A stretch of 64,000 nt of DNA from an uncultured Pelagibacteraceae bacterium (GTDB lineage: Bacteria; Pseudomonadota; Alphaproteobacteria; Pelagibacterales; Pelagibacteraceae): NCBI GenBank assembly GCA_902594405.1, contig CACJMB010000002.1, positions 1-64,000 of the forward strand, read 5' to 3'. This document shows, piece by piece, positions 1 to 64,000 of this stretch; the first letter of the stretch is position 1; each line of letters starts with the position of its first letter. The position numbers and the translations under genes were made by a program. Under the pieces are notes generated by a model. That model was given only the letters and a program-made list of their open reading frames with translations, searched no databases and was not told where the DNA came from.

Positions 1-2
1 GC

Positions 3-548
3 TTAGTAAACAACACTAATATTAGGAATATAAATTATGTAAATAATATTCATACTAAATTTTATAATGATTATTTTCTTCAAAATAAAAATGTAAATTT
101 TATGAAATTTAAAAAGGTAATAAATTTAAAATCAAAGTTTTTTTTGTTTAATATCTCACAAAAGCACATTAATAATATTTACAAAAAATGTAAGCAATTA
201 GATTCCTTAATACAAATTAGAAAAAAAAATTTCAGCGATTTGAGAAATAAAATAGTTGCACTAAAAAAAAAGAACGTAATTATACCAAAAATGGTTAAAG
301 GAGAAGTTCCATGGAGATTAAATATTTTTTTTAAAGATTTTTATAAGAGAGACTATCTTTTAAAAGCACTTCTTGAAGAAAAAATTAATGTTAGTAGCTG
401 GTATTCAGGTTTAGATTTGTTCTTTTATAAAAATCTAAACCTTAAAAACTCAGATTTACATTCAAAAAGCATTTTAAATCTTTGGATAAATAATAAATGT
501 GATAAAGCATATCAAAAAAAAATAATAAAATTTATAAATTTGCTATGA
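3..548 (+). CDS. C-terminal part of a DegT/DnrJ/EryC1-type PLP aminotransferase (truncated by window start)
   Basis: Frame is open from position 3 through the listed ATG at 102; the C-terminal pattern (PWRLNIFF..RDYLLKALLEEKINVSSWY...) resembles the DegT family tail. Confidence 0.5.
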   Translation, partial: LVNNTNIRNINYVNNIHTKFYNDYFLQNKNVNFMKFKKVINLKSKFFLFNISQKHINNIYKKCKQLDSLIQIRKKNFSDLRNKIVALKKKNVIIPKMVKGEVPWRLNIFFKDFYKRDYLLKALLEEKINVSSWYSGLDLFFYKNLNLKNSDLHSKSILNLWINNKCDKAYQKKIIKFINLL

Positions 549-2338
549 AAATTCTCTCTTTATATACTAGTCTTCCAAGTTCAGTTGCAATAATAGATAA
601 TAATAGATTAATAGCAGCAGTGAATGAAGAAAGATTTACGAGAATAAAGAATGACGAAAGTTTTCCAGTTAATTCTATAAATTATTGTTTAAATGAGGCT
701 GGAATAAAACCAAAAGATTTAGATGGTGTAGCTTTAGCTAGTTTTATCTCACCTTTTGATGACAATCTTGTAAGAAAAAGCCAGTGGAGTGTGAATGATT
801 ACTTGCAAGAACAAAGTTTAAGGTGGAAACCTTATCTAGTTGATAAAACAATAAGTGAACCAAAATCATTATTGGAAATATTTCCTAATAAGATTGATTT
901 AAATCAATATCCCAGTGAATACTGGAAAAAAAATTATAAAGATCCAAAGAGAAATGAAAAACATTGGACAAATAGAATAGATCTTGTTTCTGAATTTTTA
1001 GGAATAAGCAAAGATAAAATAAAAAGAATTGATCACCATAAAGCACATGCGTATTATTCGTATTATACATCTAATCTTATAGGTAAAAAAGTTTTGGCTC
1101 TTACTGCTGATGGAATGGGAGATGGTGTAAACGCTACAATAAATACATTTGATAAAAATAGATTTTTTAAAAGACACTTTTCAACAAATAAATGTTCAAT
1201 AGCAAGAATTTATAGATATATGACGCTCCTATTAGGTATGAAGCCGAATGAGCATGAATATAAAGTTATGGGATTAGCTCCTTATGGTAAAGAAAAATAT
1301 TCCCAACAAGCCTACAAAATCTTTTCGGATACATTAAGGGTCTCTGGTACAAAATTTGTATGGAATATTGAACCCACAGATAGTTATTATTGGTTCAAGG
1401 AAAAATTAGAGGGATATCGTTTTGATAGTATAGCCTGGGGATTACAAAGATGGGTAGAGGAATTATTAGAAACATGGACGCTAAATTGTATGAAAAAATA
1501 CAATACATATAACGTAATATACTCTGGTGGAGTTGCTATGAACATTAAAGCAATGGGTAAGCTTGCGGAAATTAAAAAATTGAAAAAATTATTTGTTGGT
1601 GGTTCTGCTAGCGATGAGTCTTTGTGTATTAGTTCGGCAATATGTTTAAGAGAAGATATGCTTAAAGATAAAAAAGATTTTAAAAGAATAACAAATTTAT
1701 ATTTAGGACCATCTTCAAGTTATGAGGAAGAGAATAAAATAGTAAAAAAATTAGATAAAAAAAAATACAAAATAGTTTTTGGTACAAATGAGAATTTAAT
1801 TGTAAAAAAATTACTTGAGGGAAAAATCATTGGAAGATGTGTTGGAAGGATGGAGTTTGGGCAAAGAGCTTTAGGAAATAGATCTATTTTAGCAGACCCA
1901 AGAAACATTTTAATTAAAGAAAAAATTAATGCTGCAATAAAAAATAGAGATTTTTGGATGCCGTTTGCTCCAATAATTTTAGACAAAGTTTCAAAAAAAT
2001 ATATAGAAAACCCAAAAAATTTGGAATCACCTTTCATGACAATTGGTTTTAAAACTACTAAAAAAGGATACGAAAATATGATAGCAGCAAGTCATATTGC
2101 TGATAAATCAGCAAGACCACAAATTCTTAAAAAGAAAGATAATTTTAAATTATATAATTTAATAAACAAGTTTTATGAAAAAAGTGGCTGTGGTGCTTTG
2201 TTGAATACTAGTTTTAATCTACATGGTTATCCTATCGTAAATACCCCAAAAGATGCTTTTTATGTTTTTAAAAATAGTGATTTAGATATTTTAATTTTAA
2301 ACAACTTTATGATCTTTAAAAATGATAAGAAAAAATAG
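545..2338 (+). CDS. NodU/CmcH-family carbamoyltransferase
   Basis: N-terminal MKILSLYTSLPSSVAIIDNNRLIAAVNEERFTRIK, DHHKAHAYYSYY, GRMEFGQRALGNRSILADPR, ALLNTSFNLHGYPIV motifs. Confidence 0.93.
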   Translation: MKILSLYTSLPSSVAIIDNNRLIAAVNEERFTRIKNDESFPVNSINYCLNEAGIKPKDLDGVALASFISPFDDNLVRKSQWSVNDYLQEQSLRWKPYLVDKTISEPKSLLEIFPNKIDLNQYPSEYWKKNYKDPKRNEKHWTNRIDLVSEFLGISKDKIKRIDHHKAHAYYSYYTSNLIGKKVLALTADGMGDGVNATINTFDKNRFFKRHFSTNKCSIARIYRYMTLLLGMKPNEHEYKVMGLAPYGKEKYSQQAYKIFSDTLRVSGTKFVWNIEPTDSYYWFKEKLEGYRFDSIAWGLQRWVEELLETWTLNCMKKYNTYNVIYSGGVAMNIKAMGKLAEIKKLKKLFVGGSASDESLCISSAICLREDMLKDKKDFKRITNLYLGPSSSYEEENKIVKKLDKKKYKIVFGTNENLIVKKLLEGKIIGRCVGRMEFGQRALGNRSILADPRNILIKEKINAAIKNRDFWMPFAPIILDKVSKKYIENPKNLESPFMTIGFKTTKKGYENMIAASHIADKSARPQILKKKDNFKLYNLINKFYEKSGCGALLNTSFNLHGYPIVNTPKDAFYVFKNSDLDILILNNFMIFKNDKKK

Positions 2339-3542
2339 AGAAAAAAATTGGCAAAAAAAAGTTCTCAGAGATTTTAAAAAAAAAAGTCCATCAAAAGTAA
2401 AAATAGAGAATAAATCAACTTTTAAAAAATATATTCAAAATCATCTAAATTTATTCAACGAAAATCTAAAATTTCCTGTTGAATTATTTCATAAGAAGAA
2501 AGTTTTAGATCTTGGATGTGGAACGGGTGAAGTCGATATAGTTTTAAATTATTTTGGAGCCAAATGTTATGGAATTGATTTTAATCAATTGTCTATAGAT
2601 AGAGCAAATAGTCTTAAAAAAAAGTATAATGTTAAAAATGTTTCCTTTAAAAATTTAAGTATTGAAGATTATAAGGTTAAAAAAAATTTTTTTGATATCT
2701 CAATTTCCTTTGGAGTAATTGCACATGTTTATAATAGAGAGAAGTTGTTTGAAAAATTAGTTAAATCTACAAAAAAAAATGGATATATTATTTTGGGTTA
2801 TGTTGAAGATGCAGGACTGATCCAGAGATTGCTTCATAGGGCTATAGTTAGGAAATTAAGCAATAATAATGAAAAAAATATCTTTTCTTTAGCCAAAAAA
2901 CTTTTTGCGGAGCATATTCAAAGATCAATTAAATATGGTCTTAGAACAGAAGATGGAATAATTAATGATTACTTAGTAAATCAGGCATATGTAGGTCTTT
3001 CAATGAAAGAAATTATGAAATGGCAGAAAAAATTTAATTTAAAATTTTATTCAAAAAGTCCTGACGCATCTTTTCCTCTAAGAGTTGATCCTGGTTTCCA
3101 AACTTCAAAACTTAATGATAAAATAAATAAAGAGTTCTATGCGATTTCAAGCTTAAGATCAATTTTCGCACAAAAACCAGACTCTGAGGTTTTTTATGAT
3201 ATGATAAAAAGTGATAAAAACTTAATTCAAAATGATATAAATAAATTTGTAAACATAATTTATAAACAGCTTCAAAAAAAGAATAATACTGTTAGTAAAA
3301 AAGAGTTGAAACAAATAAGTAACTACCAAAAAAGAATATCAAAAAAAATAACCAAAATTAGTAATTTAATAAAAGATCACTCCATTCATAATTTTGAGAG
3401 ACTCAGTAAGGAAATTACCAGTATACTAAATGAAATATCAAGAAAAAATTTTTCATTTAATTCCTTAAATAAAAAGACTAAGTATTTATTCAAGGGTTAT
3501 AATGGTCTCGGTACGTCGTATATAGTTTTTAAAAAACAATGA
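2322..3542 (+). CDS. Class I SAM-dependent methyltransferase
   Basis: VLDLGCGTGEVDIVL motif I; paralog of ORF 4474-5703. Confidence 0.85.
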   Translation: MIRKNREKNWQKKVLRDFKKKSPSKVKIENKSTFKKYIQNHLNLFNENLKFPVELFHKKKVLDLGCGTGEVDIVLNYFGAKCYGIDFNQLSIDRANSLKKKYNVKNVSFKNLSIEDYKVKKNFFDISISFGVIAHVYNREKLFEKLVKSTKKNGYIILGYVEDAGLIQRLLHRAIVRKLSNNNEKNIFSLAKKLFAEHIQRSIKYGLRTEDGIINDYLVNQAYVGLSMKEIMKWQKKFNLKFYSKSPDASFPLRVDPGFQTSKLNDKINKEFYAISSLRSIFAQKPDSEVFYDMIKSDKNLIQNDINKFVNIIYKQLQKKNNTVSKKELKQISNYQKRISKKITKISNLIKDHSIHNFERLSKEITSILNEISRKNFSFNSLNKKTKYLFKGYNGLGTSYIVFKKQ

Positions 3543-4477
3543 GTTGTTCGTTTTCATTTTTAAGGCTTTGGAATTACTTAAATATTTATTTTTTAAAACC
3601 TTTCGATGCAGTAAATGACACAATAACTTCTGACTTATTGCTAAAATTAAATTGGAGGAAAAATTATATTGAAATTGGTTCTGGTGATGGAATGTTTAGC
3701 TATATTATGCATGGTAATTCTTTTCCAATATGGTTTGATAGATATTTAAATGTTAATTTAAAAAATAAAAATATTTTTAAAACTAATAGTGAAATAAAAT
3801 TTCCAAAAATTATAAAAAAGAAATTCAACATTTCACCTAAATTAAGTATTGATGCACGTCCACATCATGTAGAAGCTATCAGAAAAATTAAATTTTCAAA
3901 AAGTAGCCAGTGTATGAATTATGAAAATTTAAATATTAAGAGAAATACAGAAAATTTAATCTTTTTTTATACTCCTCATGGATTAAAAAATTATAGTTTA
4001 TCCTTTGAAAAAGCTTCAAAATGTCTAAAAAAAAATGGAAAAATTTTAGTCCTTTTATTTTTAAATAATGTAAAAAAAAATTTTATTTTTTATAAATTAA
4101 AAAAAAACTCCAAAGGTAATTTAAAAAATTATTTTAAAAATATGGATAATGGTCGTTATTCTGAAACTAATAAAATTTCTAAAACCTTTTATTCTTGGAC
4201 TAAATTATTTAAAAAAAATAATTTAATTATCTCAAATTATTATACAGGGTTAAGCCCAATGGCATGGAAAATATACGATATTCAAACAAGACCACTTTTA
4301 AAAATATTAATTAAATTCTATTCTTTATTTCCATTATTTATAAGAACAATTTTTAAATTTTTTTTTATGATATTTTTTTATCCGTTTTTATGTTTGACTT
4401 ATATATTATGTTCAAATATTAGTCCTAATCATTATAATAATAATTGTTATGTAGTTTTTGAATTAAAAAAAAAATGA
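3539..4477 (+). CDS. Methyltransferase-like protein
   Basis: YIEIGSGDGMFSYIMHG motif-I-like sequence; lies between two methyltransferase genes with 4-bp overlaps. Confidence 0.5.
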   Translation: MSCSFSFLRLWNYLNIYFLKPFDAVNDTITSDLLLKLNWRKNYIEIGSGDGMFSYIMHGNSFPIWFDRYLNVNLKNKNIFKTNSEIKFPKIIKKKFNISPKLSIDARPHHVEAIRKIKFSKSSQCMNYENLNIKRNTENLIFFYTPHGLKNYSLSFEKASKCLKKNGKILVLLFLNNVKKNFIFYKLKKNSKGNLKNYFKNMDNGRYSETNKISKTFYSWTKLFKKNNLIISNYYTGLSPMAWKIYDIQTRPLLKILIKFYSLFPLFIRTIFKFFFMIFFYPFLCLTYILCSNISPNHYNNNCYVVFELKKK

Positions 4478-5703
4478 AAAAATTGAATTTAAGATCAAAA
4501 AAAATAGAGCAAGAAGTTTTAAAAAATTATAAAATTAATAGTCCTTCTAAGTTACCCCTTGAAAATAAAAAATATTTTAAAGAATATATCTTAAAAAGAG
4601 AAAAATTATTTAGAGATTGTTTAAAACTTCCAAAAGAGGTTTTCAAAAATAAAAAAATTTTAGATTTTGGTAGCGGTACTGGAGAACATGATATTTTATA
4701 TGCTCAATGGGGAGGCAAACTTGACCTTGTTGAGATAAATCCTATTTCTGTAAATCAAACAAAAAAATATTTTAAAATCTTCAAATTAGACAAAAAAATA
4801 AACAAAATATCCAATACATCAATATTTGATTATTCTTCTAAACAAAAATATGACATTGTAATCTCAGAAGGTGTTTTGCACCATACAAATAATCCTAAAT
4901 TAGGTTTTGATAAATTAATTAAAAATCTCAAGAAAGATGGGTTTTGTATTCTTCAATTAGCCTTCGATTATTCACATTTTCAAAGGAGTTTACATAGATA
5001 TATAATTAATTATTTGTCTATAAATAACTCTAGCTCAAATGTTGTAAAAATATGCAATAAACTATTTAGTGAAACAATTAATAGAGCTCTAAAATTTGGA
5101 GGAAGATCAAAAAAACAAATAATATATGACTTTTATACTAACCCAAAACATAAAGGTATTAACTTAGGCGATATTTTTAAGTGGTTTAAAAAAAATAACG
5201 TAAAATATTATTCAAGCTATCCGTCTATAGAACCTGAAGGATTAATAAATGGCTTACACACAAATGTTGCAAACGAATTTATAAATTCATTCCCTTCAAT
5301 GACTGTATTTCAATCAATAAATTTTCTATTAGCTTCAATGAATGATGAAATGTATTTCAAAAAAATAATTAAAGACTCTCAAAAAAACGCAAAAATGTGG
5401 TCTAAATTTATGAAAAATTCTAATTTAGGAGATTTTGAGAATAAAAAATATAATTTTAAAAAATATAATTTAAATAAAAATTTAAATGATTATTTAAATA
5501 ATCTTGAAAAAATATTAAGAAATCGAAATGATTTACAAATCAAAAGTATTAAAATATTTACACAGGAATTTAATAAATTAAATAAAGTTTTACTCACAAA
5601 GGATATTAACAAAATAAAGTTAACTATAAATCAATTTAAGCTTTTATTTAAAGGATATAATGGAGTTCCAAGTAATTATATAGTTGGTTATAAAACAAAA
5701 TGA
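4474..5703 (+). CDS. Class I SAM-dependent methyltransferase
   Basis: ILDFGSGTGEHDILYAQWGG motif; similar start to end to ORF 2322-3542. Confidence 0.85.
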   Translation: MKKLNLRSKKIEQEVLKNYKINSPSKLPLENKKYFKEYILKREKLFRDCLKLPKEVFKNKKILDFGSGTGEHDILYAQWGGKLDLVEINPISVNQTKKYFKIFKLDKKINKISNTSIFDYSSKQKYDIVISEGVLHHTNNPKLGFDKLIKNLKKDGFCILQLAFDYSHFQRSLHRYIINYLSINNSSSNVVKICNKLFSETINRALKFGGRSKKQIIYDFYTNPKHKGINLGDIFKWFKKNNVKYYSSYPSIEPEGLINGLHTNVANEFINSFPSMTVFQSINFLLASMNDEMYFKKIIKDSQKNAKMWSKFMKNSNLGDFENKKYNFKKYNLNKNLNDYLNNLEKILRNRNDLQIKSIKIFTQEFNKLNKVLLTKDINKIKLTINQFKLLFKGYNGVPSNYIVGYKTK

Positions 5704-6437
5704 AAAAAAAAAAATTAATAAATAAAGGATATGTAAGTCACCACCTACTTAGTAATGATCAAATAAAAATTATTAAAAAAAAAATCATTTATTATTATGA
5801 TCTCAAAAAAAAAATAAATTATAACAAAAAAATTTGCAAACTTTATAATAAAGATCCTATTAAAGCAGGAAACAGGTATGACTTGTTAAATTTAGATTTA
5901 GATATACAGGCTATTTTTTATTCTAAAAGCGTTGTGAACAAAATAAAAAAATTATTTTCTAATAAGAATTCTGCAAAACAAATACATGTGGGTATTGCTG
6001 ATTTTCAAATTTTAGTAATGTTGCCAAACACAAAAAAAGAATATCTAGGTTGGCACCAAGATTCAGCATACTTTGAATACTCTAGCAAATTACATAGTAA
6101 TCTAGTTGTGTGGACACCAATTTCTATGACAAGTAAAAAAGTAAATGGATCTCTGGATTTAATTGAACAAAGCAATAAAAAAGGTCTAATTAAACATGAG
6201 GAAAATTTAATTAAGAAAAGAAAAAAAGTATCTTTAAATAAAAGGGGTCGTTATTTTATTAATGAAAATAAAATAAATATAAAAAATAAAATTAATATTA
6301 AGATAGAGTCAGGGAAATCATTAATTTTTGATGCAAATATGATTCACAGAACTTCTCAAGACCATAAAAAATCAGAAGATATTAGATTTACATTAATTGC
6401 AAGGTATAAGTGCCTTAATAAATTAATGATAAACTAG
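5700..6437 (+). CDS. Phytanoyl-CoA dioxygenase (PhyH)-family protein
   Basis: GWHQDSAYFEY (HxD) plus distal H (DANMIHRTSQDH). Confidence 0.85.
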   Translation: MKKKKLINKGYVSHHLLSNDQIKIIKKKIIYYYDLKKKINYNKKICKLYNKDPIKAGNRYDLLNLDLDIQAIFYSKSVVNKIKKLFSNKNSAKQIHVGIADFQILVMLPNTKKEYLGWHQDSAYFEYSSKLHSNLVVWTPISMTSKKVNGSLDLIEQSNKKGLIKHEENLIKKRKKVSLNKRGRYFINENKINIKNKINIKIESGKSLIFDANMIHRTSQDHKKSEDIRFTLIARYKCLNKLMIN

Positions 6438-6506
6438 AATATATAATGTCATCATGCAATAAATTGTGCTTAATATTGTAGTTTAGGTAAAAAATTTAGA
6501 AATAAA

Positions 6507-8063
6507 ATGGTCTCAAGAAATATAATAATAAAAAATAAATCAATTTATAGAAGAAGAAAAAAATTAAATGAATTTGCAAAGACTAAATTTGAGCAACTGT
6601 TTGAGATATTTTTGGAAGTATACAAAAAAAAGTATAAAGATGTAGATGATAAATATTTAAAATTTATTGGTTTTCAGTCAATACAACTTATTTCTGGTGC
6701 GTTATGTTATTTTCCATATTTAAGTTTTAAAAAGAATTCAAAAGTCGTTGAAATTTGTCATTCAGGAAGTCGAGATCTTTTGGAAAGTGCTGATGATTTA
6801 AAAATTTTAGATAACATTAATATTTTATCAGAAAGAAATAAACTAGATTTTAATTTTGAAAGTAAAATAAGAACTTCAGAATCTAAAGAACAAAAACTTG
6901 ACTTTTTTGTCTCAATATTTCTTAAATTAGTAGATATTATACCTCTTAAAAAAAAAGTTTATACTGATGTTATTGATTTAAGATTTTACTTAAATATTAT
7001 TAAAAAAGGAATCAAGCCAGTATTTATTAATTCCAATTCTTTCAAGAGACTCAAAATTTGCAAATTTGACTCAGATCTTCGTAATAGTCTTTATGAGGAT
7101 GCAAAACAGATTTATGCAAATAATAAAAATGCATATAAAGCATTAAATTTATTAGATATTTTTGTTTTGTTTGCAAATTTACCAATTAATATAGTGGAAA
7201 ATTTTAATTTATTAAAACAACAATCAGAATTACCTCAAAAAAATATTATTAAGAAAATTTTAGTAACTCAAATTCTATCTCGAAAAGACGAGATAAACTT
7301 TTGGATTGCTGGACAGATTCACAAAAATAACACACCTTTAGAAATAATCCAACATGGAGCTGGATATTTTATATTACATTATGATGCTCAAATAGATATT
7401 GAAACAGAACTTGCTGAAAAATTTTACTGCTGGGCCAAAAAATCACCTCCAAAATTTGAGCAATATTCTATTACTAGATCATTTAACAAATATAATAAAA
7501 AAAAATATGATTTATTATTAATTCCAAATGATTGGTCATATTTGTATTCAATTAAAAGTGGACCATTTGGAGATTTAATAGACAAGAACAGAAGTGAAAA
7601 TATTAATTTTTTAAAAAATTTAAAATTTACAGATAATTATTTAATTAAAAGTCCACCCACAACTTATATGGGTTATATAGAAAATATAACTAAAAATAAT
7701 TTAACGAATAAATTTTCAAATATTTCATTAAAAAAACTAGTTCCTCATTCCAAGATATGTGTTTGTTCTTATCTTGGATCAACTTTTTTTGAGCTTATGG
7801 CAAATGATATTCCATTCATAACATTTTTTAGATACTCTGAGAATTGTTTTAGTGAGGAATTTAGCTCATATACCAAAAAACTAAAAAAATTTAATTTTTT
7901 ATTTTATAATGGTACCTCAGCAGCTAAATTCTTAAACGAAAATCACAATAATTTTTATGAATTATGGGATGATACAGAATTTCTCAATTTTAGAAAAGAG
8001 TTTAAAAGCAAGTGGTGTAAAAAAGAAAAAAATTGGCAAGATATTTTTATTAAAAATATTTAA
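6507..8063 (+). CDS. LIC12162-like putative surface-carbohydrate transferase
   Basis: IIQHGAGYF, CVCSYLGSTFFELMANDIPFITFF motifs typical of this family. Confidence 0.65.
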   Translation: MVSRNIIIKNKSIYRRRKKLNEFAKTKFEQLFEIFLEVYKKKYKDVDDKYLKFIGFQSIQLISGALCYFPYLSFKKNSKVVEICHSGSRDLLESADDLKILDNINILSERNKLDFNFESKIRTSESKEQKLDFFVSIFLKLVDIIPLKKKVYTDVIDLRFYLNIIKKGIKPVFINSNSFKRLKICKFDSDLRNSLYEDAKQIYANNKNAYKALNLLDIFVLFANLPINIVENFNLLKQQSELPQKNIIKKILVTQILSRKDEINFWIAGQIHKNNTPLEIIQHGAGYFILHYDAQIDIETELAEKFYCWAKKSPPKFEQYSITRSFNKYNKKKYDLLLIPNDWSYLYSIKSGPFGDLIDKNRSENINFLKNLKFTDNYLIKSPPTTYMGYIENITKNNLTNKFSNISLKKLVPHSKICVCSYLGSTFFELMANDIPFITFFRYSENCFSEEFSSYTKKLKKFNFLFYNGTSAAKFLNENHNNFYELWDDTEFLNFRKEFKSKWCKKEKNWQDIFIKNI

Positions 8064-8083
8064 TCTTTTTAAACTTTTATTAG

Positions 8084-8830
8084 TTAAGAATATATTTTTT
8101 TATGACTATGCTTTACTTTTTTTTTATAGTTTTCCATTCTTCTGAAATCTATTTTAGCATTTTTTTTAACAAAACTTACAGCAACACCAATTCTATTAAA
8201 GTTCGATTTGTTAGCGAAACTGCCATGAATCACTTCAGGATGGTGAATTAAACAATCACCCTTTTTAAGAACTGGAAAAAATTTTTTAAAATTGAGTTTT
8301 TTTAAAATATTATCAGGAATCTTTTGTGAAGATCCTTTTGCAAAAGAAATTTGATGATTAATAGTTCCTAAATTATGAGACTCTTTTAAATAACACAAAC
8401 CCCCATTATTCCTGTTTGATTTGGTTAAAGCAATCCATACATTTAAAGCTTTTGCATTTTCAATATTCCAATAATAGTTATCCTGATGGAAAGGACTCGG
8501 CATTCCAGTTTTTTTTGGTTTTAAGAAAAACTCAATATTTCTTATCTTGAATGAACTACCAAAAATATTTTTCAAGACTGAATAGAGTTTTTTCTTTTTG
8601 ATTAAATACTTGATTTTATTATTTTTATAAAATTCTTGTACATTATGAATAGTATTAATCCTATTATCTTTTGTTTTATGAAAAAATTTCTTATCATTTA
8701 ATTTTTTCAACATAACTTTAACTTTTTCTAAATCTAAAAGTATTTCATTTATCTCATTTATAGAAAATACATCTTTGAGCACAACAAACCCGTCTAAATG
8801 ATAGTTTTTTAAAGAATTTTTATAGTTCAT
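8084..8830 (-). CDS. Phytanoyl-CoA dioxygenase (PhyH)-family protein
   Basis: PSPFHQDNYYWNIE, NGGLCYLKESH, HHPEVIHGS motifs. Confidence 0.88.
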   Translation of the reverse strand: MNYKNSLKNYHLDGFVVLKDVFSINEINEILLDLEKVKVMLKKLNDKKFFHKTKDNRINTIHNVQEFYKNNKIKYLIKKKKLYSVLKNIFGSSFKIRNIEFFLKPKKTGMPSPFHQDNYYWNIENAKALNVWIALTKSNRNNGGLCYLKESHNLGTINHQISFAKGSSQKIPDNILKKLNFKKFFPVLKKGDCLIHHPEVIHGSFANKSNFNRIGVAVSFVKKNAKIDFRRMENYKKKVKHSHKKIYS

Positions 8831-8954
8831 TAATTATATATATTGATTATAAGTTAATTTTGCAATTTTAAATGCTTTAAGAATAGTATCAAAAGTATTA
8901 AGTATAAAATATTCAATTTATAATTTTTTAAACTTAACAAATATAATATTATAA

Positions 8955-10670
8955 ATGCTTCAAAAAATATTATCTAATTTCAAGTCTATATCGTTTATAA
9001 TTGGAAATAAGAATTTATTTAAATTATTTATAAGTATAATTTTAACTGTATGTTTAGTTGGTTTAGAGCTTTTAAGTTTAGCAATGATAATGCCATTGGT
9101 GGACTTGATTTTAAGTCAGGATATTGAAAACAAATTTTTCTTTAATTTTTTAATAACTTTAAATTTACAAAAATTATATTCGCTTGAAAATATTTTGATA
9201 ATATTTGTAATAATTTACTTACTCAAAACAATTTTTACTATTTTTATTAATTTTTTTAATAACACTTGTTATCTCAAAATCGCTTTTTTTTGTAAAAATA
9301 ATTTGCTCAAAAAATATTTTGAAATGAATCATTTAACTTTTTTAGGTAAAAATATTTCAGAATTACTCGTTAACGTAAATCAAACAACTAATATTTTTGC
9401 TTATAATTTTCTTGGATCGATAGTAACAATTTTTTCAGAGTTATTTCTTTTTGTAATTATTATAATTTTACTGCTATTTCATGATTTTGAAAAAACGATA
9501 TTTTTAATAGCAATGTTTCTTATTTTTTCTTTTTTATATTTTTTAGTAACGCATCAAAAAATAAGAGTCATGGGAAAAAAAGTTGTAAAATTTAATCAAT
9601 TAACAACAAGATATTTAAATGAATTCTTAAAAGGATTAAAGTTTATTAAAATTAATTCAAAAGTTGACATGTACGTTAGTCAGATAAATAACGTGATGTT
9701 AAATAATCTTAAGATAGAAAGAAATTTAACTGTTCTGTCTACATTACCACGTGTTAGTTTAGAATTTGTTACAATATTTTTATTTACAATATTAGTGTTA
9801 TTTTTCAAAGATGAAAATAATGTTAAATTTGTATCAATCATGACTCTTTATGCGGTAGCAGCCATGAAGATTATACCCTCGGTTGCTAAAATTTTACAGG
9901 CTCTCCAAAATTATAAATTTGGTAAAGAAAGTTTTGAGGTATTAAAAAAAGATTTAATTATAAATAGTGAAAATGATAATTATCGTTTTGATGATGATAG
10001 AATATTTTTAAAATCTTTTAATAACAAAATTCAATTAAAAAATATAACTTTTATATATGAAAATACTAAGTCAGAAATTTTTAAAGATTTTAATTTAGAG
10101 ATAAATAGAGGGGAAAAAATTATTATTCTAGGAAAAAGTGGATCAGGAAAGTCAACACTAATGGATATAATTTTAGGATTATTAAAACCAAAGAGTGGAC
10201 AAGTTATTATAGATAATAATGATTTAACTAATAAAAATTACAGTCTAAATAATATTGTTGGATACGTACCCCAACAAACTTTTTTATTTGACGATTCTAT
10301 TGAAAAAAATATTTCCCTAGAGTTCAATGAAAATAAAATTGATAAATTAAAGCTTAAAAAAGCATCGGATTTTTCAAAATTAGATGAATTCGTGGAACTT
10401 AAAGAAAAAAAATTTAAATCATTAATTGGCGATGATGGTTCGATGATTTCTGGTGGTCAAAAACAAAGAATTTCTATTGCTAGAGCAATTTATAAAAGCC
10501 CAGATATAATTATTTTTGATGAAGCAACAAATAACCTCGATGAAAAGATAGAAAAAGAAATAATAACAGAAATTTTTGGATTAAAAGAAAAAACAATAAT
10601 TTTTATTTCACATAATAAGAATCTAGTGAAATATTTTGATAAAGTGGTTGACCTACAAAAGAGTCAATGA
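8955..10670 (+). CDS. ABC transporter, fused permease/ATP-binding (MsbA/PglK-like; candidate glycan or lipid-linked flippase)
   Basis: Multiple N-terminal TM segments; Walker A GKSGSGKST, signature ISGGQKQRISIARAI, Walker B IIIFDEATNNLD. Confidence 0.92.
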   Translation: MLQKILSNFKSISFIIGNKNLFKLFISIILTVCLVGLELLSLAMIMPLVDLILSQDIENKFFFNFLITLNLQKLYSLENILIIFVIIYLLKTIFTIFINFFNNTCYLKIAFFCKNNLLKKYFEMNHLTFLGKNISELLVNVNQTTNIFAYNFLGSIVTIFSELFLFVIIIILLLFHDFEKTIFLIAMFLIFSFLYFLVTHQKIRVMGKKVVKFNQLTTRYLNEFLKGLKFIKINSKVDMYVSQINNVMLNNLKIERNLTVLSTLPRVSLEFVTIFLFTILVLFFKDENNVKFVSIMTLYAVAAMKIIPSVAKILQALQNYKFGKESFEVLKKDLIINSENDNYRFDDDRIFLKSFNNKIQLKNITFIYENTKSEIFKDFNLEINRGEKIIILGKSGSGKSTLMDIILGLLKPKSGQVIIDNNDLTNKNYSLNNIVGYVPQQTFLFDDSIEKNISLEFNENKIDKLKLKKASDFSKLDEFVELKEKKFKSLIGDDGSMISGGQKQRISIARAIYKSPDIIIFDEATNNLDEKIEKEIITEIFGLKEKTIIFISHNKNLVKYFDKVVDLQKSQ

Positions 10671-10767
10671 GTTTAGTTTGTTTTCGTGACTTTTTAAGTA
10701 GATATGTGTTTCAATTTATAATATTTATTTGTTAATTCATTAATTTTAGAATTCATACAATAAAAAC

Positions 10768-11847
10768 ATGGCTTTTAAAAAAATATCACACTTAAGTAAA
10801 TTAATTAGAACTAGACCAGCAGAATATAGAGATAATATAAAAAAAAAAAACTATTTATTGATTGATCGTCAAGAACTTGTTTTTAACTCTGGAAAAATTA
10901 GATCAAACAAATTAGACTATTCAAAACTTAATCTTAATCATTATCCACAAATATCTAAGTTTTATAATTTTTTAGCAAAATTTTTAAATATAAGTAAAGA
11001 AAAGATTCTTATAACTGAAGGTTGCACTGGAGGTATTAAACAAGTAATAGAAAGTTATACATATAAAGGAAGTAATATTGTATCTGCATATCCCACATTT
11101 GTATTATACGAAATATTTTCAAAACTTTACAATGTTCATTATAAGAAGGTAAGTTATCAAAAAAATCTTAAATTAACTGTTAAATCTTACCTTGATAAAA
11201 TAGATAAAAAAACAAGTGTAGTTTTTTTAACAAATCCTGGTGCTCCAAATGATTTTGTCTTTAAAAAAAAAGAGATTGAAAAAATAATACTGTTCTGCAA
11301 AAGAAGAAATATTGTAGTAGCTTTAGATGATGCTTATTATCCTTATTACAATTTAAATTTAGTTCCATTAATAAATAAATATAATAATTTTATTATTTTA
11401 AGAACTTTTTCTAAATATTTTGGATTAGCGTCACTAAGAGTAGGTTTTTTAATATCCAATAAAAAAAATGTAAATTATTTATCTAAATTTAGAGGAGGTT
11501 ATGAAATAAACACTCCAACAATGGAAATTATCAAAAATATTGTAATTAAATCAAACTTTTTCAATTTAAGAAAAAAAGAGTTAGAAAAATCAAAAGAATA
11601 TTTATTAACCCAATTTAAAAAATATAATATTAGAGTTAAATCATTTGGAAATGCAAATTATTTGTGTGTATCTGTTAAAAATAATTCAAATGTTAAAAAA
11701 ATATTTAAAGTTTTTTTGAAAAATAAAATTGTAATTAAATATAACCTTCCTGATCCATTTAGAGATTGTATTTTATTTACTCTATCTAATTTAAAAGATG
11801 CTAAAAAAATATTTAATATTTTTATTAAAGAATATAAAAAAATTTAA
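10768..11847 (+). CDS. HisC-like class I/II PLP aminotransferase
   Basis: TNPGAPN, DDAYYPY, RTFSKYFGLASLRVGF (PLP lysine) motifs. Confidence 0.85.
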   Translation: MAFKKISHLSKLIRTRPAEYRDNIKKKNYLLIDRQELVFNSGKIRSNKLDYSKLNLNHYPQISKFYNFLAKFLNISKEKILITEGCTGGIKQVIESYTYKGSNIVSAYPTFVLYEIFSKLYNVHYKKVSYQKNLKLTVKSYLDKIDKKTSVVFLTNPGAPNDFVFKKKEIEKIILFCKRRNIVVALDDAYYPYYNLNLVPLINKYNNFIILRTFSKYFGLASLRVGFLISNKKNVNYLSKFRGGYEINTPTMEIIKNIVIKSNFFNLRKKELEKSKEYLLTQFKKYNIRVKSFGNANYLCVSVKNNSNVKKIFKVFLKNKIVIKYNLPDPFRDCILFTLSNLKDAKKIFNIFIKEYKKI

Positions 11848-11879
11848 AGTAATTAGAGTTTTGCAATTTTAAAAAATTA

Positions 11880-12926
11880 ATGAAAAATATATATGAAATT
11901 AAAATTCAAGAACCTGAGTTATTAAATGAAATTGGAACTTTGATAAGTAATTTAACCGAAATGCTTAATCTTAATGGTAAATGGAATCATTTTGAGTTTA
12001 AGGATATAGAGTTAAAGAAATGCTTTATAAGAGGCGTAATTAGAGAATCATCATTCGTTGGAACTCTTCAAAAACAAGTTGTTTTAAATTTAAATAAAAA
12101 AATTTTATTTAAAAATTATAATTTTTTTTCAAAATTTTACCCGATGGTTCATTTACCAGGAGATATCTCTGAGTCTTCAAAATACTTACATTATGATGAG
12201 GAGGGAAACAAAGAAATTTTTACTTGTTGGATGCCTTTAACTAAAAATCAGTATAATGAAATTTCTGTTTTCAAATATGAGAATTATTTAGTGCTTATTT
12301 TAAACAAGTTATTAACTAAGTTTAGTATTTCAAATATTTTTTCAGAAAAATTAAAATCAAAATATGGTTTTATTTATGTTTGGTCAGGAAAAAGATTGCA
12401 TAAAGGGAACTTGAATATTTCAAATAAATTATCATGCGCTATTCAAATGAAAATTTCAAAACAAAAATTGATAAAAGAATACTACAAAACATCAGAATTA
12501 AAAGAAAACTTTTTTAATAATAGGAAAAAATTAAGAGATAAAAAATCATATTTGGAAAGTTTTGAGAAATTAAATGTACTTGTTGAACATTTAGATTGTT
12601 TAAAAAATAATGAGTTAAAAAAATTTAGAGATTTAATTAAAAAAATTAAAGATCTTATTGATAATAATATTACTCAAGATTTTCAAGAATTGTCTTTTTG
12701 TCTGAGTGTTTTTTCTCAAAGAATGAGAATACAATCTAAAAAAAATTATGAAAATTTATTTAGTTGTTTTTGTTATGATATTGCATCAGTTTTGCTAGGT
12801 AGTACAAATAAAATATCTTTATTTAGAATTCAAGATGAAATTAATATTTTTTATCAAAAAGATTATAAAAAATATAATTTTCAAGATATAAGCGAGCTAA
12901 AAAATAAAATCTTAGAGCTTGACTAA
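11880..12926 (+). CDS. Hypothetical protein, possible 2OG/Fe(II)-type oxygenase (weak)
   Basis: LHYDEEGNKEIFTCWMPLT (HxD-like) followed by a distal WSGKRLHKGN histidine. Confidence 0.4.
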   Translation: MKNIYEIKIQEPELLNEIGTLISNLTEMLNLNGKWNHFEFKDIELKKCFIRGVIRESSFVGTLQKQVVLNLNKKILFKNYNFFSKFYPMVHLPGDISESSKYLHYDEEGNKEIFTCWMPLTKNQYNEISVFKYENYLVLILNKLLTKFSISNIFSEKLKSKYGFIYVWSGKRLHKGNLNISNKLSCAIQMKISKQKLIKEYYKTSELKENFFNNRKKLRDKKSYLESFEKLNVLVEHLDCLKNNELKKFRDLIKKIKDLIDNNITQDFQELSFCLSVFSQRMRIQSKKNYENLFSCFCYDIASVLLGSTNKISLFRIQDEINIFYQKDYKKYNFQDISELKNKILELD

Positions 12927-12960
12927 AAAAAAATTTAGTTATATCAACTTATCATACTGA

Positions 12961-13075
12961 AATGCATGGTGGGAAATCAGTGTGAAATTCATTGGCTCTT
13001 CCTGGAACCGTAAAGTCGGAGCGCCACCCAGTAAAGTCCACTGTTGGATTATGACCAGGAAAAGTCTAATTCTAC
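12961..13075 (+). promoter_or_regulatory. Cobalamin riboswitch (AdoCbl-type leader)
   Basis: ggtgGGAAatcaGTGtgAAattc...GGCTcttCCtggAACcGTaAag...GCGccac...tCCACTG...gaCCaGGAA matches the order of conserved B12-box elements; sits directly upstream of a BtuB-like gene. Confidence 0.85.
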
Positions 13076-13135
13076 AATGAAAAATTAGCAGAGGCATTAA
13101 AATAAAAAAGGGGTTAAACCCAAGTTAATGTAGGT

Positions 13136-15007
13136 ATGCTTAAGTTAATTTTAATAATATTAATTTTTATTAGTAAATATGCTGTAGTTTTAGGAAATGA
13201 AAACAAAAGTTATGAAGAAAATTGTTTATGGGATAATCAATCAAATATTCCATGTCTTCAAATTACCAGTTCATTAGATAACTCTTCTCCAATTTCCTAT
13301 TCATCAATTAATAAAACTATTATAACAAAAAAACAAATTGAGCAGAGTGGAGCTGTAGACTTAATAGATATATTAAAAAGTGTACCAGATATTAACATCA
13401 CTCAATCTGGTCCAAAAGGACAGCAAGCTTCGCTTTTTATGAGAGGATCTGGGTCTAATCACACATTGGTAATGATAAATAGTATTCCAATTAATGATCA
13501 GTCAACAACCCAAGGTTTACATGATTTTGGTGTAGATTTTATTCAAACTGTACAACAAATAGAAATATATCCTGGATCATCAAGTTCTCATTTTGGCACT
13601 AATGCAATTGGAGGAGCTATTAATATAATATTGACTGGCGACTATAAAAACTCATTTTCACTAGTTTCAGATAATAATTTAAATTACGAGTTATCAGGTA
13701 ATAAGACGATAGTTAATAATGAATCTTCCCTAAATTTTAAGTTTGGTAGTATAAAAAATGAAACAATCAGCGTCAGAGGTAAATCTGATGATGAGAAAGA
13801 TGGAGTGCAAAATTTTACTCTAAATGTAAATTATGAAAAATTTATAAATGAAAATACAAAGTTTTTTAATACTTCTTATCTAAGACAGACTATAGCAGAA
13901 TACGATAACTCTGACTCTAATCAATCTGGATACGAAGGTGATAATAAAATGGCCTCTTTTCAATTTGGACTTCAAAATTCCATTTATAATAAAAAAAACG
14001 ATTATGTGATTTATTTAAATACTTATGATCGTGAATATGACGAAAGAGGCACTATAGACAGTTATGAAAGTAATGTAATTGGTGCTAAATATATTTTTTC
14101 CAATAATTTAAATGACCAAATTTCTTTTGGATTCGGATCTGAATACAAATATGACTGGGGATATTTTGATAATAATGGATCATATAGTGCATCAACAAAA
14201 GGAAATATTGATAACTTCTCTATTTTTGGAAATATTGGTTGGGAACCATTTGAAACAGTAAATTTTTCTATTTTTACAAGGAGGGATAAACATAAACTAA
14301 CAGGCAATAATTCAACTTTTAAATTAAGTTTTGACAAATCTTTCAATGATTTAAATTTAGGAATTTCACATATGACTGGTTTGAGAAACCCAACATTATA
14401 CGAACTATTTGGTACTGATAATTTTGGTTATTCTGGTAATAGAAATTTAAAACCAGAAAAAAGTAATACTTATGAAATTTATTCAAATTATTCTATAAAT
14501 GAAAATATAAATTTTTTATTAAGAGCATTTAAATCAAACATAAAAAATAATATCGAATATATTAATAATCAATATCAGAACGATGATGATAATATTGATT
14601 TAAACCAATCTGGAATAAATAACGAAATAAATATTAAATTAGAAAATAATTCAATAAAACTATTTTCTTCATTCCTTTCTAGTAAAAAGGAGAATAATAG
14701 TGACCAGCTTAGGAGGCCTGAAAAAAATTATGGATTAATTATATCCAAAAGCTTTAAAAAAAGTTTTTTAAAAGATTTTAATTTAAATCTTTCCTATAAT
14801 CATTATGGAAAACATTTTGATACCCATTCATCAACATTTAGTACAATTGAAATGGATAGTACAGATTTGATAGATTTGAAATTAAGTAAAAAAATTAATA
14901 ATAGTAATTTATTTATAAAAATTTCAAATCTTTTAAATGAAAATTATCAGAGACCACATGGGTACAATCAAGAGCAAAGGTCAATTAAGTTTGGGTTAAA
15001 ATATTAA
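13136..15007 (+). CDS. btuB: TonB-dependent outer-membrane receptor, BtuB-like (cobalamin)
   Basis: Signal peptide, plug domain (DLIDILKSVPDINITQSGPKGQQASLFMRGSGSNHTLVMINSIPIND; SSSHFGTNAIGGAINIIL), beta-rich barrel ending in Tyr; downstream of the B12 riboswitch. Confidence 0.9.
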   Translation: MLKLILIILIFISKYAVVLGNENKSYEENCLWDNQSNIPCLQITSSLDNSSPISYSSINKTIITKKQIEQSGAVDLIDILKSVPDINITQSGPKGQQASLFMRGSGSNHTLVMINSIPINDQSTTQGLHDFGVDFIQTVQQIEIYPGSSSSHFGTNAIGGAINIILTGDYKNSFSLVSDNNLNYELSGNKTIVNNESSLNFKFGSIKNETISVRGKSDDEKDGVQNFTLNVNYEKFINENTKFFNTSYLRQTIAEYDNSDSNQSGYEGDNKMASFQFGLQNSIYNKKNDYVIYLNTYDREYDERGTIDSYESNVIGAKYIFSNNLNDQISFGFGSEYKYDWGYFDNNGSYSASTKGNIDNFSIFGNIGWEPFETVNFSIFTRRDKHKLTGNNSTFKLSFDKSFNDLNLGISHMTGLRNPTLYELFGTDNFGYSGNRNLKPEKSNTYEIYSNYSINENINFLLRAFKSNIKNNIEYINNQYQNDDDNIDLNQSGINNEINIKLENNSIKLFSSFLSSKKENNSDQLRRPEKNYGLIISKSFKKSFLKDFNLNLSYNHYGKHFDTHSSTFSTIEMDSTDLIDLKLSKKINNSNLFIKISNLLNENYQRPHGYNQEQRSIKFGLKY

Positions 15008-15045
15008 TCTTTGTATTATAATTTTTAAATGTTAGTATTTTAATC

Positions 15046-15531
15046 ATGAACTTTTTTAAAATATTTTTAGGAGTATTGATTGCATTGTCAGCAAGTAGAT
15101 TTATCCCCCACCCACCAAATTTTACAAGTTTGATAGCTTTGAGTTTTTATATTCCAGCAATATTTGGAAAAAAATATATTCCAGTAGTTTTTATTGTTTT
15201 AGCTATGACTGATTTGATAATTGGATTGCATTCAACAATATTTTTTACTTGGGGAAGCATTATTTTAATTGGTTTAATTTCACAGTTTTTCTTATCAAGT
15301 TTATTTTCAAGAATTGCTGGATCTCTCTTAGGTGCGTGTATATTTTTTATAGTAACAAATTTTGGAGTATGGTCTTTGGGTTCATATGGACACACTTTTG
15401 AAGGATTTATTTTATGTTATACCTTGGCGATACCTTTTTTTGCTTATAATTTAATATCAACCTTCATTTTTTCAGCAATTATAGAAACAATTAATAAATT
15501 TTATTTATTAAAGATTAAAAATAATTTTTAA
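15046..15531 (+). CDS. Small multispanning membrane protein, DUF6580/ECF S-component-like putative transporter
   Basis: 161 aa, about 5-6 hydrophobic segments, LSASRFIPHPPNFTSLIALSFYIPAIFG motif; 38 bp after the BtuB-like gene. Confidence 0.7.
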   Translation: MNFFKIFLGVLIALSASRFIPHPPNFTSLIALSFYIPAIFGKKYIPVVFIVLAMTDLIIGLHSTIFFTWGSIILIGLISQFFLSSLFSRIAGSLLGACIFFIVTNFGVWSLGSYGHTFEGFILCYTLAIPFFAYNLISTFIFSAIIETINKFYLLKIKNNF

Positions 15532-17201
15532 GTGATTTCCTCATCAGATTGTAAATTTTGATCTAAATTCACACTCATTATCTGGCTATTGTCATCTGGT
15601 GTGGGTATACAATAAGGATTTTCATTTATTTTTGGAATTTTTTTATGCGGTGTTGTTCCGTGAGGATCTGCGTCGGGACTAGGCATATATTTTTCCAAAT
15701 ATTCTTGCTTTAATTCTTTATATATTTTGTTTCCCTCTTCATCATTCTTTTCTGCTCTTTCAATTTCTTTCCATCTATTTTTTGGAAATTTTACATACAA
15801 TGCAAAGCATTTTTTTATTTCTTCTATTTCATGAGGAGGATATTGTGGCATATTTAGTTGCGATTCAGCTGTTAAGCATTTTGTAATTGTATCATGATCA
15901 ATCAAACCTAGATCCTCACACATTTTTCTAAGTGGAGTTCCGTGAAAAGGTACAAAAGCATATATATTTGCATTATCTGCATCTATAAATCGATTGAGCT
16001 CAATAGTATCAAATGCTAGTTTTTTTGTTTCAGTTGGAAATCCAGTTATATTATTTACACTAAAAGCAATTCCATATTTTTTGGGTATTTTTAACTTCTC
16101 AATAATGTCTTTATTTTTCCATCTTCGATCTAATATTTTTTTTCTAAATTCCTCATTTCCATGTTCTACTCCAAAAGAAATTCTATGAAGTCCGACAGAT
16201 TTTAGTTTAGACATATTGTAATCAGTTACAGTCTCAGGTCTTGTTTGCATCCAAAAAGGTAAATTTATTTCTTTATACATTTCAACAAATTCATCAAATT
16301 CTTTATTACTCATTCCAAGAAAAGTATCTGCCCAGAAATAATTATATTCAACTTTGTGGTGATCTTTGAAGTGTTTGAGTTCATTATAAACTAGCTCCAT
16401 TTTTTTTTTTCTATAAAAATTTGAACCAAGACCTTTGTAAAGTTTCATTTGATCGGGTGAGTTACAAAATCTGCAAGTAAAAGGACATCCTCTTATTGTT
16501 TCAATTGGTATCATTTTATAAACCTGACCAGCCATTGGTCTATACAACCTGTTTTCCTCAAAAAGCGAGATATCAATTATAGGATTATCATTTATATTTA
16601 CAGGTTTTGAAATTGGATTTTTTCTTATTACATTACGATCTTTAAGATATTCTGGGCCTATAGTTTTTACCCAACAATTTGTTAAATCATCGTATTTTTC
16701 ATTTTGTTCAATTTTTTTACATAAATCGATCAATGCATTTTCACCTTCACCAACACAAACAATATCAACTAGCTCTTCTTTAATACAAATTTCAGGTGCA
16801 AAAGTTGCAAAAACTCCACCAACAATTACAGGAATATTATTTTTTTTCTTATAGTCCTTTATTTCATCCAGGACCCTCATTCCAAGTTCCCACATATCCT
16901 CTGTTGATGAAATTGCTAATAAATCTGGTCTAAAATTCTCAATTTGATCATTTAAATCACTTTTCCAATCAGAATTTTTTTTTTTAATACCTTTTTCCTC
17001 CATCTTATAGGGAACTACATTTAATCTTTCCATTTTGCTACCATCTGAGTCCATCCCATAGTCTAAAGAATAATAAGTAGTGTCAAAAATTTGAATTTCG
17101 TGACCATGTTTTTTTAGAATAGATGAAAACATAGCTATAGCCGGAGGAAGCATATTCATTCCATAAGTGTTCGGATATATAAATAAAACTTTTATTCCCA
17201 T
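15528..17201 (-). CDS. B12-binding-domain radical SAM protein
   Basis: N-terminal PNTYGMNMLPPAIAMFSSILKKHGHEIQIFDT Rossmann-type domain, VGGVFATFAPE, VCVGEGE, IRGCPFTCRFCNSP (CxxxCxxC), SFGVEHGNEEFRKKILDR. Confidence 0.93.
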   Translation of the reverse strand: MGIKVLFIYPNTYGMNMLPPAIAMFSSILKKHGHEIQIFDTTYYSLDYGMDSDGSKMERLNVVPYKMEEKGIKKKNSDWKSDLNDQIENFRPDLLAISSTEDMWELGMRVLDEIKDYKKKNNIPVIVGGVFATFAPEICIKEELVDIVCVGEGENALIDLCKKIEQNEKYDDLTNCWVKTIGPEYLKDRNVIRKNPISKPVNINDNPIIDISLFEENRLYRPMAGQVYKMIPIETIRGCPFTCRFCNSPDQMKLYKGLGSNFYRKKKMELVYNELKHFKDHHKVEYNYFWADTFLGMSNKEFDEFVEMYKEINLPFWMQTRPETVTDYNMSKLKSVGLHRISFGVEHGNEEFRKKILDRRWKNKDIIEKLKIPKKYGIAFSVNNITGFPTETKKLAFDTIELNRFIDADNANIYAFVPFHGTPLRKMCEDLGLIDHDTITKCLTAESQLNMPQYPPHEIEEIKKCFALYVKFPKNRWKEIERAEKNDEEGNKIYKELKQEYLEKYMPSPDADPHGTTPHKKIPKINENPYCIPTPDDNSQIMSVNLDQNLQSDEEIT

Positions 17202-17213
17202 GATTTGAAATTG

Positions 17214-18515
17214 CTATTTAATAAATAATTTTGACTTATCATTTGTAGAATATTTTATAACTGAATTATCTACTGATTCAACTTGAATATCGGGCCAAAA
17301 ATAATTGCTGTATGTTTGAGTAATCCCATCTTCATAAATATGAAAAACATTATCAACAGTTTGAAGGGCTTCAGGCACAGCAGAAGTTGGACCAATTATT
17401 ATCGTACTTTTATTTTTACTAAATTTATCTATATTAAAATTAAGTTTTTTTAATTTTTGTAAAGAGTTGATTAACTGCGAGTGTTTTTTTGAATGTCTCA
17501 TTAAAGGGTGGTTTCGTATATCAAATTTTTTTATATTAAGTTTCTTTTTGATTATTAGATGTCGAATTGTCTCAATAATGTTTTCTATAGATTCAAATCC
17601 ATAAGGAATAATTATTTTATTTAAATATTTTTTTTTATCTAACTTTCTTACTTTTTTACTTTTCTCAAGAAAAAGTTTTTTTTTAGGCCAAAACAATCTT
17701 TTGTTTAGGTGAAAGTATTGATTTTGATTATGAGCAATAAGCTTATCAATCATATTATCTTTATATATCAGATGTAAAGGTAAAGGCTGACTCGAATGTG
17801 CATAACCAATCACTTTTACTTTTGATAATTTTTTTTTTAAGAATTTAATTAGATAATCTTGAAAGGGTTGACCCTCATAGGGAATTTCAATGTTTTTAAT
17901 TTTACATTCTTTAACACATTTATATATTTCTTGAGCAAGATTTTCAGCAAATAGGGTATAAAAGTTAATATAATGAATTGTCTTTTTGATTGAAAAATTA
18001 TTTCTGTAAAAAACTTGAATAATTTTTTTTAAAAGAAATATTACATTATAAGAAATTTTTTCATTATAGTGAATAGTAGTATTTTTTGCTTTTTTTATTT
18101 TAGATAAGTTTTCATGCCCTAGAACATACCATAATATTTTATTTGATTTATTTGATGAAGAAAATTTTTTATCAAAATAATTTCCATTTTTATCAAAATC
18201 CCTTTCACCACCCCAAGTTAAAATAAGATTATTATATCTATGATTATATTTTGTTAATCTTACTCTAAAATTTTTTAATGTTGCTACAAATAGAGTATCT
18301 AGTAACAAATAATAAAATAGACTAAGAAATCTATTTAAGCTAGGTTTGGCTAAATACTTTAGGTGGTAGAAACTAGCATTTGGCTGCCAAGTACAACCAA
18401 ATGTGAAAATACTTTTTGATATATCAATATTTTTTTTTTTAAAAGTATTTATTTTTTCAAAAAATTTGTTTCTTAATTTAATTTGATTTCTACGAATTTT
18501 TTCAGTTTTAGTCAT
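17214..18515 (-). CDS. Putative surface-carbohydrate transferase (distant glycosyltransferase-like), function unknown
   Basis: YAHSSQPLPLHLIY, FDIRNHPLM, IIGPTSAVPEAL segments resemble GT-B-like capsule or surface transferases. Confidence 0.45.
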   Translation of the reverse strand: MTKTEKIRRNQIKLRNKFFEKINTFKKKNIDISKSIFTFGCTWQPNASFYHLKYLAKPSLNRFLSLFYYLLLDTLFVATLKNFRVRLTKYNHRYNNLILTWGGERDFDKNGNYFDKKFSSSNKSNKILWYVLGHENLSKIKKAKNTTIHYNEKISYNVIFLLKKIIQVFYRNNFSIKKTIHYINFYTLFAENLAQEIYKCVKECKIKNIEIPYEGQPFQDYLIKFLKKKLSKVKVIGYAHSSQPLPLHLIYKDNMIDKLIAHNQNQYFHLNKRLFWPKKKLFLEKSKKVRKLDKKKYLNKIIIPYGFESIENIIETIRHLIIKKKLNIKKFDIRNHPLMRHSKKHSQLINSLQKLKKLNFNIDKFSKNKSTIIIGPTSAVPEALQTVDNVFHIYEDGITQTYSNYFWPDIQVESVDNSVIKYSTNDKSKLFIK

Positions 18516-18672
18516 TTATATGATTTGGTATGTATTTAAAAAAATTTTTAAGTAGTCATCGAATATCGCAGAGTAATTTAGAAAATCAAACTATAATTTT
18601 TGCATTTTAACTATAAATTTTATACAAAGTATTAGTAAATATTATTATAATTAATATATTAAACTCTAAAAT

Positions 18673-19569
18673 ATGGGTGTTAAAAAAAAATTTTTAGATA
18701 CAAATCTAAAGCACAAGTCAAAAATAGTTGAAGCAACTTTACAACTTGTAGATTTTGATGGAAAAAAACTCCCCCTGCCGACAGAAATTGAAATAAGCGA
18801 GTCAGGAACATGCAATAGAAAATGTTCTTTTTGTCCAAGAAGTGATCCAAATTTCGTAGATAAGAAAGAATTCATAAAAAATGAATTGCATGAGAAATTG
18901 TGTTTAGAACTTAAAGAATATAAATACAAAGGAACAATTAGATACAGTGGTTTTGTGGAGCCATTACTTGACAAAAATATTTTTAATTTGATTTCCTCTG
19001 TCAGAAAACATTTACCCAAAGCAAACATAGAAATGGTAACGAATGGAGATGTTTTGAATATGCAAAGGTTAAAAAAATTATTTTTTTCTGGATTAAATAA
19101 ACTTTTAATTAGTGCATACGATGGCAAAGAAGAAGCTGATGAGCTAGAAAATTTATGTAAAAAAGCAAATTTAAGCTCAAAGCAGTTTATAGTTAGAAGG
19201 AGATATTTATCAGAAGATAATGATTTTGGAATTACACTTAGTAATCGCTCAGGTTTGATGGAAAATGCAGAATTCAAAATTAATTCACTTAAAGAACCGT
19301 TAAGATCTCCCTGCTATATTCCGTCATATACTTTTTTTTTAGATTATCAGGGAGATGTTTTAATGTGTCCACATGATTGGGGTAAAAAAATTATTTTAGG
19401 AAATTTAAATAAAGAAAAATTAAAAGATATATGGTTTGGCAGAAAAGCTATGAAAATTCGGGAAATGTTAAATAATGCTAATAGGAATTTTTCTCCATGT
19501 AATTTATGTGATGTTGTTGGAACATTTATGGGTGAAAAAAATTCCTCTTATTTTCGAGATAATAGATGA
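18673..19569 (+). CDS. Radical SAM protein with SPASM-like C-terminus
   Basis: ESGTCNRKCSFCPR (CxxxCxxC); C-terminal CYIPSYTFFLDYQGDVLMCPHDWG...CNLCD cysteines. Confidence 0.9.
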   Translation: MGVKKKFLDTNLKHKSKIVEATLQLVDFDGKKLPLPTEIEISESGTCNRKCSFCPRSDPNFVDKKEFIKNELHEKLCLELKEYKYKGTIRYSGFVEPLLDKNIFNLISSVRKHLPKANIEMVTNGDVLNMQRLKKLFFSGLNKLLISAYDGKEEADELENLCKKANLSSKQFIVRRRYLSEDNDFGITLSNRSGLMENAEFKINSLKEPLRSPCYIPSYTFFLDYQGDVLMCPHDWGKKIILGNLNKEKLKDIWFGRKAMKIREMLNNANRNFSPCNLCDVVGTFMGEKNSSYFRDNR

Positions 19570-20285
19570 ACAAAAATGTTTTAATTTTGGGTGCTAGTTC
19601 GGATATAGGTATTGAATTAATAAAATTATTCATTAAACAAGATTATTCTGTTACAGCGCATTGTAATTCAAATGACAAAAAATTAATTAGTGAATTTAAA
19701 ACATACAAAAAGATAAATTTTGTTAAAAAAAATTTCTTAAATTTAAATAACCAAAATTTAAAAAAATTTTGTCATACTAAATTAAATAACTATTATTCTA
19801 TATTTATTAATCTGACAGGTTATATGACTAAAAAAACTTATCTAAATAGCGATCTTAATTCTTTGGTTGAAAGTATTAAAATAAATGCCTTAATACCATC
19901 TTTGATACTTAAAAACATTTTAAAAAAAATGATAAAAAATAAATATGGAAGAATTTTAAATTGTTCAAGCATTGGTGTTAAATTTGGCGGTGGTTTAAAT
20001 TCTTACAATTATTCTTTGTCGAAACATACAAGTGAATTTATCCCATCATATTTTAAAAAATTATCTAAAAAAGATATTATATATAATAATCTAAGAATTG
20101 GTGTCACAAATACTAAAATTCATAAGAAAATCAAAAATATAAGAGAACTTAAAAAAAGAATTAAATTAATACCAATGAATAGATCAGCGCAAAAAAAAGA
20201 AATTGCAAATTATATCTATTTTTTGGTAAGTAATAAAAATTCTTTTATGACAAATCAAACTGTGACAGTTTCAGGTGGAGAGTGA
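19566..20285 (+). CDS. Short-chain dehydrogenase/reductase (SDR)
   Basis: VLILGASSDIGIELIKLF, NCSSIGVKFGGGLNSYNYSLSKH (YxxxK), terminal VSGGE. Confidence 0.9.
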   Translation: MNKNVLILGASSDIGIELIKLFIKQDYSVTAHCNSNDKKLISEFKTYKKINFVKKNFLNLNNQNLKKFCHTKLNNYYSIFINLTGYMTKKTYLNSDLNSLVESIKINALIPSLILKNILKKMIKNKYGRILNCSSIGVKFGGGLNSYNYSLSKHTSEFIPSYFKKLSKKDIIYNNLRIGVTNTKIHKKIKNIRELKKRIKLIPMNRSAQKKEIANYIYFLVSNKNSFMTNQTVTVSGGE

Positions 20286-20297
20286 TTTCTCTTAATA

Positions 20298-21617
20298 ATG
20301 ATCAGTCTTAAAATTCAAGAAAATACTTTAAATTTAATTTTAATTTCAATAATTTTTTTAGGGTCCTTTTTTTTTGAAAATTCCATAATTAGTTTTAAAT
20401 TAATTTACGTCTTACAAATATTGATTATTTTCTATTTTCTAATTAAATACTCTAAGATCAAAATTGATAAAAAAATTATTTTTCTAAATTTCATTGTTTT
20501 AACTATCGTATTTTTTAAATTTGATAAAAGTTATGTTTATTTAATTTTAATTTGTTTTTTAAACACATTTTTTTTTTTAAATAAGATTAAAAATATAAAT
20601 TTAAATCATCAAATTATACTACAAATCTTTTTTACTATAATTATGTTGTTGTTTTTTAAAACATCAACCAGTCTGAATAATATTAATATTGAATTGTTTC
20701 TTTTTGAGGAAATTAAAAAAAACTATATTCACCATCAAACTTGTATATTTAATAATGGTATAGAAAATTGTGAATTTAACATAAAAAGACTCAGATACAG
20801 ATTTTTAAATTTACACTCAAATTTAACAGCTATATTCTGTTTAATAATTACTTATATTCTTTTAAAAGATTTAAATAAGAAAAGTTTTATTTTTTTATTT
20901 AGTTTATTTGGAATACTTTTTTTATATTTAACCTTAAGTAAATCAGGATTAATATTTTTTCTAACTATATTGGTCTTAACTCTAATAAATTTAAATACTA
21001 AGTTTTTACTATTATGTTTTTTTGTGTTTAATTTATTTTTAGGAATAGTTTCTCAAAATGTATCTAGCTCTACAACAGATTTTTGGGATAAAGACCCAAC
21101 TGTAGGGCAAGAAGTTTATCAAAAAGAGTTCTGTCCAAAAATAAAACAAATTCCTATAATAGGATTTTTTAATGAGTGTGATAAAGAAGATAATAGCAAA
21201 AATGATTTTATTAAAAAATTGAAAATAAGCCCACATAATTTGATTTTTAATGTGATGGGTTACTCTACTTTTTATAAAATCCACTCTTATGGAATGGTTG
21301 TTGAGAGTATTTCAAATAATTTACAATATTATTTATTTCCTAATCCACTATATAGATTGCAAAAAAATCAAATAATTAATAAGAATGATATTACTAGCAA
21401 GTTATCAGCACATGGATTATTTTTTCTTGTATTGCTAAAATATGGACTAATTTTAGGAACAGTTTTTTTTATAAACTTGTATCTTTTTTTAAAAAAAATT
21501 AATGAAAAAAAACTTTTTATAGCTTTTATGTTTTCTTCAACATTCTTATCTTTGGATATATTCTTATTATTTCCATTTTTCTTATTATCATTGTTAATAA
21601 AGTCAGGTTATAAGTAA
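20298..21617 (+). CDS. Polytopic membrane protein, O-antigen polymerase/ligase-like
   Basis: Many TM helices with a large periplasmic loop, like the Wzy/WaaL class. Confidence 0.55.
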   Translation: MISLKIQENTLNLILISIIFLGSFFFENSIISFKLIYVLQILIIFYFLIKYSKIKIDKKIIFLNFIVLTIVFFKFDKSYVYLILICFLNTFFFLNKIKNINLNHQIILQIFFTIIMLLFFKTSTSLNNINIELFLFEEIKKNYIHHQTCIFNNGIENCEFNIKRLRYRFLNLHSNLTAIFCLIITYILLKDLNKKSFIFLFSLFGILFLYLTLSKSGLIFFLTILVLTLINLNTKFLLLCFFVFNLFLGIVSQNVSSSTTDFWDKDPTVGQEVYQKEFCPKIKQIPIIGFFNECDKEDNSKNDFIKKLKISPHNLIFNVMGYSTFYKIHSYGMVVESISNNLQYYLFPNPLYRLQKNQIINKNDITSKLSAHGLFFLVLLKYGLILGTVFFINLYLFLKKINEKKLFIAFMFSSTFLSLDIFLLFPFFLLSLLIKSGYK

Positions 21618-21635
21618 TACAAAATTTTAATATTT

Positions 21636-22691
21636 ATGAATTTTGATATTTTTAAAAACAAAAAAATAATTGTAACTGGACATACAGGATTTAAAGGTTC
21701 GTGGTTGTTTGCTTGGCTTAATGAGCTTGAAGCAAATTTATTAGGAATATCAAAAAATATTCCAACCAAACCATCTCATTATAATAGTTTGAATTTAAAT
21801 AAAAACTCATCTTGGATTGATGTTAGAGATAAAAAAAAATTAAAAAAAAAAATATTAAGTTTTCAACCTGATTTTATTTTTCATTTAGCTGCGCAATCTC
21901 TTGTATTCGAATCTATAAAAAATCCAGTAGATACTTGGAATACAAATTTAATTGGTACTCTTAATGTTTTAGAGTCATTGAGAGGATATAAAAAAAAATG
22001 CTCAGTCGTATTAGTAACAAGTGACAAATGTTATGAAAATTTAGAAATTAAAAGAGGTTATATGGAAAATGATAAACTTGGTGGCTCAGATCCTTACAGT
22101 GCCTCTAAAGCTTCCACTGAAATTATGATAAAGTCTTATGTAAGAACTTTTTTTAGAAATCAAACAAAAGTAAGAATTGCGACTGCAAGAGCTGGAAATG
22201 TTATTGGAGGTGGAGATTGGTCAAACTCTAGAATTATTCCTGATTGTGTAAAATCTTGGATTAAAAGAAAAACTATCATTATAAGAAGTCCAAATTCAAC
22301 TAGACCATGGCAACACGTGCTTGAGCCCTTAAGAGGATACTTAATACTTGCAAAAAATTTATATCAATCCAAAAAATTACACGGAAATTCTTTTAATTTT
22401 GGACCAAATAAAAATATGAAAAAAAAGAAAGTAATTGAAGTTGTAAAATATTTTTCAAAATCATGGAAAAATGCAAGTTGGAAAATAGTTATTCCAAGGA
22501 ATTCAATAGAATCAAAATTGCTTAGCTTAAATTGTTACAAGGCTGAGAGAAAATTAAATTGGACAACGGTATTAAGTTCTGATGAAGCCTTAAAATTTAC
22601 TTCAGATTGGTATAATAATTTTTATAGTAAAAAGAAAATAAAGAATTTTTCATTACAACAAATTATTTCTTATGAAAAAAGAATTAAATAA
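21636..22691 (+). CDS. rfbG: CDP-glucose 4,6-dehydratase
   Basis: VTGHTGFKGSWLFAWL, TSDKCYEN, GGSDPYSASKASTEI, AGNVIGGGDWS motifs. Confidence 0.94.
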   Translation: MNFDIFKNKKIIVTGHTGFKGSWLFAWLNELEANLLGISKNIPTKPSHYNSLNLNKNSSWIDVRDKKKLKKKILSFQPDFIFHLAAQSLVFESIKNPVDTWNTNLIGTLNVLESLRGYKKKCSVVLVTSDKCYENLEIKRGYMENDKLGGSDPYSASKASTEIMIKSYVRTFFRNQTKVRIATARAGNVIGGGDWSNSRIIPDCVKSWIKRKTIIIRSPNSTRPWQHVLEPLRGYLILAKNLYQSKKLHGNSFNFGPNKNMKKKKVIEVVKYFSKSWKNASWKIVIPRNSIESKLLSLNCYKAERKLNWTTVLSSDEALKFTSDWYNNFYSKKKIKNFSLQQIISYEKRIK

Positions 22692-23106
22692 AAAAGAATT
22701 TTTTAAAAAAGTTGTAATTATTTCCAAAACTAAAGAAATAATAAATCAAAAGGGAAACCTTCAAAAATTTGTTGATATCAAATTAAATTTGTTTAAAGGA
22801 TTTGGTGAAGTTTATTTTACTGAAATAAAAAAAAATAAAGTCAAGGGATGGAAAAAACATAAAAAAAATTATTCATTATTAAAAATTATTTTAGGTCAAG
22901 TTTTATTTACTTTTCATTATAAAAATAAATTTTACAAATTAATGATAAAGCATAATGAAAATAAAGTAATTCAAATTCCACCAGATGTATGGTTTTCTTT
23001 TAAAGGAGTTTTAAAAAAAAATTTACTTTGTAATTTTATGAATAAATTGCACTCAGACAATGAAGTAGAAAATGTAGCTTTAAATAAGTTTGATATAAAA
23101 AAATGA
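22672..23106 (+). CDS. dTDP-4-dehydrorhamnose 3,5-epimerase-related cupin
   Basis: GEVYFTEIKKNKVKGWKKHK...LFTFHY...IQIPPDVWFSFKG RmlC-like pattern. Confidence 0.7.
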   Translation: MKKELNKKEFFKKVVIISKTKEIINQKGNLQKFVDIKLNLFKGFGEVYFTEIKKNKVKGWKKHKKNYSLLKIILGQVLFTFHYKNKFYKLMIKHNENKVIQIPPDVWFSFKGVLKKNLLCNFMNKLHSDNEVENVALNKFDIKK

Positions 23107-23837
23107 AAAATAAATTTGATTATAAGGTGTTAATTCTTGCTGGTGGTTACGGTACAAGACTAGATAATATAACTAAGACAATACCCAAGCCATTAGTTAG
23201 GCTGGATAAATATCCTATATTGATTCATGTAATGAAAATATATTTAAAATATGGAATTAGAAAATTTTATATTGCTTTGGGTTATAAGGGTGAGGAAATA
23301 ATTAAATTTTTTACAAAAAAAAAAATAAATAAAAAAGTGGTCAAGTTAAAATATAAAATTAAAAACACTGAATGTGAAATAACACTAATTAAAACTGGTC
23401 TTAAAACAATGACTGGCGGTCGTTTATTAATGGCATCAAAATATATAGAAGATGAAAATTTTTTATTTACATACGGAGATGGTTTATCGAATGTAAATAT
23501 TAAAAATGTAATAAAGTTACATTTACAGAAAAAAAAATTAATCACAATGACAGCAGTAAACCCGCCAGCTAGATTTGGTTTAGTTAAATTTAAAAAAGGT
23601 ATAGCGACAGAATTTAAAGAAAAAAACAAAATTACAAATGCATGGATTAATGGTGGTTTTTTTATGGTGAATAAAAAATTTATTAAATATATTAAAAATA
23701 ACAAAAGCATTTTAGAAGAGAGTCCACTTGAAAAAGCTTGTAAAAAAAGGGAGCTGGTCATCTATAGACATAAAGGTTTTTGGCAATGTATGGATACAAA
23801 GAGAGATTTAAATATTTTAAGAAATTTAATTAGATAA
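23103..23837 (+). CDS. rfbF: Glucose-1-phosphate cytidylyltransferase-like sugar nucleotidyltransferase
   Basis: ILAGGYGTRLDNITKTIPKPLVRLD, TYGDGLSNVN, ARFGLV, INGGFFM; adjacent to rfbG. Confidence 0.9.
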   Translation: MKNKFDYKVLILAGGYGTRLDNITKTIPKPLVRLDKYPILIHVMKIYLKYGIRKFYIALGYKGEEIIKFFTKKKINKKVVKLKYKIKNTECEITLIKTGLKTMTGGRLLMASKYIEDENFLFTYGDGLSNVNIKNVIKLHLQKKKLITMTAVNPPARFGLVKFKKGIATEFKEKNKITNAWINGGFFMVNKKFIKYIKNNKSILEESPLEKACKKRELVIYRHKGFWQCMDTKRDLNILRNLIR

Positions 23838-23840
23838 TTT

Positions 23841-24722
23841 ATGAATAAAGTCAGCATAATAATGAATTGTTTCAATGGAGAGAAATACTTACATGAAGCT
23901 TTATCGAGCATAATTTCTCAAACTTATCAAAATTGGGAATTGATTTTTTATGATAATCAATCAACAGATCAAAGTAAAAAAATTTTTAAAAGTTTTAATG
24001 AACCAAGATTTTTTTACCATTATGCAGAAAGTCATACAAAATTATTTAAAGCTAGAAATAGAGCGATGTCAAAAACAACTGGTGACTTAATAGCATTTTT
24101 AGATGTCGATGATTATTGGTCTGAAATAAAATTAGAGAGACAATGTGATGCTTTTAAAGAGGATGAAAATTTAGATTTTGTTTTTTCAAAGTATAGCATA
24201 GTGGATGAATTTTTTGACAAAATTAAAACCAAGCAAAAAGATGATTTAGGCAAGAAAAGTATTGAAGAGTTAATAATTGATTATCAAGTTGGGCTTTCAA
24301 CGGTAATGTTTAGAAGAAATTTATTACATAGAATAAATTTTTCATTTGATGAAAATTATAACATTATTGGTGATTTTGATGCATTTGCTAATTTAATACA
24401 GAGCGTAAACTTTTTGTATATGAATAAAGAGCTTAGTTTTTATAGATGGCATAATAATAATTTATCTACTGTAAATCAATCTCAAGAACTTGAGGAACTA
24501 GAAAATTGGGTTGAAAAAAGAAAAAATGAAGTAAGTGAAAAAATCTTAAAGCATGTGAAAAATAAAATTTATTTTATGAAGAGTATTAATAAAATTAAAA
24601 AAAGTAATATTTTAGAAGGTTTCAAAAGTATTATTTTTTATAAAGGAACAGATAAACAATTAAAACTTATTTTATATTTTTTATATTTTAAATTTTTTAA
24701 ATATTTGATAGCAAAAAAGTGA
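23841..24722 (+). CDS. Glycosyltransferase family 2
   Basis: VSIIMNCFNGEKYLHEALSSIISQTYQNWELIFYDNQSTD; FLDVDDYW. Confidence 0.92.
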   Translation: MNKVSIIMNCFNGEKYLHEALSSIISQTYQNWELIFYDNQSTDQSKKIFKSFNEPRFFYHYAESHTKLFKARNRAMSKTTGDLIAFLDVDDYWSEIKLERQCDAFKEDENLDFVFSKYSIVDEFFDKIKTKQKDDLGKKSIEELIIDYQVGLSTVMFRRNLLHRINFSFDENYNIIGDFDAFANLIQSVNFLYMNKELSFYRWHNNNLSTVNQSQELEELENWVEKRKNEVSEKILKHVKNKIYFMKSINKIKKSNILEGFKSIIFYKGTDKQLKLILYFLYFKFFKYLIAKK

Positions 24723-24732
24723 AAAATTAAAA

Positions 24733-25503
24733 GTGAATTATTTTTTTGGAATTAAAAGCGAATTATTTAATACAAAGCTTACAATTCCTAAGTTTAAAAA
24801 TAAAAAAAAACTCAACGGAAAGATCTGCTTGTATCAAGCAATAATAGAAAATAAATTTTGGAAAATTGAAAAATTATTAAGTTATGCAGAAGATGAAAGT
24901 TTTATTTATTTAGATCAAAAATTATTAGATAATAATAAGATTTTTTTTATTTCAGACGAAATAAATAAAAAAGATTTAAATAAAATTAAGCATTCTGAAT
25001 TAAAAAACTTTAATAATTATACAAGTACTAACCCTTCTTATAGATCTAATATTCGTATTAGTAATGATATAGGTGGGTTTTCATCGTATCAATCAGATTA
25101 TCCTTTTAGCATGATATCAAAAGAAGGTAGCGTATTAAGTTCTCTATGTTTACTCACAAATAAAAATGCAGATAAAAACATTTTATTATTAAAAAATATA
25201 TATAAAAAACCAATGATCGAAAGTTTCTATGTTTATTTTATTAATAATAAAACAAGAAAAATAATTCACAAAAAAAAAATTTATACAAATCAAACAAATT
25301 TTATAGATCTATCAGAAGAGTATTTAGATAAAGAAGTTTATTTGTTTACAAATAAATACTTATGTATTCCATTATATATTTCAATTAAAAATAATCAAAT
25401 ATCATTTGAGCACACTCATCCACCTCATGAGTATATTTTATCAGATGATAGATATAATAAAATTTCACTTCTAAAAAAAAAATTTAATGAAATTATTAAT
25501 TAA
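24733..25503 (+). CDS. Conserved-looking hypothetical protein (256 aa), paralog-like to the next ORF
   Basis: Long ORF in an operon context; no recognised motif. Confidence 0.55.
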   Translation: MNYFFGIKSELFNTKLTIPKFKNKKKLNGKICLYQAIIENKFWKIEKLLSYAEDESFIYLDQKLLDNNKIFFISDEINKKDLNKIKHSELKNFNNYTSTNPSYRSNIRISNDIGGFSSYQSDYPFSMISKEGSVLSSLCLLTNKNADKNILLLKNIYKKPMIESFYVYFINNKTRKIIHKKKIYTNQTNFIDLSEEYLDKEVYLFTNKYLCIPLYISIKNNQISFEHTHPPHEYILSDDRYNKISLLKKKFNEIIN

Positions 25504-26257
25504 GAAAATCTTAAGAAATAAAAAAATTATCCAGTTCAGGAATCAGTTTAATTTTAAATCTTTAAGCATCTTAATTAATAACAAAGAAAAAAATATGTCT
25601 ATCAGTGACTCATTTTTATGGCGAACAGATAACAACTTTACAACTAAATTTAATTTTATAGATATATTGAATTTTTTTTATGACATGGAAAAAACATTTG
25701 TTGAAATAATTTTTTATACAAAAAATGGAGAAAAAATCAAAACTTTAAAAATTGAAAATCTTGAAAAATTTAATCAAATAACCATTGACAAAAATTTTTT
25801 AGATGGAATTGAAGATTATGGATATTTTAATATTTTTCATCATAAATCAAATGATGAACAAGATTTTATAATTGCTAATAGATGTTACTTAGGTTTTTCT
25901 AAAGATAATGATTTTTATTCTTATGTACATGGTAATTTACTATCAAAATATAAAAAAAATCCAAATTCAGAAATAGAAACAGATATTGTTCAAAATTCTT
26001 TGTTCATGAATCAAGAATATTCAATTCAAAATAATCTGAGTGAATTTGAAAATACAGAATTTTTTTTTGCAAACCCAACATCTGATAAAATAAAATTTAA
26101 AATCGATGATGATAACTATTTATTAAAAAAAAATTCGTGTAAAATAATTCAATTAAAACAAACAAATAAAAAAATCATTATTAAATCCAATTGTATGCTT
26201 TTAAGGCCTATTATATTTAATTATAAAAATAATTTTTTTGATGTTTATCATGGATAG
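25487..26257 (+). CDS. Hypothetical protein (256 aa), possibly related to the preceding ORF
   Basis: Same length and similar beta-rich composition; start overlaps the previous gene. Confidence 0.55.
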   Translation: MKLLIKKILRNKKIIQFRNQFNFKSLSILINNKEKNMSISDSFLWRTDNNFTTKFNFIDILNFFYDMEKTFVEIIFYTKNGEKIKTLKIENLEKFNQITIDKNFLDGIEDYGYFNIFHHKSNDEQDFIIANRCYLGFSKDNDFYSYVHGNLLSKYKKNPNSEIETDIVQNSLFMNQEYSIQNNLSEFENTEFFFANPTSDKIKFKIDDDNYLLKKNSCKIIQLKQTNKKIIIKSNCMLLRPIIFNYKNNFFDVYHG

Positions 26258-26259
26258 TT

Positions 26260-27099
26260 ATGAATAATTTTATAAAAAAAATTTTAAGGCTTATTCTTAA
26301 CTCAAATATTTTTTTAATTTTTAGACAAGTTATTGAAAATAATTCATATATTAAATTAAATATACACAGTAAAACGGTTGATCTTTTTTGTCCAAATCAA
26401 TTAATTAAATGGAGAGTTAAAACTTTATATGAAAAAGAACCTGAAACTTTAGAATGGATTAATAATTTTAAACAAAATAATGAAATTATATTTTGGGATA
26501 TAGGTGCGAATATTGGTTTGTATTCAATTTATGCAGCATTAAAATTTGAAAACATAAGAATAATGTCATTTGAACCTTCTTCAAGTAATCTAAGAATATT
26601 AAGTAGGAATATATCCATTAATTCACTTCAAAATAAAATAAAAATTTGTCAACTTCCTTTAAGTCATTTACCAAATCATTTTTCAATGATGAAAGAGTCA
26701 TTTTTTATTGAAGGTGGTGCCATGAACACTTTTGGAGAAAATAAAGATTTTGAGGGAAAAGAGTTTTTTTCAAGAATGAATTACAGTATTTTTGGTACTA
26801 GTATAAATTCATTGTTAGATCAAAAATTACTCGATCTACCAAATTACATTAAAATTGACGTTGATGGAATCGAACATTTAATTTTAAAAGGAGCTGAAAA
26901 TTACTTAATTGATCCAAACATAAAAGAAATTTTAATAGAAATTAACGAAAATTTTATTGATCAAAAAAAATATGTTTTAGAGATAATGAAAAAAAATAAT
27001 TTTAAATTTATTTGGAAAAAAAATAATATTGATTTTATTCAAAATAAAAGTCTAAATAATACTTTTAATTATCTTTTCACTAAGAATAATATAAAATAA
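26260..27099 (+). CDS. FkbM-family methyltransferase
   Basis: FWDIGANIGLYSIYAAL, SFEPSSSNLRIL, IKIDVDGIEHLILKGAE. Confidence 0.9.
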   Translation: MNNFIKKILRLILNSNIFLIFRQVIENNSYIKLNIHSKTVDLFCPNQLIKWRVKTLYEKEPETLEWINNFKQNNEIIFWDIGANIGLYSIYAALKFENIRIMSFEPSSSNLRILSRNISINSLQNKIKICQLPLSHLPNHFSMMKESFFIEGGAMNTFGENKDFEGKEFFSRMNYSIFGTSINSLLDQKLLDLPNYIKIDVDGIEHLILKGAENYLIDPNIKEILIEINENFIDQKKYVLEIMKKNNFKFIWKKNNIDFIQNKSLNNTFNYLFTKNNIK

Positions 27100-27123
27100 G
27101 CTATCTATAAATAAAATCTTTTC

Positions 27124-28740
27124 ATGAATTATTTAATTAAAACTAATATGCTCGATTGCACATTTAGAGACGGTGGATATTATAATAATTGGGATTTTTC
27201 TTCAAAATTAGTAAATGATTATTTAAAAGTTATGTCAAAAGTAGGCATTAAATATGTTGAACTTGGTTTTAGATCTTTTACTTCTACAAATTTCAGAGGT
27301 TCTAATTGGTATACGACTGATGATTATTTACAAAGCTTAAAAATTCCATCATCAATTAAAATAGTTATTATGGTAAACGCTTCCCAAATATTAAATCAGA
27401 AAAATATTTTAAAAGCTGTACGATTGTTATTTAATTCTAAATCAAAATCCAAAGTTGATATGGTAAGAATTGCTTGTCATTTTCATGAAGTAAACCAATC
27501 ATTAAAAATTTTAAAAGAATTAAAAAGACTTGGCTATAAAGTCGCTATTAATTTAATGCAAATCTCAGAACAGGCAGATAAAAAAATATTAGAAGTTTCA
27601 AAAAAACTCAGCAAAACTAATTTAGATATTTTATATTTTGCAGATAGTCTTGGAAGTATGAAATTTAAAGAGATTGACAAAATTATAAAAATTATCAAAA
27701 CTCACTGGAAAGGCCAACTCGGTGTTCACATGCATAACAATTTGGGGCAAGCACTATTTAACAACATACATTGTATGGAGCAAGGAGTGCAATGGATCGA
27801 TAGTACAATTATGGGTATGGGACGAGGTGCTGGTAATGCTGCAACAGAATATTTTATTATTGAGTATAAAAAATTTTATAAAAAAAAATTTGATATTATC
27901 CCATTACAAAATTTAATTAGTAAAAATTTTAATGACTTGAAAAGAAAATATAAATGGGGGACTAATAGTTTTTACTATTTCGCTGGTAAATATGGAATAC
28001 ATCCAACTTATATCCAAGAAATGATTTCTACTGGTTTTCGTGACTCTGAAATTATGGCTGCAATAGATCAATTAAAAAATAATGAAGGAAGCAAATATAA
28101 TGTTGATTTAGTAAGAGCAGAATTTCAAAAGGATATTAAAATGAAAAAAGGTAGCTGGTCACCATTAAATAAAACAAAGGGTAGAGAAGTACTATTAATT
28201 GCCTCTGGTCCTAAAAGTGAAGAATATTTGAAAGCAATAGAAATTTTTATTAAAGAGTTTGATCCATATGTAATTGCTGTGAATAATAATGTAAAAATCA
28301 ATAAAAATTTAATAGATGTTTATGCTGCGTGCAATCCATTAAAATTTATTGCAGATATAAATTCATTTAAAAAACTAACTAGACCATTAGTTGCACCAGA
28401 AGGCATTTTGGATGAAGATATAAAAAAAAAGTTATCTAAAATAAAAATTTTGAATTTTGGAGTTGGACTAGAGCAAAATACTTATAAGTTTTATAAATAT
28501 GGAACTATTATCCCAAGATTTTATACTCTTGCTTATGCTTTGGCTATTGCAACCTGCGGAAAATCTAAAAAAATACTTTTGGCAGGGTTTGATGGATATG
28601 GAGCAAATGATAATAGAACGAAGTTAATTAATAATTTAATTCATCAATATACAACTTCTAAGGGTGCAAAAAAAATTTTAGCAATAACGCCTTCATCTTA
28701 TACGTTACCTTTTAAATCAGTCTACAATTTAAAATCATGA
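27124..28740 (+). CDS. HMGL-like (DRE-TIM) pyruvate aldolase fused to a C-terminal DUF115-like domain
   Basis: MLDCTFRDGGYYNNWDF, LGVHMHNNLGQAL, MGMGRGAGNAATEY; C-terminal VLLIASGPKSEEYLKAIEIF...VIAVNNN...AACNP. Confidence 0.88.
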   Translation: MNYLIKTNMLDCTFRDGGYYNNWDFSSKLVNDYLKVMSKVGIKYVELGFRSFTSTNFRGSNWYTTDDYLQSLKIPSSIKIVIMVNASQILNQKNILKAVRLLFNSKSKSKVDMVRIACHFHEVNQSLKILKELKRLGYKVAINLMQISEQADKKILEVSKKLSKTNLDILYFADSLGSMKFKEIDKIIKIIKTHWKGQLGVHMHNNLGQALFNNIHCMEQGVQWIDSTIMGMGRGAGNAATEYFIIEYKKFYKKKFDIIPLQNLISKNFNDLKRKYKWGTNSFYYFAGKYGIHPTYIQEMISTGFRDSEIMAAIDQLKNNEGSKYNVDLVRAEFQKDIKMKKGSWSPLNKTKGREVLLIASGPKSEEYLKAIEIFIKEFDPYVIAVNNNVKINKNLIDVYAACNPLKFIADINSFKKLTRPLVAPEGILDEDIKKKLSKIKILNFGVGLEQNTYKFYKYGTIIPRFYTLAYALAIATCGKSKKILLAGFDGYGANDNRTKLINNLIHQYTTSKGAKKILAITPSSYTLPFKSVYNLKS

Positions 28741-29480
28741 AATACATTGTGATTATTCCAGCAAGGTACAAATCAAGGAGACTTGATGGCAAACCGTTAA
28801 AAAATATTAACGGCTTACCAATGATAGTAAGAACTTTCAATCAATGTTGTAAAGCAGTTAATAGGGATTTGATTTATGTATCGACAGACGACTCAAGAAT
28901 AGAGAAAGTTTGTAAAAAACATAATATCAAAGTTATAATGACAAAACAAAATTGTTTAACTGGAACTGATAGAGTTTATTTAGCTTCAAAAAAAATTAAT
29001 GCTGATGTTTACATAAATTTACAGGGTGATGAACCATTATTTAATCCAAGGGATATAAAAATAATTATTAAATATTCAAAAAAATACAGAAAAGAAATAG
29101 TTACAGGATATACAAAAATTAAATCTCGTAAAATGTTTAAAAGTCTTCACGTTCCAAAAGTAGTATTTTCTGAGGATAAATATTTACTTTATGCTTCAAG
29201 ATCCCCAATTCCAGCTAATAAAAAAAGTAAGTTTAATTTTGCATATAGACAAGTTTGTATTTATGCATTTCCAAAAAAACAACTAAAAAAATTTTATTCA
29301 AATAAAAAAAGTAAATTAGAATTTGAAGAAGACATTGAATATCTTAGATTTCTTGAAAAAGGTATTAAAGTTAAATGTGTTAAGTTAAGTGATAAATCTG
29401 TAGCAGTAGACACAAAAGAAGATTTAATAAAAGTAAAAAAAATTATTTATAATTTAGAAAAAAAATCTAAAAATTTATAA
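28737..29480 (+). CDS. kdsB: 3-deoxy-manno-octulosonate cytidylyltransferase-like (CMP-ulosonate synthetase)
   Basis: IIPARYKSRRLDGKPLKNINGLPMIVRTF, NLQGDEPLF, YASRSPIP. Confidence 0.9.
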   Translation: MKYIVIIPARYKSRRLDGKPLKNINGLPMIVRTFNQCCKAVNRDLIYVSTDDSRIEKVCKKHNIKVIMTKQNCLTGTDRVYLASKKINADVYINLQGDEPLFNPRDIKIIIKYSKKYRKEIVTGYTKIKSRKMFKSLHVPKVVFSEDKYLLYASRSPIPANKKSKFNFAYRQVCIYAFPKKQLKKFYSNKKSKLEFEEDIEYLRFLEKGIKVKCVKLSDKSVAVDTKEDLIKVKKIIYNLEKKSKNL

Positions 29481-29488
29481 ATTATTTT

Positions 29489-30304
29489 TTAATATAAAAA
29501 AAATTCGGTTGGTATTTTCTTATTGGATATAAAAGGACTTTTTGCATTTAATAATGTAAATGCTCCATAAATAAAATATCTGTAATTTGAGTAATTTTTC
29601 ATCACTTCCACTCCATGATAGGCATCATCTGCATTCTTAAATATAACAAGTCTACCTTCTTTAGGATTAATACTAATTAATTTTTCTAATGAGTTTATGT
29701 TTGGATTTTCAATATCATTAATTTGTCTAACTTTTTTATATAAATCAAGATTGCCTCCAGTTGAATTTTCGTCAGCATCATTTAAGTAAATTAAAAAAAC
29801 AATCAATCTTGAATCACTATCTCGGTGTATGGCTTGTTTGTAATTATTCCCAGCTCTACTAAAGCCATATAATAACTCTAATTTTTTTTTTTTATTTATA
29901 AAATTATTAAAAAATATTTTACTTTTTAATTCTCTAATTTTTCTCAAAGTATAAATTTTTAATAATGTGTTATCAGGAATTAAAGAAACATTTTTTCTAT
30001 ATTTGTTTAAATGATTAGATTTTTGAACATTATAAAATTTTATTAATTCAAAATCAGAAATTTCTATTGATAATTTTTTACAAACTAATTCAAAAAATTT
30101 ATTAGAATTTATATAGTCATTAAAATTTTTTAAATCATTTTCGTTTACAATCATATTTTTAAATGAGTCATAGGTTGAAAAAACTTCAGATCTATTTCCA
30201 TGATAAGAGATTACTTCATTACTATTAAGCAGTTTATTAGAAATACTAATCAATTTTCTGCATTCATCTTTATTTATAAAGTTATCTATAACTGCGTAGT
30301 TCAT
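29489..30304 (-). CDS. 2OG-Fe(II) oxygenase (prolyl 4-hydroxylase-like)
   Basis: AIHRDSDSRLIVFLIYLND (HxD), STGGNLDLY, EGRLVIFKNADDAYHGV. Confidence 0.82.
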   Translation of the reverse strand: MNYAVIDNFINKDECRKLISISNKLLNSNEVISYHGNRSEVFSTYDSFKNMIVNENDLKNFNDYINSNKFFELVCKKLSIEISDFELIKFYNVQKSNHLNKYRKNVSLIPDNTLLKIYTLRKIRELKSKIFFNNFINKKKKLELLYGFSRAGNNYKQAIHRDSDSRLIVFLIYLNDADENSTGGNLDLYKKVRQINDIENPNINSLEKLISINPKEGRLVIFKNADDAYHGVEVMKNYSNYRYFIYGAFTLLNAKSPFISNKKIPTEFFLY

Positions 30305-30358
30305 TTTTTTTTAATAACACAACAAGTAAAATTTTTAATTTACTATACTTAAACTTTT

Positions 30359-31255
30359 TTATTTTTTTTTAAAATAATTTATTTTTTTCCACCTTTTTGG
30401 AATTGTATCTAGATTATTATATTTATTTGATGAAATAATATTAATTTTTCTCTTATTTTCGGCTAAATATGCTGCCCACCAATAATAACTACTGTTTGAG
30501 ATTATAAAATTTTTGAAAGAAGACATAAAAATTAAGTATTCAATTTCTGAGAGCTTATTTACATTTAATTTATTGATAAGTTTACCTTTTGAATAAATTT
30601 TTTTTTTATATTTATTTAGCTCTGGGTGTGTAGATGTAAAAAAAATCTTAGGTTTTAAAATTTGTTTTTTAAACTTTTTAATTGAATTTTTATAAAATAT
30701 TATATTTTCAATTCCGCCAAATTTTTTTTTAATATTTTTTGGAGCCTCCTCATATAATCTTAAACCAATTAAAATTGATTTATTATCTATTTCTTTTTCT
30801 AATTTTCTTATTTTTATATTTGTATTGTTGAGGATATTTTTAACTATTAATTCCTTATTTTCTAAAAAATACTTTTCTGATTGAAAAAAACCTACCAAAT
30901 ATATATTTTTTTTTTTATCAAATTTATTTTCAATATTTTTTTCAAATTTATTTGTTCTGGTTTCATCGAATAAAATATTATTAAAAATACTTAAAAATTT
31001 TTTTTTTTTAAAAAAAAACTTTTTTATAGCTATAAAAATATTTATCTTTAAAAAATCTAAAAAGTTAATTTTTTTATATGTGAAGTTTTTTGGTAACATT
31101 TTTTTTCTTTTAAATTTTCTATCTATCAGGAAACCTGTTACATCATCAATTATTAATTTTGAATTTAATTTTATAGAAAGGTTTTTTGCAAATGCATACT
31201 GAAATAACTGATTACCTAATCCACCTGAAATTTGTAAATAAATTTTTCTTTTCAT
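30359..31255 (-). CDS. Alpha-1,2-fucosyltransferase-like (GT11)
   Basis: ISGGLGNQLFQYAFAKNLS motif; SNSSYYWWAAYL C-terminal motif. Confidence 0.92.
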   Translation of the reverse strand: MKRKIYLQISGGLGNQLFQYAFAKNLSIKLNSKLIIDDVTGFLIDRKFKRKKMLPKNFTYKKINFLDFLKINIFIAIKKFFFKKKKFLSIFNNILFDETRTNKFEKNIENKFDKKKNIYLVGFFQSEKYFLENKELIVKNILNNTNIKIRKLEKEIDNKSILIGLRLYEEAPKNIKKKFGGIENIIFYKNSIKKFKKQILKPKIFFTSTHPELNKYKKKIYSKGKLINKLNVNKLSEIEYLIFMSSFKNFIISNSSYYWWAAYLAENKRKINIISSNKYNNLDTIPKRWKKINYFKKK

Positions 31256-31295
31256 AGTTTTAAAATAGTTTATAAAATTTCATAATTACTTATAA

Positions 31296-32333
31296 ATGAA
31301 AAAAATTGCATTGGTAACCGGTATTACAGGTCAAGACGGATATTATCTTGCTGAATTCCTTTTAAGCAAAAATTATATCGTGCATGGAATTAAAAGAAGA
31401 GCCTCAACTATTAACAACTATAGAATTGATGGTCTTTATAAAAAGTATTATGAGAAAGCAAAGGTCAAATCTTTTTTCTTACATTATGGTGATGTAACTG
31501 ATAGTTTAAATATTTCTCAGCTCATAACTAAAATAAATCCAGATGAAATTTATAATCTTGCAGCTCAAAGTCATGTAAAAGTAAGCTTTGAAACTCCAGA
31601 GTACACAGCTAACGCTGATGGTTTAGGTGTGCTTAGAATATTAGAATCAATAAAAAGACATAAGAAAAAAAAAATAAAATTTTATCAAGCCTCTACCTCA
31701 GAAATGTTTGGTGAAAGCAAACCTCCACAAACTGAAAGTACATATTTTGCTCCTAAAAGTCCTTATGGAGCTGCTAAACTATATGGACATTGGATTACCA
31801 AAATATACAGGGAAAGTTACGGCATATTTGCTTGCAGTGGAATATTATTTAATCATGAAAGTCCTTTAAGAGGAGAAACTTTTGTAACGAAAAAAATAGT
31901 TATGTCTGCAGTTAAATATTATAGAAAAAAAAATGAAATTTTAGAAATTGGAAATTTGAATGCAGTTAGAGATTGGGGTCATGCAAAAGACTATGTAAAA
32001 AATATGTGGTTAATGTTGCAAAAAAAATTTCCACAAGACTATGTAATTTCAACAAACAAAAGTTATACCGTTAAAGAATTTATCGAAAAAACATACAAAT
32101 TTTTAGGAATTAATATTATTTGGAAGGGAAAAAAAGATAAAGAAATAGGTTTAGATAAAAAAAATAATAAAATAATAGTTAGAGTTAATAAAAAATATTT
32201 TAGACCTAATGAAGTTGAGATTTTAAGAGGTAACTCAAAAAAAGCTAAAAAAGAACTTAAATGGAAACCAACAATTTCACTTAATCAATTAGTAAAAGAA
32301 ATGATTGAATATGAACTTAAATTACAAAATTAA
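31296..32333 (+). CDS. gmd: GDP-mannose 4,6-dehydratase
   Basis: ALVTGITGQDGYYLAEFLLSKNYIVHGIKRRAS, AAQSHVKVSFETPEYTA, FNHESPLRGETFVTKKI, VRDWGHAKDYV. Confidence 0.97.
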   Translation: MKKIALVTGITGQDGYYLAEFLLSKNYIVHGIKRRASTINNYRIDGLYKKYYEKAKVKSFFLHYGDVTDSLNISQLITKINPDEIYNLAAQSHVKVSFETPEYTANADGLGVLRILESIKRHKKKKIKFYQASTSEMFGESKPPQTESTYFAPKSPYGAAKLYGHWITKIYRESYGIFACSGILFNHESPLRGETFVTKKIVMSAVKYYRKKNEILEIGNLNAVRDWGHAKDYVKNMWLMLQKKFPQDYVISTNKSYTVKEFIEKTYKFLGINIIWKGKKDKEIGLDKKNNKIIVRVNKKYFRPNEVEILRGNSKKAKKELKWKPTISLNQLVKEMIEYELKLQN

Positions 32334-33351
32334 GAATGAAAAAATTGTAATTTTTGGACACAAAGGATTAATTGGTTCTGCTTTACTTAAAGAATTTAAA
32401 TTGAGAGGTTATAAACAAATTTTAACTGTATCAAAAAAAAAATTAGATTTGTTAAATTTAAAAAAAGTAAATAATTTTTTTAAAAAAAATAAACCTAAAT
32501 TAGTCGTGTTAGCTGCCGCAAGAGTTGGTGGTATTTATGCAAATAATACATACCCATTTAATTTTTTGTATGAGAATATGATTATACAAAATAATTTAAT
32601 AACATGTGCAATCAAATATTCTTGTAAAAGATTTATTTTTTTAGGATCTAGCTGTATATATCCAAAATTTTGGAAAAAACCCTTTAAGGAAAATGACTTA
32701 AATTTATCGAATTTAGAAAAAACAAATGAGTCATATGCAATTGCTAAAATTTCAGGTTTAAAGTTGTGTGAAAATTATAATCGACAGTTTAACAATCAAT
32801 TACCAAATTTTATTACTATAATCCCACCTAATCTATTTGGTCCAAATGATAACTATGATGATAAAAATAGTCATGTGTTAGCAGCACTGATGAAAAAATT
32901 TTTTTTTGCAAAACAAAAAAATTTAAAAAAAGTGGAAATTTGGGGCTCTGGAAATCCAAAAAGGGAATTTCTTTATTCTGAAGATGCAGCTAAAATTATC
33001 TCAGATTTGGTAGAGTTACCATTAAAAAAAATTCATAAATATACTAAAGGAAATTTTTCTCATATCAATATAGGTCCTGGAGTAGATTATAAGATAAGAA
33101 CTTTAGTAAAAATTATTAAGAAAATTTCAAATTATAATGGAAAAATTTTTTATAATAAAAAATATCCTGATGGAGTAAAAAGAAAACTTTTAGATGTCTC
33201 ACTTTTAAAAAAAATTAGTCCCGAGTCATTTGATAAAAATTTAACAAAAAAAAAGAATTTTGAACAAAAGATTAAAATGATTTATGAAAAACTTGAAACT
33301 AAAACATTTAAAAAAAACAAAAAGAACTATTCACTTAATTTATCCATTTGA
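32305..33351 (+). CDS. fcl: GDP-L-fucose synthase
   Basis: IFGHKGLIGSALLKEF, AAARVGGIYANNTYP, LGSSCIYPK, PPNLFGPNDNYD. Confidence 0.95.
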   Translation: MNMNLNYKIKNEKIVIFGHKGLIGSALLKEFKLRGYKQILTVSKKKLDLLNLKKVNNFFKKNKPKLVVLAAARVGGIYANNTYPFNFLYENMIIQNNLITCAIKYSCKRFIFLGSSCIYPKFWKKPFKENDLNLSNLEKTNESYAIAKISGLKLCENYNRQFNNQLPNFITIIPPNLFGPNDNYDDKNSHVLAALMKKFFFAKQKNLKKVEIWGSGNPKREFLYSEDAAKIISDLVELPLKKIHKYTKGNFSHINIGPGVDYKIRTLVKIIKKISNYNGKIFYNKKYPDGVKRKLLDVSLLKKISPESFDKNLTKKKNFEQKIKMIYEKLETKTFKKNKKNYSLNLSI

Positions 33352-34402
33352 TTTAAAAAAAAATATTAATCCATGGTCAATTGGTAATAATGTTTTTTAT
33401 TCACTTAAAGATAAATTTAAGTTTAAATTTTATAGCTGGACAAGTATTGAAAAAATTATCCCTAATGAAGGTGATATATTGCTTGGACATGCTCACACTA
33501 ATCCTTTTACAGTTTTTAGAAGGTCAATTAATCACTCTAATTGGAATAAAAAAATTTTACTCCAACCTTATAATGAAGACCCTAAACAAATGAGTCATTT
33601 ATATGATTTAATTCCAATATGTGATTTGTTTATATCAATATGCGGTAGCTATTGGTTTAATAGAATTAAAAAATCTCCCTTCAAATCATGGAAATCAAAA
33701 ATGATACAATTAGATTTAGCACTTGATAGAAAAGAATATCCTTTTCTTAAAAAAAAAATTAACAAAAAATTCAACAGAAAAATAATTTATATTGGTAATG
33801 ATTATTCATATAATAACTTTGCAAAAAATCTAAAATATTTAAGAAAAATAATAAAAGAAATTGGAAGTAAAAATTTTGCATCAGCAGGAAATAAACAAGT
33901 TTTTGATGAAAAATTTTATGGTTGGTTAGACTTTACAAAAAAAACTTCAAATAAAAAAATAAAAAATTACGATTTTTTAATACAAGTAAGTAACAACGAT
34001 GCTAATCCAAGTATAATTTTAGAGGCAATTTCTTGGGGGTTGATTCCTATAATTACTAAAGGCTGTGGATATGAAGAGTTTACTAAAAAAATTTTTATTC
34101 CAAATAATCAAACATTAAAAGCAGTGAAAAAGATAAAAAAATTTCAGGAAATGGATAAAAAAATCTTATTTAAAATCCAAAATGATAATTTAAATATTTT
34201 GAAAAATAAGTTTAATTGGGAAAAATTCAGAAATAAAGTTAGAAAAGTTATTTTACAAAAAAAAATCAATAGACAAAAAATTAATTATAATAAAAAAGAA
34301 ATAAATTTTTTTGAGTATAATAAAAGAACATCACCTAATTATTATTTAAATATGGATATTCTATTTTCTGTTATTAAATCTAATTTAAAAAAAATACTTT
34401 AA
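33284..34402 (+). CDS. Glycosyltransferase (GT4-like)
   Basis: DFLIQVSNNDANPSIILEAISWGLIPIITKGCGYEE donor-site-like motif. Confidence 0.72.
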   Translation: MKNLKLKHLKKTKRTIHLIYPFDLKKNINPWSIGNNVFYSLKDKFKFKFYSWTSIEKIIPNEGDILLGHAHTNPFTVFRRSINHSNWNKKILLQPYNEDPKQMSHLYDLIPICDLFISICGSYWFNRIKKSPFKSWKSKMIQLDLALDRKEYPFLKKKINKKFNRKIIYIGNDYSYNNFAKNLKYLRKIIKEIGSKNFASAGNKQVFDEKFYGWLDFTKKTSNKKIKNYDFLIQVSNNDANPSIILEAISWGLIPIITKGCGYEEFTKKIFIPNNQTLKAVKKIKKFQEMDKKILFKIQNDNLNILKNKFNWEKFRNKVRKVILQKKINRQKINYNKKEINFFEYNKRTSPNYYLNMDILFSVIKSNLKKIL

Positions 34403-34405
34403 TTT

Positions 34406-35593
34406 TTAGAATTTATTTTTTTTAAAAAATTTTTGATAAAAATCACAAATTAAATGAATATAAAATACCCCAATTACATGAAAGAGAGTTATTTTTGCTA
34501 TAGAATTTATAATTCCTCCATAAAAACCAAACAAAAAAAGCAATCTTTGTAGCTCCAAAGAAAGAATTAATATTGATAAAGAAAATAGTTTTAAAAGGTT
34601 GTTTTTAAGTTTTAATATTAAAGGAATACAGAAAATTAAAAACATCATTCTATAATCATGATGAGTATTAATTAAAAATGTAAATATAAATATTCCACCA
34701 CCTAATAGAAAAATATTTCTATTATCCAAATCATCTTTGATTAGTTTATCTTTAAAATATTTTAAATACACAATTACCAATAGCAAAATATTGATTATTA
34801 CAAAGAAAATAAAATTTAAATTTATATTTAAATATTCTTTTATATTTATAATGATAGATAAAAATCCATAAGAAATATGACCATTAACTGGATTAACAAG
34901 ACTAATATTTTTTATATCATCTTTTGTTATTAGTAAATATATAAGAAATATAGATGATAAGAATAGAATATAAATAATTGATTTTTTATTTTTTAAAAAA
35001 AATAATAAACTGAAAGCTGGATAAATTTTTAAAAAAGAAACAAGTAAAAAACCAAAGTAATTTATAAATTTAAATTTATTCAAAAAAGTATAAAAAACTA
35101 ATACTATAATTATAAAATCAACATTCCCTCTTTCCAATAATAGTAAATTAGAACCACTAATAAATAAGTAGCAAAAGAAATAAGTTTGAAATTTTTTGGT
35201 AAAATTGAAGAAAATATAAGAATAAAGTAGAAAGAAAATTATATAAGTTGAATATAAAACTACATCAGATTTTATATTTAAATAGTGACCAATTAAAATC
35301 CAAATCCTTGGATAATTAATAACCATTTCGCTCCCATGCGATTTGTATGAATTGTACAATGTATCTGAGGATAGAAAAACGTTATCTATATAACTAGCAA
35401 TGTATTGTAGATATCGCAAATCATAAAATTTATTAGAACTTATGGCAATTTCTTTTGATGAGTCAAAAATAGATTGGATATTTACGCTTGGAGTAATTGT
35501 AATTTTCCAAAAAAGTTCAGGATCTAATAAATAAAAAAAAATACAAGAAAAATATAATAAAATAAATAAATACTCTTTTTTTTTTAAAATCAT
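34406..35593 (-). CDS. Polytopic membrane protein, GT87/DUF2029-like
   Basis: About 9-10 hydrophobic helices; LLLERGNVDFIIIVLVFY motif resembles the GT-C (GT87) family. Confidence 0.6.
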   Translation of the reverse strand: MILKKKEYLFILLYFSCIFFYLLDPELFWKITITPSVNIQSIFDSSKEIAISSNKFYDLRYLQYIASYIDNVFLSSDTLYNSYKSHGSEMVINYPRIWILIGHYLNIKSDVVLYSTYIIFFLLYSYIFFNFTKKFQTYFFCYLFISGSNLLLLERGNVDFIIIVLVFYTFLNKFKFINYFGFLLVSFLKIYPAFSLLFFLKNKKSIIYILFLSSIFLIYLLITKDDIKNISLVNPVNGHISYGFLSIIINIKEYLNINLNFIFFVIINILLLVIVYLKYFKDKLIKDDLDNRNIFLLGGGIFIFTFLINTHHDYRMMFLIFCIPLILKLKNNLLKLFSLSILILSLELQRLLFLFGFYGGIINSIAKITLFHVIGVFYIHLICDFYQKFFKKNKF

Positions 35594-35596
35594 AAA

Positions 35597-36319
35597 TTAT
35601 TGATTTGTTTTAATTTCAATTGACTTATGTTTTTTTTGAAAAGAATTTATAGACAAAAGTTGTTTCTTTTTTCCAAATTTATTATTAATAAATTTATTGT
35701 TACTGAATTCTAAACATAAATTAAAATCATATTTTTTAAGATAATAAAGAAAACTCATTAAATGAAGATTTGTAAATTCAGCTATTACATCTTTAATTGA
35801 AATTTTTTTATCTCTAATTCTAAAAATTTTTTCTACAAGGCAACTGTAAATGTTTCTAAAAATAAAGATTGAATAGGTTTTAAATCTTAGACTTTCAATA
35901 TTTTTTAAAAAATAAAGACCCTCTAAAATTATTAACTTCTTTTTTTTGAAATTAAAAACCATTTTGAGATCATTTTTACCATTTTTACGATTATATAAAT
36001 TTTTAAATTTTACTTTTTGTTTATTTTTAATTGCTAATAAAAGTAAATTAATTTTTTCTATATCGTAATGTAATTCATCCTGGTTGTTCATAGTTTGAAA
36101 TAAGAATTTAGAAATTAGTTTAATTCTTTTTTTTCTTGAATATAAAAAAAGATCTTTACTTACAATTTGGATATTTTTATTTTTATTTTTTAAGTACTCC
36201 TTTAGTTTCATAGAAAAGTAGGTCTTGCCAGAACATGAGATGCCATCTATACAAATAATCTTTATATTTTCATTTTTTATTTTGTTTTTGACACTGCGAA
36301 TTAAATTTTTTTCAATCAT
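35597..36319 (-). CDS. Uridine kinase-like P-loop kinase
   Basis: IICIDGISCSGKTYFSMKL Walker A, LIILEGLYFLKN; the internal Met gives a start more compatible with the upstream gene than 36367. Confidence 0.7.
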   Translation of the reverse strand: MIEKNLIRSVKNKIKNENIKIICIDGISCSGKTYFSMKLKEYLKNKNKNIQIVSKDLFLYSRKKRIKLISKFLFQTMNNQDELHYDIEKINLLLLAIKNKQKVKFKNLYNRKNGKNDLKMVFNFKKKKLIILEGLYFLKNIESLRFKTYSIFIFRNIYSCLVEKIFRIRDKKISIKDVIAEFTNLHLMSFLYYLKKYDFNLCLEFSNNKFINNKFGKKKQLLSINSFQKKHKSIEIKTNQ

Positions 36320-36908
36320 TATTATGAATTTCCCAAACTCCAGGGTATTTTGTGCAAACAGCATCAACTTTTATTTTATTTTTTGTCAATAAATTTTTTA
36401 ATTCAATAATTTTATTTTTAAATTTTATATTTACAAGTTCAGGCGAAACAATACAAATTTTGACATTTTTTTTTTTTAAAATTTTATAAAAACTTTTTTT
36501 TAGAGGAAACTTGGTAAAATGATCAATCCATATCCATTTAATTTTTTTAAATAAAAAGTCATAATTTTTCAAATTTTCAAATTCTGAATATCTTATTGAC
36601 ACTTTTGTTTTATTTTTATTTTTTAGTAAACTTGAAAATGTTTGATCGTGAAAAAAAAAATTAGATATCTTTTTTTTTTTTAAAATTTTAATTATTTTAT
36701 TTTCTAGACCTTCTTCTTTAACATTTAAAACTAAAAATGTATGTTTAAATTTTTTAATCCATTTAATAAATTTATCTCCTTTTAAAAAAGGATCATGTTG
36801 AAGAATTATATTTTTATTATCTGATCTCAAATCAATTTCAACTCCATATTTAGTTGGCGTTTTTTTTAACTCAGATATTTTATTTATTCTATGTTTAATT
36901 ATTATCAT
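36312..36908 (-). CDS. Glycerophosphodiester phosphodiesterase-like (PI-PLC fold) protein
   Basis: IIKHRINKISELKKTPTKYGVEIDLRSDNKNIILQHDPF. Confidence 0.65.
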   Translation of the reverse strand: MIIIKHRINKISELKKTPTKYGVEIDLRSDNKNIILQHDPFLKGDKFIKWIKKFKHTFLVLNVKEEGLENKIIKILKKKKISNFFFHDQTFSSLLKNKNKTKVSIRYSEFENLKNYDFLFKKIKWIWIDHFTKFPLKKSFYKILKKKNVKICIVSPELVNIKFKNKIIELKNLLTKNKIKVDAVCTKYPGVWEIHNND

Positions 36909-37734
36909 TAATTAACTCAATTTTAATATTTTTTTTTATTTTGCTGATTAAAGACCTATGTATAAATAATATATTAAATACTTTTTCATTTTTATGTTCA
37001 TATAGTTTTTTTTCTTTGGCAACAAAGAAAAATTTTTTATAATTTAATTTTATTAATTTTGTATAAATTTTATTAATAATTTTTTTATCATATTCAATCA
37101 TCAAAATAGGTTTATTTATCTTAATTGTATTTAATGATCCTAATATACATTCATATTCATGGCCCTGAATGTCAATTTTTATAAAACAAGGAGAAAGTTT
37201 ATACTCATCAAGTTTTCTTGTTTTGACAATTGAATTATGAATAGAAATTTTTTTTTCAATATTTTTAATAAAAAGTGATTGTTTTAAATGCTTTATGACG
37301 TTTTTTTTTGACAAACTATCAAATGGTGAAAGGTGATATTTTTTGAAATATGCCTCGTATATCGAAACATTTTTTAATTTTCTGTTTGATAATGCAATTT
37401 TATAAACATGAATTTTATCTATTTTTTTTTGTAATTTTAAAATTTTTGAAAAATTTTTTTCATTTGGTTCAAATGAAATAATTTTATTTTTAGTAAATTT
37501 TCTTATTGCTTTTACAGAAATACCATCGTTTGCTCCAATATCTAATATAATTTTATTTTTAAAAAAACTAAAATTATTTATATAATAAATAAACTTAAAA
37601 TCTGTTTCATAAATTAATTTGGCAAACAATTTATTAGTTAAGTATCTGAAAAAAATGAATAGATAAAAATTAGACCTTACTAAATTTTCTAATAAACTAA
37701 GTATAAAATTTTGTTGTGTTATTTTTTTTATCAT
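36895..37734 (-). CDS. FkbM-family methyltransferase
   Basis: ILDIGANDGISVKAIRKF, SFEPNEKNFSKI, IKIDIQGHEYECILGS. Confidence 0.88.
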   Translation of the reverse strand: MIKKITQQNFILSLLENLVRSNFYLFIFFRYLTNKLFAKLIYETDFKFIYYINNFSFFKNKIILDIGANDGISVKAIRKFTKNKIISFEPNEKNFSKILKLQKKIDKIHVYKIALSNRKLKNVSIYEAYFKKYHLSPFDSLSKKNVIKHLKQSLFIKNIEKKISIHNSIVKTRKLDEYKLSPCFIKIDIQGHEYECILGSLNTIKINKPILMIEYDKKIINKIYTKLIKLNYKKFFFVAKEKKLYEHKNEKVFNILFIHRSLISKIKKNIKIELINDNN

Positions 37735-38449
37735 TAAATTTTAATTTAAATAAATATATGAAATTAAAAAATAAATGTTTGATAAATGTTGTAAAATTAT
37801 TTTTCCATTTTGACTGGCCATAAATTCTGGGTTTGAAAATAACATCTAATTCTATAATCTGGAAATTATTTATTAAGGATATGTAATAAAAATAAGTATC
37901 AATAGTAGTCCATTTTTTTGGGGGGTTATTAAATTTAAATAAATCATTTCTATTAATTATTTTAGGTTGAGCATTAATTTCATTAAATTTTTTATTAAGT
38001 ATAAATGTTGCAGAAATTTCATGCATTTTTGTAATTAAACTGTCAAATTTTCTATTATTTACTCTTTTACCTTTTCCAAAAATGTTCTTTTTATCCTTTA
38101 CAAGACAGTATAGCTTTAAAAAATCATTTAAAGGCGTTTGAAGATCTGCATGTGTCCATCCGATATACTCGCCTTTTGCAATTTTTAATCCATTTGTTAT
38201 TCCTCCTCCATAACCCTGGTTTTTTTCCAAATCTAACTTAGTAATAATAAAATTTTTAATTTTGGATTTATGTAAATCATTTATTATTTCATCTATTTTT
38301 GAGCCTGTATCATCTAATGAGCCATTGTTTACAAAAATTACTTCAAAAGAAAATTGTTGTGATTGTAGAGAAATTAGTTCCTTATAAAGTTCTTTGATGT
38401 TAGAGCTTTCGTTATAACAGGGAAGTATTATAGAAAAATTTATATTCAC
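37697..38449 (-). CDS. Glycosyltransferase family 2
   Basis: SIILPCYNESSNIKELYKEL, NNGSLDDT, GGGITNGLKIAKGEYIGWTHADLQTP. Confidence 0.92.
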   Translation of the reverse strand: MNINFSIILPCYNESSNIKELYKELISLQSQQFSFEVIFVNNGSLDDTGSKIDEIINDLHKSKIKNFIITKLDLEKNQGYGGGITNGLKIAKGEYIGWTHADLQTPLNDFLKLYCLVKDKKNIFGKGKRVNNRKFDSLITKMHEISATFILNKKFNEINAQPKIINRNDLFKFNNPPKKWTTIDTYFYYISLINNFQIIELDVIFKPRIYGQSKWKNNFTTFIKHLFFNFIYLFKLKFNDKKNNTTKFYT

Positions 38450-38490
38450 AACTTGATGAGAAATTTAATGATAATATAATTTTAATTTTT

Positions 38491-40005
38491 ATGCAAACTT
38501 TAAATTTAATTATACCCATGGCAGGAAAGGGAAAAAGATTTCTTGATAAGAAATATAAAACTTACAAAACTTTATTAAAAGTAGATAATTTTAATACAGT
38601 TTATGATAAATTAGTTTCAAATTTTAACGATAAAAATTTAAAAATAATTTTAATTTTAAATAAAGAAATTTCTAAAAAGTTTAGAAAAAGATTTCATAAA
38701 AAAAATTTAAAAATAATTACAATAAATAAGCATGAAAATGGTCCGACTTATAGTGTTTTTAAAGCTTGGAAAAAAATTAATGAAATCATAAAGGATGATG
38801 AAAAAATTTTTATTTCATACTCAGATATAAATTGGAATTGGAATTTTAAAAAAGTTATAAATTTTTTGAGAAATAAAGAAATTTGTGTTTTTACACACAC
38901 AGATTTTCATCCTCATCTAGAAACAAATGAAAAATCTGATTTCTGTAAAATAAAGAATGATAAAATTTATAAAATGTCCAAAAAAAAACCTTTTTTAAAA
39001 GATTATAAAAAAGATTATTTAGCAATCGGATGTTATTTTTTTAAAAATAAAAATTATATAGATAATTATTTTTCTAGAAAAAAAAAATTTCACGAAAAGA
39101 CAGAATATTATTTGTTATCATTAATTAATTATTTAATAAAAAAAAAGATAAATGTTTACAACTTTAACATAAAAAATTTTGTACATTTGGGTACACCAGA
39201 ACAGTACGAGGATTTTATTAAATGGAGGAAAGAAATTAAGACAAGTGATTTTAATTTAAATAATAAAAAATTTTATAAAAAATATAAAACGTTTATGTTA
39301 ATGGCAGGCAAAGGTAGAAGGCTGAAACAATTTAAAAAAGAAAAATTTTTACTACCTTATAAAAATAAAAATATTTTTAACTATATCTTTGACTTTTATG
39401 GTTCAAAAAAAAATATGATTATTACAACAAATAAATTAAAGAAAAAAATACCAAAAATAAATAACACAAATTTAATTATAATAAAAAAAAACAACTCAAT
39501 GTTTAGTACAATAAAGCAATCTTCAAAATTTCTAGTGAATGAAAAAAATTTTTTTCTGACTTCATGTGATTGTTTTGGAAAGTTTGACACCAATATTTTG
39601 AAAAAAGTTAAAAATAAAAACATAGATTTGTGTCTGTTTGGGTTTAATTTTTCATCTATACAAAAAAAATTAAACAATGCACATACTCAGCTTGTATTAG
39701 AAAACCAAAAAGTCAGAAACATAAAAGTTAAATCAGTCTTTAATGAAAAACTTGTGGGCTTAGCGGGATTTTTTTGGATAAATAGTGCTAACGTATTTAA
39801 ATATATAAATGAATTTGTGTGTTCTGAGTATTACAAATCTTTAAAAAGAGAAATTATAATTGACGATTATTTTAAATATATAACTTTAAATAAACTTGTA
39901 AAAGTTTCATTTATTAAATTAACAAATTATACTCATATCGGATCTGTAGAGGAATATAAAGAATATAAATATTGGGATATCTATTTTCAGAATGATACAA
40001 AATAA
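38491..40005 (+). CDS. Tandem double sugar-nucleotidyltransferase-like protein
   Basis: Two N-terminal NTP-binding motifs: IPMAGKGKRFLDKKYKTYKTLL and, near residue 270, FMLMAGKGRRLKQFKKEKFLLPY. Confidence 0.82.
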   Translation: MQTLNLIIPMAGKGKRFLDKKYKTYKTLLKVDNFNTVYDKLVSNFNDKNLKIILILNKEISKKFRKRFHKKNLKIITINKHENGPTYSVFKAWKKINEIIKDDEKIFISYSDINWNWNFKKVINFLRNKEICVFTHTDFHPHLETNEKSDFCKIKNDKIYKMSKKKPFLKDYKKDYLAIGCYFFKNKNYIDNYFSRKKKFHEKTEYYLLSLINYLIKKKINVYNFNIKNFVHLGTPEQYEDFIKWRKEIKTSDFNLNNKKFYKKYKTFMLMAGKGRRLKQFKKEKFLLPYKNKNIFNYIFDFYGSKKNMIITTNKLKKKIPKINNTNLIIIKKNNSMFSTIKQSSKFLVNEKNFFLTSCDCFGKFDTNILKKVKNKNIDLCLFGFNFSSIQKKLNNAHTQLVLENQKVRNIKVKSVFNEKLVGLAGFFWINSANVFKYINEFVCSEYYKSLKREIIIDDYFKYITLNKLVKVSFIKLTNYTHIGSVEEYKEYKYWDIYFQNDTK

Positions 40006-41182
40006 AAATTTACCATCTTTCTGTACTTCAAATTTGAATGTGCTTAAATCGCTTATAATTTTTGCAAGATATAATAATTTACCTTTATTAATAGAAACTA
40101 CCTCAAATCAAATTAATCAGTATGGTGGTTACACAAATTTGAAACCTAAACAGTTCGTTAATAAAATTAAAAAAATAGCTAAAAATTTAAATTTTAAAAA
40201 TGAGATAATTTTTGGGGCTGATCATTTAGGTCCACTTCCATGGAAACATTTAGGAGCAAATAAAGCTATAAAAAATGCTAAGCAACTTATTAGAGCTGTA
40301 GTAACGGCCGGTTATAAAAAAATTCATATTGATACAGGGATGAAACTCAAAGGTGATAAATATTTATCAAAAAAAAAAATATTTAATAGGTCTAGATTAA
40401 TTTTTGATTCTGTCAAAAAAAAAAAAATAAAAAATATTTTTTTTGTGTTTGGAACAGAAGTACCTATAGCAGGTGGAGAAAATAATTTTAAATTTAAAAA
40501 TACAAAAATAAATTCAATTAAAAAAGATATCAAAGAATATAAAAAATTGAAAAATAATTTTTCACTTGTCATCGAACCTGGTTTAGGTTTTTCAAATCAA
40601 AAAATTTATAAATTAAAAATGAATTCATTTTCTAAAAAAAAAATTCTTGTAGATAGCAGTAATTTAACCTACGAAGCTCATTCTACTGATTATCAAGATT
40701 TAAATTCACTAAAGAAACTAGTAAAAAATAATTTTAAATTCTTAAAAGTAGGCCCAGAACTTACATTTAACTACTTGAAGGCTATTATAAAATTGGAAAA
40801 AATAGAAAAAATTAAATTTAAAAATAACTTATCACAAATTAAAAAAAAAATTCTAAAAGAAATGGAAAAAAATCAGGTTTTTTGGAAAAATTATTACAAA
40901 GGAAGCAAAAAAAAAATAGAATATTTAAAGTTAGAAAGTTATTTAGATAGGTCTAGATACTATTGGAATACTGAAAAAGTTATTCATTCACTAAAAATTT
41001 TAGAAAAAAATATAAATTCAATCAATGAAAATTTACTTTTTAATAATAAAAAAAATCTTAATAAAAAATTATATTTAAAAAATAAATTAAAACTTAGTAA
41101 TTTTGATTTTATAATTTATGAAAGTTTATTAAATTCTTTTTCAAAATATTATCGATCTTGTAATTTTATTTTGAAAAAATGA
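39992..41182 (+). CDS. GatZ/KbaZ-like tagatose-1,6-bisphosphate aldolase family protein
   Basis: FCTSNLNVLKSLIIFARYNNLPLLIETTSNQINQYGGYT, GADHLGPLPWKH, HIDTGMKL, VIEPGLGF. Confidence 0.88.
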   Translation: MIQNKNLPSFCTSNLNVLKSLIIFARYNNLPLLIETTSNQINQYGGYTNLKPKQFVNKIKKIAKNLNFKNEIIFGADHLGPLPWKHLGANKAIKNAKQLIRAVVTAGYKKIHIDTGMKLKGDKYLSKKKIFNRSRLIFDSVKKKKIKNIFFVFGTEVPIAGGENNFKFKNTKINSIKKDIKEYKKLKNNFSLVIEPGLGFSNQKIYKLKMNSFSKKKILVDSSNLTYEAHSTDYQDLNSLKKLVKNNFKFLKVGPELTFNYLKAIIKLEKIEKIKFKNNLSQIKKKILKEMEKNQVFWKNYYKGSKKKIEYLKLESYLDRSRYYWNTEKVIHSLKILEKNINSINENLLFNNKKNLNKKLYLKNKLKLSNFDFIIYESLLNSFSKYYRSCNFILKK

Positions 41183-41462
41183 TGTGTGTTAGAAACAATA
41201 TAATTGAATAAAGTTCATATTAATTCATATAAATTATAAGCAAAAAAATGATAAAGACTAATGAACTATTACCTTTCTTGTTTTATATTTTTTATTCTAA
41301 AGAAGTTTTCGTAATTATAAAAAAAGGATATAGTGTTTAATAATTAATTATCTTTATTAACAAAAATTAGTAAAAATTTAGATAAATTTTTATTTAATTT
41401 TTAACTGTTGACGATGATATTTAGTTCAATTGTAAATAGAATAATCAGAAAGATTTTTTAAA

Positions 41463-43319
41463 TTGACAAATATATTTATAACATTTGTACCAATTTTATA
41501 TTTAATAAAATTTTACCTATTTGGAAATTTTATAATTAAAAAATATTTTTCAAATAAAGATTCTTATGAGTCAATAATTTTTGGTTTTAGTATTTATATT
41601 ATACTAATTAATTATTTTTACTTTTTTTTTAAACAAAACATATTTATATTCGTTATTTTTTGTTTAGCTATATCGACAATTTTTTTGATATTTATTTTAT
41701 TGACCAATCATAAAAATTTGATTGAAAAAAAAATATTATTAAATTTTTTTTTAATTAATTTTGTAGTTTCTTTGCCTGCGATACTATATGGAAATCAATT
41801 TTATGTTTTTAGAGGTAACATTTATGATACATTTAGCTATTTATCCACAGCATCAATAATAGCAAATATAAATTTTGAGGGGATATTATCTATAATTTCA
41901 AATAATGAAAATTATGACTCATTGTTAAAAGAATATGCAAATTTTATTTATGCAAGACCATCAGTTCAAATTTTTTTAGCAAGTATAAGTAAAATTACAA
42001 ATCTAAATATGTTTGTTAATGGTTTTATCGCCAAATCAATAATTTTATTGTTAACTTTTTCATCTAGTTATTCCTTTTTTTTTAATTACTTCAAAGATGA
42101 AAAATTACGTTTAATTTATTCATTAGGTTTTATTTTTAGTTTTTTCTTTATTTATATTTACGAAATTGATGCTTTTGCACATCTATTATCTTTACCTTTA
42201 TTAATAATTATATTTAAGAATCTTATTACCCTGGAGACAAAAAAAAAAGATAGTTTATTCTTAAAATGTTCATTGATAGCAATTTATTCATCGTGTTCTT
42301 TTATAGTTTATCCAGAAGGATCATCAGCAATTTTTATACCATTATTTATATATTTTCTTTTTGTTATAATGAGGAGCAAAGAAATTAAAAAAACTGAAAA
42401 ATTTAAAATAATTTTTCTCCCCCTAATTTTATTTTTTTTAATCACATTGCCTCTTTATCAATCAACATATAATTATTTGTTTTTTACCCAAATTAGTAAT
42501 AGTTTAGGTTCAACCAAAGATTTTTGGGGGTACTATGGAGCATTTATTTTAGGTAAGGCAAACCCTATATACAATTTAGAAGTTGTTAATGAAATAAAAG
42601 ATCTTTGGAACGAGAACAATTCTTTTTATGATTTAGTTGTTCTAATTAAAAATGTTAATTTAGAGAGTGGAAATACATTTTTTTTATTAAATATTTTACC
42701 TTCTATTTTTGGTTTTTATCACCTAACAACAAATAATTCTAACAATTTTTTAAATTTTTTTTATATTATTTTTTTAACAATTATAAATTTTTATTTAATA
42801 AAAGTAATATGCGTTAAATTGGTCCATATTTTTTTTAAAAATGAAAAAATTAATAATTTTTATAAAATTATATTAATTTATTTTATTTTTTTAATCTCAT
42901 ATTTTACATTGACAAAAAATTATTGGACAGTGATTAAAATTTATACTTTTTTTAGTTTTTTCTTCTATTTTTTTTTAACATATGATTTTAAAAAAAATAA
43001 ATTCACAAATACAATAATAGTTCTAATTTTAATCTTTTTTCCCATATATAAGTATAGTGAAAATAATAATGGTATCGGTAGAATAGACTCATTTCCTTCT
43101 GTGATGAAAACAGAATTTAAATTAGATAATAATTGGGATCTAAATTATAAAAAAATTAAGTCTTGTAAAAATATTAAATATAATTTTAATGATAAATTTA
43201 AGAATTTATATGTTAAAATAGCAATAAATGATTTCAAATATAATTTTAAAAAAATTAGCTCTTATGATTGCCAAATTATCTATAAAAACCAAGGTTTTGA
43301 AATAGTAAATTATGAATGA
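41463..43319 (+). CDS. Large polytopic membrane protein, GT-C/GT39-like
   Basis: Many TM helices; TTG start assigned; next to a polyprenol-sugar synthase-like GT2. Confidence 0.55.
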   Translation: MTNIFITFVPILYLIKFYLFGNFIIKKYFSNKDSYESIIFGFSIYIILINYFYFFFKQNIFIFVIFCLAISTIFLIFILLTNHKNLIEKKILLNFFLINFVVSLPAILYGNQFYVFRGNIYDTFSYLSTASIIANINFEGILSIISNNENYDSLLKEYANFIYARPSVQIFLASISKITNLNMFVNGFIAKSIILLLTFSSSYSFFFNYFKDEKLRLIYSLGFIFSFFFIYIYEIDAFAHLLSLPLLIIIFKNLITLETKKKDSLFLKCSLIAIYSSCSFIVYPEGSSAIFIPLFIYFLFVIMRSKEIKKTEKFKIIFLPLILFFLITLPLYQSTYNYLFFTQISNSLGSTKDFWGYYGAFILGKANPIYNLEVVNEIKDLWNENNSFYDLVVLIKNVNLESGNTFFLLNILPSIFGFYHLTTNNSNNFLNFFYIIFLTIINFYLIKVICVKLVHIFFKNEKINNFYKIILIYFIFLISYFTLTKNYWTVIKIYTFFSFFFYFFLTYDFKKNKFTNTIIVLILIFFPIYKYSENNNGIGRIDSFPSVMKTEFKLDNNWDLNYKKIKSCKNIKYNFNDKFKNLYVKIAINDFKYNFKKISSYDCQIIYKNQGFEIVNYE

Positions 43320-44247
43320 TATATCAATTATAACACCAGTTTATAATGAAGAAAAAAACATTATTCCATTTATAGAAAGTGTTGTTCAGGTTATGAACAA
43401 AATGGATAAGAAATATGAACTAATTTTTGTTTTAGATCCAAGTCAAGATCAAAGTGAAAATATAATTACCAATGAAATTGAAAAAAATAGCAATATCAAA
43501 CTTATAGTTAATTCACGTAGATTTGGACAACCAGCATCAACTTTGGCCGGATTAGAAAATTCAAATGGAAAAAATATTGTTTTTATCGACGTTGACTTAC
43601 AAGATCCTCCTGAACTAATAGAGGAAATGTATAAATATATTAATTTAGGTTATGAAGCAGTACTTGCTCAAAGAACTTTAAAAATTAAAGAAAATATTTT
43701 AAGAAATTTTATTTCCAATGTTGGTTATAATATTATTTCAAGTATGAGTGACACCAATATTCCAAAAAATGTTGGTGAATATAGAATGATCTCAAGAAGA
43801 ATAGCAAATGAATTAATTAATATGCAAGACACAGATTTTTTTCTAAGAGGCTTGGTATCATTTGTTGGTTTTAAACAAAAAATTATCAAATTTGAAAGAC
43901 CAGAGAGAAAAATAGGGATTACTAAATACAATCCATACACTGGATCAATTAAAATTGGTTTAAATGGAATTTTTTCTTACAGCGTCAAACCACTCCACTT
44001 AATAACTATTATTTCTTCAATAAGTTTTCTATTATCCAGCTTTATTTTTTTTACATATCTAATACTGACTTTTTTTGAACTATTTGTCTTTAAATATCAA
44101 TTCTTTGTTATTACATTAATTTTAGTAGTTTCCTCTGCAATTTTTTTTTCAATTGGAATTATTTCAGAATATCTTGCAAGATTAATTCCTAAAATAAAAC
44201 AAAGACCAATTTATATCATAGATAAAAAAATTAATTTTAAACAATAA
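43312..44247 (+). CDS. DPMS/GtrB-like glycosyltransferase family 2 with C-terminal TM helices
   Basis: ISIITPVYNEEKNIIPFIESV, DVDLQDPPELI, GFKQKIIKFERPERKIGITKYN, 2 C-terminal TM segments. Confidence 0.93.
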   Translation: MNDISIITPVYNEEKNIIPFIESVVQVMNKMDKKYELIFVLDPSQDQSENIITNEIEKNSNIKLIVNSRRFGQPASTLAGLENSNGKNIVFIDVDLQDPPELIEEMYKYINLGYEAVLAQRTLKIKENILRNFISNVGYNIISSMSDTNIPKNVGEYRMISRRIANELINMQDTDFFLRGLVSFVGFKQKIIKFERPERKIGITKYNPYTGSIKIGLNGIFSYSVKPLHLITIISSISFLLSSFIFFTYLILTFFELFVFKYQFFVITLILVVSSAIFFSIGIISEYLARLIPKIKQRPIYIIDKKINFKQ

Positions 44248-44259
44248 GTTTTATTTAAA

Positions 44260-45228
44260 TTGAAAAAAATAATAATCATTACAGGTGTAGCAGGAATGGT
44301 TGGATCAAATTTAATTGAAAAATACATAAATAAAAATGTGATTATTGTTGGTATAGATAATTTGAAATTGGGAAAATTTAAATTTATTAAACATTTTTTA
44401 AATAAGAAAAATTTTTTCTTTTATAGAATTGATTTAAGCAAAAAAATAAAAAACACACGTATTTCTAAAATTCTTAAAACTAATTATTTAAGCGAGGTTT
44501 GGCATTTGGCAGCTAATTCAGATATTCAACAAGGGGCAAATAATAATAAAGTAGATACAAAAGATACGTACATGACAACTATAAGAACTTTAAGTTTGAT
44601 TAAAAATTATCTTAAAAAAGATACTAAATTTATTTTTTCTTCATCTTCAGCAATTTATGGAAATATCAGAAAGAGTATTGTTGAAAATCATAAGCCTAAA
44701 AAACCTGTAAGTAATTATGGCATAATGAAACTAAAATCTGAAAAATATATTGAAAATTTTTCAAAAAAAAAATCATTGAAAGCTTATATTTTTAGATTTC
44801 CAAATGTGGTTGGGAAAAATTTAACACATGGAATAATTTTTGATTTCATCAATAAAATTAAACGTAATCAAAATATTTTGAATGTTCTGGGTAATGGAAA
44901 TCAACAAAAACCTTATTCAGATGTTTCAGAAATTATTAGATGTATGATTTATATCAAAAATTTAAGTTTTAAAAATTATGTAAATTATTTCAATATTGGC
45001 ACGAGAGATAAAGGAATTAAGGTAAAAGAAATTGTTAATATTTTTATAAAAAATTTAAACTTTAAAATAACACCAGTTTATCAAAATAAAAAAAAGGGAT
45101 GGAAAGGTGATGTTATTAATTATAAATATTCTACAAAAAAAATAAATAGATTAGGGTTTAATTTTAAATTAAATTCAAAAGAGGTAATAGAAAAAACGGT
45201 TAAAAATTATTTAAAAAAAGTTTATTGA
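44260..45228 (+). CDS. NAD-dependent epimerase/dehydratase
   Basis: IIITGVAGMVGSNLIEKYI, SSSSAIYGN, NYGIMKLKSE (YxxxK). Confidence 0.9.
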   Translation: MKKIIIITGVAGMVGSNLIEKYINKNVIIVGIDNLKLGKFKFIKHFLNKKNFFFYRIDLSKKIKNTRISKILKTNYLSEVWHLAANSDIQQGANNNKVDTKDTYMTTIRTLSLIKNYLKKDTKFIFSSSSAIYGNIRKSIVENHKPKKPVSNYGIMKLKSEKYIENFSKKKSLKAYIFRFPNVVGKNLTHGIIFDFINKIKRNQNILNVLGNGNQQKPYSDVSEIIRCMIYIKNLSFKNYVNYFNIGTRDKGIKVKEIVNIFIKNLNFKITPVYQNKKKGWKGDVINYKYSTKKINRLGFNFKLNSKEVIEKTVKNYLKKVY

Positions 45229-45229
45229 G

Positions 45230-46501
45230 GTGATATCATTAGTAATTTTAGTTGGTGGAAAGGGTACTAGAGTTAAAAAAATTACTAAAGGCTTTTCAAA
45301 AGCAGAAATTTTAATTACAAAGAATAATAAAATAATTGATTATCAATTAAAGAGTTTAATTAAACTAAAAAAAAAAATATTTATTATATCTAATAAAAAT
45401 TTTAAAGGTTTTAGAGATTATGTAAATAAAAAGTACTCTAATTCAATAATTTCAATCATAGATGAAGTTGAACAAAAAGGAACTGCTAGTGCTTTAAAAA
45501 ATTTACCTGAAAATAATAAGAATGTAGATTATTTAATTGTTTTTGGTGATTTATTATTTAATTTTAATTTTAATAAATTTTTAAAGTTTCACAAAAAAAA
45601 GAAGAGCAAACTTAGTTTAGTTGTCCATCCTAATTCTCATCCTTATGATAGTGATTGTGTTGAAATTAATGACAATTCAGAAGTTATAAATTTTTATAAA
45701 AAACCTCATAAAAAAAAAATATTACCTAATATGTCATTAGCTGGAATTTTTTTAGTGAATGGAAAGTTGTTAAAATTTATTAATCAAAATAAAAAACAAG
45801 ATTTTACAAAAGATTTTATTTACAAAATTTTTAAAAAAAAATATAAAGTTTATGGATATAAAACTAGAGAATACATTAAAGATCTAGGAACGATTGATAG
45901 AATTAAAGAAGCAAAAAAAGATTTAAAAACCCAAAAATATTTAAAAGGAAATATAGATTGTAAGATACCTGCTATTTTTTTGGATAGAGATGGTGTCATC
46001 AATTTTGATAAAAATGATGGAAAATATCAAAACTGTAAAAATTTTATTCCAGGCTCATTACAAAGTATTAAAAAAATTAACAAAAAAGGTTTTTTAGCAA
46101 TTATATTAACTAATCAGCCAGCTGTAGCCAAAGGCTATATTTCTTTAAATAGATTAAAAAAGGATTTTACTTATTTAACAAACAAGGTTTCTGAATTCGG
46201 TGGTTATTTTGACGATATTTTTTATTGCATTCATCATCCTAAAAAGGGCTTTAAAAACGAGATTAAAAATTTAAAAAAAAATTGTATTAATAGAAAACCA
46301 AATAATGGAATGTTTTTATCTGCAAACAAAATACATAACATAGACTTTAGTCGATCGTATATGATTGGAGATAGATTTTCAGATTTTCTTGCCTCAAAAA
46401 AAACAGGTGTAAAATTTATTAGTGTGGGTGAATTAGAAGTAAAAGGTTGCACTAATAAAAAAAATTTAAAAGATGCTATTAATTATTTGTTAAGGAAATA
46501 A
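45230..46501 (+). CDS. Fused heptose-1-P nucleotidyltransferase (HddC-like) and heptose-1,7-bisphosphate phosphatase (GmhB-like)
   Basis: N-terminal LVILVGGKGTRVKKITKGFSKAEI; C-terminal HAD-IIIA AIFLDRDGVINFDKNDGKYQ, LTNQPAVAKG, MIGDRFSDFLAS. Confidence 0.92.
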   Translation: MISLVILVGGKGTRVKKITKGFSKAEILITKNNKIIDYQLKSLIKLKKKIFIISNKNFKGFRDYVNKKYSNSIISIIDEVEQKGTASALKNLPENNKNVDYLIVFGDLLFNFNFNKFLKFHKKKKSKLSLVVHPNSHPYDSDCVEINDNSEVINFYKKPHKKKILPNMSLAGIFLVNGKLLKFINQNKKQDFTKDFIYKIFKKKYKVYGYKTREYIKDLGTIDRIKEAKKDLKTQKYLKGNIDCKIPAIFLDRDGVINFDKNDGKYQNCKNFIPGSLQSIKKINKKGFLAIILTNQPAVAKGYISLNRLKKDFTYLTNKVSEFGGYFDDIFYCIHHPKKGFKNEIKNLKKNCINRKPNNGMFLSANKIHNIDFSRSYMIGDRFSDFLASKKTGVKFISVGELEVKGCTNKKNLKDAINYLLRK

Positions 46502-46503
46502 AT

Positions 46504-47127
46504 TTAATAAAAAGTATTTTTTGTTTTATTATAACTTAAATATTTGTTCTTTAGAAATTGAGATATAAGATTCATTACAGTGTGATGAAGGCTTTCAATT
46601 ATACCATAATTAGATGATTCTACATGAATATTAAAATCTGCTAGTTTTTTTGAGAGACCTCCATTAAATCCAGTTAAAGATATACACCTTATTTGTTTTT
46701 TTTTGGCAACTTTTAAAGCTTTTATTATATTTTTTGAATTTCCTGATGAGCTAATTGTGATCAAAACATCCTTTTTTTTTCCTATTTGTAAAATTTGATC
46801 ACCATAAATATCTTCATAAGAATTATCATTTGAAATTGCAGTCATCAACGCTGAGTTTGAAGATAGGCTAATCATATTGGGTTGAATTTTTTTTGTTTCA
46901 TACAGAATTTTTTGATGATCACATACAAAGTGGTTTGCTAAAGCAGCAGATCCTCCATTTCCACATACCATTATTTTATGATTACCTTTTAAATATATTT
47001 TTTCTAAGAAATTTATTACTTTATTCAGATTTTTATTATCTATACTTTTAAAAGCCTCATTAAAACTTTCATAATAAGCAGATTTATATGATTTTAGATT
47101 ACTGTACTTTTTAATTGGAAATTTCAC
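46504..47127 (-). CDS. gmhA: Sedoheptulose-7-phosphate isomerase (SIS domain)
   Basis: IMVCGNGGSAALANHFVCDHQK, DVLITISSSGNSKNIIKAL. Confidence 0.92.
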   Translation of the reverse strand: MKFPIKKYSNLKSYKSAYYESFNEAFKSIDNKNLNKVINFLEKIYLKGNHKIMVCGNGGSAALANHFVCDHQKILYETKKIQPNMISLSSNSALMTAISNDNSYEDIYGDQILQIGKKKDVLITISSSGNSKNIIKALKVAKKKQIRCISLTGFNGGLSKKLADFNIHVESSNYGIIESLHHTVMNLISQFLKNKYLSYNKTKNTFY

Positions 47128-47149
47128 TTAAGGGAATATAAATGAATAC

Positions 47150-48115
47150 ATGATTTTGTCAAAAACTCCTCTAAGAATAAGTTTTGCTGGTGGTGGGTCA
47201 GATTATTTTAATCCAAATTCAAACCAACCTGGAAGGGTAATAGTGAGCACTATTAACAAATATATGTATGTATGTTTAAATGAAAAATACAACAAAACAA
47301 TTAGAGCAGCATATTCAAAAACTGAAAATGTTCAGAGTTCTTATAAGCTTGAACATGATATAATTAGAGAAGCTCTAAAATTTCATGGTATTTTTAATGG
47401 TGTAGAATTATCAACTTTAGCTGATATACCCTCATCTGGTAGTGGGCTAGCATCATCAAGTGCTCTTTCAGTTGGTCTATCTCATGTTTTAAGAAAATAT
47501 AAAGGATTAAAAATATCTAAAAAATTATTAGCAACTGATGCGTGCACTATCGAAATAAAAAAATGCAAAAAACCTATTGGGATGCAGGACCAATATTCAA
47601 CAGCTTTTGGAGGTTTAAATAAAATTGAGTTTTTTAAAAATAAAAAAGTAAAGGTAACAAATATTAAAGTTAGCAAAGATAATTTAAATAAATTTAGAGG
47701 TAGCTTAATGTTATTTTATACAGGTATTAACAGGAAAGCACATAAAATATTATTCAAAATAAAAAAATCTGGGAAACAATTTGTTAATCATTATAAGCTT
47801 TCTGATTTAGCTTTAAGTTTTGAAAAAGAATTAAAACTTGGAAACATTTCAAACTTAGGAGAAATTCTTCATGAAGGATGGTTATTAAAAAGAGGTTTAG
47901 ATAAAAGTGTCTCCTCATTGAGTTTGGATGAAATTTATAATTCTGCGTTGAATGCTGGTGCATTAGGAGGTAAAATTTTAGGTGCTGGTGGTGGAGGATA
48001 TTTCCTATTTATAGTTCATCCTAAAAAACAGTCAGAATTAAAACAAAAGCTAAAAAAATTGCAGCATATTAATTTTGATTTAATAAATAAAGGATCGGAA
48101 CTTTTTAAAATTTAA
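47150..48115 (+). CDS. hddA: D-glycero-alpha-D-manno-heptose-7-phosphate kinase (GHMP)
   Basis: KTPLRISFAGGGSDYFN, DIPSSGSGLASSSALSVGL, ALGGKILGAGGGGYFLF. Confidence 0.94.
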   Translation: MILSKTPLRISFAGGGSDYFNPNSNQPGRVIVSTINKYMYVCLNEKYNKTIRAAYSKTENVQSSYKLEHDIIREALKFHGIFNGVELSTLADIPSSGSGLASSSALSVGLSHVLRKYKGLKISKKLLATDACTIEIKKCKKPIGMQDQYSTAFGGLNKIEFFKNKKVKVTNIKVSKDNLNKFRGSLMLFYTGINRKAHKILFKIKKSGKQFVNHYKLSDLALSFEKELKLGNISNLGEILHEGWLLKRGLDKSVSSLSLDEIYNSALNAGALGGKILGAGGGGYFLFIVHPKKQSELKQKLKKLQHINFDLINKGSELFKI

Positions 48116-48118
48116 AAT

Positions 48119-49087
48119 ATGATTACAGAAAAATTAAGTCTTGTAATCCCAACATATAGAAGAGAAAGACCAATTTTAAAAATTTTAGATAGTTTAAATA
48201 GTCAGATATCAAATAATATTTTTATCGAAGTAAATATTTGTGATAGTTTTAGTAATTATGATGATAAAAAATTTAAAGCTTATAAAGATAACATTGATAT
48301 TAAATACTATAATATAAAAAAAAATATACTTGCCTCAAAAAGAAATTTTGGAATTAATAAATCATCATTTAATAGATTAATTTTAATAGATGATGATTGT
48401 ATACCTAATGAAAACTTCTTAGAAATTTATTTAAATGATTTTTCAAATATTGATGAAAATACAATTTTATCAGGTATAGTTTTGTATCCTCAGGAATATA
48501 TTAAAAGTTTCAATCATATTAGATTCAAACAATCTAGACATTTTACTTTAAACAATTTTGATAAAAATTTAAATTTTCTTCCAGATAAAATTGTAGCAAT
48601 GAATATGGGTTTTATAAAATCAGATAAAACCAATAAAATTGGTCTATTTAATGAAAATTTTACTGGATATGGTTTTGAGGATTTTGAATTTGGTTATAGA
48701 TGTATTTCCAATGGATATAAGTTGCTTAAAACAAAGGCTACAATAGTTCATGACGAAGGTCAGCCAGATATTAATAATTACATAAAAAAATATTACCATT
48801 TAGGAAGAGACGGTATGCAAAACTTAATAAAAGTAAATAATTTAGCAGCCGAAAAAACAATTTATTATAAAATTGAAAATAACACTGTTTTTCAGTTTTT
48901 CTCTAAATTGATTGGCATTATTAAAATTATTAAAATATTAGAAAAGATAATATCAAGATTGGATAAATTTAAATTATTATATATACCTTTATTAATAGAT
49001 TTTTTAAGATTAATTTCTTACATGAGAGGATATATAGATAGAAATTTAGATAAAAAAAATTCTGAAATAAATAAATGGTATGAATAA
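48119..49087 (+). CDS. Glycosyltransferase family 2
   Basis: LSLVIPTYRRERPILKILDSLNSQ, LIDDDCIPNENF, GYGFEDFEFGYR. Confidence 0.92.
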   Translation: MITEKLSLVIPTYRRERPILKILDSLNSQISNNIFIEVNICDSFSNYDDKKFKAYKDNIDIKYYNIKKNILASKRNFGINKSSFNRLILIDDDCIPNENFLEIYLNDFSNIDENTILSGIVLYPQEYIKSFNHIRFKQSRHFTLNNFDKNLNFLPDKIVAMNMGFIKSDKTNKIGLFNENFTGYGFEDFEFGYRCISNGYKLLKTKATIVHDEGQPDINNYIKKYYHLGRDGMQNLIKVNNLAAEKTIYYKIENNTVFQFFSKLIGIIKIIKILEKIISRLDKFKLLYIPLLIDFLRLISYMRGYIDRNLDKKNSEINKWYE

Positions 49088-50090
49088 TTATTTCAAAAAT
49101 AAAATTATATTAATAACAGGTGGCACAGGTTCTTTTGGCAATGCAATGGTTAAAAAAATTATGTTAATGAAGCCAAAAGAAATTAGAATTTTTAGCCGAG
49201 ATGAAAAAAAACAAGATGATATGCGTAAAAAATTTAATGATAAAAAATTAAAATTTTTTATAGGAGATATTAGAGATCAGAAAAGTATCGAACAAGCTGT
49301 GGTAGGTGCTGACTATATTTTTCATGCTGCTGCATTAAAACAAGTTCCTTCCTGTGAATTTTACCCAATGGAGGCTGTAAAAACAAATATTATTGGAGTG
49401 GATAATTTACTAAACGAAGCAATAAAATCAAAGGTTAAAAAAATTGTATGTTTAAGCACTGATAAAGCAGTTTATCCAATTAATGCGATGGGCGCTTCAA
49501 AATCTATGATGGAAAAAGTAATTGTTGCAAAATCAAGAATTTCTAATTCAACTGATATTTGTATTACTAGATATGGAAATGTGATCTACTCTAGGGGATC
49601 AGTTATACCATTATTTTTAAATTTATTAAAAAAAAACAAACCTTTAACGGTAACAAATTTAAATATGACAAGATTTTTAATGAGTATGAATGAGGCTATA
49701 GATTTAGTTTTATTTGCGTTTAAAAATGGAAAAAATGGAGAAATATTTGTGAGAAAATCTCCTGCAGCTACAATTAAAACTATAACCGAGGCTTTAGCAA
49801 AAATATCAAAGAAAAAAATTAAGATAAAAAAAATTGGAATTAGACACGGTGAAAAAATACACGAAACATTATTAACTAAAGAAGAGCTCAATAAATCAAA
49901 AGATTATAAAAAGTATTTTAAAATTGTTTCTGATAATAGAGATTTAAATTATGACAAATATTTTTCTAATGGGTCTAAGGATAAAATAAATTTAACTGAT
50001 TACACATCTGAAAATACTAAAAGGCTTAATGTTAATCAGACGTCAAAAATAATTAAAGATATTTTGAAAGAGAAAAATTTTATAAGTTAA
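49080..50090 (+). CDS. capE: UDP-GlcNAc 4,6-dehydratase/5-epimerase (CapE-like)
   Basis: ILITGGTGSFGNAMVKKIM, FSRDEKKQDDMRKKF, HAAALKQVPSCEFYPMEAVKTN, STDKAVYPINAMGASK. Confidence 0.95.
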   Translation: MNNYFKNKIILITGGTGSFGNAMVKKIMLMKPKEIRIFSRDEKKQDDMRKKFNDKKLKFFIGDIRDQKSIEQAVVGADYIFHAAALKQVPSCEFYPMEAVKTNIIGVDNLLNEAIKSKVKKIVCLSTDKAVYPINAMGASKSMMEKVIVAKSRISNSTDICITRYGNVIYSRGSVIPLFLNLLKKNKPLTVTNLNMTRFLMSMNEAIDLVLFAFKNGKNGEIFVRKSPAATIKTITEALAKISKKKIKIKKIGIRHGEKIHETLLTKEELNKSKDYKKYFKIVSDNRDLNYDKYFSNGSKDKINLTDYTSENTKRLNVNQTSKIIKDILKEKNFIS

Positions 50091-51190
50091 TGGAAATTAC
50101 TGTTACAGGTGCCAATGGATTTCTAGCAAAAAATTTAATTTATAGTTTTGTGGAAAATAAAAATTATAAAATTAATAAAATTACACGCAAAACGCCAAAA
50201 AAAAGATTAAAACAATTATTGGAAAGATCTAATTTTATTTTTCATTTTGCAGGTGTAAATAGACCTACAAAATACAAAACATTTAAAAAAGATAATGTAA
50301 ATTTAACAAAATTTATCTGTGATCATTTATCTTATAAAAGATTAAAAACACCAATTGTTTTTAGTTCATCAACGCAAGTAAATAAAAATAATTCTTACGG
50401 AAAATCTAAAAAAGAGTGTGAAAAATTGCTTTTAAATTTAAAAAAAAAAAATAAGAATAAAATTTTTATTTTAAGATTGCCTAATATTTATGGAAAATGG
50501 TCAAAACCTAATTTTAATAGTGTAGTAAGTACTTATTGCTATAATATTTCAAGAAATAAACCTATATACATATCGAGTCCAAAAACAAAAATAGGTTTAC
50601 TTTATATTGATGACTTAATTTTATATTTGAAAAATTTTTTAAAAAAGAAATCAAATATAAAAAATATTTATAAACCTAATTACACTGACATTGTAACTTT
50701 AAAAAATCTTTCTAATATTATATATAGTTTTGAGCTTTCAAGAAATGATAAAATAATTCCCGATATATCAACGAAATTAAATAAAAATCTATATTCCACT
50801 TACATTAGTTATTTGCCAAAAAAAAAAATTACTTATACTTTAACTAACAAAAGTGACTCAAGGGGTTCTTTTGCTGAATTCTTTAGAACTAAAAAAGACG
50901 GTCAATTGTCTTTTTTTGTTGCAAAAAAAGGGAAAATTAGAGGTCATCATTTTCATCATTCAAAAGTAGAAAAGTTTTTGGTCGTAAGTGGATCTGCAAT
51001 CTTTAAAATGTTTGACATCTCAAATAATAAAAAACTTTCTTTTAGATTAAGCGATAAAAAATTAAAAGTAGTTGAAAGCATACCCGGTTACCAGCATTAT
51101 ATTAAAAATATAGGAAATAAAGATTTAATTGTTTTATTGTGGTGCAACGAAATTTTTGATGTTAAGAAACCTGATACTTTTAAAATATGA
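50090..51190 (+). CDS. capF: UDP-2-acetamido-2,6-dideoxy-hexulose reductase/epimerase, CapF-like (SDR + cupin)
   Basis: VTGANGFLAKNLIYSF, HFAGVNRP; C-terminal cupin GQLSFFVAKKGKIRGHHFHHSKVEKFLVVSG. Confidence 0.94.
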   Translation: MEITVTGANGFLAKNLIYSFVENKNYKINKITRKTPKKRLKQLLERSNFIFHFAGVNRPTKYKTFKKDNVNLTKFICDHLSYKRLKTPIVFSSSTQVNKNNSYGKSKKECEKLLLNLKKKNKNKIFILRLPNIYGKWSKPNFNSVVSTYCYNISRNKPIYISSPKTKIGLLYIDDLILYLKNFLKKKSNIKNIYKPNYTDIVTLKNLSNIIYSFELSRNDKIIPDISTKLNKNLYSTYISYLPKKKITYTLTNKSDSRGSFAEFFRTKKDGQLSFFVAKKGKIRGHHFHHSKVEKFLVVSGSAIFKMFDISNNKKLSFRLSDKKLKVVESIPGYQHYIKNIGNKDLIVLLWCNEIFDVKKPDTFKI

Positions 51191-52308
51191 AAAAACTGAA
51201 AATAATTACAATTTTAGGAACAAGACCTGAAATTATTAGGTTGTCTAAACTAATAAACTTGTTAGATAAAAACGTGAAGCATATTCTTATAAACACAGGG
51301 CAAAATTTTAATTACGAATTAAATAAAATATTTTTTAAAGATCTAAATATTAAAGAGCCAAGGTATAATCTATCTTTTGAATCAAATATTTCAACGATTG
51401 AGTCCATTTCAAAAATTTTAACTCAAGTGGAAAAAATATTAATTAAAGAAAAACCAAGTGCAATTATAGTCTTAGGTGATACTAATAGTTGTTTATCTGC
51501 TTATTCAGCGAAAAGATTAAAAATACCAATATTTCACATTGAAGCTGGTAATAGATGTTACGATCAAAGAGTTCCAGAGGAAATTAACAGAAAAATTATT
51601 GATCATATATCTGATATAAATGTAACTTACAGTGAAATAGCTAAAGAAAATTTAATAAGAGAAAATTTACCTCCTGACAGAATTTTTAAAATAGGAACTC
51701 CTTTATATGAGGTATATCAAACTTATAGAAAAAAAATCGAAAATTCTAAAATTCTCCAAAAATTATCATTAAACAAAAATAATTTTTTTTTGGTAAGTGT
51801 TCATAGAGAAGAAAATCTAGATTATGAAAAAAACTTTAAAAAATTTTTAAATTTTTTATCCTATCTTGAAAAAAGAAAATTGGAAAAAATAGTTGTATCA
51901 ACTCATCCAAGAACACTTAAAAAAATAAAAAAAGAGACTATATTTAAATCTAAAAAGATTTTATTTTCAAAACCCTTTGCTTACTCAGATTATTGCCATC
52001 TACAAATAAATTCTAAAATAGTTTTTTCTGACAGTGGATCTATTACAGAAGAGTCAAATATTATGAATTTTGCAGCAGTAAATTTAAGGTACACAAATGA
52101 ACGTCAGGAAGGAATGGTTTATGGAGCAGTTCCAATGATACATTTTAATTTAGATAAAATTGAAAATGTTATTAAACATTTTGAAGAAACTGGACATAAT
52201 AATTTCAAAATTAAAGATTACGAATCACCAGGTTTTTCAAAAATTTTTTATAATATTTTAATAAGCTATATTGATTATGTTAATCAAAAAGTTTGGAAAT
52301 TAGATTAA
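51187..52308 (+). CDS. capG: UDP-N-acetylglucosamine 2-epimerase-like (CapG/WecB)
   Basis: LGTRPEIIRLSKLI, VLGDTNSCLSAY, HIEAGNRCYDQRVPEEINRKIIDHISD, SDSGSITEES. Confidence 0.94.
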   Translation: MKKLKIITILGTRPEIIRLSKLINLLDKNVKHILINTGQNFNYELNKIFFKDLNIKEPRYNLSFESNISTIESISKILTQVEKILIKEKPSAIIVLGDTNSCLSAYSAKRLKIPIFHIEAGNRCYDQRVPEEINRKIIDHISDINVTYSEIAKENLIRENLPPDRIFKIGTPLYEVYQTYRKKIENSKILQKLSLNKNNFFLVSVHREENLDYEKNFKKFLNFLSYLEKRKLEKIVVSTHPRTLKKIKKETIFKSKKILFSKPFAYSDYCHLQINSKIVFSDSGSITEESNIMNFAAVNLRYTNERQEGMVYGAVPMIHFNLDKIENVIKHFEETGHNNFKIKDYESPGFSKIFYNILISYIDYVNQKVWKLD

Positions 52309-52309
52309 T

Positions 52310-53488
52310 TTGAAAATTTTTTTTTTTACACAATATTTTTGGCCAGAAAATTTTAGAATAAATGAACTTGTAAAACATTTTTCTAACAAAAAAAATTTTG
52401 TTCTTACAACTTATCCTAGTTATCCAAAAAAAGTTTTATTTAAAAAAAAAAATAGAAATAATTTTTTTAAACATAATCAAATTTTGAGAGTTCCAAGTAT
52501 TTTAAGAAATGAAAGTAATTTATCAATTTTCTTAAATTACTGTACTTTTTTTCTAAGTTCATCATTTATTGGTTTTTTTAAAATTTTTACTAAAAAATTT
52601 GATATTATTTTTATTTTTTGTCCTTCTCCAATATTAAATGCAATACCTGCAATTATATTTAAAAAAATATTTAAAAAAAAAGCTGTACTTTGGGTATTAG
52701 ATTTATGGCCAGACACAGTTATAGATTTAAAGCTAATAAAAAATAAATTTCTAATTAAAATTTTAAGAGTATTTGTTAACTTTATTTATAATAATAGTGA
52801 TCTAATTTTAGCCCAGTCTAATTCAATTAAAAAAGAAATTAAAAAATATACTAAAACAAAATGTATATATTTTCCCGCATGGTCTGAAGAAGTAATTATC
52901 AAGAATAAAACTAAAAAAATCAAAAAAACAAAAAAAATAAAAATATTATTTGCAGGTAATATAGGAGAGGCACAATCATTTTTAACATTAATAAGATGTG
53001 CAAAATTAATAAAAAATAAAAATTTAGTTAAATGGATTATTGTAGGAGATGGTAGGTGGAAAAATAATTTAATCTATCACATAAAAAAAAATAATTTAGA
53101 AAATGATTTTCAATTAATTGAACATATTCCACTTAAAAAAATTGGAAGTTTTTTAAATAGTGCGGATGGTCTTTATTTAAGTCTGCAAAATAGAAATACT
53201 TTTAAAAAAACTATCCCAGGAAAATTGCAGACTTATATGAAATCTGGAAAACCAATTATTGCATCAATTTCTGGTGAGACTGAACAAATCATAAATAAGT
53301 CAAAGTGTGGTTTTGTTAGTAAAGCAGGGGATTCCAATTCTTTAGCAAAAAATGTTTTAAAATTTTGTAAGATGAAGCAAAAAGATAGGTTGTCTTTAGG
53401 TAAAAATGGAAAAATATTTGCAAATAAATTTTTTGATAAAAAAAATATTCTTAAAAATTTAGAAAAGGAATTTAAAATAATCTTGTAA
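52310..53488 (+). CDS. WbuB-like glycosyltransferase (GT4)
   Basis: FTQYFWPENFRINELVKHF, LLWVLDLWPDTVIDL-like motif, GDGRWKNNL; adjacent to capEFG. Confidence 0.9.
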   Translation: MKIFFFTQYFWPENFRINELVKHFSNKKNFVLTTYPSYPKKVLFKKKNRNNFFKHNQILRVPSILRNESNLSIFLNYCTFFLSSSFIGFFKIFTKKFDIIFIFCPSPILNAIPAIIFKKIFKKKAVLWVLDLWPDTVIDLKLIKNKFLIKILRVFVNFIYNNSDLILAQSNSIKKEIKKYTKTKCIYFPAWSEEVIIKNKTKKIKKTKKIKILFAGNIGEAQSFLTLIRCAKLIKNKNLVKWIIVGDGRWKNNLIYHIKKNNLENDFQLIEHIPLKKIGSFLNSADGLYLSLQNRNTFKKTIPGKLQTYMKSGKPIIASISGETEQIINKSKCGFVSKAGDSNSLAKNVLKFCKMKQKDRLSLGKNGKIFANKFFDKKNILKNLEKEFKIIL

Positions 53489-53572
53489 GTATATTTAAAG
53501 AATATATACAATATTGGACCTATTTCTAAATTATAGAAAATTTTGGTTAAATTAATTATATAAAAAATTTGA

Positions 53573-54835
53573 ATGACAAAATTTTTAGAAAATATATCTT
53601 TTTTTTTAATAATAAGTTTACCTATATTTCTTGTAACTGGTCCATTTTTATCTGATATGTCTGTAATATTAGTAGATATTTTTTTTTTAATAATAATAAT
53701 TAAAGAAAAAAAGTTAACTATTTTAAAAAATAAATATTTTTTTTTTTTAATATTTTTATGGACCTATTTTTCTTTAAGATCATTATTCGTTGATGATATT
53801 TATTTATCATTAAAAAGTTCTTTGTTTCATTTAAGATTCATAATCTTAATTTGGGCAATTTCATTTTTTTTAGATAGAAATAGAAAAATTTTTTTTATTT
53901 TTTCTAAAGTGCTAATTATAACAATTGCAATCGTTTGTTTAGATGCTTTGTTCCAATATTTTTATGGTACAAACGTTCTAGGTTTTAAACAAGAAAACCC
54001 TGATAAGTTAAACGGTTTATTTAATGACGAAGCTGTTTTAGGTAGTTATTTAATAAGATTAACTCCGCTTATTTTTGCAATTTTGTATTACTTTTTAAAT
54101 CCAGAAAAGCACCATTTCCTTTATTTATTTATACTTAGTTTTTTGGGACTAATTATATTTTTGTCTGGATCAAGATCTGCATTATTTCTTTTTATTTTGT
54201 TTAGCTCACTTTTTTTTCTGATTAACATTAAATTAAGAAAGTTAATTTTTATCTATTTTTTTTGTTTATCTTTAATTTTAATTACATTAATGCAATTTAA
54301 CAAAAAAATATCACATTCAGTATATTATAATTTATTTGATCCATTTAGAACTATGTTTTTTGATAATACTAGTTCAGAAAAAAAAGATAATAAAAAATTT
54401 ATATTTACAAAAGTATATGACTCTCATTACAAAACAGCTTTAAATATGTTTTATGATAACAAAATTTTTGGTGTAGGAACTAAAATGTATAGAATACTGT
54501 GTAAAGATAAAAGGTATTACATAAATGAGTTTAGTTGTACCACTCATCCACACAATTTTTATTTTCAACTATTAGCAGAAAATGGTATAATAGGTTTTTT
54601 TGGTATTTTATGTATATTTATATATTCAACATCAATAATACTTAAAAAAATATATATTATTAATTTTAAAGACAAGAATTTTATTAATTATCCCTCTTTA
54701 ATGATTGTAATTGGTATTTTTATAAATTTATGGCCAGTTGTTCCTTCTGGCAATTTATTTAATAATTGGTTATCAATTTTAATTTTTTTTCCAATTGGTT
54801 TTTTAATTTTTTTAGGTAAAAATAAAATAAGGTGA
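53573..54835 (+). CDS. O-antigen ligase (WaaL/RfaL-like)
   Basis: Polytopic; FLSGSRSALFLFILF and TTHPHNFYFQLLAENGIIGFFG motifs. Confidence 0.88.
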   Translation: MTKFLENISFFLIISLPIFLVTGPFLSDMSVILVDIFFLIIIIKEKKLTILKNKYFFFLIFLWTYFSLRSLFVDDIYLSLKSSLFHLRFIILIWAISFFLDRNRKIFFIFSKVLIITIAIVCLDALFQYFYGTNVLGFKQENPDKLNGLFNDEAVLGSYLIRLTPLIFAILYYFLNPEKHHFLYLFILSFLGLIIFLSGSRSALFLFILFSSLFFLINIKLRKLIFIYFFCLSLILITLMQFNKKISHSVYYNLFDPFRTMFFDNTSSEKKDNKKFIFTKVYDSHYKTALNMFYDNKIFGVGTKMYRILCKDKRYYINEFSCTTHPHNFYFQLLAENGIIGFFGILCIFIYSTSIILKKIYIINFKDKNFINYPSLMIVIGIFINLWPVVPSGNLFNNWLSILIFFPIGFLIFLGKNKIR

Positions 54836-55851
54836 TAATAACTTACTTACTATTAATCATTTTAAATATTTTAATTTTAATATTTTTTGAAAAAATAAGT
54901 ATTTTTATAAATGTTTATGATTTTCCAAATAATAGAAAAATTCATAAAATTAAAACCCCACTTTTGGGTGGTTTAATAATAGTAATAAATTTTTTCTTCA
55001 TCTTTTTATCTTTAGAACTGAACATTTTAGATTATACATCAATCGATATTTTTTTTGAGAGTAGAATAAATTATCTAATTTTTTTAATTTCTACTTTAGC
55101 AATTTTTTTAGTAGGGTTCGTTGATGATAAAATTGATATTGGACCAGCTATAAAATTTTTGTTTTTATTAATAATTATCTCTCTCCTAATTTACTATGAT
55201 AATTCAGTATTAATTAATCAACTTAGATTTTCATTTTTAGATCAATCAATCAATCTTGGTCAGTACTCATTTACTTTTACAATATTGTGTTTTTTACTTT
55301 TTTTAAATGCTTGCAATATGTTTGATGGGATAAATATGCAATCATGTATTTATTACTTAATATTTTTAGGTTTTTTATTTAATTATGACTCATTAAACAT
55401 TCTGTTAATTATACTCTTTATTTCCATTATTTTTATATTAGCTTTAAATAGTAGGGGTAAATTGTTTATGGGTGATAGCGGTGTTTTATTGTCTTCATTT
55501 GTTATCGCTTACGTAGTTATAAAATTTTACAATAAAAATATTTTCATAGATGCTGATACAATTTTCATTCTTATGATGGTACCAGGTATTGATATGTTTA
55601 GATTATTTTTGTTAAGACTCTTTAACAAAAAAAATCCATTCTATCCTGACAAAAATCATATACATCATTTATTATTAAATAAATTTAAATTTAAAATTAC
55701 AATACTGATTTTGAGTTTATTAATTTTTTTACCAATTTTTTTTATGCGCCTTGAAATTTCAAGTATATTAATAATTTTAACTTATCTAGTTATATACTCT
55801 TATATTGTTCAAAAATTATCAATTAGAAATGAAGCAGTAAATAAAAAATGA
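54832..55851 (+). CDS. Undecaprenyl-phosphate sugar-1-phosphate transferase (WecA/MraY family)
   Basis: DFPNNRKIHKIKTPLLGGL, VGFVDDKIDIGPAIKFL, NACNMFDGINMQ, LFMGDSGVLL, DKNHIHHLLL. Confidence 0.93.
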   Translation: MIITYLLLIILNILILIFFEKISIFINVYDFPNNRKIHKIKTPLLGGLIIVINFFFIFLSLELNILDYTSIDIFFESRINYLIFLISTLAIFLVGFVDDKIDIGPAIKFLFLLIIISLLIYYDNSVLINQLRFSFLDQSINLGQYSFTFTILCFLLFLNACNMFDGINMQSCIYYLIFLGFLFNYDSLNILLIILFISIIFILALNSRGKLFMGDSGVLLSSFVIAYVVIKFYNKNIFIDADTIFILMMVPGIDMFRLFLLRLFNKKNPFYPDKNHIHHLLLNKFKFKITILILSLLIFLPIFFMRLEISSILIILTYLVIYSYIVQKLSIRNEAVNKK

Positions 55852-57497
55852 TATTTATCGATACAGTCCTATACTTTATTATAACTTCTTTTGGCTTGTG
55901 TTCTTTTATTGGTTTTGGAGCTCTTACAAATAAGTATTTATTTAAAGAAGAATATAACAAAAATGTATTTAATTACTTTTTTATTGGCTTAATCTTTATT
56001 ATTCCATTTTCTGTAATTTATTATTTTTTAGTTGGAAATTACAAAATATTAAACTTCTTAATTATATTTTTGGGCTTTTATTTTTTTTTAAGAAAGATAA
56101 AGATTGATGAGATTAAATTTATATTAATTCTTTCGTTAATTTTTTTTACATGTTTATTAATCTCAAAATCCCACGAAGATTTTACAGTTTATCATTTTCA
56201 GCACATAGTTGAAATTTCTGACTCAAATATAAAATTTGGATTAGCAAATTTGGATACAAGGTATTTTTATTCCTCAATTTTCTCTTTTGTTCAAGCTTTG
56301 TTTAATTTTAATTTTTTTGATTACAATTTAGTTAATATACCCTTGTATTTGATATTTTTGTCCACAATTGGCTTTCTGTATAAACAAATAAACTCTAAAG
56401 AAAATGTTTTCATAAATATTTTTTTTTTACTTATAATAATTTTTAAGTTTAAACGATTTTCTGAATTTGGATATGATTATGTTGGTCAATTTATATTAAT
56501 TTATTTATTTTCTAAATTTATTTATAGAGCAAAAAATATTAATTTTTATTCTTCAAGTAAATTAATACTAATTTTTTCAACCTCAATACTAATCAAAGTA
56601 ACAAACATATATTTTGCACCAATTATTTTGTTTCATTTTTTATTTTTTAAAGAAAAAATTAATATTATTAAATTTATTAAAACCAAACATTTTCTGTATC
56701 CTCAAATTATATTAATTTTAATTTTTTCACTTAACAGTGTATTGAAAACAGGATGTATTAATTACCTAATTAAAGATACTTGCCTATCTAAAACAAAATA
56801 TTCTTGGGTCTTAAATTACGAAGAAATTCAAAACTCCAAAAAAATATCCAAGTATTGGTCTAGAGGCTTTTATCACCAAAAAAATAAAAAACTTAATGAG
56901 CTGGAGTATAATAAAAATTTTAATTGGTTGCCAAACTGGTTGCAAGGCCATTTTTATATTAAAATTTTACCATTTGTTTTAATTTTAATTCTCATTTTTT
57001 TAGTAATCAGAAATTTTATTTTTAAAAATAAAAAAAACATCAAGTCTACAAATCTAAGATTTTTGTTATTTGGTTCTTTTTTATCTGTGTTATTTTGGTT
57101 AATAAATTTTCCACAGTATAGATTTGGCTTTGGAGCGATAGCTATATTTTTATTCATATTTTTTGAGAGTATATTTGGAACAAAGAAAGATTTTATAAAA
57201 AAAAGATATATATATTTTTTGATTATAGGCTTAATTTATTTTAATGTTTCGAATGTATCTAGAATTATCTCAGAAACAAATAGAGATGATATGTATAGGT
57301 TTACAAATTTTCCGTGGTATGCAAAGCCTTTGACAAAACAAATAAATGAAAAAAATAAAAATTTTAGATACTCAAGATCAACTCAAGGTGATAATTTTTG
57401 GAGAACTTGTTTCAACGCTAAGTTAATATGTGTCAATCATAATGATAAAGTTTCATTTAAACAAAATGGAAGAATTATTTACATAAGTAAATTTTAA
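55848..57497 (+). CDS. Polytopic membrane protein of unknown function (GT-C-like)
   Basis: Repeated hydrophobic helices, about 549 aa. Confidence 0.5.
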   Translation: MIFIDTVLYFIITSFGLCSFIGFGALTNKYLFKEEYNKNVFNYFFIGLIFIIPFSVIYYFLVGNYKILNFLIIFLGFYFFLRKIKIDEIKFILILSLIFFTCLLISKSHEDFTVYHFQHIVEISDSNIKFGLANLDTRYFYSSIFSFVQALFNFNFFDYNLVNIPLYLIFLSTIGFLYKQINSKENVFINIFFLLIIIFKFKRFSEFGYDYVGQFILIYLFSKFIYRAKNINFYSSSKLILIFSTSILIKVTNIYFAPIILFHFLFFKEKINIIKFIKTKHFLYPQIILILIFSLNSVLKTGCINYLIKDTCLSKTKYSWVLNYEEIQNSKKISKYWSRGFYHQKNKKLNELEYNKNFNWLPNWLQGHFYIKILPFVLILILIFLVIRNFIFKNKKNIKSTNLRFLLFGSFLSVLFWLINFPQYRFGFGAIAIFLFIFFESIFGTKKDFIKKRYIYFLIIGLIYFNVSNVSRIISETNRDDMYRFTNFPWYAKPLTKQINEKNKNFRYSRSTQGDNFWRTCFNAKLICVNHNDKVSFKQNGRIIYISKF

Positions 57498-58207
57498 TTA
57501 TTATTTTTTTTAAAATCTTTCATTTTTAATTGGATGATTAAAAAAATATTCAAATTTATTGATGGCATTAAAAATGGAAAATAATAATTTTTCACTGTTT
57601 TAAAATAATATCTAATAATTTTCTGTATATTTTGAACAGGAGTCAAATGGTCTCTTGCGTGACTTAAGTCTTTTTCTGCAAAATTTTTCCAACCATAATT
57701 TTTTTTTTGTTTAAAATAGTATAAGTATTGAAGCAATCGCCACATTGAACCAGGATCACATGGTAATGCAATTGATATTAATGAGTTAGGTTTTAAAGAT
57801 GGTAATAATTTTAAAAAATCTTCTTCAAAATTCTTAAAATGTTCAAATGTATGAGATGCGATCAGTCTGGTAAATTTTTTTTTAGGAAGTTTCAAATTTT
57901 TATAATTTATAAATTTAAAATTAATATTTTTATACTTTTTAGATAATTTTTTGAGTTGTGTTTTGTATTTTAAATCGTCCACTATTGTATATTCTTTAAT
58001 ATAGGAAAAATCCATAAAATTAATATGTGGTTTTGCACCACCACCAATTTCAATTATGTGTTTGTTGTAATTGTTATTTATTCTAAGACTTAAAATTTTA
58101 TGATTAAAGTAATAGAGAAATTTTGCCAAGCCAGTATAGTTCGTATTACTATAATTATTTTTTGAATAAATTTTACTACTGATTTTTGCTATTTTATATT
58201 TTTTCAT
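57494..58207 (-). CDS. SAM-dependent methyltransferase
   Basis: HIIEIGGGAKPHINFMDF, RLIASHTFEHFKNFEEDFLKLLPSLKPNSLISIALPCDPG. Confidence 0.82.
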   Translation of the reverse strand: MKKYKIAKISSKIYSKNNYSNTNYTGLAKFLYYFNHKILSLRINNNYNKHIIEIGGGAKPHINFMDFSYIKEYTIVDDLKYKTQLKKLSKKYKNINFKFINYKNLKLPKKKFTRLIASHTFEHFKNFEEDFLKLLPSLKPNSLISIALPCDPGSMWRLLQYLYYFKQKKNYGWKNFAEKDLSHARDHLTPVQNIQKIIRYYFKTVKNYYFPFLMPSINLNIFLIIQLKMKDFKKNNN

Positions 58208-58896
58208 TAATTAAAAAATCTATAATAAAATATTTTGTATAAAGCTATCAATCCGTCTTTAAAACGTATTTTTTTTCCTTCTTCATATGTTCTACCATTA
58301 TAGCTTATTCCAACCTCATAAAATTTTAATTTCTGTTTCGCAAGTTTCATTGTAATCTCAATTTCAATTGCAAAAGTTTTTTCAGAAAGATTTAAAGATT
58401 TAAAAATGCCAGTTTTGACTAATTTATAACCTGTTTCAACATCAGAAAAATTAATATTTGTAAGAATACTTACCAAAAGACTTAAAACAAAATTTGCAAA
58501 TCTATTTTTAAAATATAATATTCGTTTTGCACCACTTCCTTGAAATCTAGAACCAAAAACGACGTCTGCTCCTAAATTTTTGGCTGGTAAAAATAACTGA
58601 TTGTAATCTTTTGGATCGTATTCTAAATCGGCATCTTGGATCAATATGAATTCACCGCTTACATTATCTAAAGAATTAATAATTGCGGATCCTTTACCTT
58701 TATTAACTTTGTTTTCTATAAGTTTGTCATACAAGTGTGTATTTTCTTTTAAAAGTGTTAATGTATTATCGGTAGATGCATCATCACTTATGATGATTTC
58801 TAAATCATGATTTTTTTTTTGATTGTTAACTCTCTTAAGTATATCCAGGATATATCTTTCCTCATTAAAAACTGGTATTATTATTGATATTTTCAT
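58207..58896 (-). CDS. DPMS-like glycosyltransferase family 2
   Basis: ISIIIPVFNEERYILDILKRV, DDASTDNT, NKGKGSAIINSL, IQDADLEYDPKDY. Confidence 0.94.
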   Translation of the reverse strand: MKISIIIPVFNEERYILDILKRVNNQKKNHDLEIIISDDASTDNTLTLLKENTHLYDKLIENKVNKGKGSAIINSLDNVSGEFILIQDADLEYDPKDYNQLFLPAKNLGADVVFGSRFQGSGAKRILYFKNRFANFVLSLLVSILTNINFSDVETGYKLVKTGIFKSLNLSEKTFAIEIEITMKLAKQKLKFYEVGISYNGRTYEEGKKIRFKDGLIALYKIFYYRFFN

Positions 58897-58929
58897 TGTT
58901 ATCTTAATAGATTATTTAGAAATTTATAC

Positions 58930-58958
58930 TTTACAATAAAGAATTGTATATCTATAAG
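58930..58958 (+). promoter_or_regulatory. Candidate sigma70-type promoter for the 5S rRNA gene (TTTACA-N17-TATAAG)
   Basis: TTTACA at 58930-58935, 17-nt spacer, TATAAG at 58953-58958, just upstream of the 5S 5' end. Confidence 0.55.
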
Positions 58959-58961
58959 TCA

Positions 58962-59080
58962 TTGCCTGGTAATTATTGCGAAAGGGCAATACCCGATCCC
59001 ATTCCGAACTCGGAAGTCAAGCCTTTCTGCGCCGATGGTACTTTGTCTTAAGACATGGAAGAGTAGGACGTTGCCAGGCT
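58962..59080 (+). rRNA. rrf: 5S ribosomal RNA
   Basis: GCCTGG...CCAGGC closing helix with CCCGATCCCATTCCGAACTCGGAAGTCAAGCC core and GGTACTTTGTCTTAAGACATGGAAGAGTAGG. Confidence 0.96.
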
Positions 59081-59088
59081 AAATCTTG

Positions 59089-59982
59089 ATGAAAAATATC
59101 ATTGTAATAACAGGTGGAGCAGGCTTTGTAGGTTCTAATTTAATTTCATTTCTTTTAAAAAAAACAAATAAAAAATTAATAAGTTTAGACAATTATTCTT
59201 CTGGAAGTAAAAAAAATCATATTCAAAATGCAAGGGTTAAATATTTAACTGGTCATACTAAAAATATAAAAGCAATTTTAAATAAATATAAAAAAAATAT
59301 TCATACAGTATTTCACTTTGGTGAATTTGCTAGAATATTTCAAAGTTTTAAAGAATTTGATAAATGCTATGAATCAAACTCCATAGGAACAAAAGAAGTT
59401 TTTAAGTTTTGTCTAGATAATAAAATTAAAATAATTTATTCAGCTACATCTGCAAGTTTAGGAAATTTAGGAAAAGATAAAAATCTATCTCCATACGCAT
59501 TTACAAAATCAAAAAATCTAGAATTATTAGAAAATTTAAAAAGTTGGTTTAAATTTAAATTTGAAATAATTTATTTTTATAATGTTTATGGACCAAAACA
59601 AATCAAAACAGGCAATATGGCAACAGTTATTGGCATTTTTGAAAATCAATATAAAAATAAAATTCCTTTAACTATTGTTAAGCCTGGTTCACAATCGAGA
59701 AAATTCACCCATATAACTGATACAATAGAAGTTTGCTATGAAGCTTGGAAAAAAAATAAATGCACCCACTACAGTATTTCACACAAAAAATCATATTCAA
59801 TTTTAGAAACAGCTAAAATGTTTAAGACTAAAATTAGATATGTAAAAGCCAGACCTGGAGAAAGATATTCATCTTCATTGGTCAAAATATCACTAAATAA
59901 CAAGATAATTCAAAGATTTGGAAAAATAAATTTGAAAGATTACATTTCTTCGTTTATTAAGGGAAAAAATTATGAAAATTAA
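59089..59982 (+). CDS. NAD-dependent epimerase/dehydratase (GalE-like SDR)
   Basis: [44 protein letters not shown] (YxxxK); ATG at 59089 preferred over TTG at 59086. Confidence 0.9.
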
Positions 59983-60097
59983 AAGTTCACTTAAATCAAT
60001 AAAAAAGCGCGACCTTAATTCTAAACTTGTAAGAAGAAGAGGTAGGGTTTACGTTATTAATAAAACCAACCCTAAGTTTAAAGCAAGACAGAAGTAG
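59972..60097 (+). CDS. rpmJ: 50S ribosomal protein L36
   Basis: Translation [41 protein letters not shown]; not in the supplied ORF track. Confidence 0.94.
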
Positions 60098-60102
60098 TTT
60101 TT

Positions 60103-60213
60103 ATGGATAATGAAAACCATAAAACGACTTGGAATAATTTTACAAAATTTGTTTTGTGGGGAACTGTCGCAGTAATCTTAGTTTTAGTTTTAATGGCAAT
60201 ATTTCTTTTATAA
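60103..60213 (+). CDS. aa3-type cytochrome c oxidase subunit IV-like small membrane protein
   Basis: Translation MDNENHKTTWNNFTKFVLWGTVAVILVLVLMAIFLL*; fits the bacterial COX subunit IV family pattern; not in ORF track. Confidence 0.75.
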   Translation: MDNENHKTTWNNFTKFVLWGTVAVILVLVLMAIFLL

Positions 60214-60233
60214 TATCTTAACTTATTTTTATT

Positions 60234-61322
60234 ATGAATTTAGCCTCAGTTTCAGAAAATCGAGACATTGAAAAGCGTATAGCAATAACCCCAGAAATTG
60301 CAAAAAAATATATCAGTTTAGGATTTAATTTAACACTACCAAATAATTATGGAACTCACTTAGGATTTAATGATGAAGATTATAAAAATCTAGGAGTTAA
60401 TTTTTTAGATAATGAAGAAGAAATAATTAAAAATTCTGAAATTATTATTCAATTAGGATTACCTGTTGATGAAAAATTATCATTGTTTAAAGAAAATCAA
60501 ACTTTGATTGGTTCATTAAATGCTTTCGCAAATAAAGAAAAATTAGAGAATTTAAAGTCGAAAAAAATAAATTGTTTTTCTCTAGAGTTGCTACCAAGAA
60601 TTACAAGAGCGCAATCAATGGATATTTTATCGTCACAAGCTAACCTAGCTGGTTATAAAGCTGTAGTAGAAGCTTTTCAAGTTTATGAAAGAGCAATCCC
60701 AATGATGATGACTGCAGCTGGAACAATTCCTGCAGCAAAAGTATTGGTAGTTGGAGCTGGAGTTGCTGGATTACAAGCTATTGCAACAGCTAAAAGAATG
60801 GGAGCTGTAGTATTTGCAACAGATGTAAGGATGGCCTCAAAAGAACAAGTTGAGAGTTTAGGTGGAAAATTTCTTACTGTTGAGGGATCTGAAAATTTAG
60901 AAACTGAAGGTGGTTATGCAAAAGAAGCATCTGATGAATTTAAAAAGAAACAAGAAGAATTACTTTCAGAAACATTAAAAAAAATTGATATAATAATTTG
61001 TACAGCTTTAATTCCAGGTAGAGAAGCTCCAAAGATAATTAAAGAGGAAATGTTTAAAAATTTACAACCAGGTTCAGTTATTTATGATTTAGCAGCAGTT
61101 CAAGGAGGAAATACCGTATTTACTGAAGTTAATAAAATTGTCGAAAAAGACGGCGTTAAAATTTTGGGTGAGGCGAATATATTAAATAAATTACCCGTAT
61201 CAGCTTCTAATTTATATGCTAAAAATGTATTTAATTTTATCTCTAATTTACAAGATAAAGAAAATAAGAAATTAAATATTAATTTAGAAGATGAAATAAT
61301 AGAGAAAACACTTATTAAGTAG
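60234..61322 (+). CDS. pntA: NAD(P) transhydrogenase subunit alpha, part 1
   Basis: ENRDIEKRIAITPEIAKKYISLG, ARITRAQSMDILSSQANLAGYKAV-like, VLVVGAGVAGLQAIATAKRMGAVVFATDVR. Confidence 0.97.
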   Translation: MNLASVSENRDIEKRIAITPEIAKKYISLGFNLTLPNNYGTHLGFNDEDYKNLGVNFLDNEEEIIKNSEIIIQLGLPVDEKLSLFKENQTLIGSLNAFANKEKLENLKSKKINCFSLELLPRITRAQSMDILSSQANLAGYKAVVEAFQVYERAIPMMMTAAGTIPAAKVLVVGAGVAGLQAIATAKRMGAVVFATDVRMASKEQVESLGGKFLTVEGSENLETEGGYAKEASDEFKKKQEELLSETLKKIDIIICTALIPGREAPKIIKEEMFKNLQPGSVIYDLAAVQGGNTVFTEVNKIVEKDGVKILGEANILNKLPVSASNLYAKNVFNFISNLQDKENKKLNINLEDEIIEKTLIK

Positions 61323-61326
61323 TATT

Positions 61327-61635
61327 ATGGAAATAGACCCTTTTATATTTAGATTAAGTATATTTATATTGTCAATATTTGTTGGCTACTATGTTGTTTG
61401 GAGTGTAACACCTTCCTTACACACCCCTCTGATGTCAGTTACTAATGCAATTTCTTCAGTAATCATTGTAGGTGCAATAATTGCTGCTTTGTCCGGAAGT
61501 GATGGAGTAGTTTTTTCATCATCTAGTGTTTATGGATTTTTAGCAATTATTTTAGCTGCTGTTAATATTTTTGGTGGATTTTTAGTCACACAGAGAATGT
61601 TAGCAATGTATAAAAAAAAGAAAAAGGATAAATAA
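61327..61635 (+). CDS. pntA2: NAD(P) transhydrogenase subunit alpha, part 2
   Basis: YYVVWSVTPSLHTPLMSVTNAISSVIIVGAI, GGFLVTQRMLAMYKKK. Confidence 0.96.
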   Translation: MEIDPFIFRLSIFILSIFVGYYVVWSVTPSLHTPLMSVTNAISSVIIVGAIIAALSGSDGVVFSSSSVYGFLAIILAAVNIFGGFLVTQRMLAMYKKKKKDK

Positions 61636-61638
61636 TTA

Positions 61639-63033
61639 ATGTCTGCAAATTTATCTGCAATTTTATATTTGGTATCTGGTGTATTATTTATTTTAGCTTT
61701 AAGAGGCCTATCATCTCCTGAAACTTCAAGACAAGGAAATTTATTTGGAATAATTGGAATGGTTATTGCTGTAACAGTTACATTTCTTTCTGTTGGTAAT
61801 TTTAGCTCTGGGTTTATTTATGTTCTAATATTTTTGGCTATTGGTGGTAGCATTGGAGCGTTTATAGCATATCGTATTCCAATGACTGCAATGCCAGAAT
61901 TAGTTGCAGGCTTTCATAGTTTAGTTGGTCTAGCAGCAGTATTTGTTGCTATCTCTGCATTTATAAACCCTGCAGCCTTTAATCTTGGCGTACCAGGAGA
62001 TATTAAGCTTGCAAGTTTGATTGAAATGGCGATAGGAGCAGCTGTTGGTGCAATTACTTTTTCTGGTTCTGTTATAGCTTTTTTAAAATTACAAGGAATA
62101 ATGTCAGGTGCACCTATAACATTTAAAGGTCAGCACATATTAAATGCTTTATTGTTAATATCAATTGTAATATTAACAATTTACCTTTGTTCAACTCAAT
62201 CATCTAATTTATTTTGGATTTTAATAGCAGTTTCTTTTTTAATTGGATTTTTAATTATTATTCCTATTGGTGGTGCAGATATGCCAGTTGTAATTTCAAT
62301 GTTGAATTCTTATTCAGGCTGGGCTGCAGCTGGAATTGGATTTACTTTGGAAAACACAGCCTTAATTATTACAGGTGCATTGGTTGGATCATCTGGTGCG
62401 ATACTTTCATATATAATGTGTAAAGGAATGAATAGATCATTCTTTAATGTTATCTTAGGTGGTTTTGGTGCTACAGACCAAACTTCTGGAAGTCAAAACA
62501 AGGAACAAAGACCAGTAAAAAGTGGTAATGCAGATGATGCAGCTTTTTTAATGAAAAATGCATCTTCAGTTATAATTGTTCCAGGGTATGGTATGGCAGT
62601 AGCACAAGCACAGCATGCTTTAAGAGAAATGGTGGATACACTAAAGAAGAATGATATAAAAGTATCTTACGCTATTCATCCAGTTGCTGGGCGAATGCCA
62701 GGACATATGAATGTTTTGTTGGCTGAAGCAAATGTTCCATATGATGAAGTATTTGAATTGGAAGAAATAAATAATGATTTTGCAAATGCAGATGTTGCAT
62801 TTGTGATCGGTGCAAATGATGTTACTAATCCTGTAGCAAAAACAGATCCTCAAAGTCCAATTTATGGAATGCCAGTTTTAGATGTAGAGAAATGTAAGTC
62901 AGTATTGTTTGTAAAAAGAAGCTTATCACCAGGATATGCAGGAATTGACAATGATCTTTTTTATAAGGAAAATACTTTGATGTTGTTTGCAGATGCAAAA
63001 AAAATGACAGAGGATATTACTAAGAATTTGTAG
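61639..63033 (+). CDS. pntB: NAD(P) transhydrogenase subunit beta
   Basis: MPELVAGFHSLVGLAAV, GADMPVVISMLNSYSGWAAAGIGF, VPGYGMAVAQAQHALREM, HPVAGRMPGHMNVLLAEANVPYD. Confidence 0.98.
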   Translation: MSANLSAILYLVSGVLFILALRGLSSPETSRQGNLFGIIGMVIAVTVTFLSVGNFSSGFIYVLIFLAIGGSIGAFIAYRIPMTAMPELVAGFHSLVGLAAVFVAISAFINPAAFNLGVPGDIKLASLIEMAIGAAVGAITFSGSVIAFLKLQGIMSGAPITFKGQHILNALLLISIVILTIYLCSTQSSNLFWILIAVSFLIGFLIIIPIGGADMPVVISMLNSYSGWAAAGIGFTLENTALIITGALVGSSGAILSYIMCKGMNRSFFNVILGGFGATDQTSGSQNKEQRPVKSGNADDAAFLMKNASSVIIVPGYGMAVAQAQHALREMVDTLKKNDIKVSYAIHPVAGRMPGHMNVLLAEANVPYDEVFELEEINNDFANADVAFVIGANDVTNPVAKTDPQSPIYGMPVLDVEKCKSVLFVKRSLSPGYAGIDNDLFYKENTLMLFADAKKMTEDITKNL

Positions 63034-63038
63034 ATCAT

Positions 63039-63737
63039 ATGAATACAAAAATTTTTTGTGACATTGCAGGCATATCCTCAATAAAAAAATTCAATAAAAA
63101 ATCAATTGTAAAAGGATTTACCACCAATCCAAGTTTAATGAGAAAAGCTGGTGCAAAAGATTATAAATCTTATTGTAAACAAATACTTAAAGTTTGTGGA
63201 AACAAACCTATTTCTTTTGAGGTATTTGCTGACAATCAAGATTCTATGATTGAGCAAGGCAGAAAAATTAATAGTTGGGGTAAAAATGTGTATGTAAAAG
63301 TTCCAGTAGTTAATTCAAAAAATAAGTTTACAGGAAATGTAATTAAAGAACTTAATAATAAAAATATTAAGTTGAATATAACCGCTGTATATACAGCTAA
63401 ACAAACTGCAAAAATACTTAAAGTAATAAATAAAAAAACAAAAGTGATAATATCAATTTTTGCTGGAAGAGCAGGAGACACTGGAAAAGATCCAATCCCT
63501 GAATTTGTCAAAAGTATAAAATTAGCAAAAAATTATAAAAATGTAGAAATCTTATGGGCTAGTGTAAGAGAACCGTATAATTATTTGCAAGCTAAACAAT
63601 TGGGCTGCCATATAATTACTATTCCTCCAGCCGTAATTGAGAAAATAGAAAAATTTGGAAAATCATTCAATCAACTAACTATAGAAACAGTCAAAGCTTT
63701 TCTAGTAGATAGCAAAAAATCTAATTTTAAAATATAA
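63039..63737 (+). CDS. tal: Transaldolase (fructose-6-phosphate aldolase-like family)
   Basis: KGFTTNPSLMRKAG, VYVKVPVVNS, LNITAVYTAKQT, SIFAGRAGDTGKDP. Confidence 0.93.
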   Translation: MNTKIFCDIAGISSIKKFNKKSIVKGFTTNPSLMRKAGAKDYKSYCKQILKVCGNKPISFEVFADNQDSMIEQGRKINSWGKNVYVKVPVVNSKNKFTGNVIKELNNKNIKLNITAVYTAKQTAKILKVINKKTKVIISIFAGRAGDTGKDPIPEFVKSIKLAKNYKNVEILWASVREPYNYLQAKQLGCHIITIPPAVIEKIEKFGKSFNQLTIETVKAFLVDSKKSNFKI

Positions 63738-63743
63738 CTAAAT

Positions 63744-63820
<77 letters not shown>

Positions 63821-63824
63821 GTAT

Positions 63825-64000
63825 TTAAATTCTATTTTTTAGCTTATTTAATTTCTTAACTCTTTTAATATTTTCTTGAAGTATTCTCTTTTTCTTTTCT
63901 GATGGTTTTTCATAAGTATTCTTTAATTTAATAACCTTAAAGAAACCATCTCTTTGAAGTTTTCTTTTTAAAACCCTCAAAGCTTGTTCAATATTATTAT
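63825..64000 (-). CDS. rpsU: 30S ribosomal protein S21 (5' end outside window)
   Basis: Reverse-strand translation NNIEQALRVLKRKLQRDGFFKVIKLKNTYEKPSEKKKRILQENIKRVKKLNKLKNRI*. Confidence 0.93.
   Translation of the reverse strand, partial: NNIEQALRVLKRKLQRDGFFKVIKLKNTYEKPSEKKKRILQENIKRVKKLNKLKNRI

What the first reader, a model, noticed from the sequence alone, without database searches (positions are those of the whole stretch)
58930..59080. Stand-alone 5S rRNA with its own promoter at the island boundary
The 5S gene is separated from any 16S/23S by at least 59 kb of surface-glycan genes. The upstream neighbour is divergent, so 5S cannot be read from it. TTTACA-N17-TATAAG ends 3 nt before the mature 5' end, so the primary transcript may start almost at the mature terminus. 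A hypervariable region between 23S and 5S is, to my knowledge, described for SAR11 (HVR2); the 23S side is not visible here.
Basis: partly seen in the sequence, partly recalled or inferred. Interest (0 to 1): 0.7.

Follow-up and report, generated by a model that had tools for sequence, protein, structure and literature searches.

The report
SAR11 5S rRNA heads L36 transcript
In these ocean bacteria the gene for the smallest ribosomal RNA sits 45-60 kb away from the other ribosomal RNA genes (already known), and comparison of 74 genomes shows it carries its own conserved promoter and appears to be the first gene of a transcript that also encodes ribosomal protein L36.

Summary
A complete 5S gene lies at 58965-59079 (+). 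It is the only one found in this genome, while 16S-tRNA-23S is on another contig. The separation itself (HVR2 / O-chain island between 23S and 5S) is published SAR11 biology (PMC2217521, PMC3815206, PMC11898729).

New here is comparative. In this one window the promoter is not above AT-rich background. Across 74 same-family genomes, however, a TTKACA-N16/17-TATAAN box ends 6-7 nt before the CCTGG start of 5S in 65; 54 score >=10/12 against 3.8% of shuffles. The 17 sister-family genomes lack the promoter and keep a 23S-linked 5S with a strong processing stalk, which the 74 have lost.

"Stand-alone" is misleading. In all 74, rpmJ (L36) follows: 8-23 nt after 5S in 44, or behind a sugar epimerase that itself starts a few nt after 5S in 28. 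No room exists for a terminator, so 5S is probably the 5' leader of an L36 mRNA.

In the sister family the same island sits between an intact 16S-23S-5S operon and rpmJ. So the 5S gene changed sides of the island, rather than the island splitting the operon. TSS and co-transcription are inferred, not measured.

The parts
58207..58896 (-). Last island gene before 5S: glycosyltransferase family 2, divergent from 5S
   Evidence: ORF list; Pfam PF00535 1.9e-27
58930..58935 (+). -35 box TTTACA of the 5S promoter
   Evidence: sequence; conserved position in 74 relatives
58953..58958 (+). -10 box TATAAG, 17 nt after the -35 box, 6 nt before Rfam 5S start
   Evidence: sequence; conserved in relatives
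58964..58965 (+). Predicted transcription start (+1), equal to or within 1-2 nt of the mature 5S 5' end
   Evidence: inferred from -10 spacing; not measured
58965..59079 (+). 5S rRNA gene (only copy found in this genome)
   Evidence: Rfam RF00001 91.9 bits, full length
59080..59088 (+). 9-nt linker between 5S and the next start codon; no terminator; likely single-strand AU-rich cleavage site
   Evidence: sequence; no terminator-like site at 58600-60300; cleavage inferred
59089..59982 (+). NAD-dependent epimerase/dehydratase (SDR) gene, probably co-transcribed with 5S
   Evidence: Pfam PF01370 1.8e-28; homologue in same position in 28 of 74 genomes
59972..60097 (+). rpmJ, ribosomal protein L36; overlaps epimerase stop by 11 nt
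   Evidence: Pfam PF00444 5.2e-17; present downstream of 5S in 74 of 74 genomes
60099..60160 (+). pntA RNA motif (RF01810) before the pnt transhydrogenase genes
   Evidence: Rfam 85.1 bits
1..58896 (.). Right part of the O-chain / HVR2 surface-glycan island (contig starts inside it)
   Evidence: Pfam: carbamoyltransferase, methyltransferase, ABC transporter, GDP-mannose dehydratase, nucleotidyltransferase, glycosyltransferase, O-antigen ligase; low GC

Best explanation
In the family of this genome (Pelagibacteraceae, SAR11) the 5S gene has left the rRNA operon and lies at the far edge of the O-chain island. It is transcribed from its own sigma-70-type promoter, placed so that RNA polymerase starts at, or within 1-2 nt of, the mature 5' end; no 5' processing stalk is needed and none is left. 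The 3' end is made by cleavage of a longer transcript, because transcription runs on with no terminator into rpmJ (ribosomal protein L36), either directly or through an epimerase gene. Thus 5S is the 5' leader gene of an L36 mRNA, and 16S-23S and 5S come from two separate promoters. In the sister family the order is 16S-23S-5S-[island]-rpmJ; here it is 16S-23S-[island]-5S-rpmJ, so 5S changed sides of a pre-existing island locus. Shown: gene positions, conservation of the promoter, loss of the stalk, linkage to rpmJ, synteny. Inferred: actual start site, co-transcription, the cleavage step and its enzyme, direction and mechanism of the move.
For: Single 5S and 16S-Ile-Ala-23S on another contig. 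23S-5S distances in relatives are 45.8, 46.2, 55.4, 55.8 and 61.9 kb. Promoter box 6-7 nt before 5S in 65/74 same-family genomes. Score >=10/12 in 54/74 against 3.8% of dinucleotide shuffles, >=11 in 33/74 against 0.3%. The best promoter in the 150 nt upstream falls in the 5-9 nt bin for about 49 genomes; mean upstream identity is 40%, 65 clusters at 70% identity, 48 of 65 representatives >=10. Score >=10 is as common with a divergent upstream gene (11/14) as with a co-directional one (about 41/58). Sister family, 17 genomes: no score above 8, flanks pair at mean -15.2 kcal/mol (z -3.9) against -3.3 (z +0.2) in the 74. rpmJ follows 5S in 74/74: 44 at 8-23 nt, 28 through a homologous epimerase starting 6-28 nt after 5S with its stop from 43 nt before to 32 nt past the rpmJ start. 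Three T-runs of >=5 in 74 linkers; no terminator in the window segment. The same-family genomes tested for both and without a 5S match (G032, G072, G109) also lack rpmJ. Synteny frame prmC-DUF4167-M23-16S-23S ... rpmJ-pnt in both families, with the island between 5S and rpmJ (53.8-78.3 kb) in the sister family.
Against: No transcript data were available. The scan in this window alone does not separate the promoter from background. Very short gaps are common in streamlined SAR11 genomes, so tight spacing alone is weak evidence of co-transcription. Two of 74 genomes have a minus-strand gene between 5S and rpmJ. Read-through from co-directional island genes is possible in 58 relatives. 23S in this genome is masked, so its 3' side could not be read here.
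Confidence: 0.8

Rival explanations
1. 5S has its own promoter, but its transcript ends at the 5S 3' end by factor-dependent or non-canonical termination; rpmJ and the epimerase merely sit close because the genome is streamlined and are read from a promoter inside 5S or from minor read-through.
For: SAR11 genomes are packed, so short gaps are expected (own knowledge). Two genomes break the 5S-rpmJ linkage with a minus-strand gene.
Against: rpmJ linkage holds across 74 genomes of several genera. Linkers of 8-23 nt hold no terminator, and only 3 of 74 carry a T5 run. In the epimerase type, rpmJ overlaps or abuts the epimerase stop, which points to one mRNA.
Confidence: 0.2
2. 5S is read from upstream island genes or from a long 16S-23S-island transcript and cut out; the promoter-like box is AT-rich chance.
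For: The upstream gene is co-directional in 58 of 72 relatives, and a single-window scan does not single the box out.
Against: Box position is fixed in 65/74 despite 40% mean upstream identity. The box is equally good where the upstream gene is divergent. The processing stalk is gone. The island is about 21-80 kb and mixed-strand, so stoichiometric 5S from it is implausible. In G017, 5S-rpmJ stays together while 23S lies elsewhere on the opposite strand.
Confidence: 0.05
3. The 5S separation is an assembly artefact and a second 5S follows 23S.
For: The window is an edge of a 21-contig assembly and the 23S 3' side is masked.
Against: Single-contig relatives show one 5S each, 46-62 kb from 23S where both were found. 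The published closed genome HTCC1062 has sole 5S and 23S genes flanking a 48-kb region (PMC2217521).
Confidence: 0.02

Closest known systems
SAR11 HVR2 / O-chain biosynthetic cluster between 23S and 5S (Wilhelm 2007 PMC2217521; Viklund 2013 PMC3815206; PMC11898729)
   Same: Same island position between 16S-23S and the sole 5S; same size class; surface-glycan content
   Different: The passages read describe the split as a marker or recombination site; they do not describe a 5S promoter, loss of the 5S stalk, 5S-rpmJ co-transcription, or the island lying beside an intact operon in the sister family
pntA RNA motif neighbourhood (Meyer 2009 PMC2704228)
   Same: Notes that the gene 5' of the pntA motif in metagenomes is most often 5S or rmlB, and rpmJ in HTCC1062: the same neighbourhood
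   Different: Treats it as context of the pntA motif; no claim in the passages read about 5S transcription or 5S-L36 linkage
Independently transcribed 5S of crenarchaea/TACK archaea (review PMC8339473)
   Same: 5S physically separate from 16S-23S and transcribed on its own
   Different: Bacterial sigma-70-type promoter; 5S continues into a ribosomal-protein mRNA
Subclade IV/V SAR11-like lineages with single 16S-23S-5S operon (PMC7318151)
   Same: Same intact order as the sister-family genomes here
   Different: Paper reports the single operon; here the O-chain island is located directly downstream of it and before rpmJ
Relocated 5S or O-chain cluster in SAR11 Ib.4 and uisw_092 (PMC11898729, PMC12421898)
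   Same: 5S and 23S far apart in the chromosome, as in G017 here
   Different: G017 shows that 5S keeps its promoter and rpmJ-pnt neighbours when 23S is elsewhere

Membership tests
5S ribosomal RNA (RF00001) | Full-length match to the covariance model above gathering score | tested here: met
   91.9 bits against 38, positions 1-120
SAR11 split rRNA operon / HVR2 | Sole 5S and 23S flank a large hypervariable surface-glycan region | tested here: met
   Sole 5S found, 16S-23S on another contig followed by island-type genes, glycan genes in window, closed relatives 46-62 kb; the two contigs cannot be joined in this assembly
SAR11 split rRNA operon / HVR2 | Genome belongs to Pelagibacteraceae | tested here: met
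sigma-70 promoter of 5S | -35 and -10 hexamers at 16-18 nt spacing, conserved at fixed distance from the gene | tested here: met
sigma-70 promoter of 5S | Measured transcription start 5-9 nt after the -10 box | not testable with these tools
   needs dRNA-seq or primer extension
5S-rpmJ co-transcript | Same strand, gap too short for terminator and new promoter, conserved across family | tested here: met
   72 of 74
5S-rpmJ co-transcript | RNA molecules spanning both genes | not testable with these tools
   no transcript data
Classical bacterial 5S in rrn operon | 5S follows 23S with flanking processing stalk | tested here: not met
   flank pairing at background in 74 genomes, strong in sister family

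The most novel reading that the evidence does not exclude
A whole family of abundant ocean bacteria makes 5S rRNA as the promoter-proximal part of a ribosomal-protein L36 mRNA, with the 5' end set by transcription initiation (probably a 5' triphosphate, as in eukaryotic 5S) and the 3' end cut from the mRNA. Each 5S made would yield one L36 message, coupling the two 50S parts and decoupling 5S from 16S-23S.
Probability: 0.6. Interest if true: 0.65.

Novelty: new variant of a known kind. Interest (0 to 1): 0.5.

Why it matters
rRNAs are normally balanced by being cut from one transcript. Here one of the ocean's most abundant bacterial groups must balance 5S against 16S-23S from two promoters with a single copy of each, which is testable by RNA 5'/3' end mapping. 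It also changes the account of HVR2: the island did not need to break the rRNA operon, because the sister family has the same island next to an intact operon and the 5S gene is what moved. Finally, 5S-rpmJ is a stable right-hand anchor for finding this island in long reads.

Tried and rejected
The 23S covariance search of this genome found nothing because the gene is masked, not absent; the 5.8S-like hit at C12:4651-4800 is the 23S 5' end. The 148-genome 23S search failed and was replaced by 14 chosen genomes. Considered and rejected: the promoter as proven from this window alone (one search says no); 5S on a phage record (no match among phages). The DNA pattern scan for 5S-rpmJ returned many unrelated genomes through its loose pattern; only the 53 loci with a 5S match next to rpmJ were kept. 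The 16S upstream region was compared: a distinct conserved box (TTGATT-N16-TATAAGC) lies about 210-240 nt before 16S in most relatives, so 16S-23S and 5S do not share one promoter sequence. A fold of 5S plus downstream RNA was not better than shuffles, so it gives no evidence of a structured linker.

Full report
What is there. Rfam places a full-length 5S rRNA at 58965-59079 (+), 91.9 bits, and no second 5S is found in the assembly of 1,245,792 bases. The window is the first 64 kb of contig C2. The 16S, tRNA-Ile, tRNA-Ala and the start of 23S are on contig C12, after prmC-, DUF4167- and M23-type genes (named by eye from the sequences, not by a family search) and followed, beyond a withheld stretch of N, by further island-type genes. 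The window up to 58896 is surface-glycan DNA: carbamoyltransferase, glycosyltransferases, GDP-mannose dehydratase, ABC transporter, O-antigen ligase.

What is already known. [quoted passage not shown] 2007 (PMC2217521). It has been extended to other SAR11 genomes and LD12 (PMC3815206 and PMC4053759), and the two rRNA parts are used as island markers in PMC11898729.

Is the promoter real? In the window: TTTACA (58930-58935), 17 nt, TATAAG (58953-58958), then 6 nt to the Rfam start. A scan of this one region finds as many promoter-like sites as its shuffles, so the single case proves nothing. I therefore took 5S loci from 74 genomes of the same family (f1, this one included) and 17 of the other family in the order (f2). 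In f1 the box is at the same distance from 5S, 6 or 7 nt, in 65 of 74. 54 score at least 10 of 12 (counting TTTACA as a full -35), against 3.8% of dinucleotide shuffles of the same 60 nt and 1.6% of control positions in the same loci. 33 score at least 11, against 0.3%. Upstream sequences are otherwise diverged (mean ungapped identity 0.40, 65 clusters at 70%), and 48 of 65 cluster representatives still score at least 10. The box is as common where the upstream gene is divergent (11 of 14) as where it is co-directional (about 41 of 58). In f2 no genome exceeds 8.

Start and processing. With a -10 box ending 5-6 nt before the first G of helix I, the expected start is that G or its neighbour. 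In genomes whose 5S begins GCCGG instead of GCCTGG, the box keeps its distance to the G. In f2 the sequences flanking 5S pair strongly (mean -15.2 kcal/mol, z -3.9), a classical processing stalk. In f1 they do not (-3.3, z +0.2). Promoter gain and stalk loss thus go together. The start itself is inferred.

5S is not alone. In all 74 f1 genomes rpmJ (L36) lies downstream on the same strand: in 44 its start codon is 8-23 nt after the 5S end, and in 30 it is 860-956 nt away. Of these 30, 28 have a homologous epimerase starting 6-28 nt after 5S, whose stop lies from 43 nt before to 32 nt past the rpmJ start; two have a minus-strand gene instead. In the window the epimerase starts at 59089 and rpmJ overlaps its end by 11 nt. 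Only 3 of 74 linkers carry five Ts, and no terminator-like site occurs in 58600-60300. Co-transcription of 5S with L36 is the plain reading, though SAR11 genomes are tightly packed in general. Same-family genomes without a 5S match that were tested for rpmJ (G032, G072, G109) also lack rpmJ, as expected if an assembly gap took both. In the named collection, 53 loci show a 5S match with rpmJ 10-30 nt beyond it, nearly all of them titled Pelagibacteraceae.

The island did not split the operon. In f2 (G023, G004, G029) the left frame is the same (prmC, DUF4167, M23, 16S, Ile, Ala, 23S), then 5S with its stalk, then a long glycan island with O-antigen ligase, GDP-mannose dehydratase and glycosyltransferases, then tRNA-Val, rpmJ and the pnt genes. 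The 5S-to-rpmJ distance is 53.8-78.3 kb in six genomes. In f1 the 23S-to-5S distance is 45.8-61.9 kb in five genomes. The same island locus therefore exists in both, and only the side on which 5S sits differs. The intact operon is taken as ancestral on general grounds. A single operon in subclades IV and V was reported in PMC7318151; whether f2 is subclade IV was not tested. How 5S moved is unknown; a 5S copy on each side followed by loss of the inner one is one route.

Two promoters. The 16S side has its own conserved box (TTGATT-N16-TATAAGC) about 210-240 nt before 16S in most relatives. It differs in its discriminator from the 5S promoter. Single-copy 5S and single-copy 16S-23S must therefore be balanced by promoter strength and decay.

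Limits. The nearest earlier remark found is in PMC2704228, where 5S or rmlB is the usual gene before the pntA motif.

Noticed in passing
window 12954-13034 (+): A strong AdoCbl-II (cobalamin) riboswitch match (95.3 bits) lies inside the surface-glycan island, before the ORF at 13136-15007.
   Followed up: no
window 60099-60160 (+): pntA RNA motif (RF01810) directly after rpmJ and before the pnt transhydrogenase genes; function unknown in the literature read.
   Followed up: no
L063, L069 (G076, G116): Two relatives have a minus-strand ORF between 5S and rpmJ (gap 860-877 nt), breaking the otherwise universal co-directional linkage; rpmJ there needs another promoter.
   Followed up: partly
L014, L259, L260 (G017): 5S-rpmJ-pnt (plus strand, about 608 kb) and 16S-23S with glycan genes (minus strand, about 170 kb) are far apart on one contig, like the relocated island reported for Ib.4 in PMC11898729.
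   Followed up: partly
L246, L250, L257 (f2 genomes): In the sister family a tRNA-Val(GAC) marks the island edge just before rpmJ; tRNA-Val and tRNA-Met are also the site of the relocated cluster in Ib.4 (PMC11898729).
   Followed up: no
L278 with G064:C1:371252: G064 has only about 24 kb between the 16S end and 5S, so an island of about 21 kb, much smaller than in the other relatives.
   Followed up: no
L003 4991-10009 (G000:C12): About 5 kb covering most of the 23S gene and its 3' side reads N in the stored genome.
   Followed up: no
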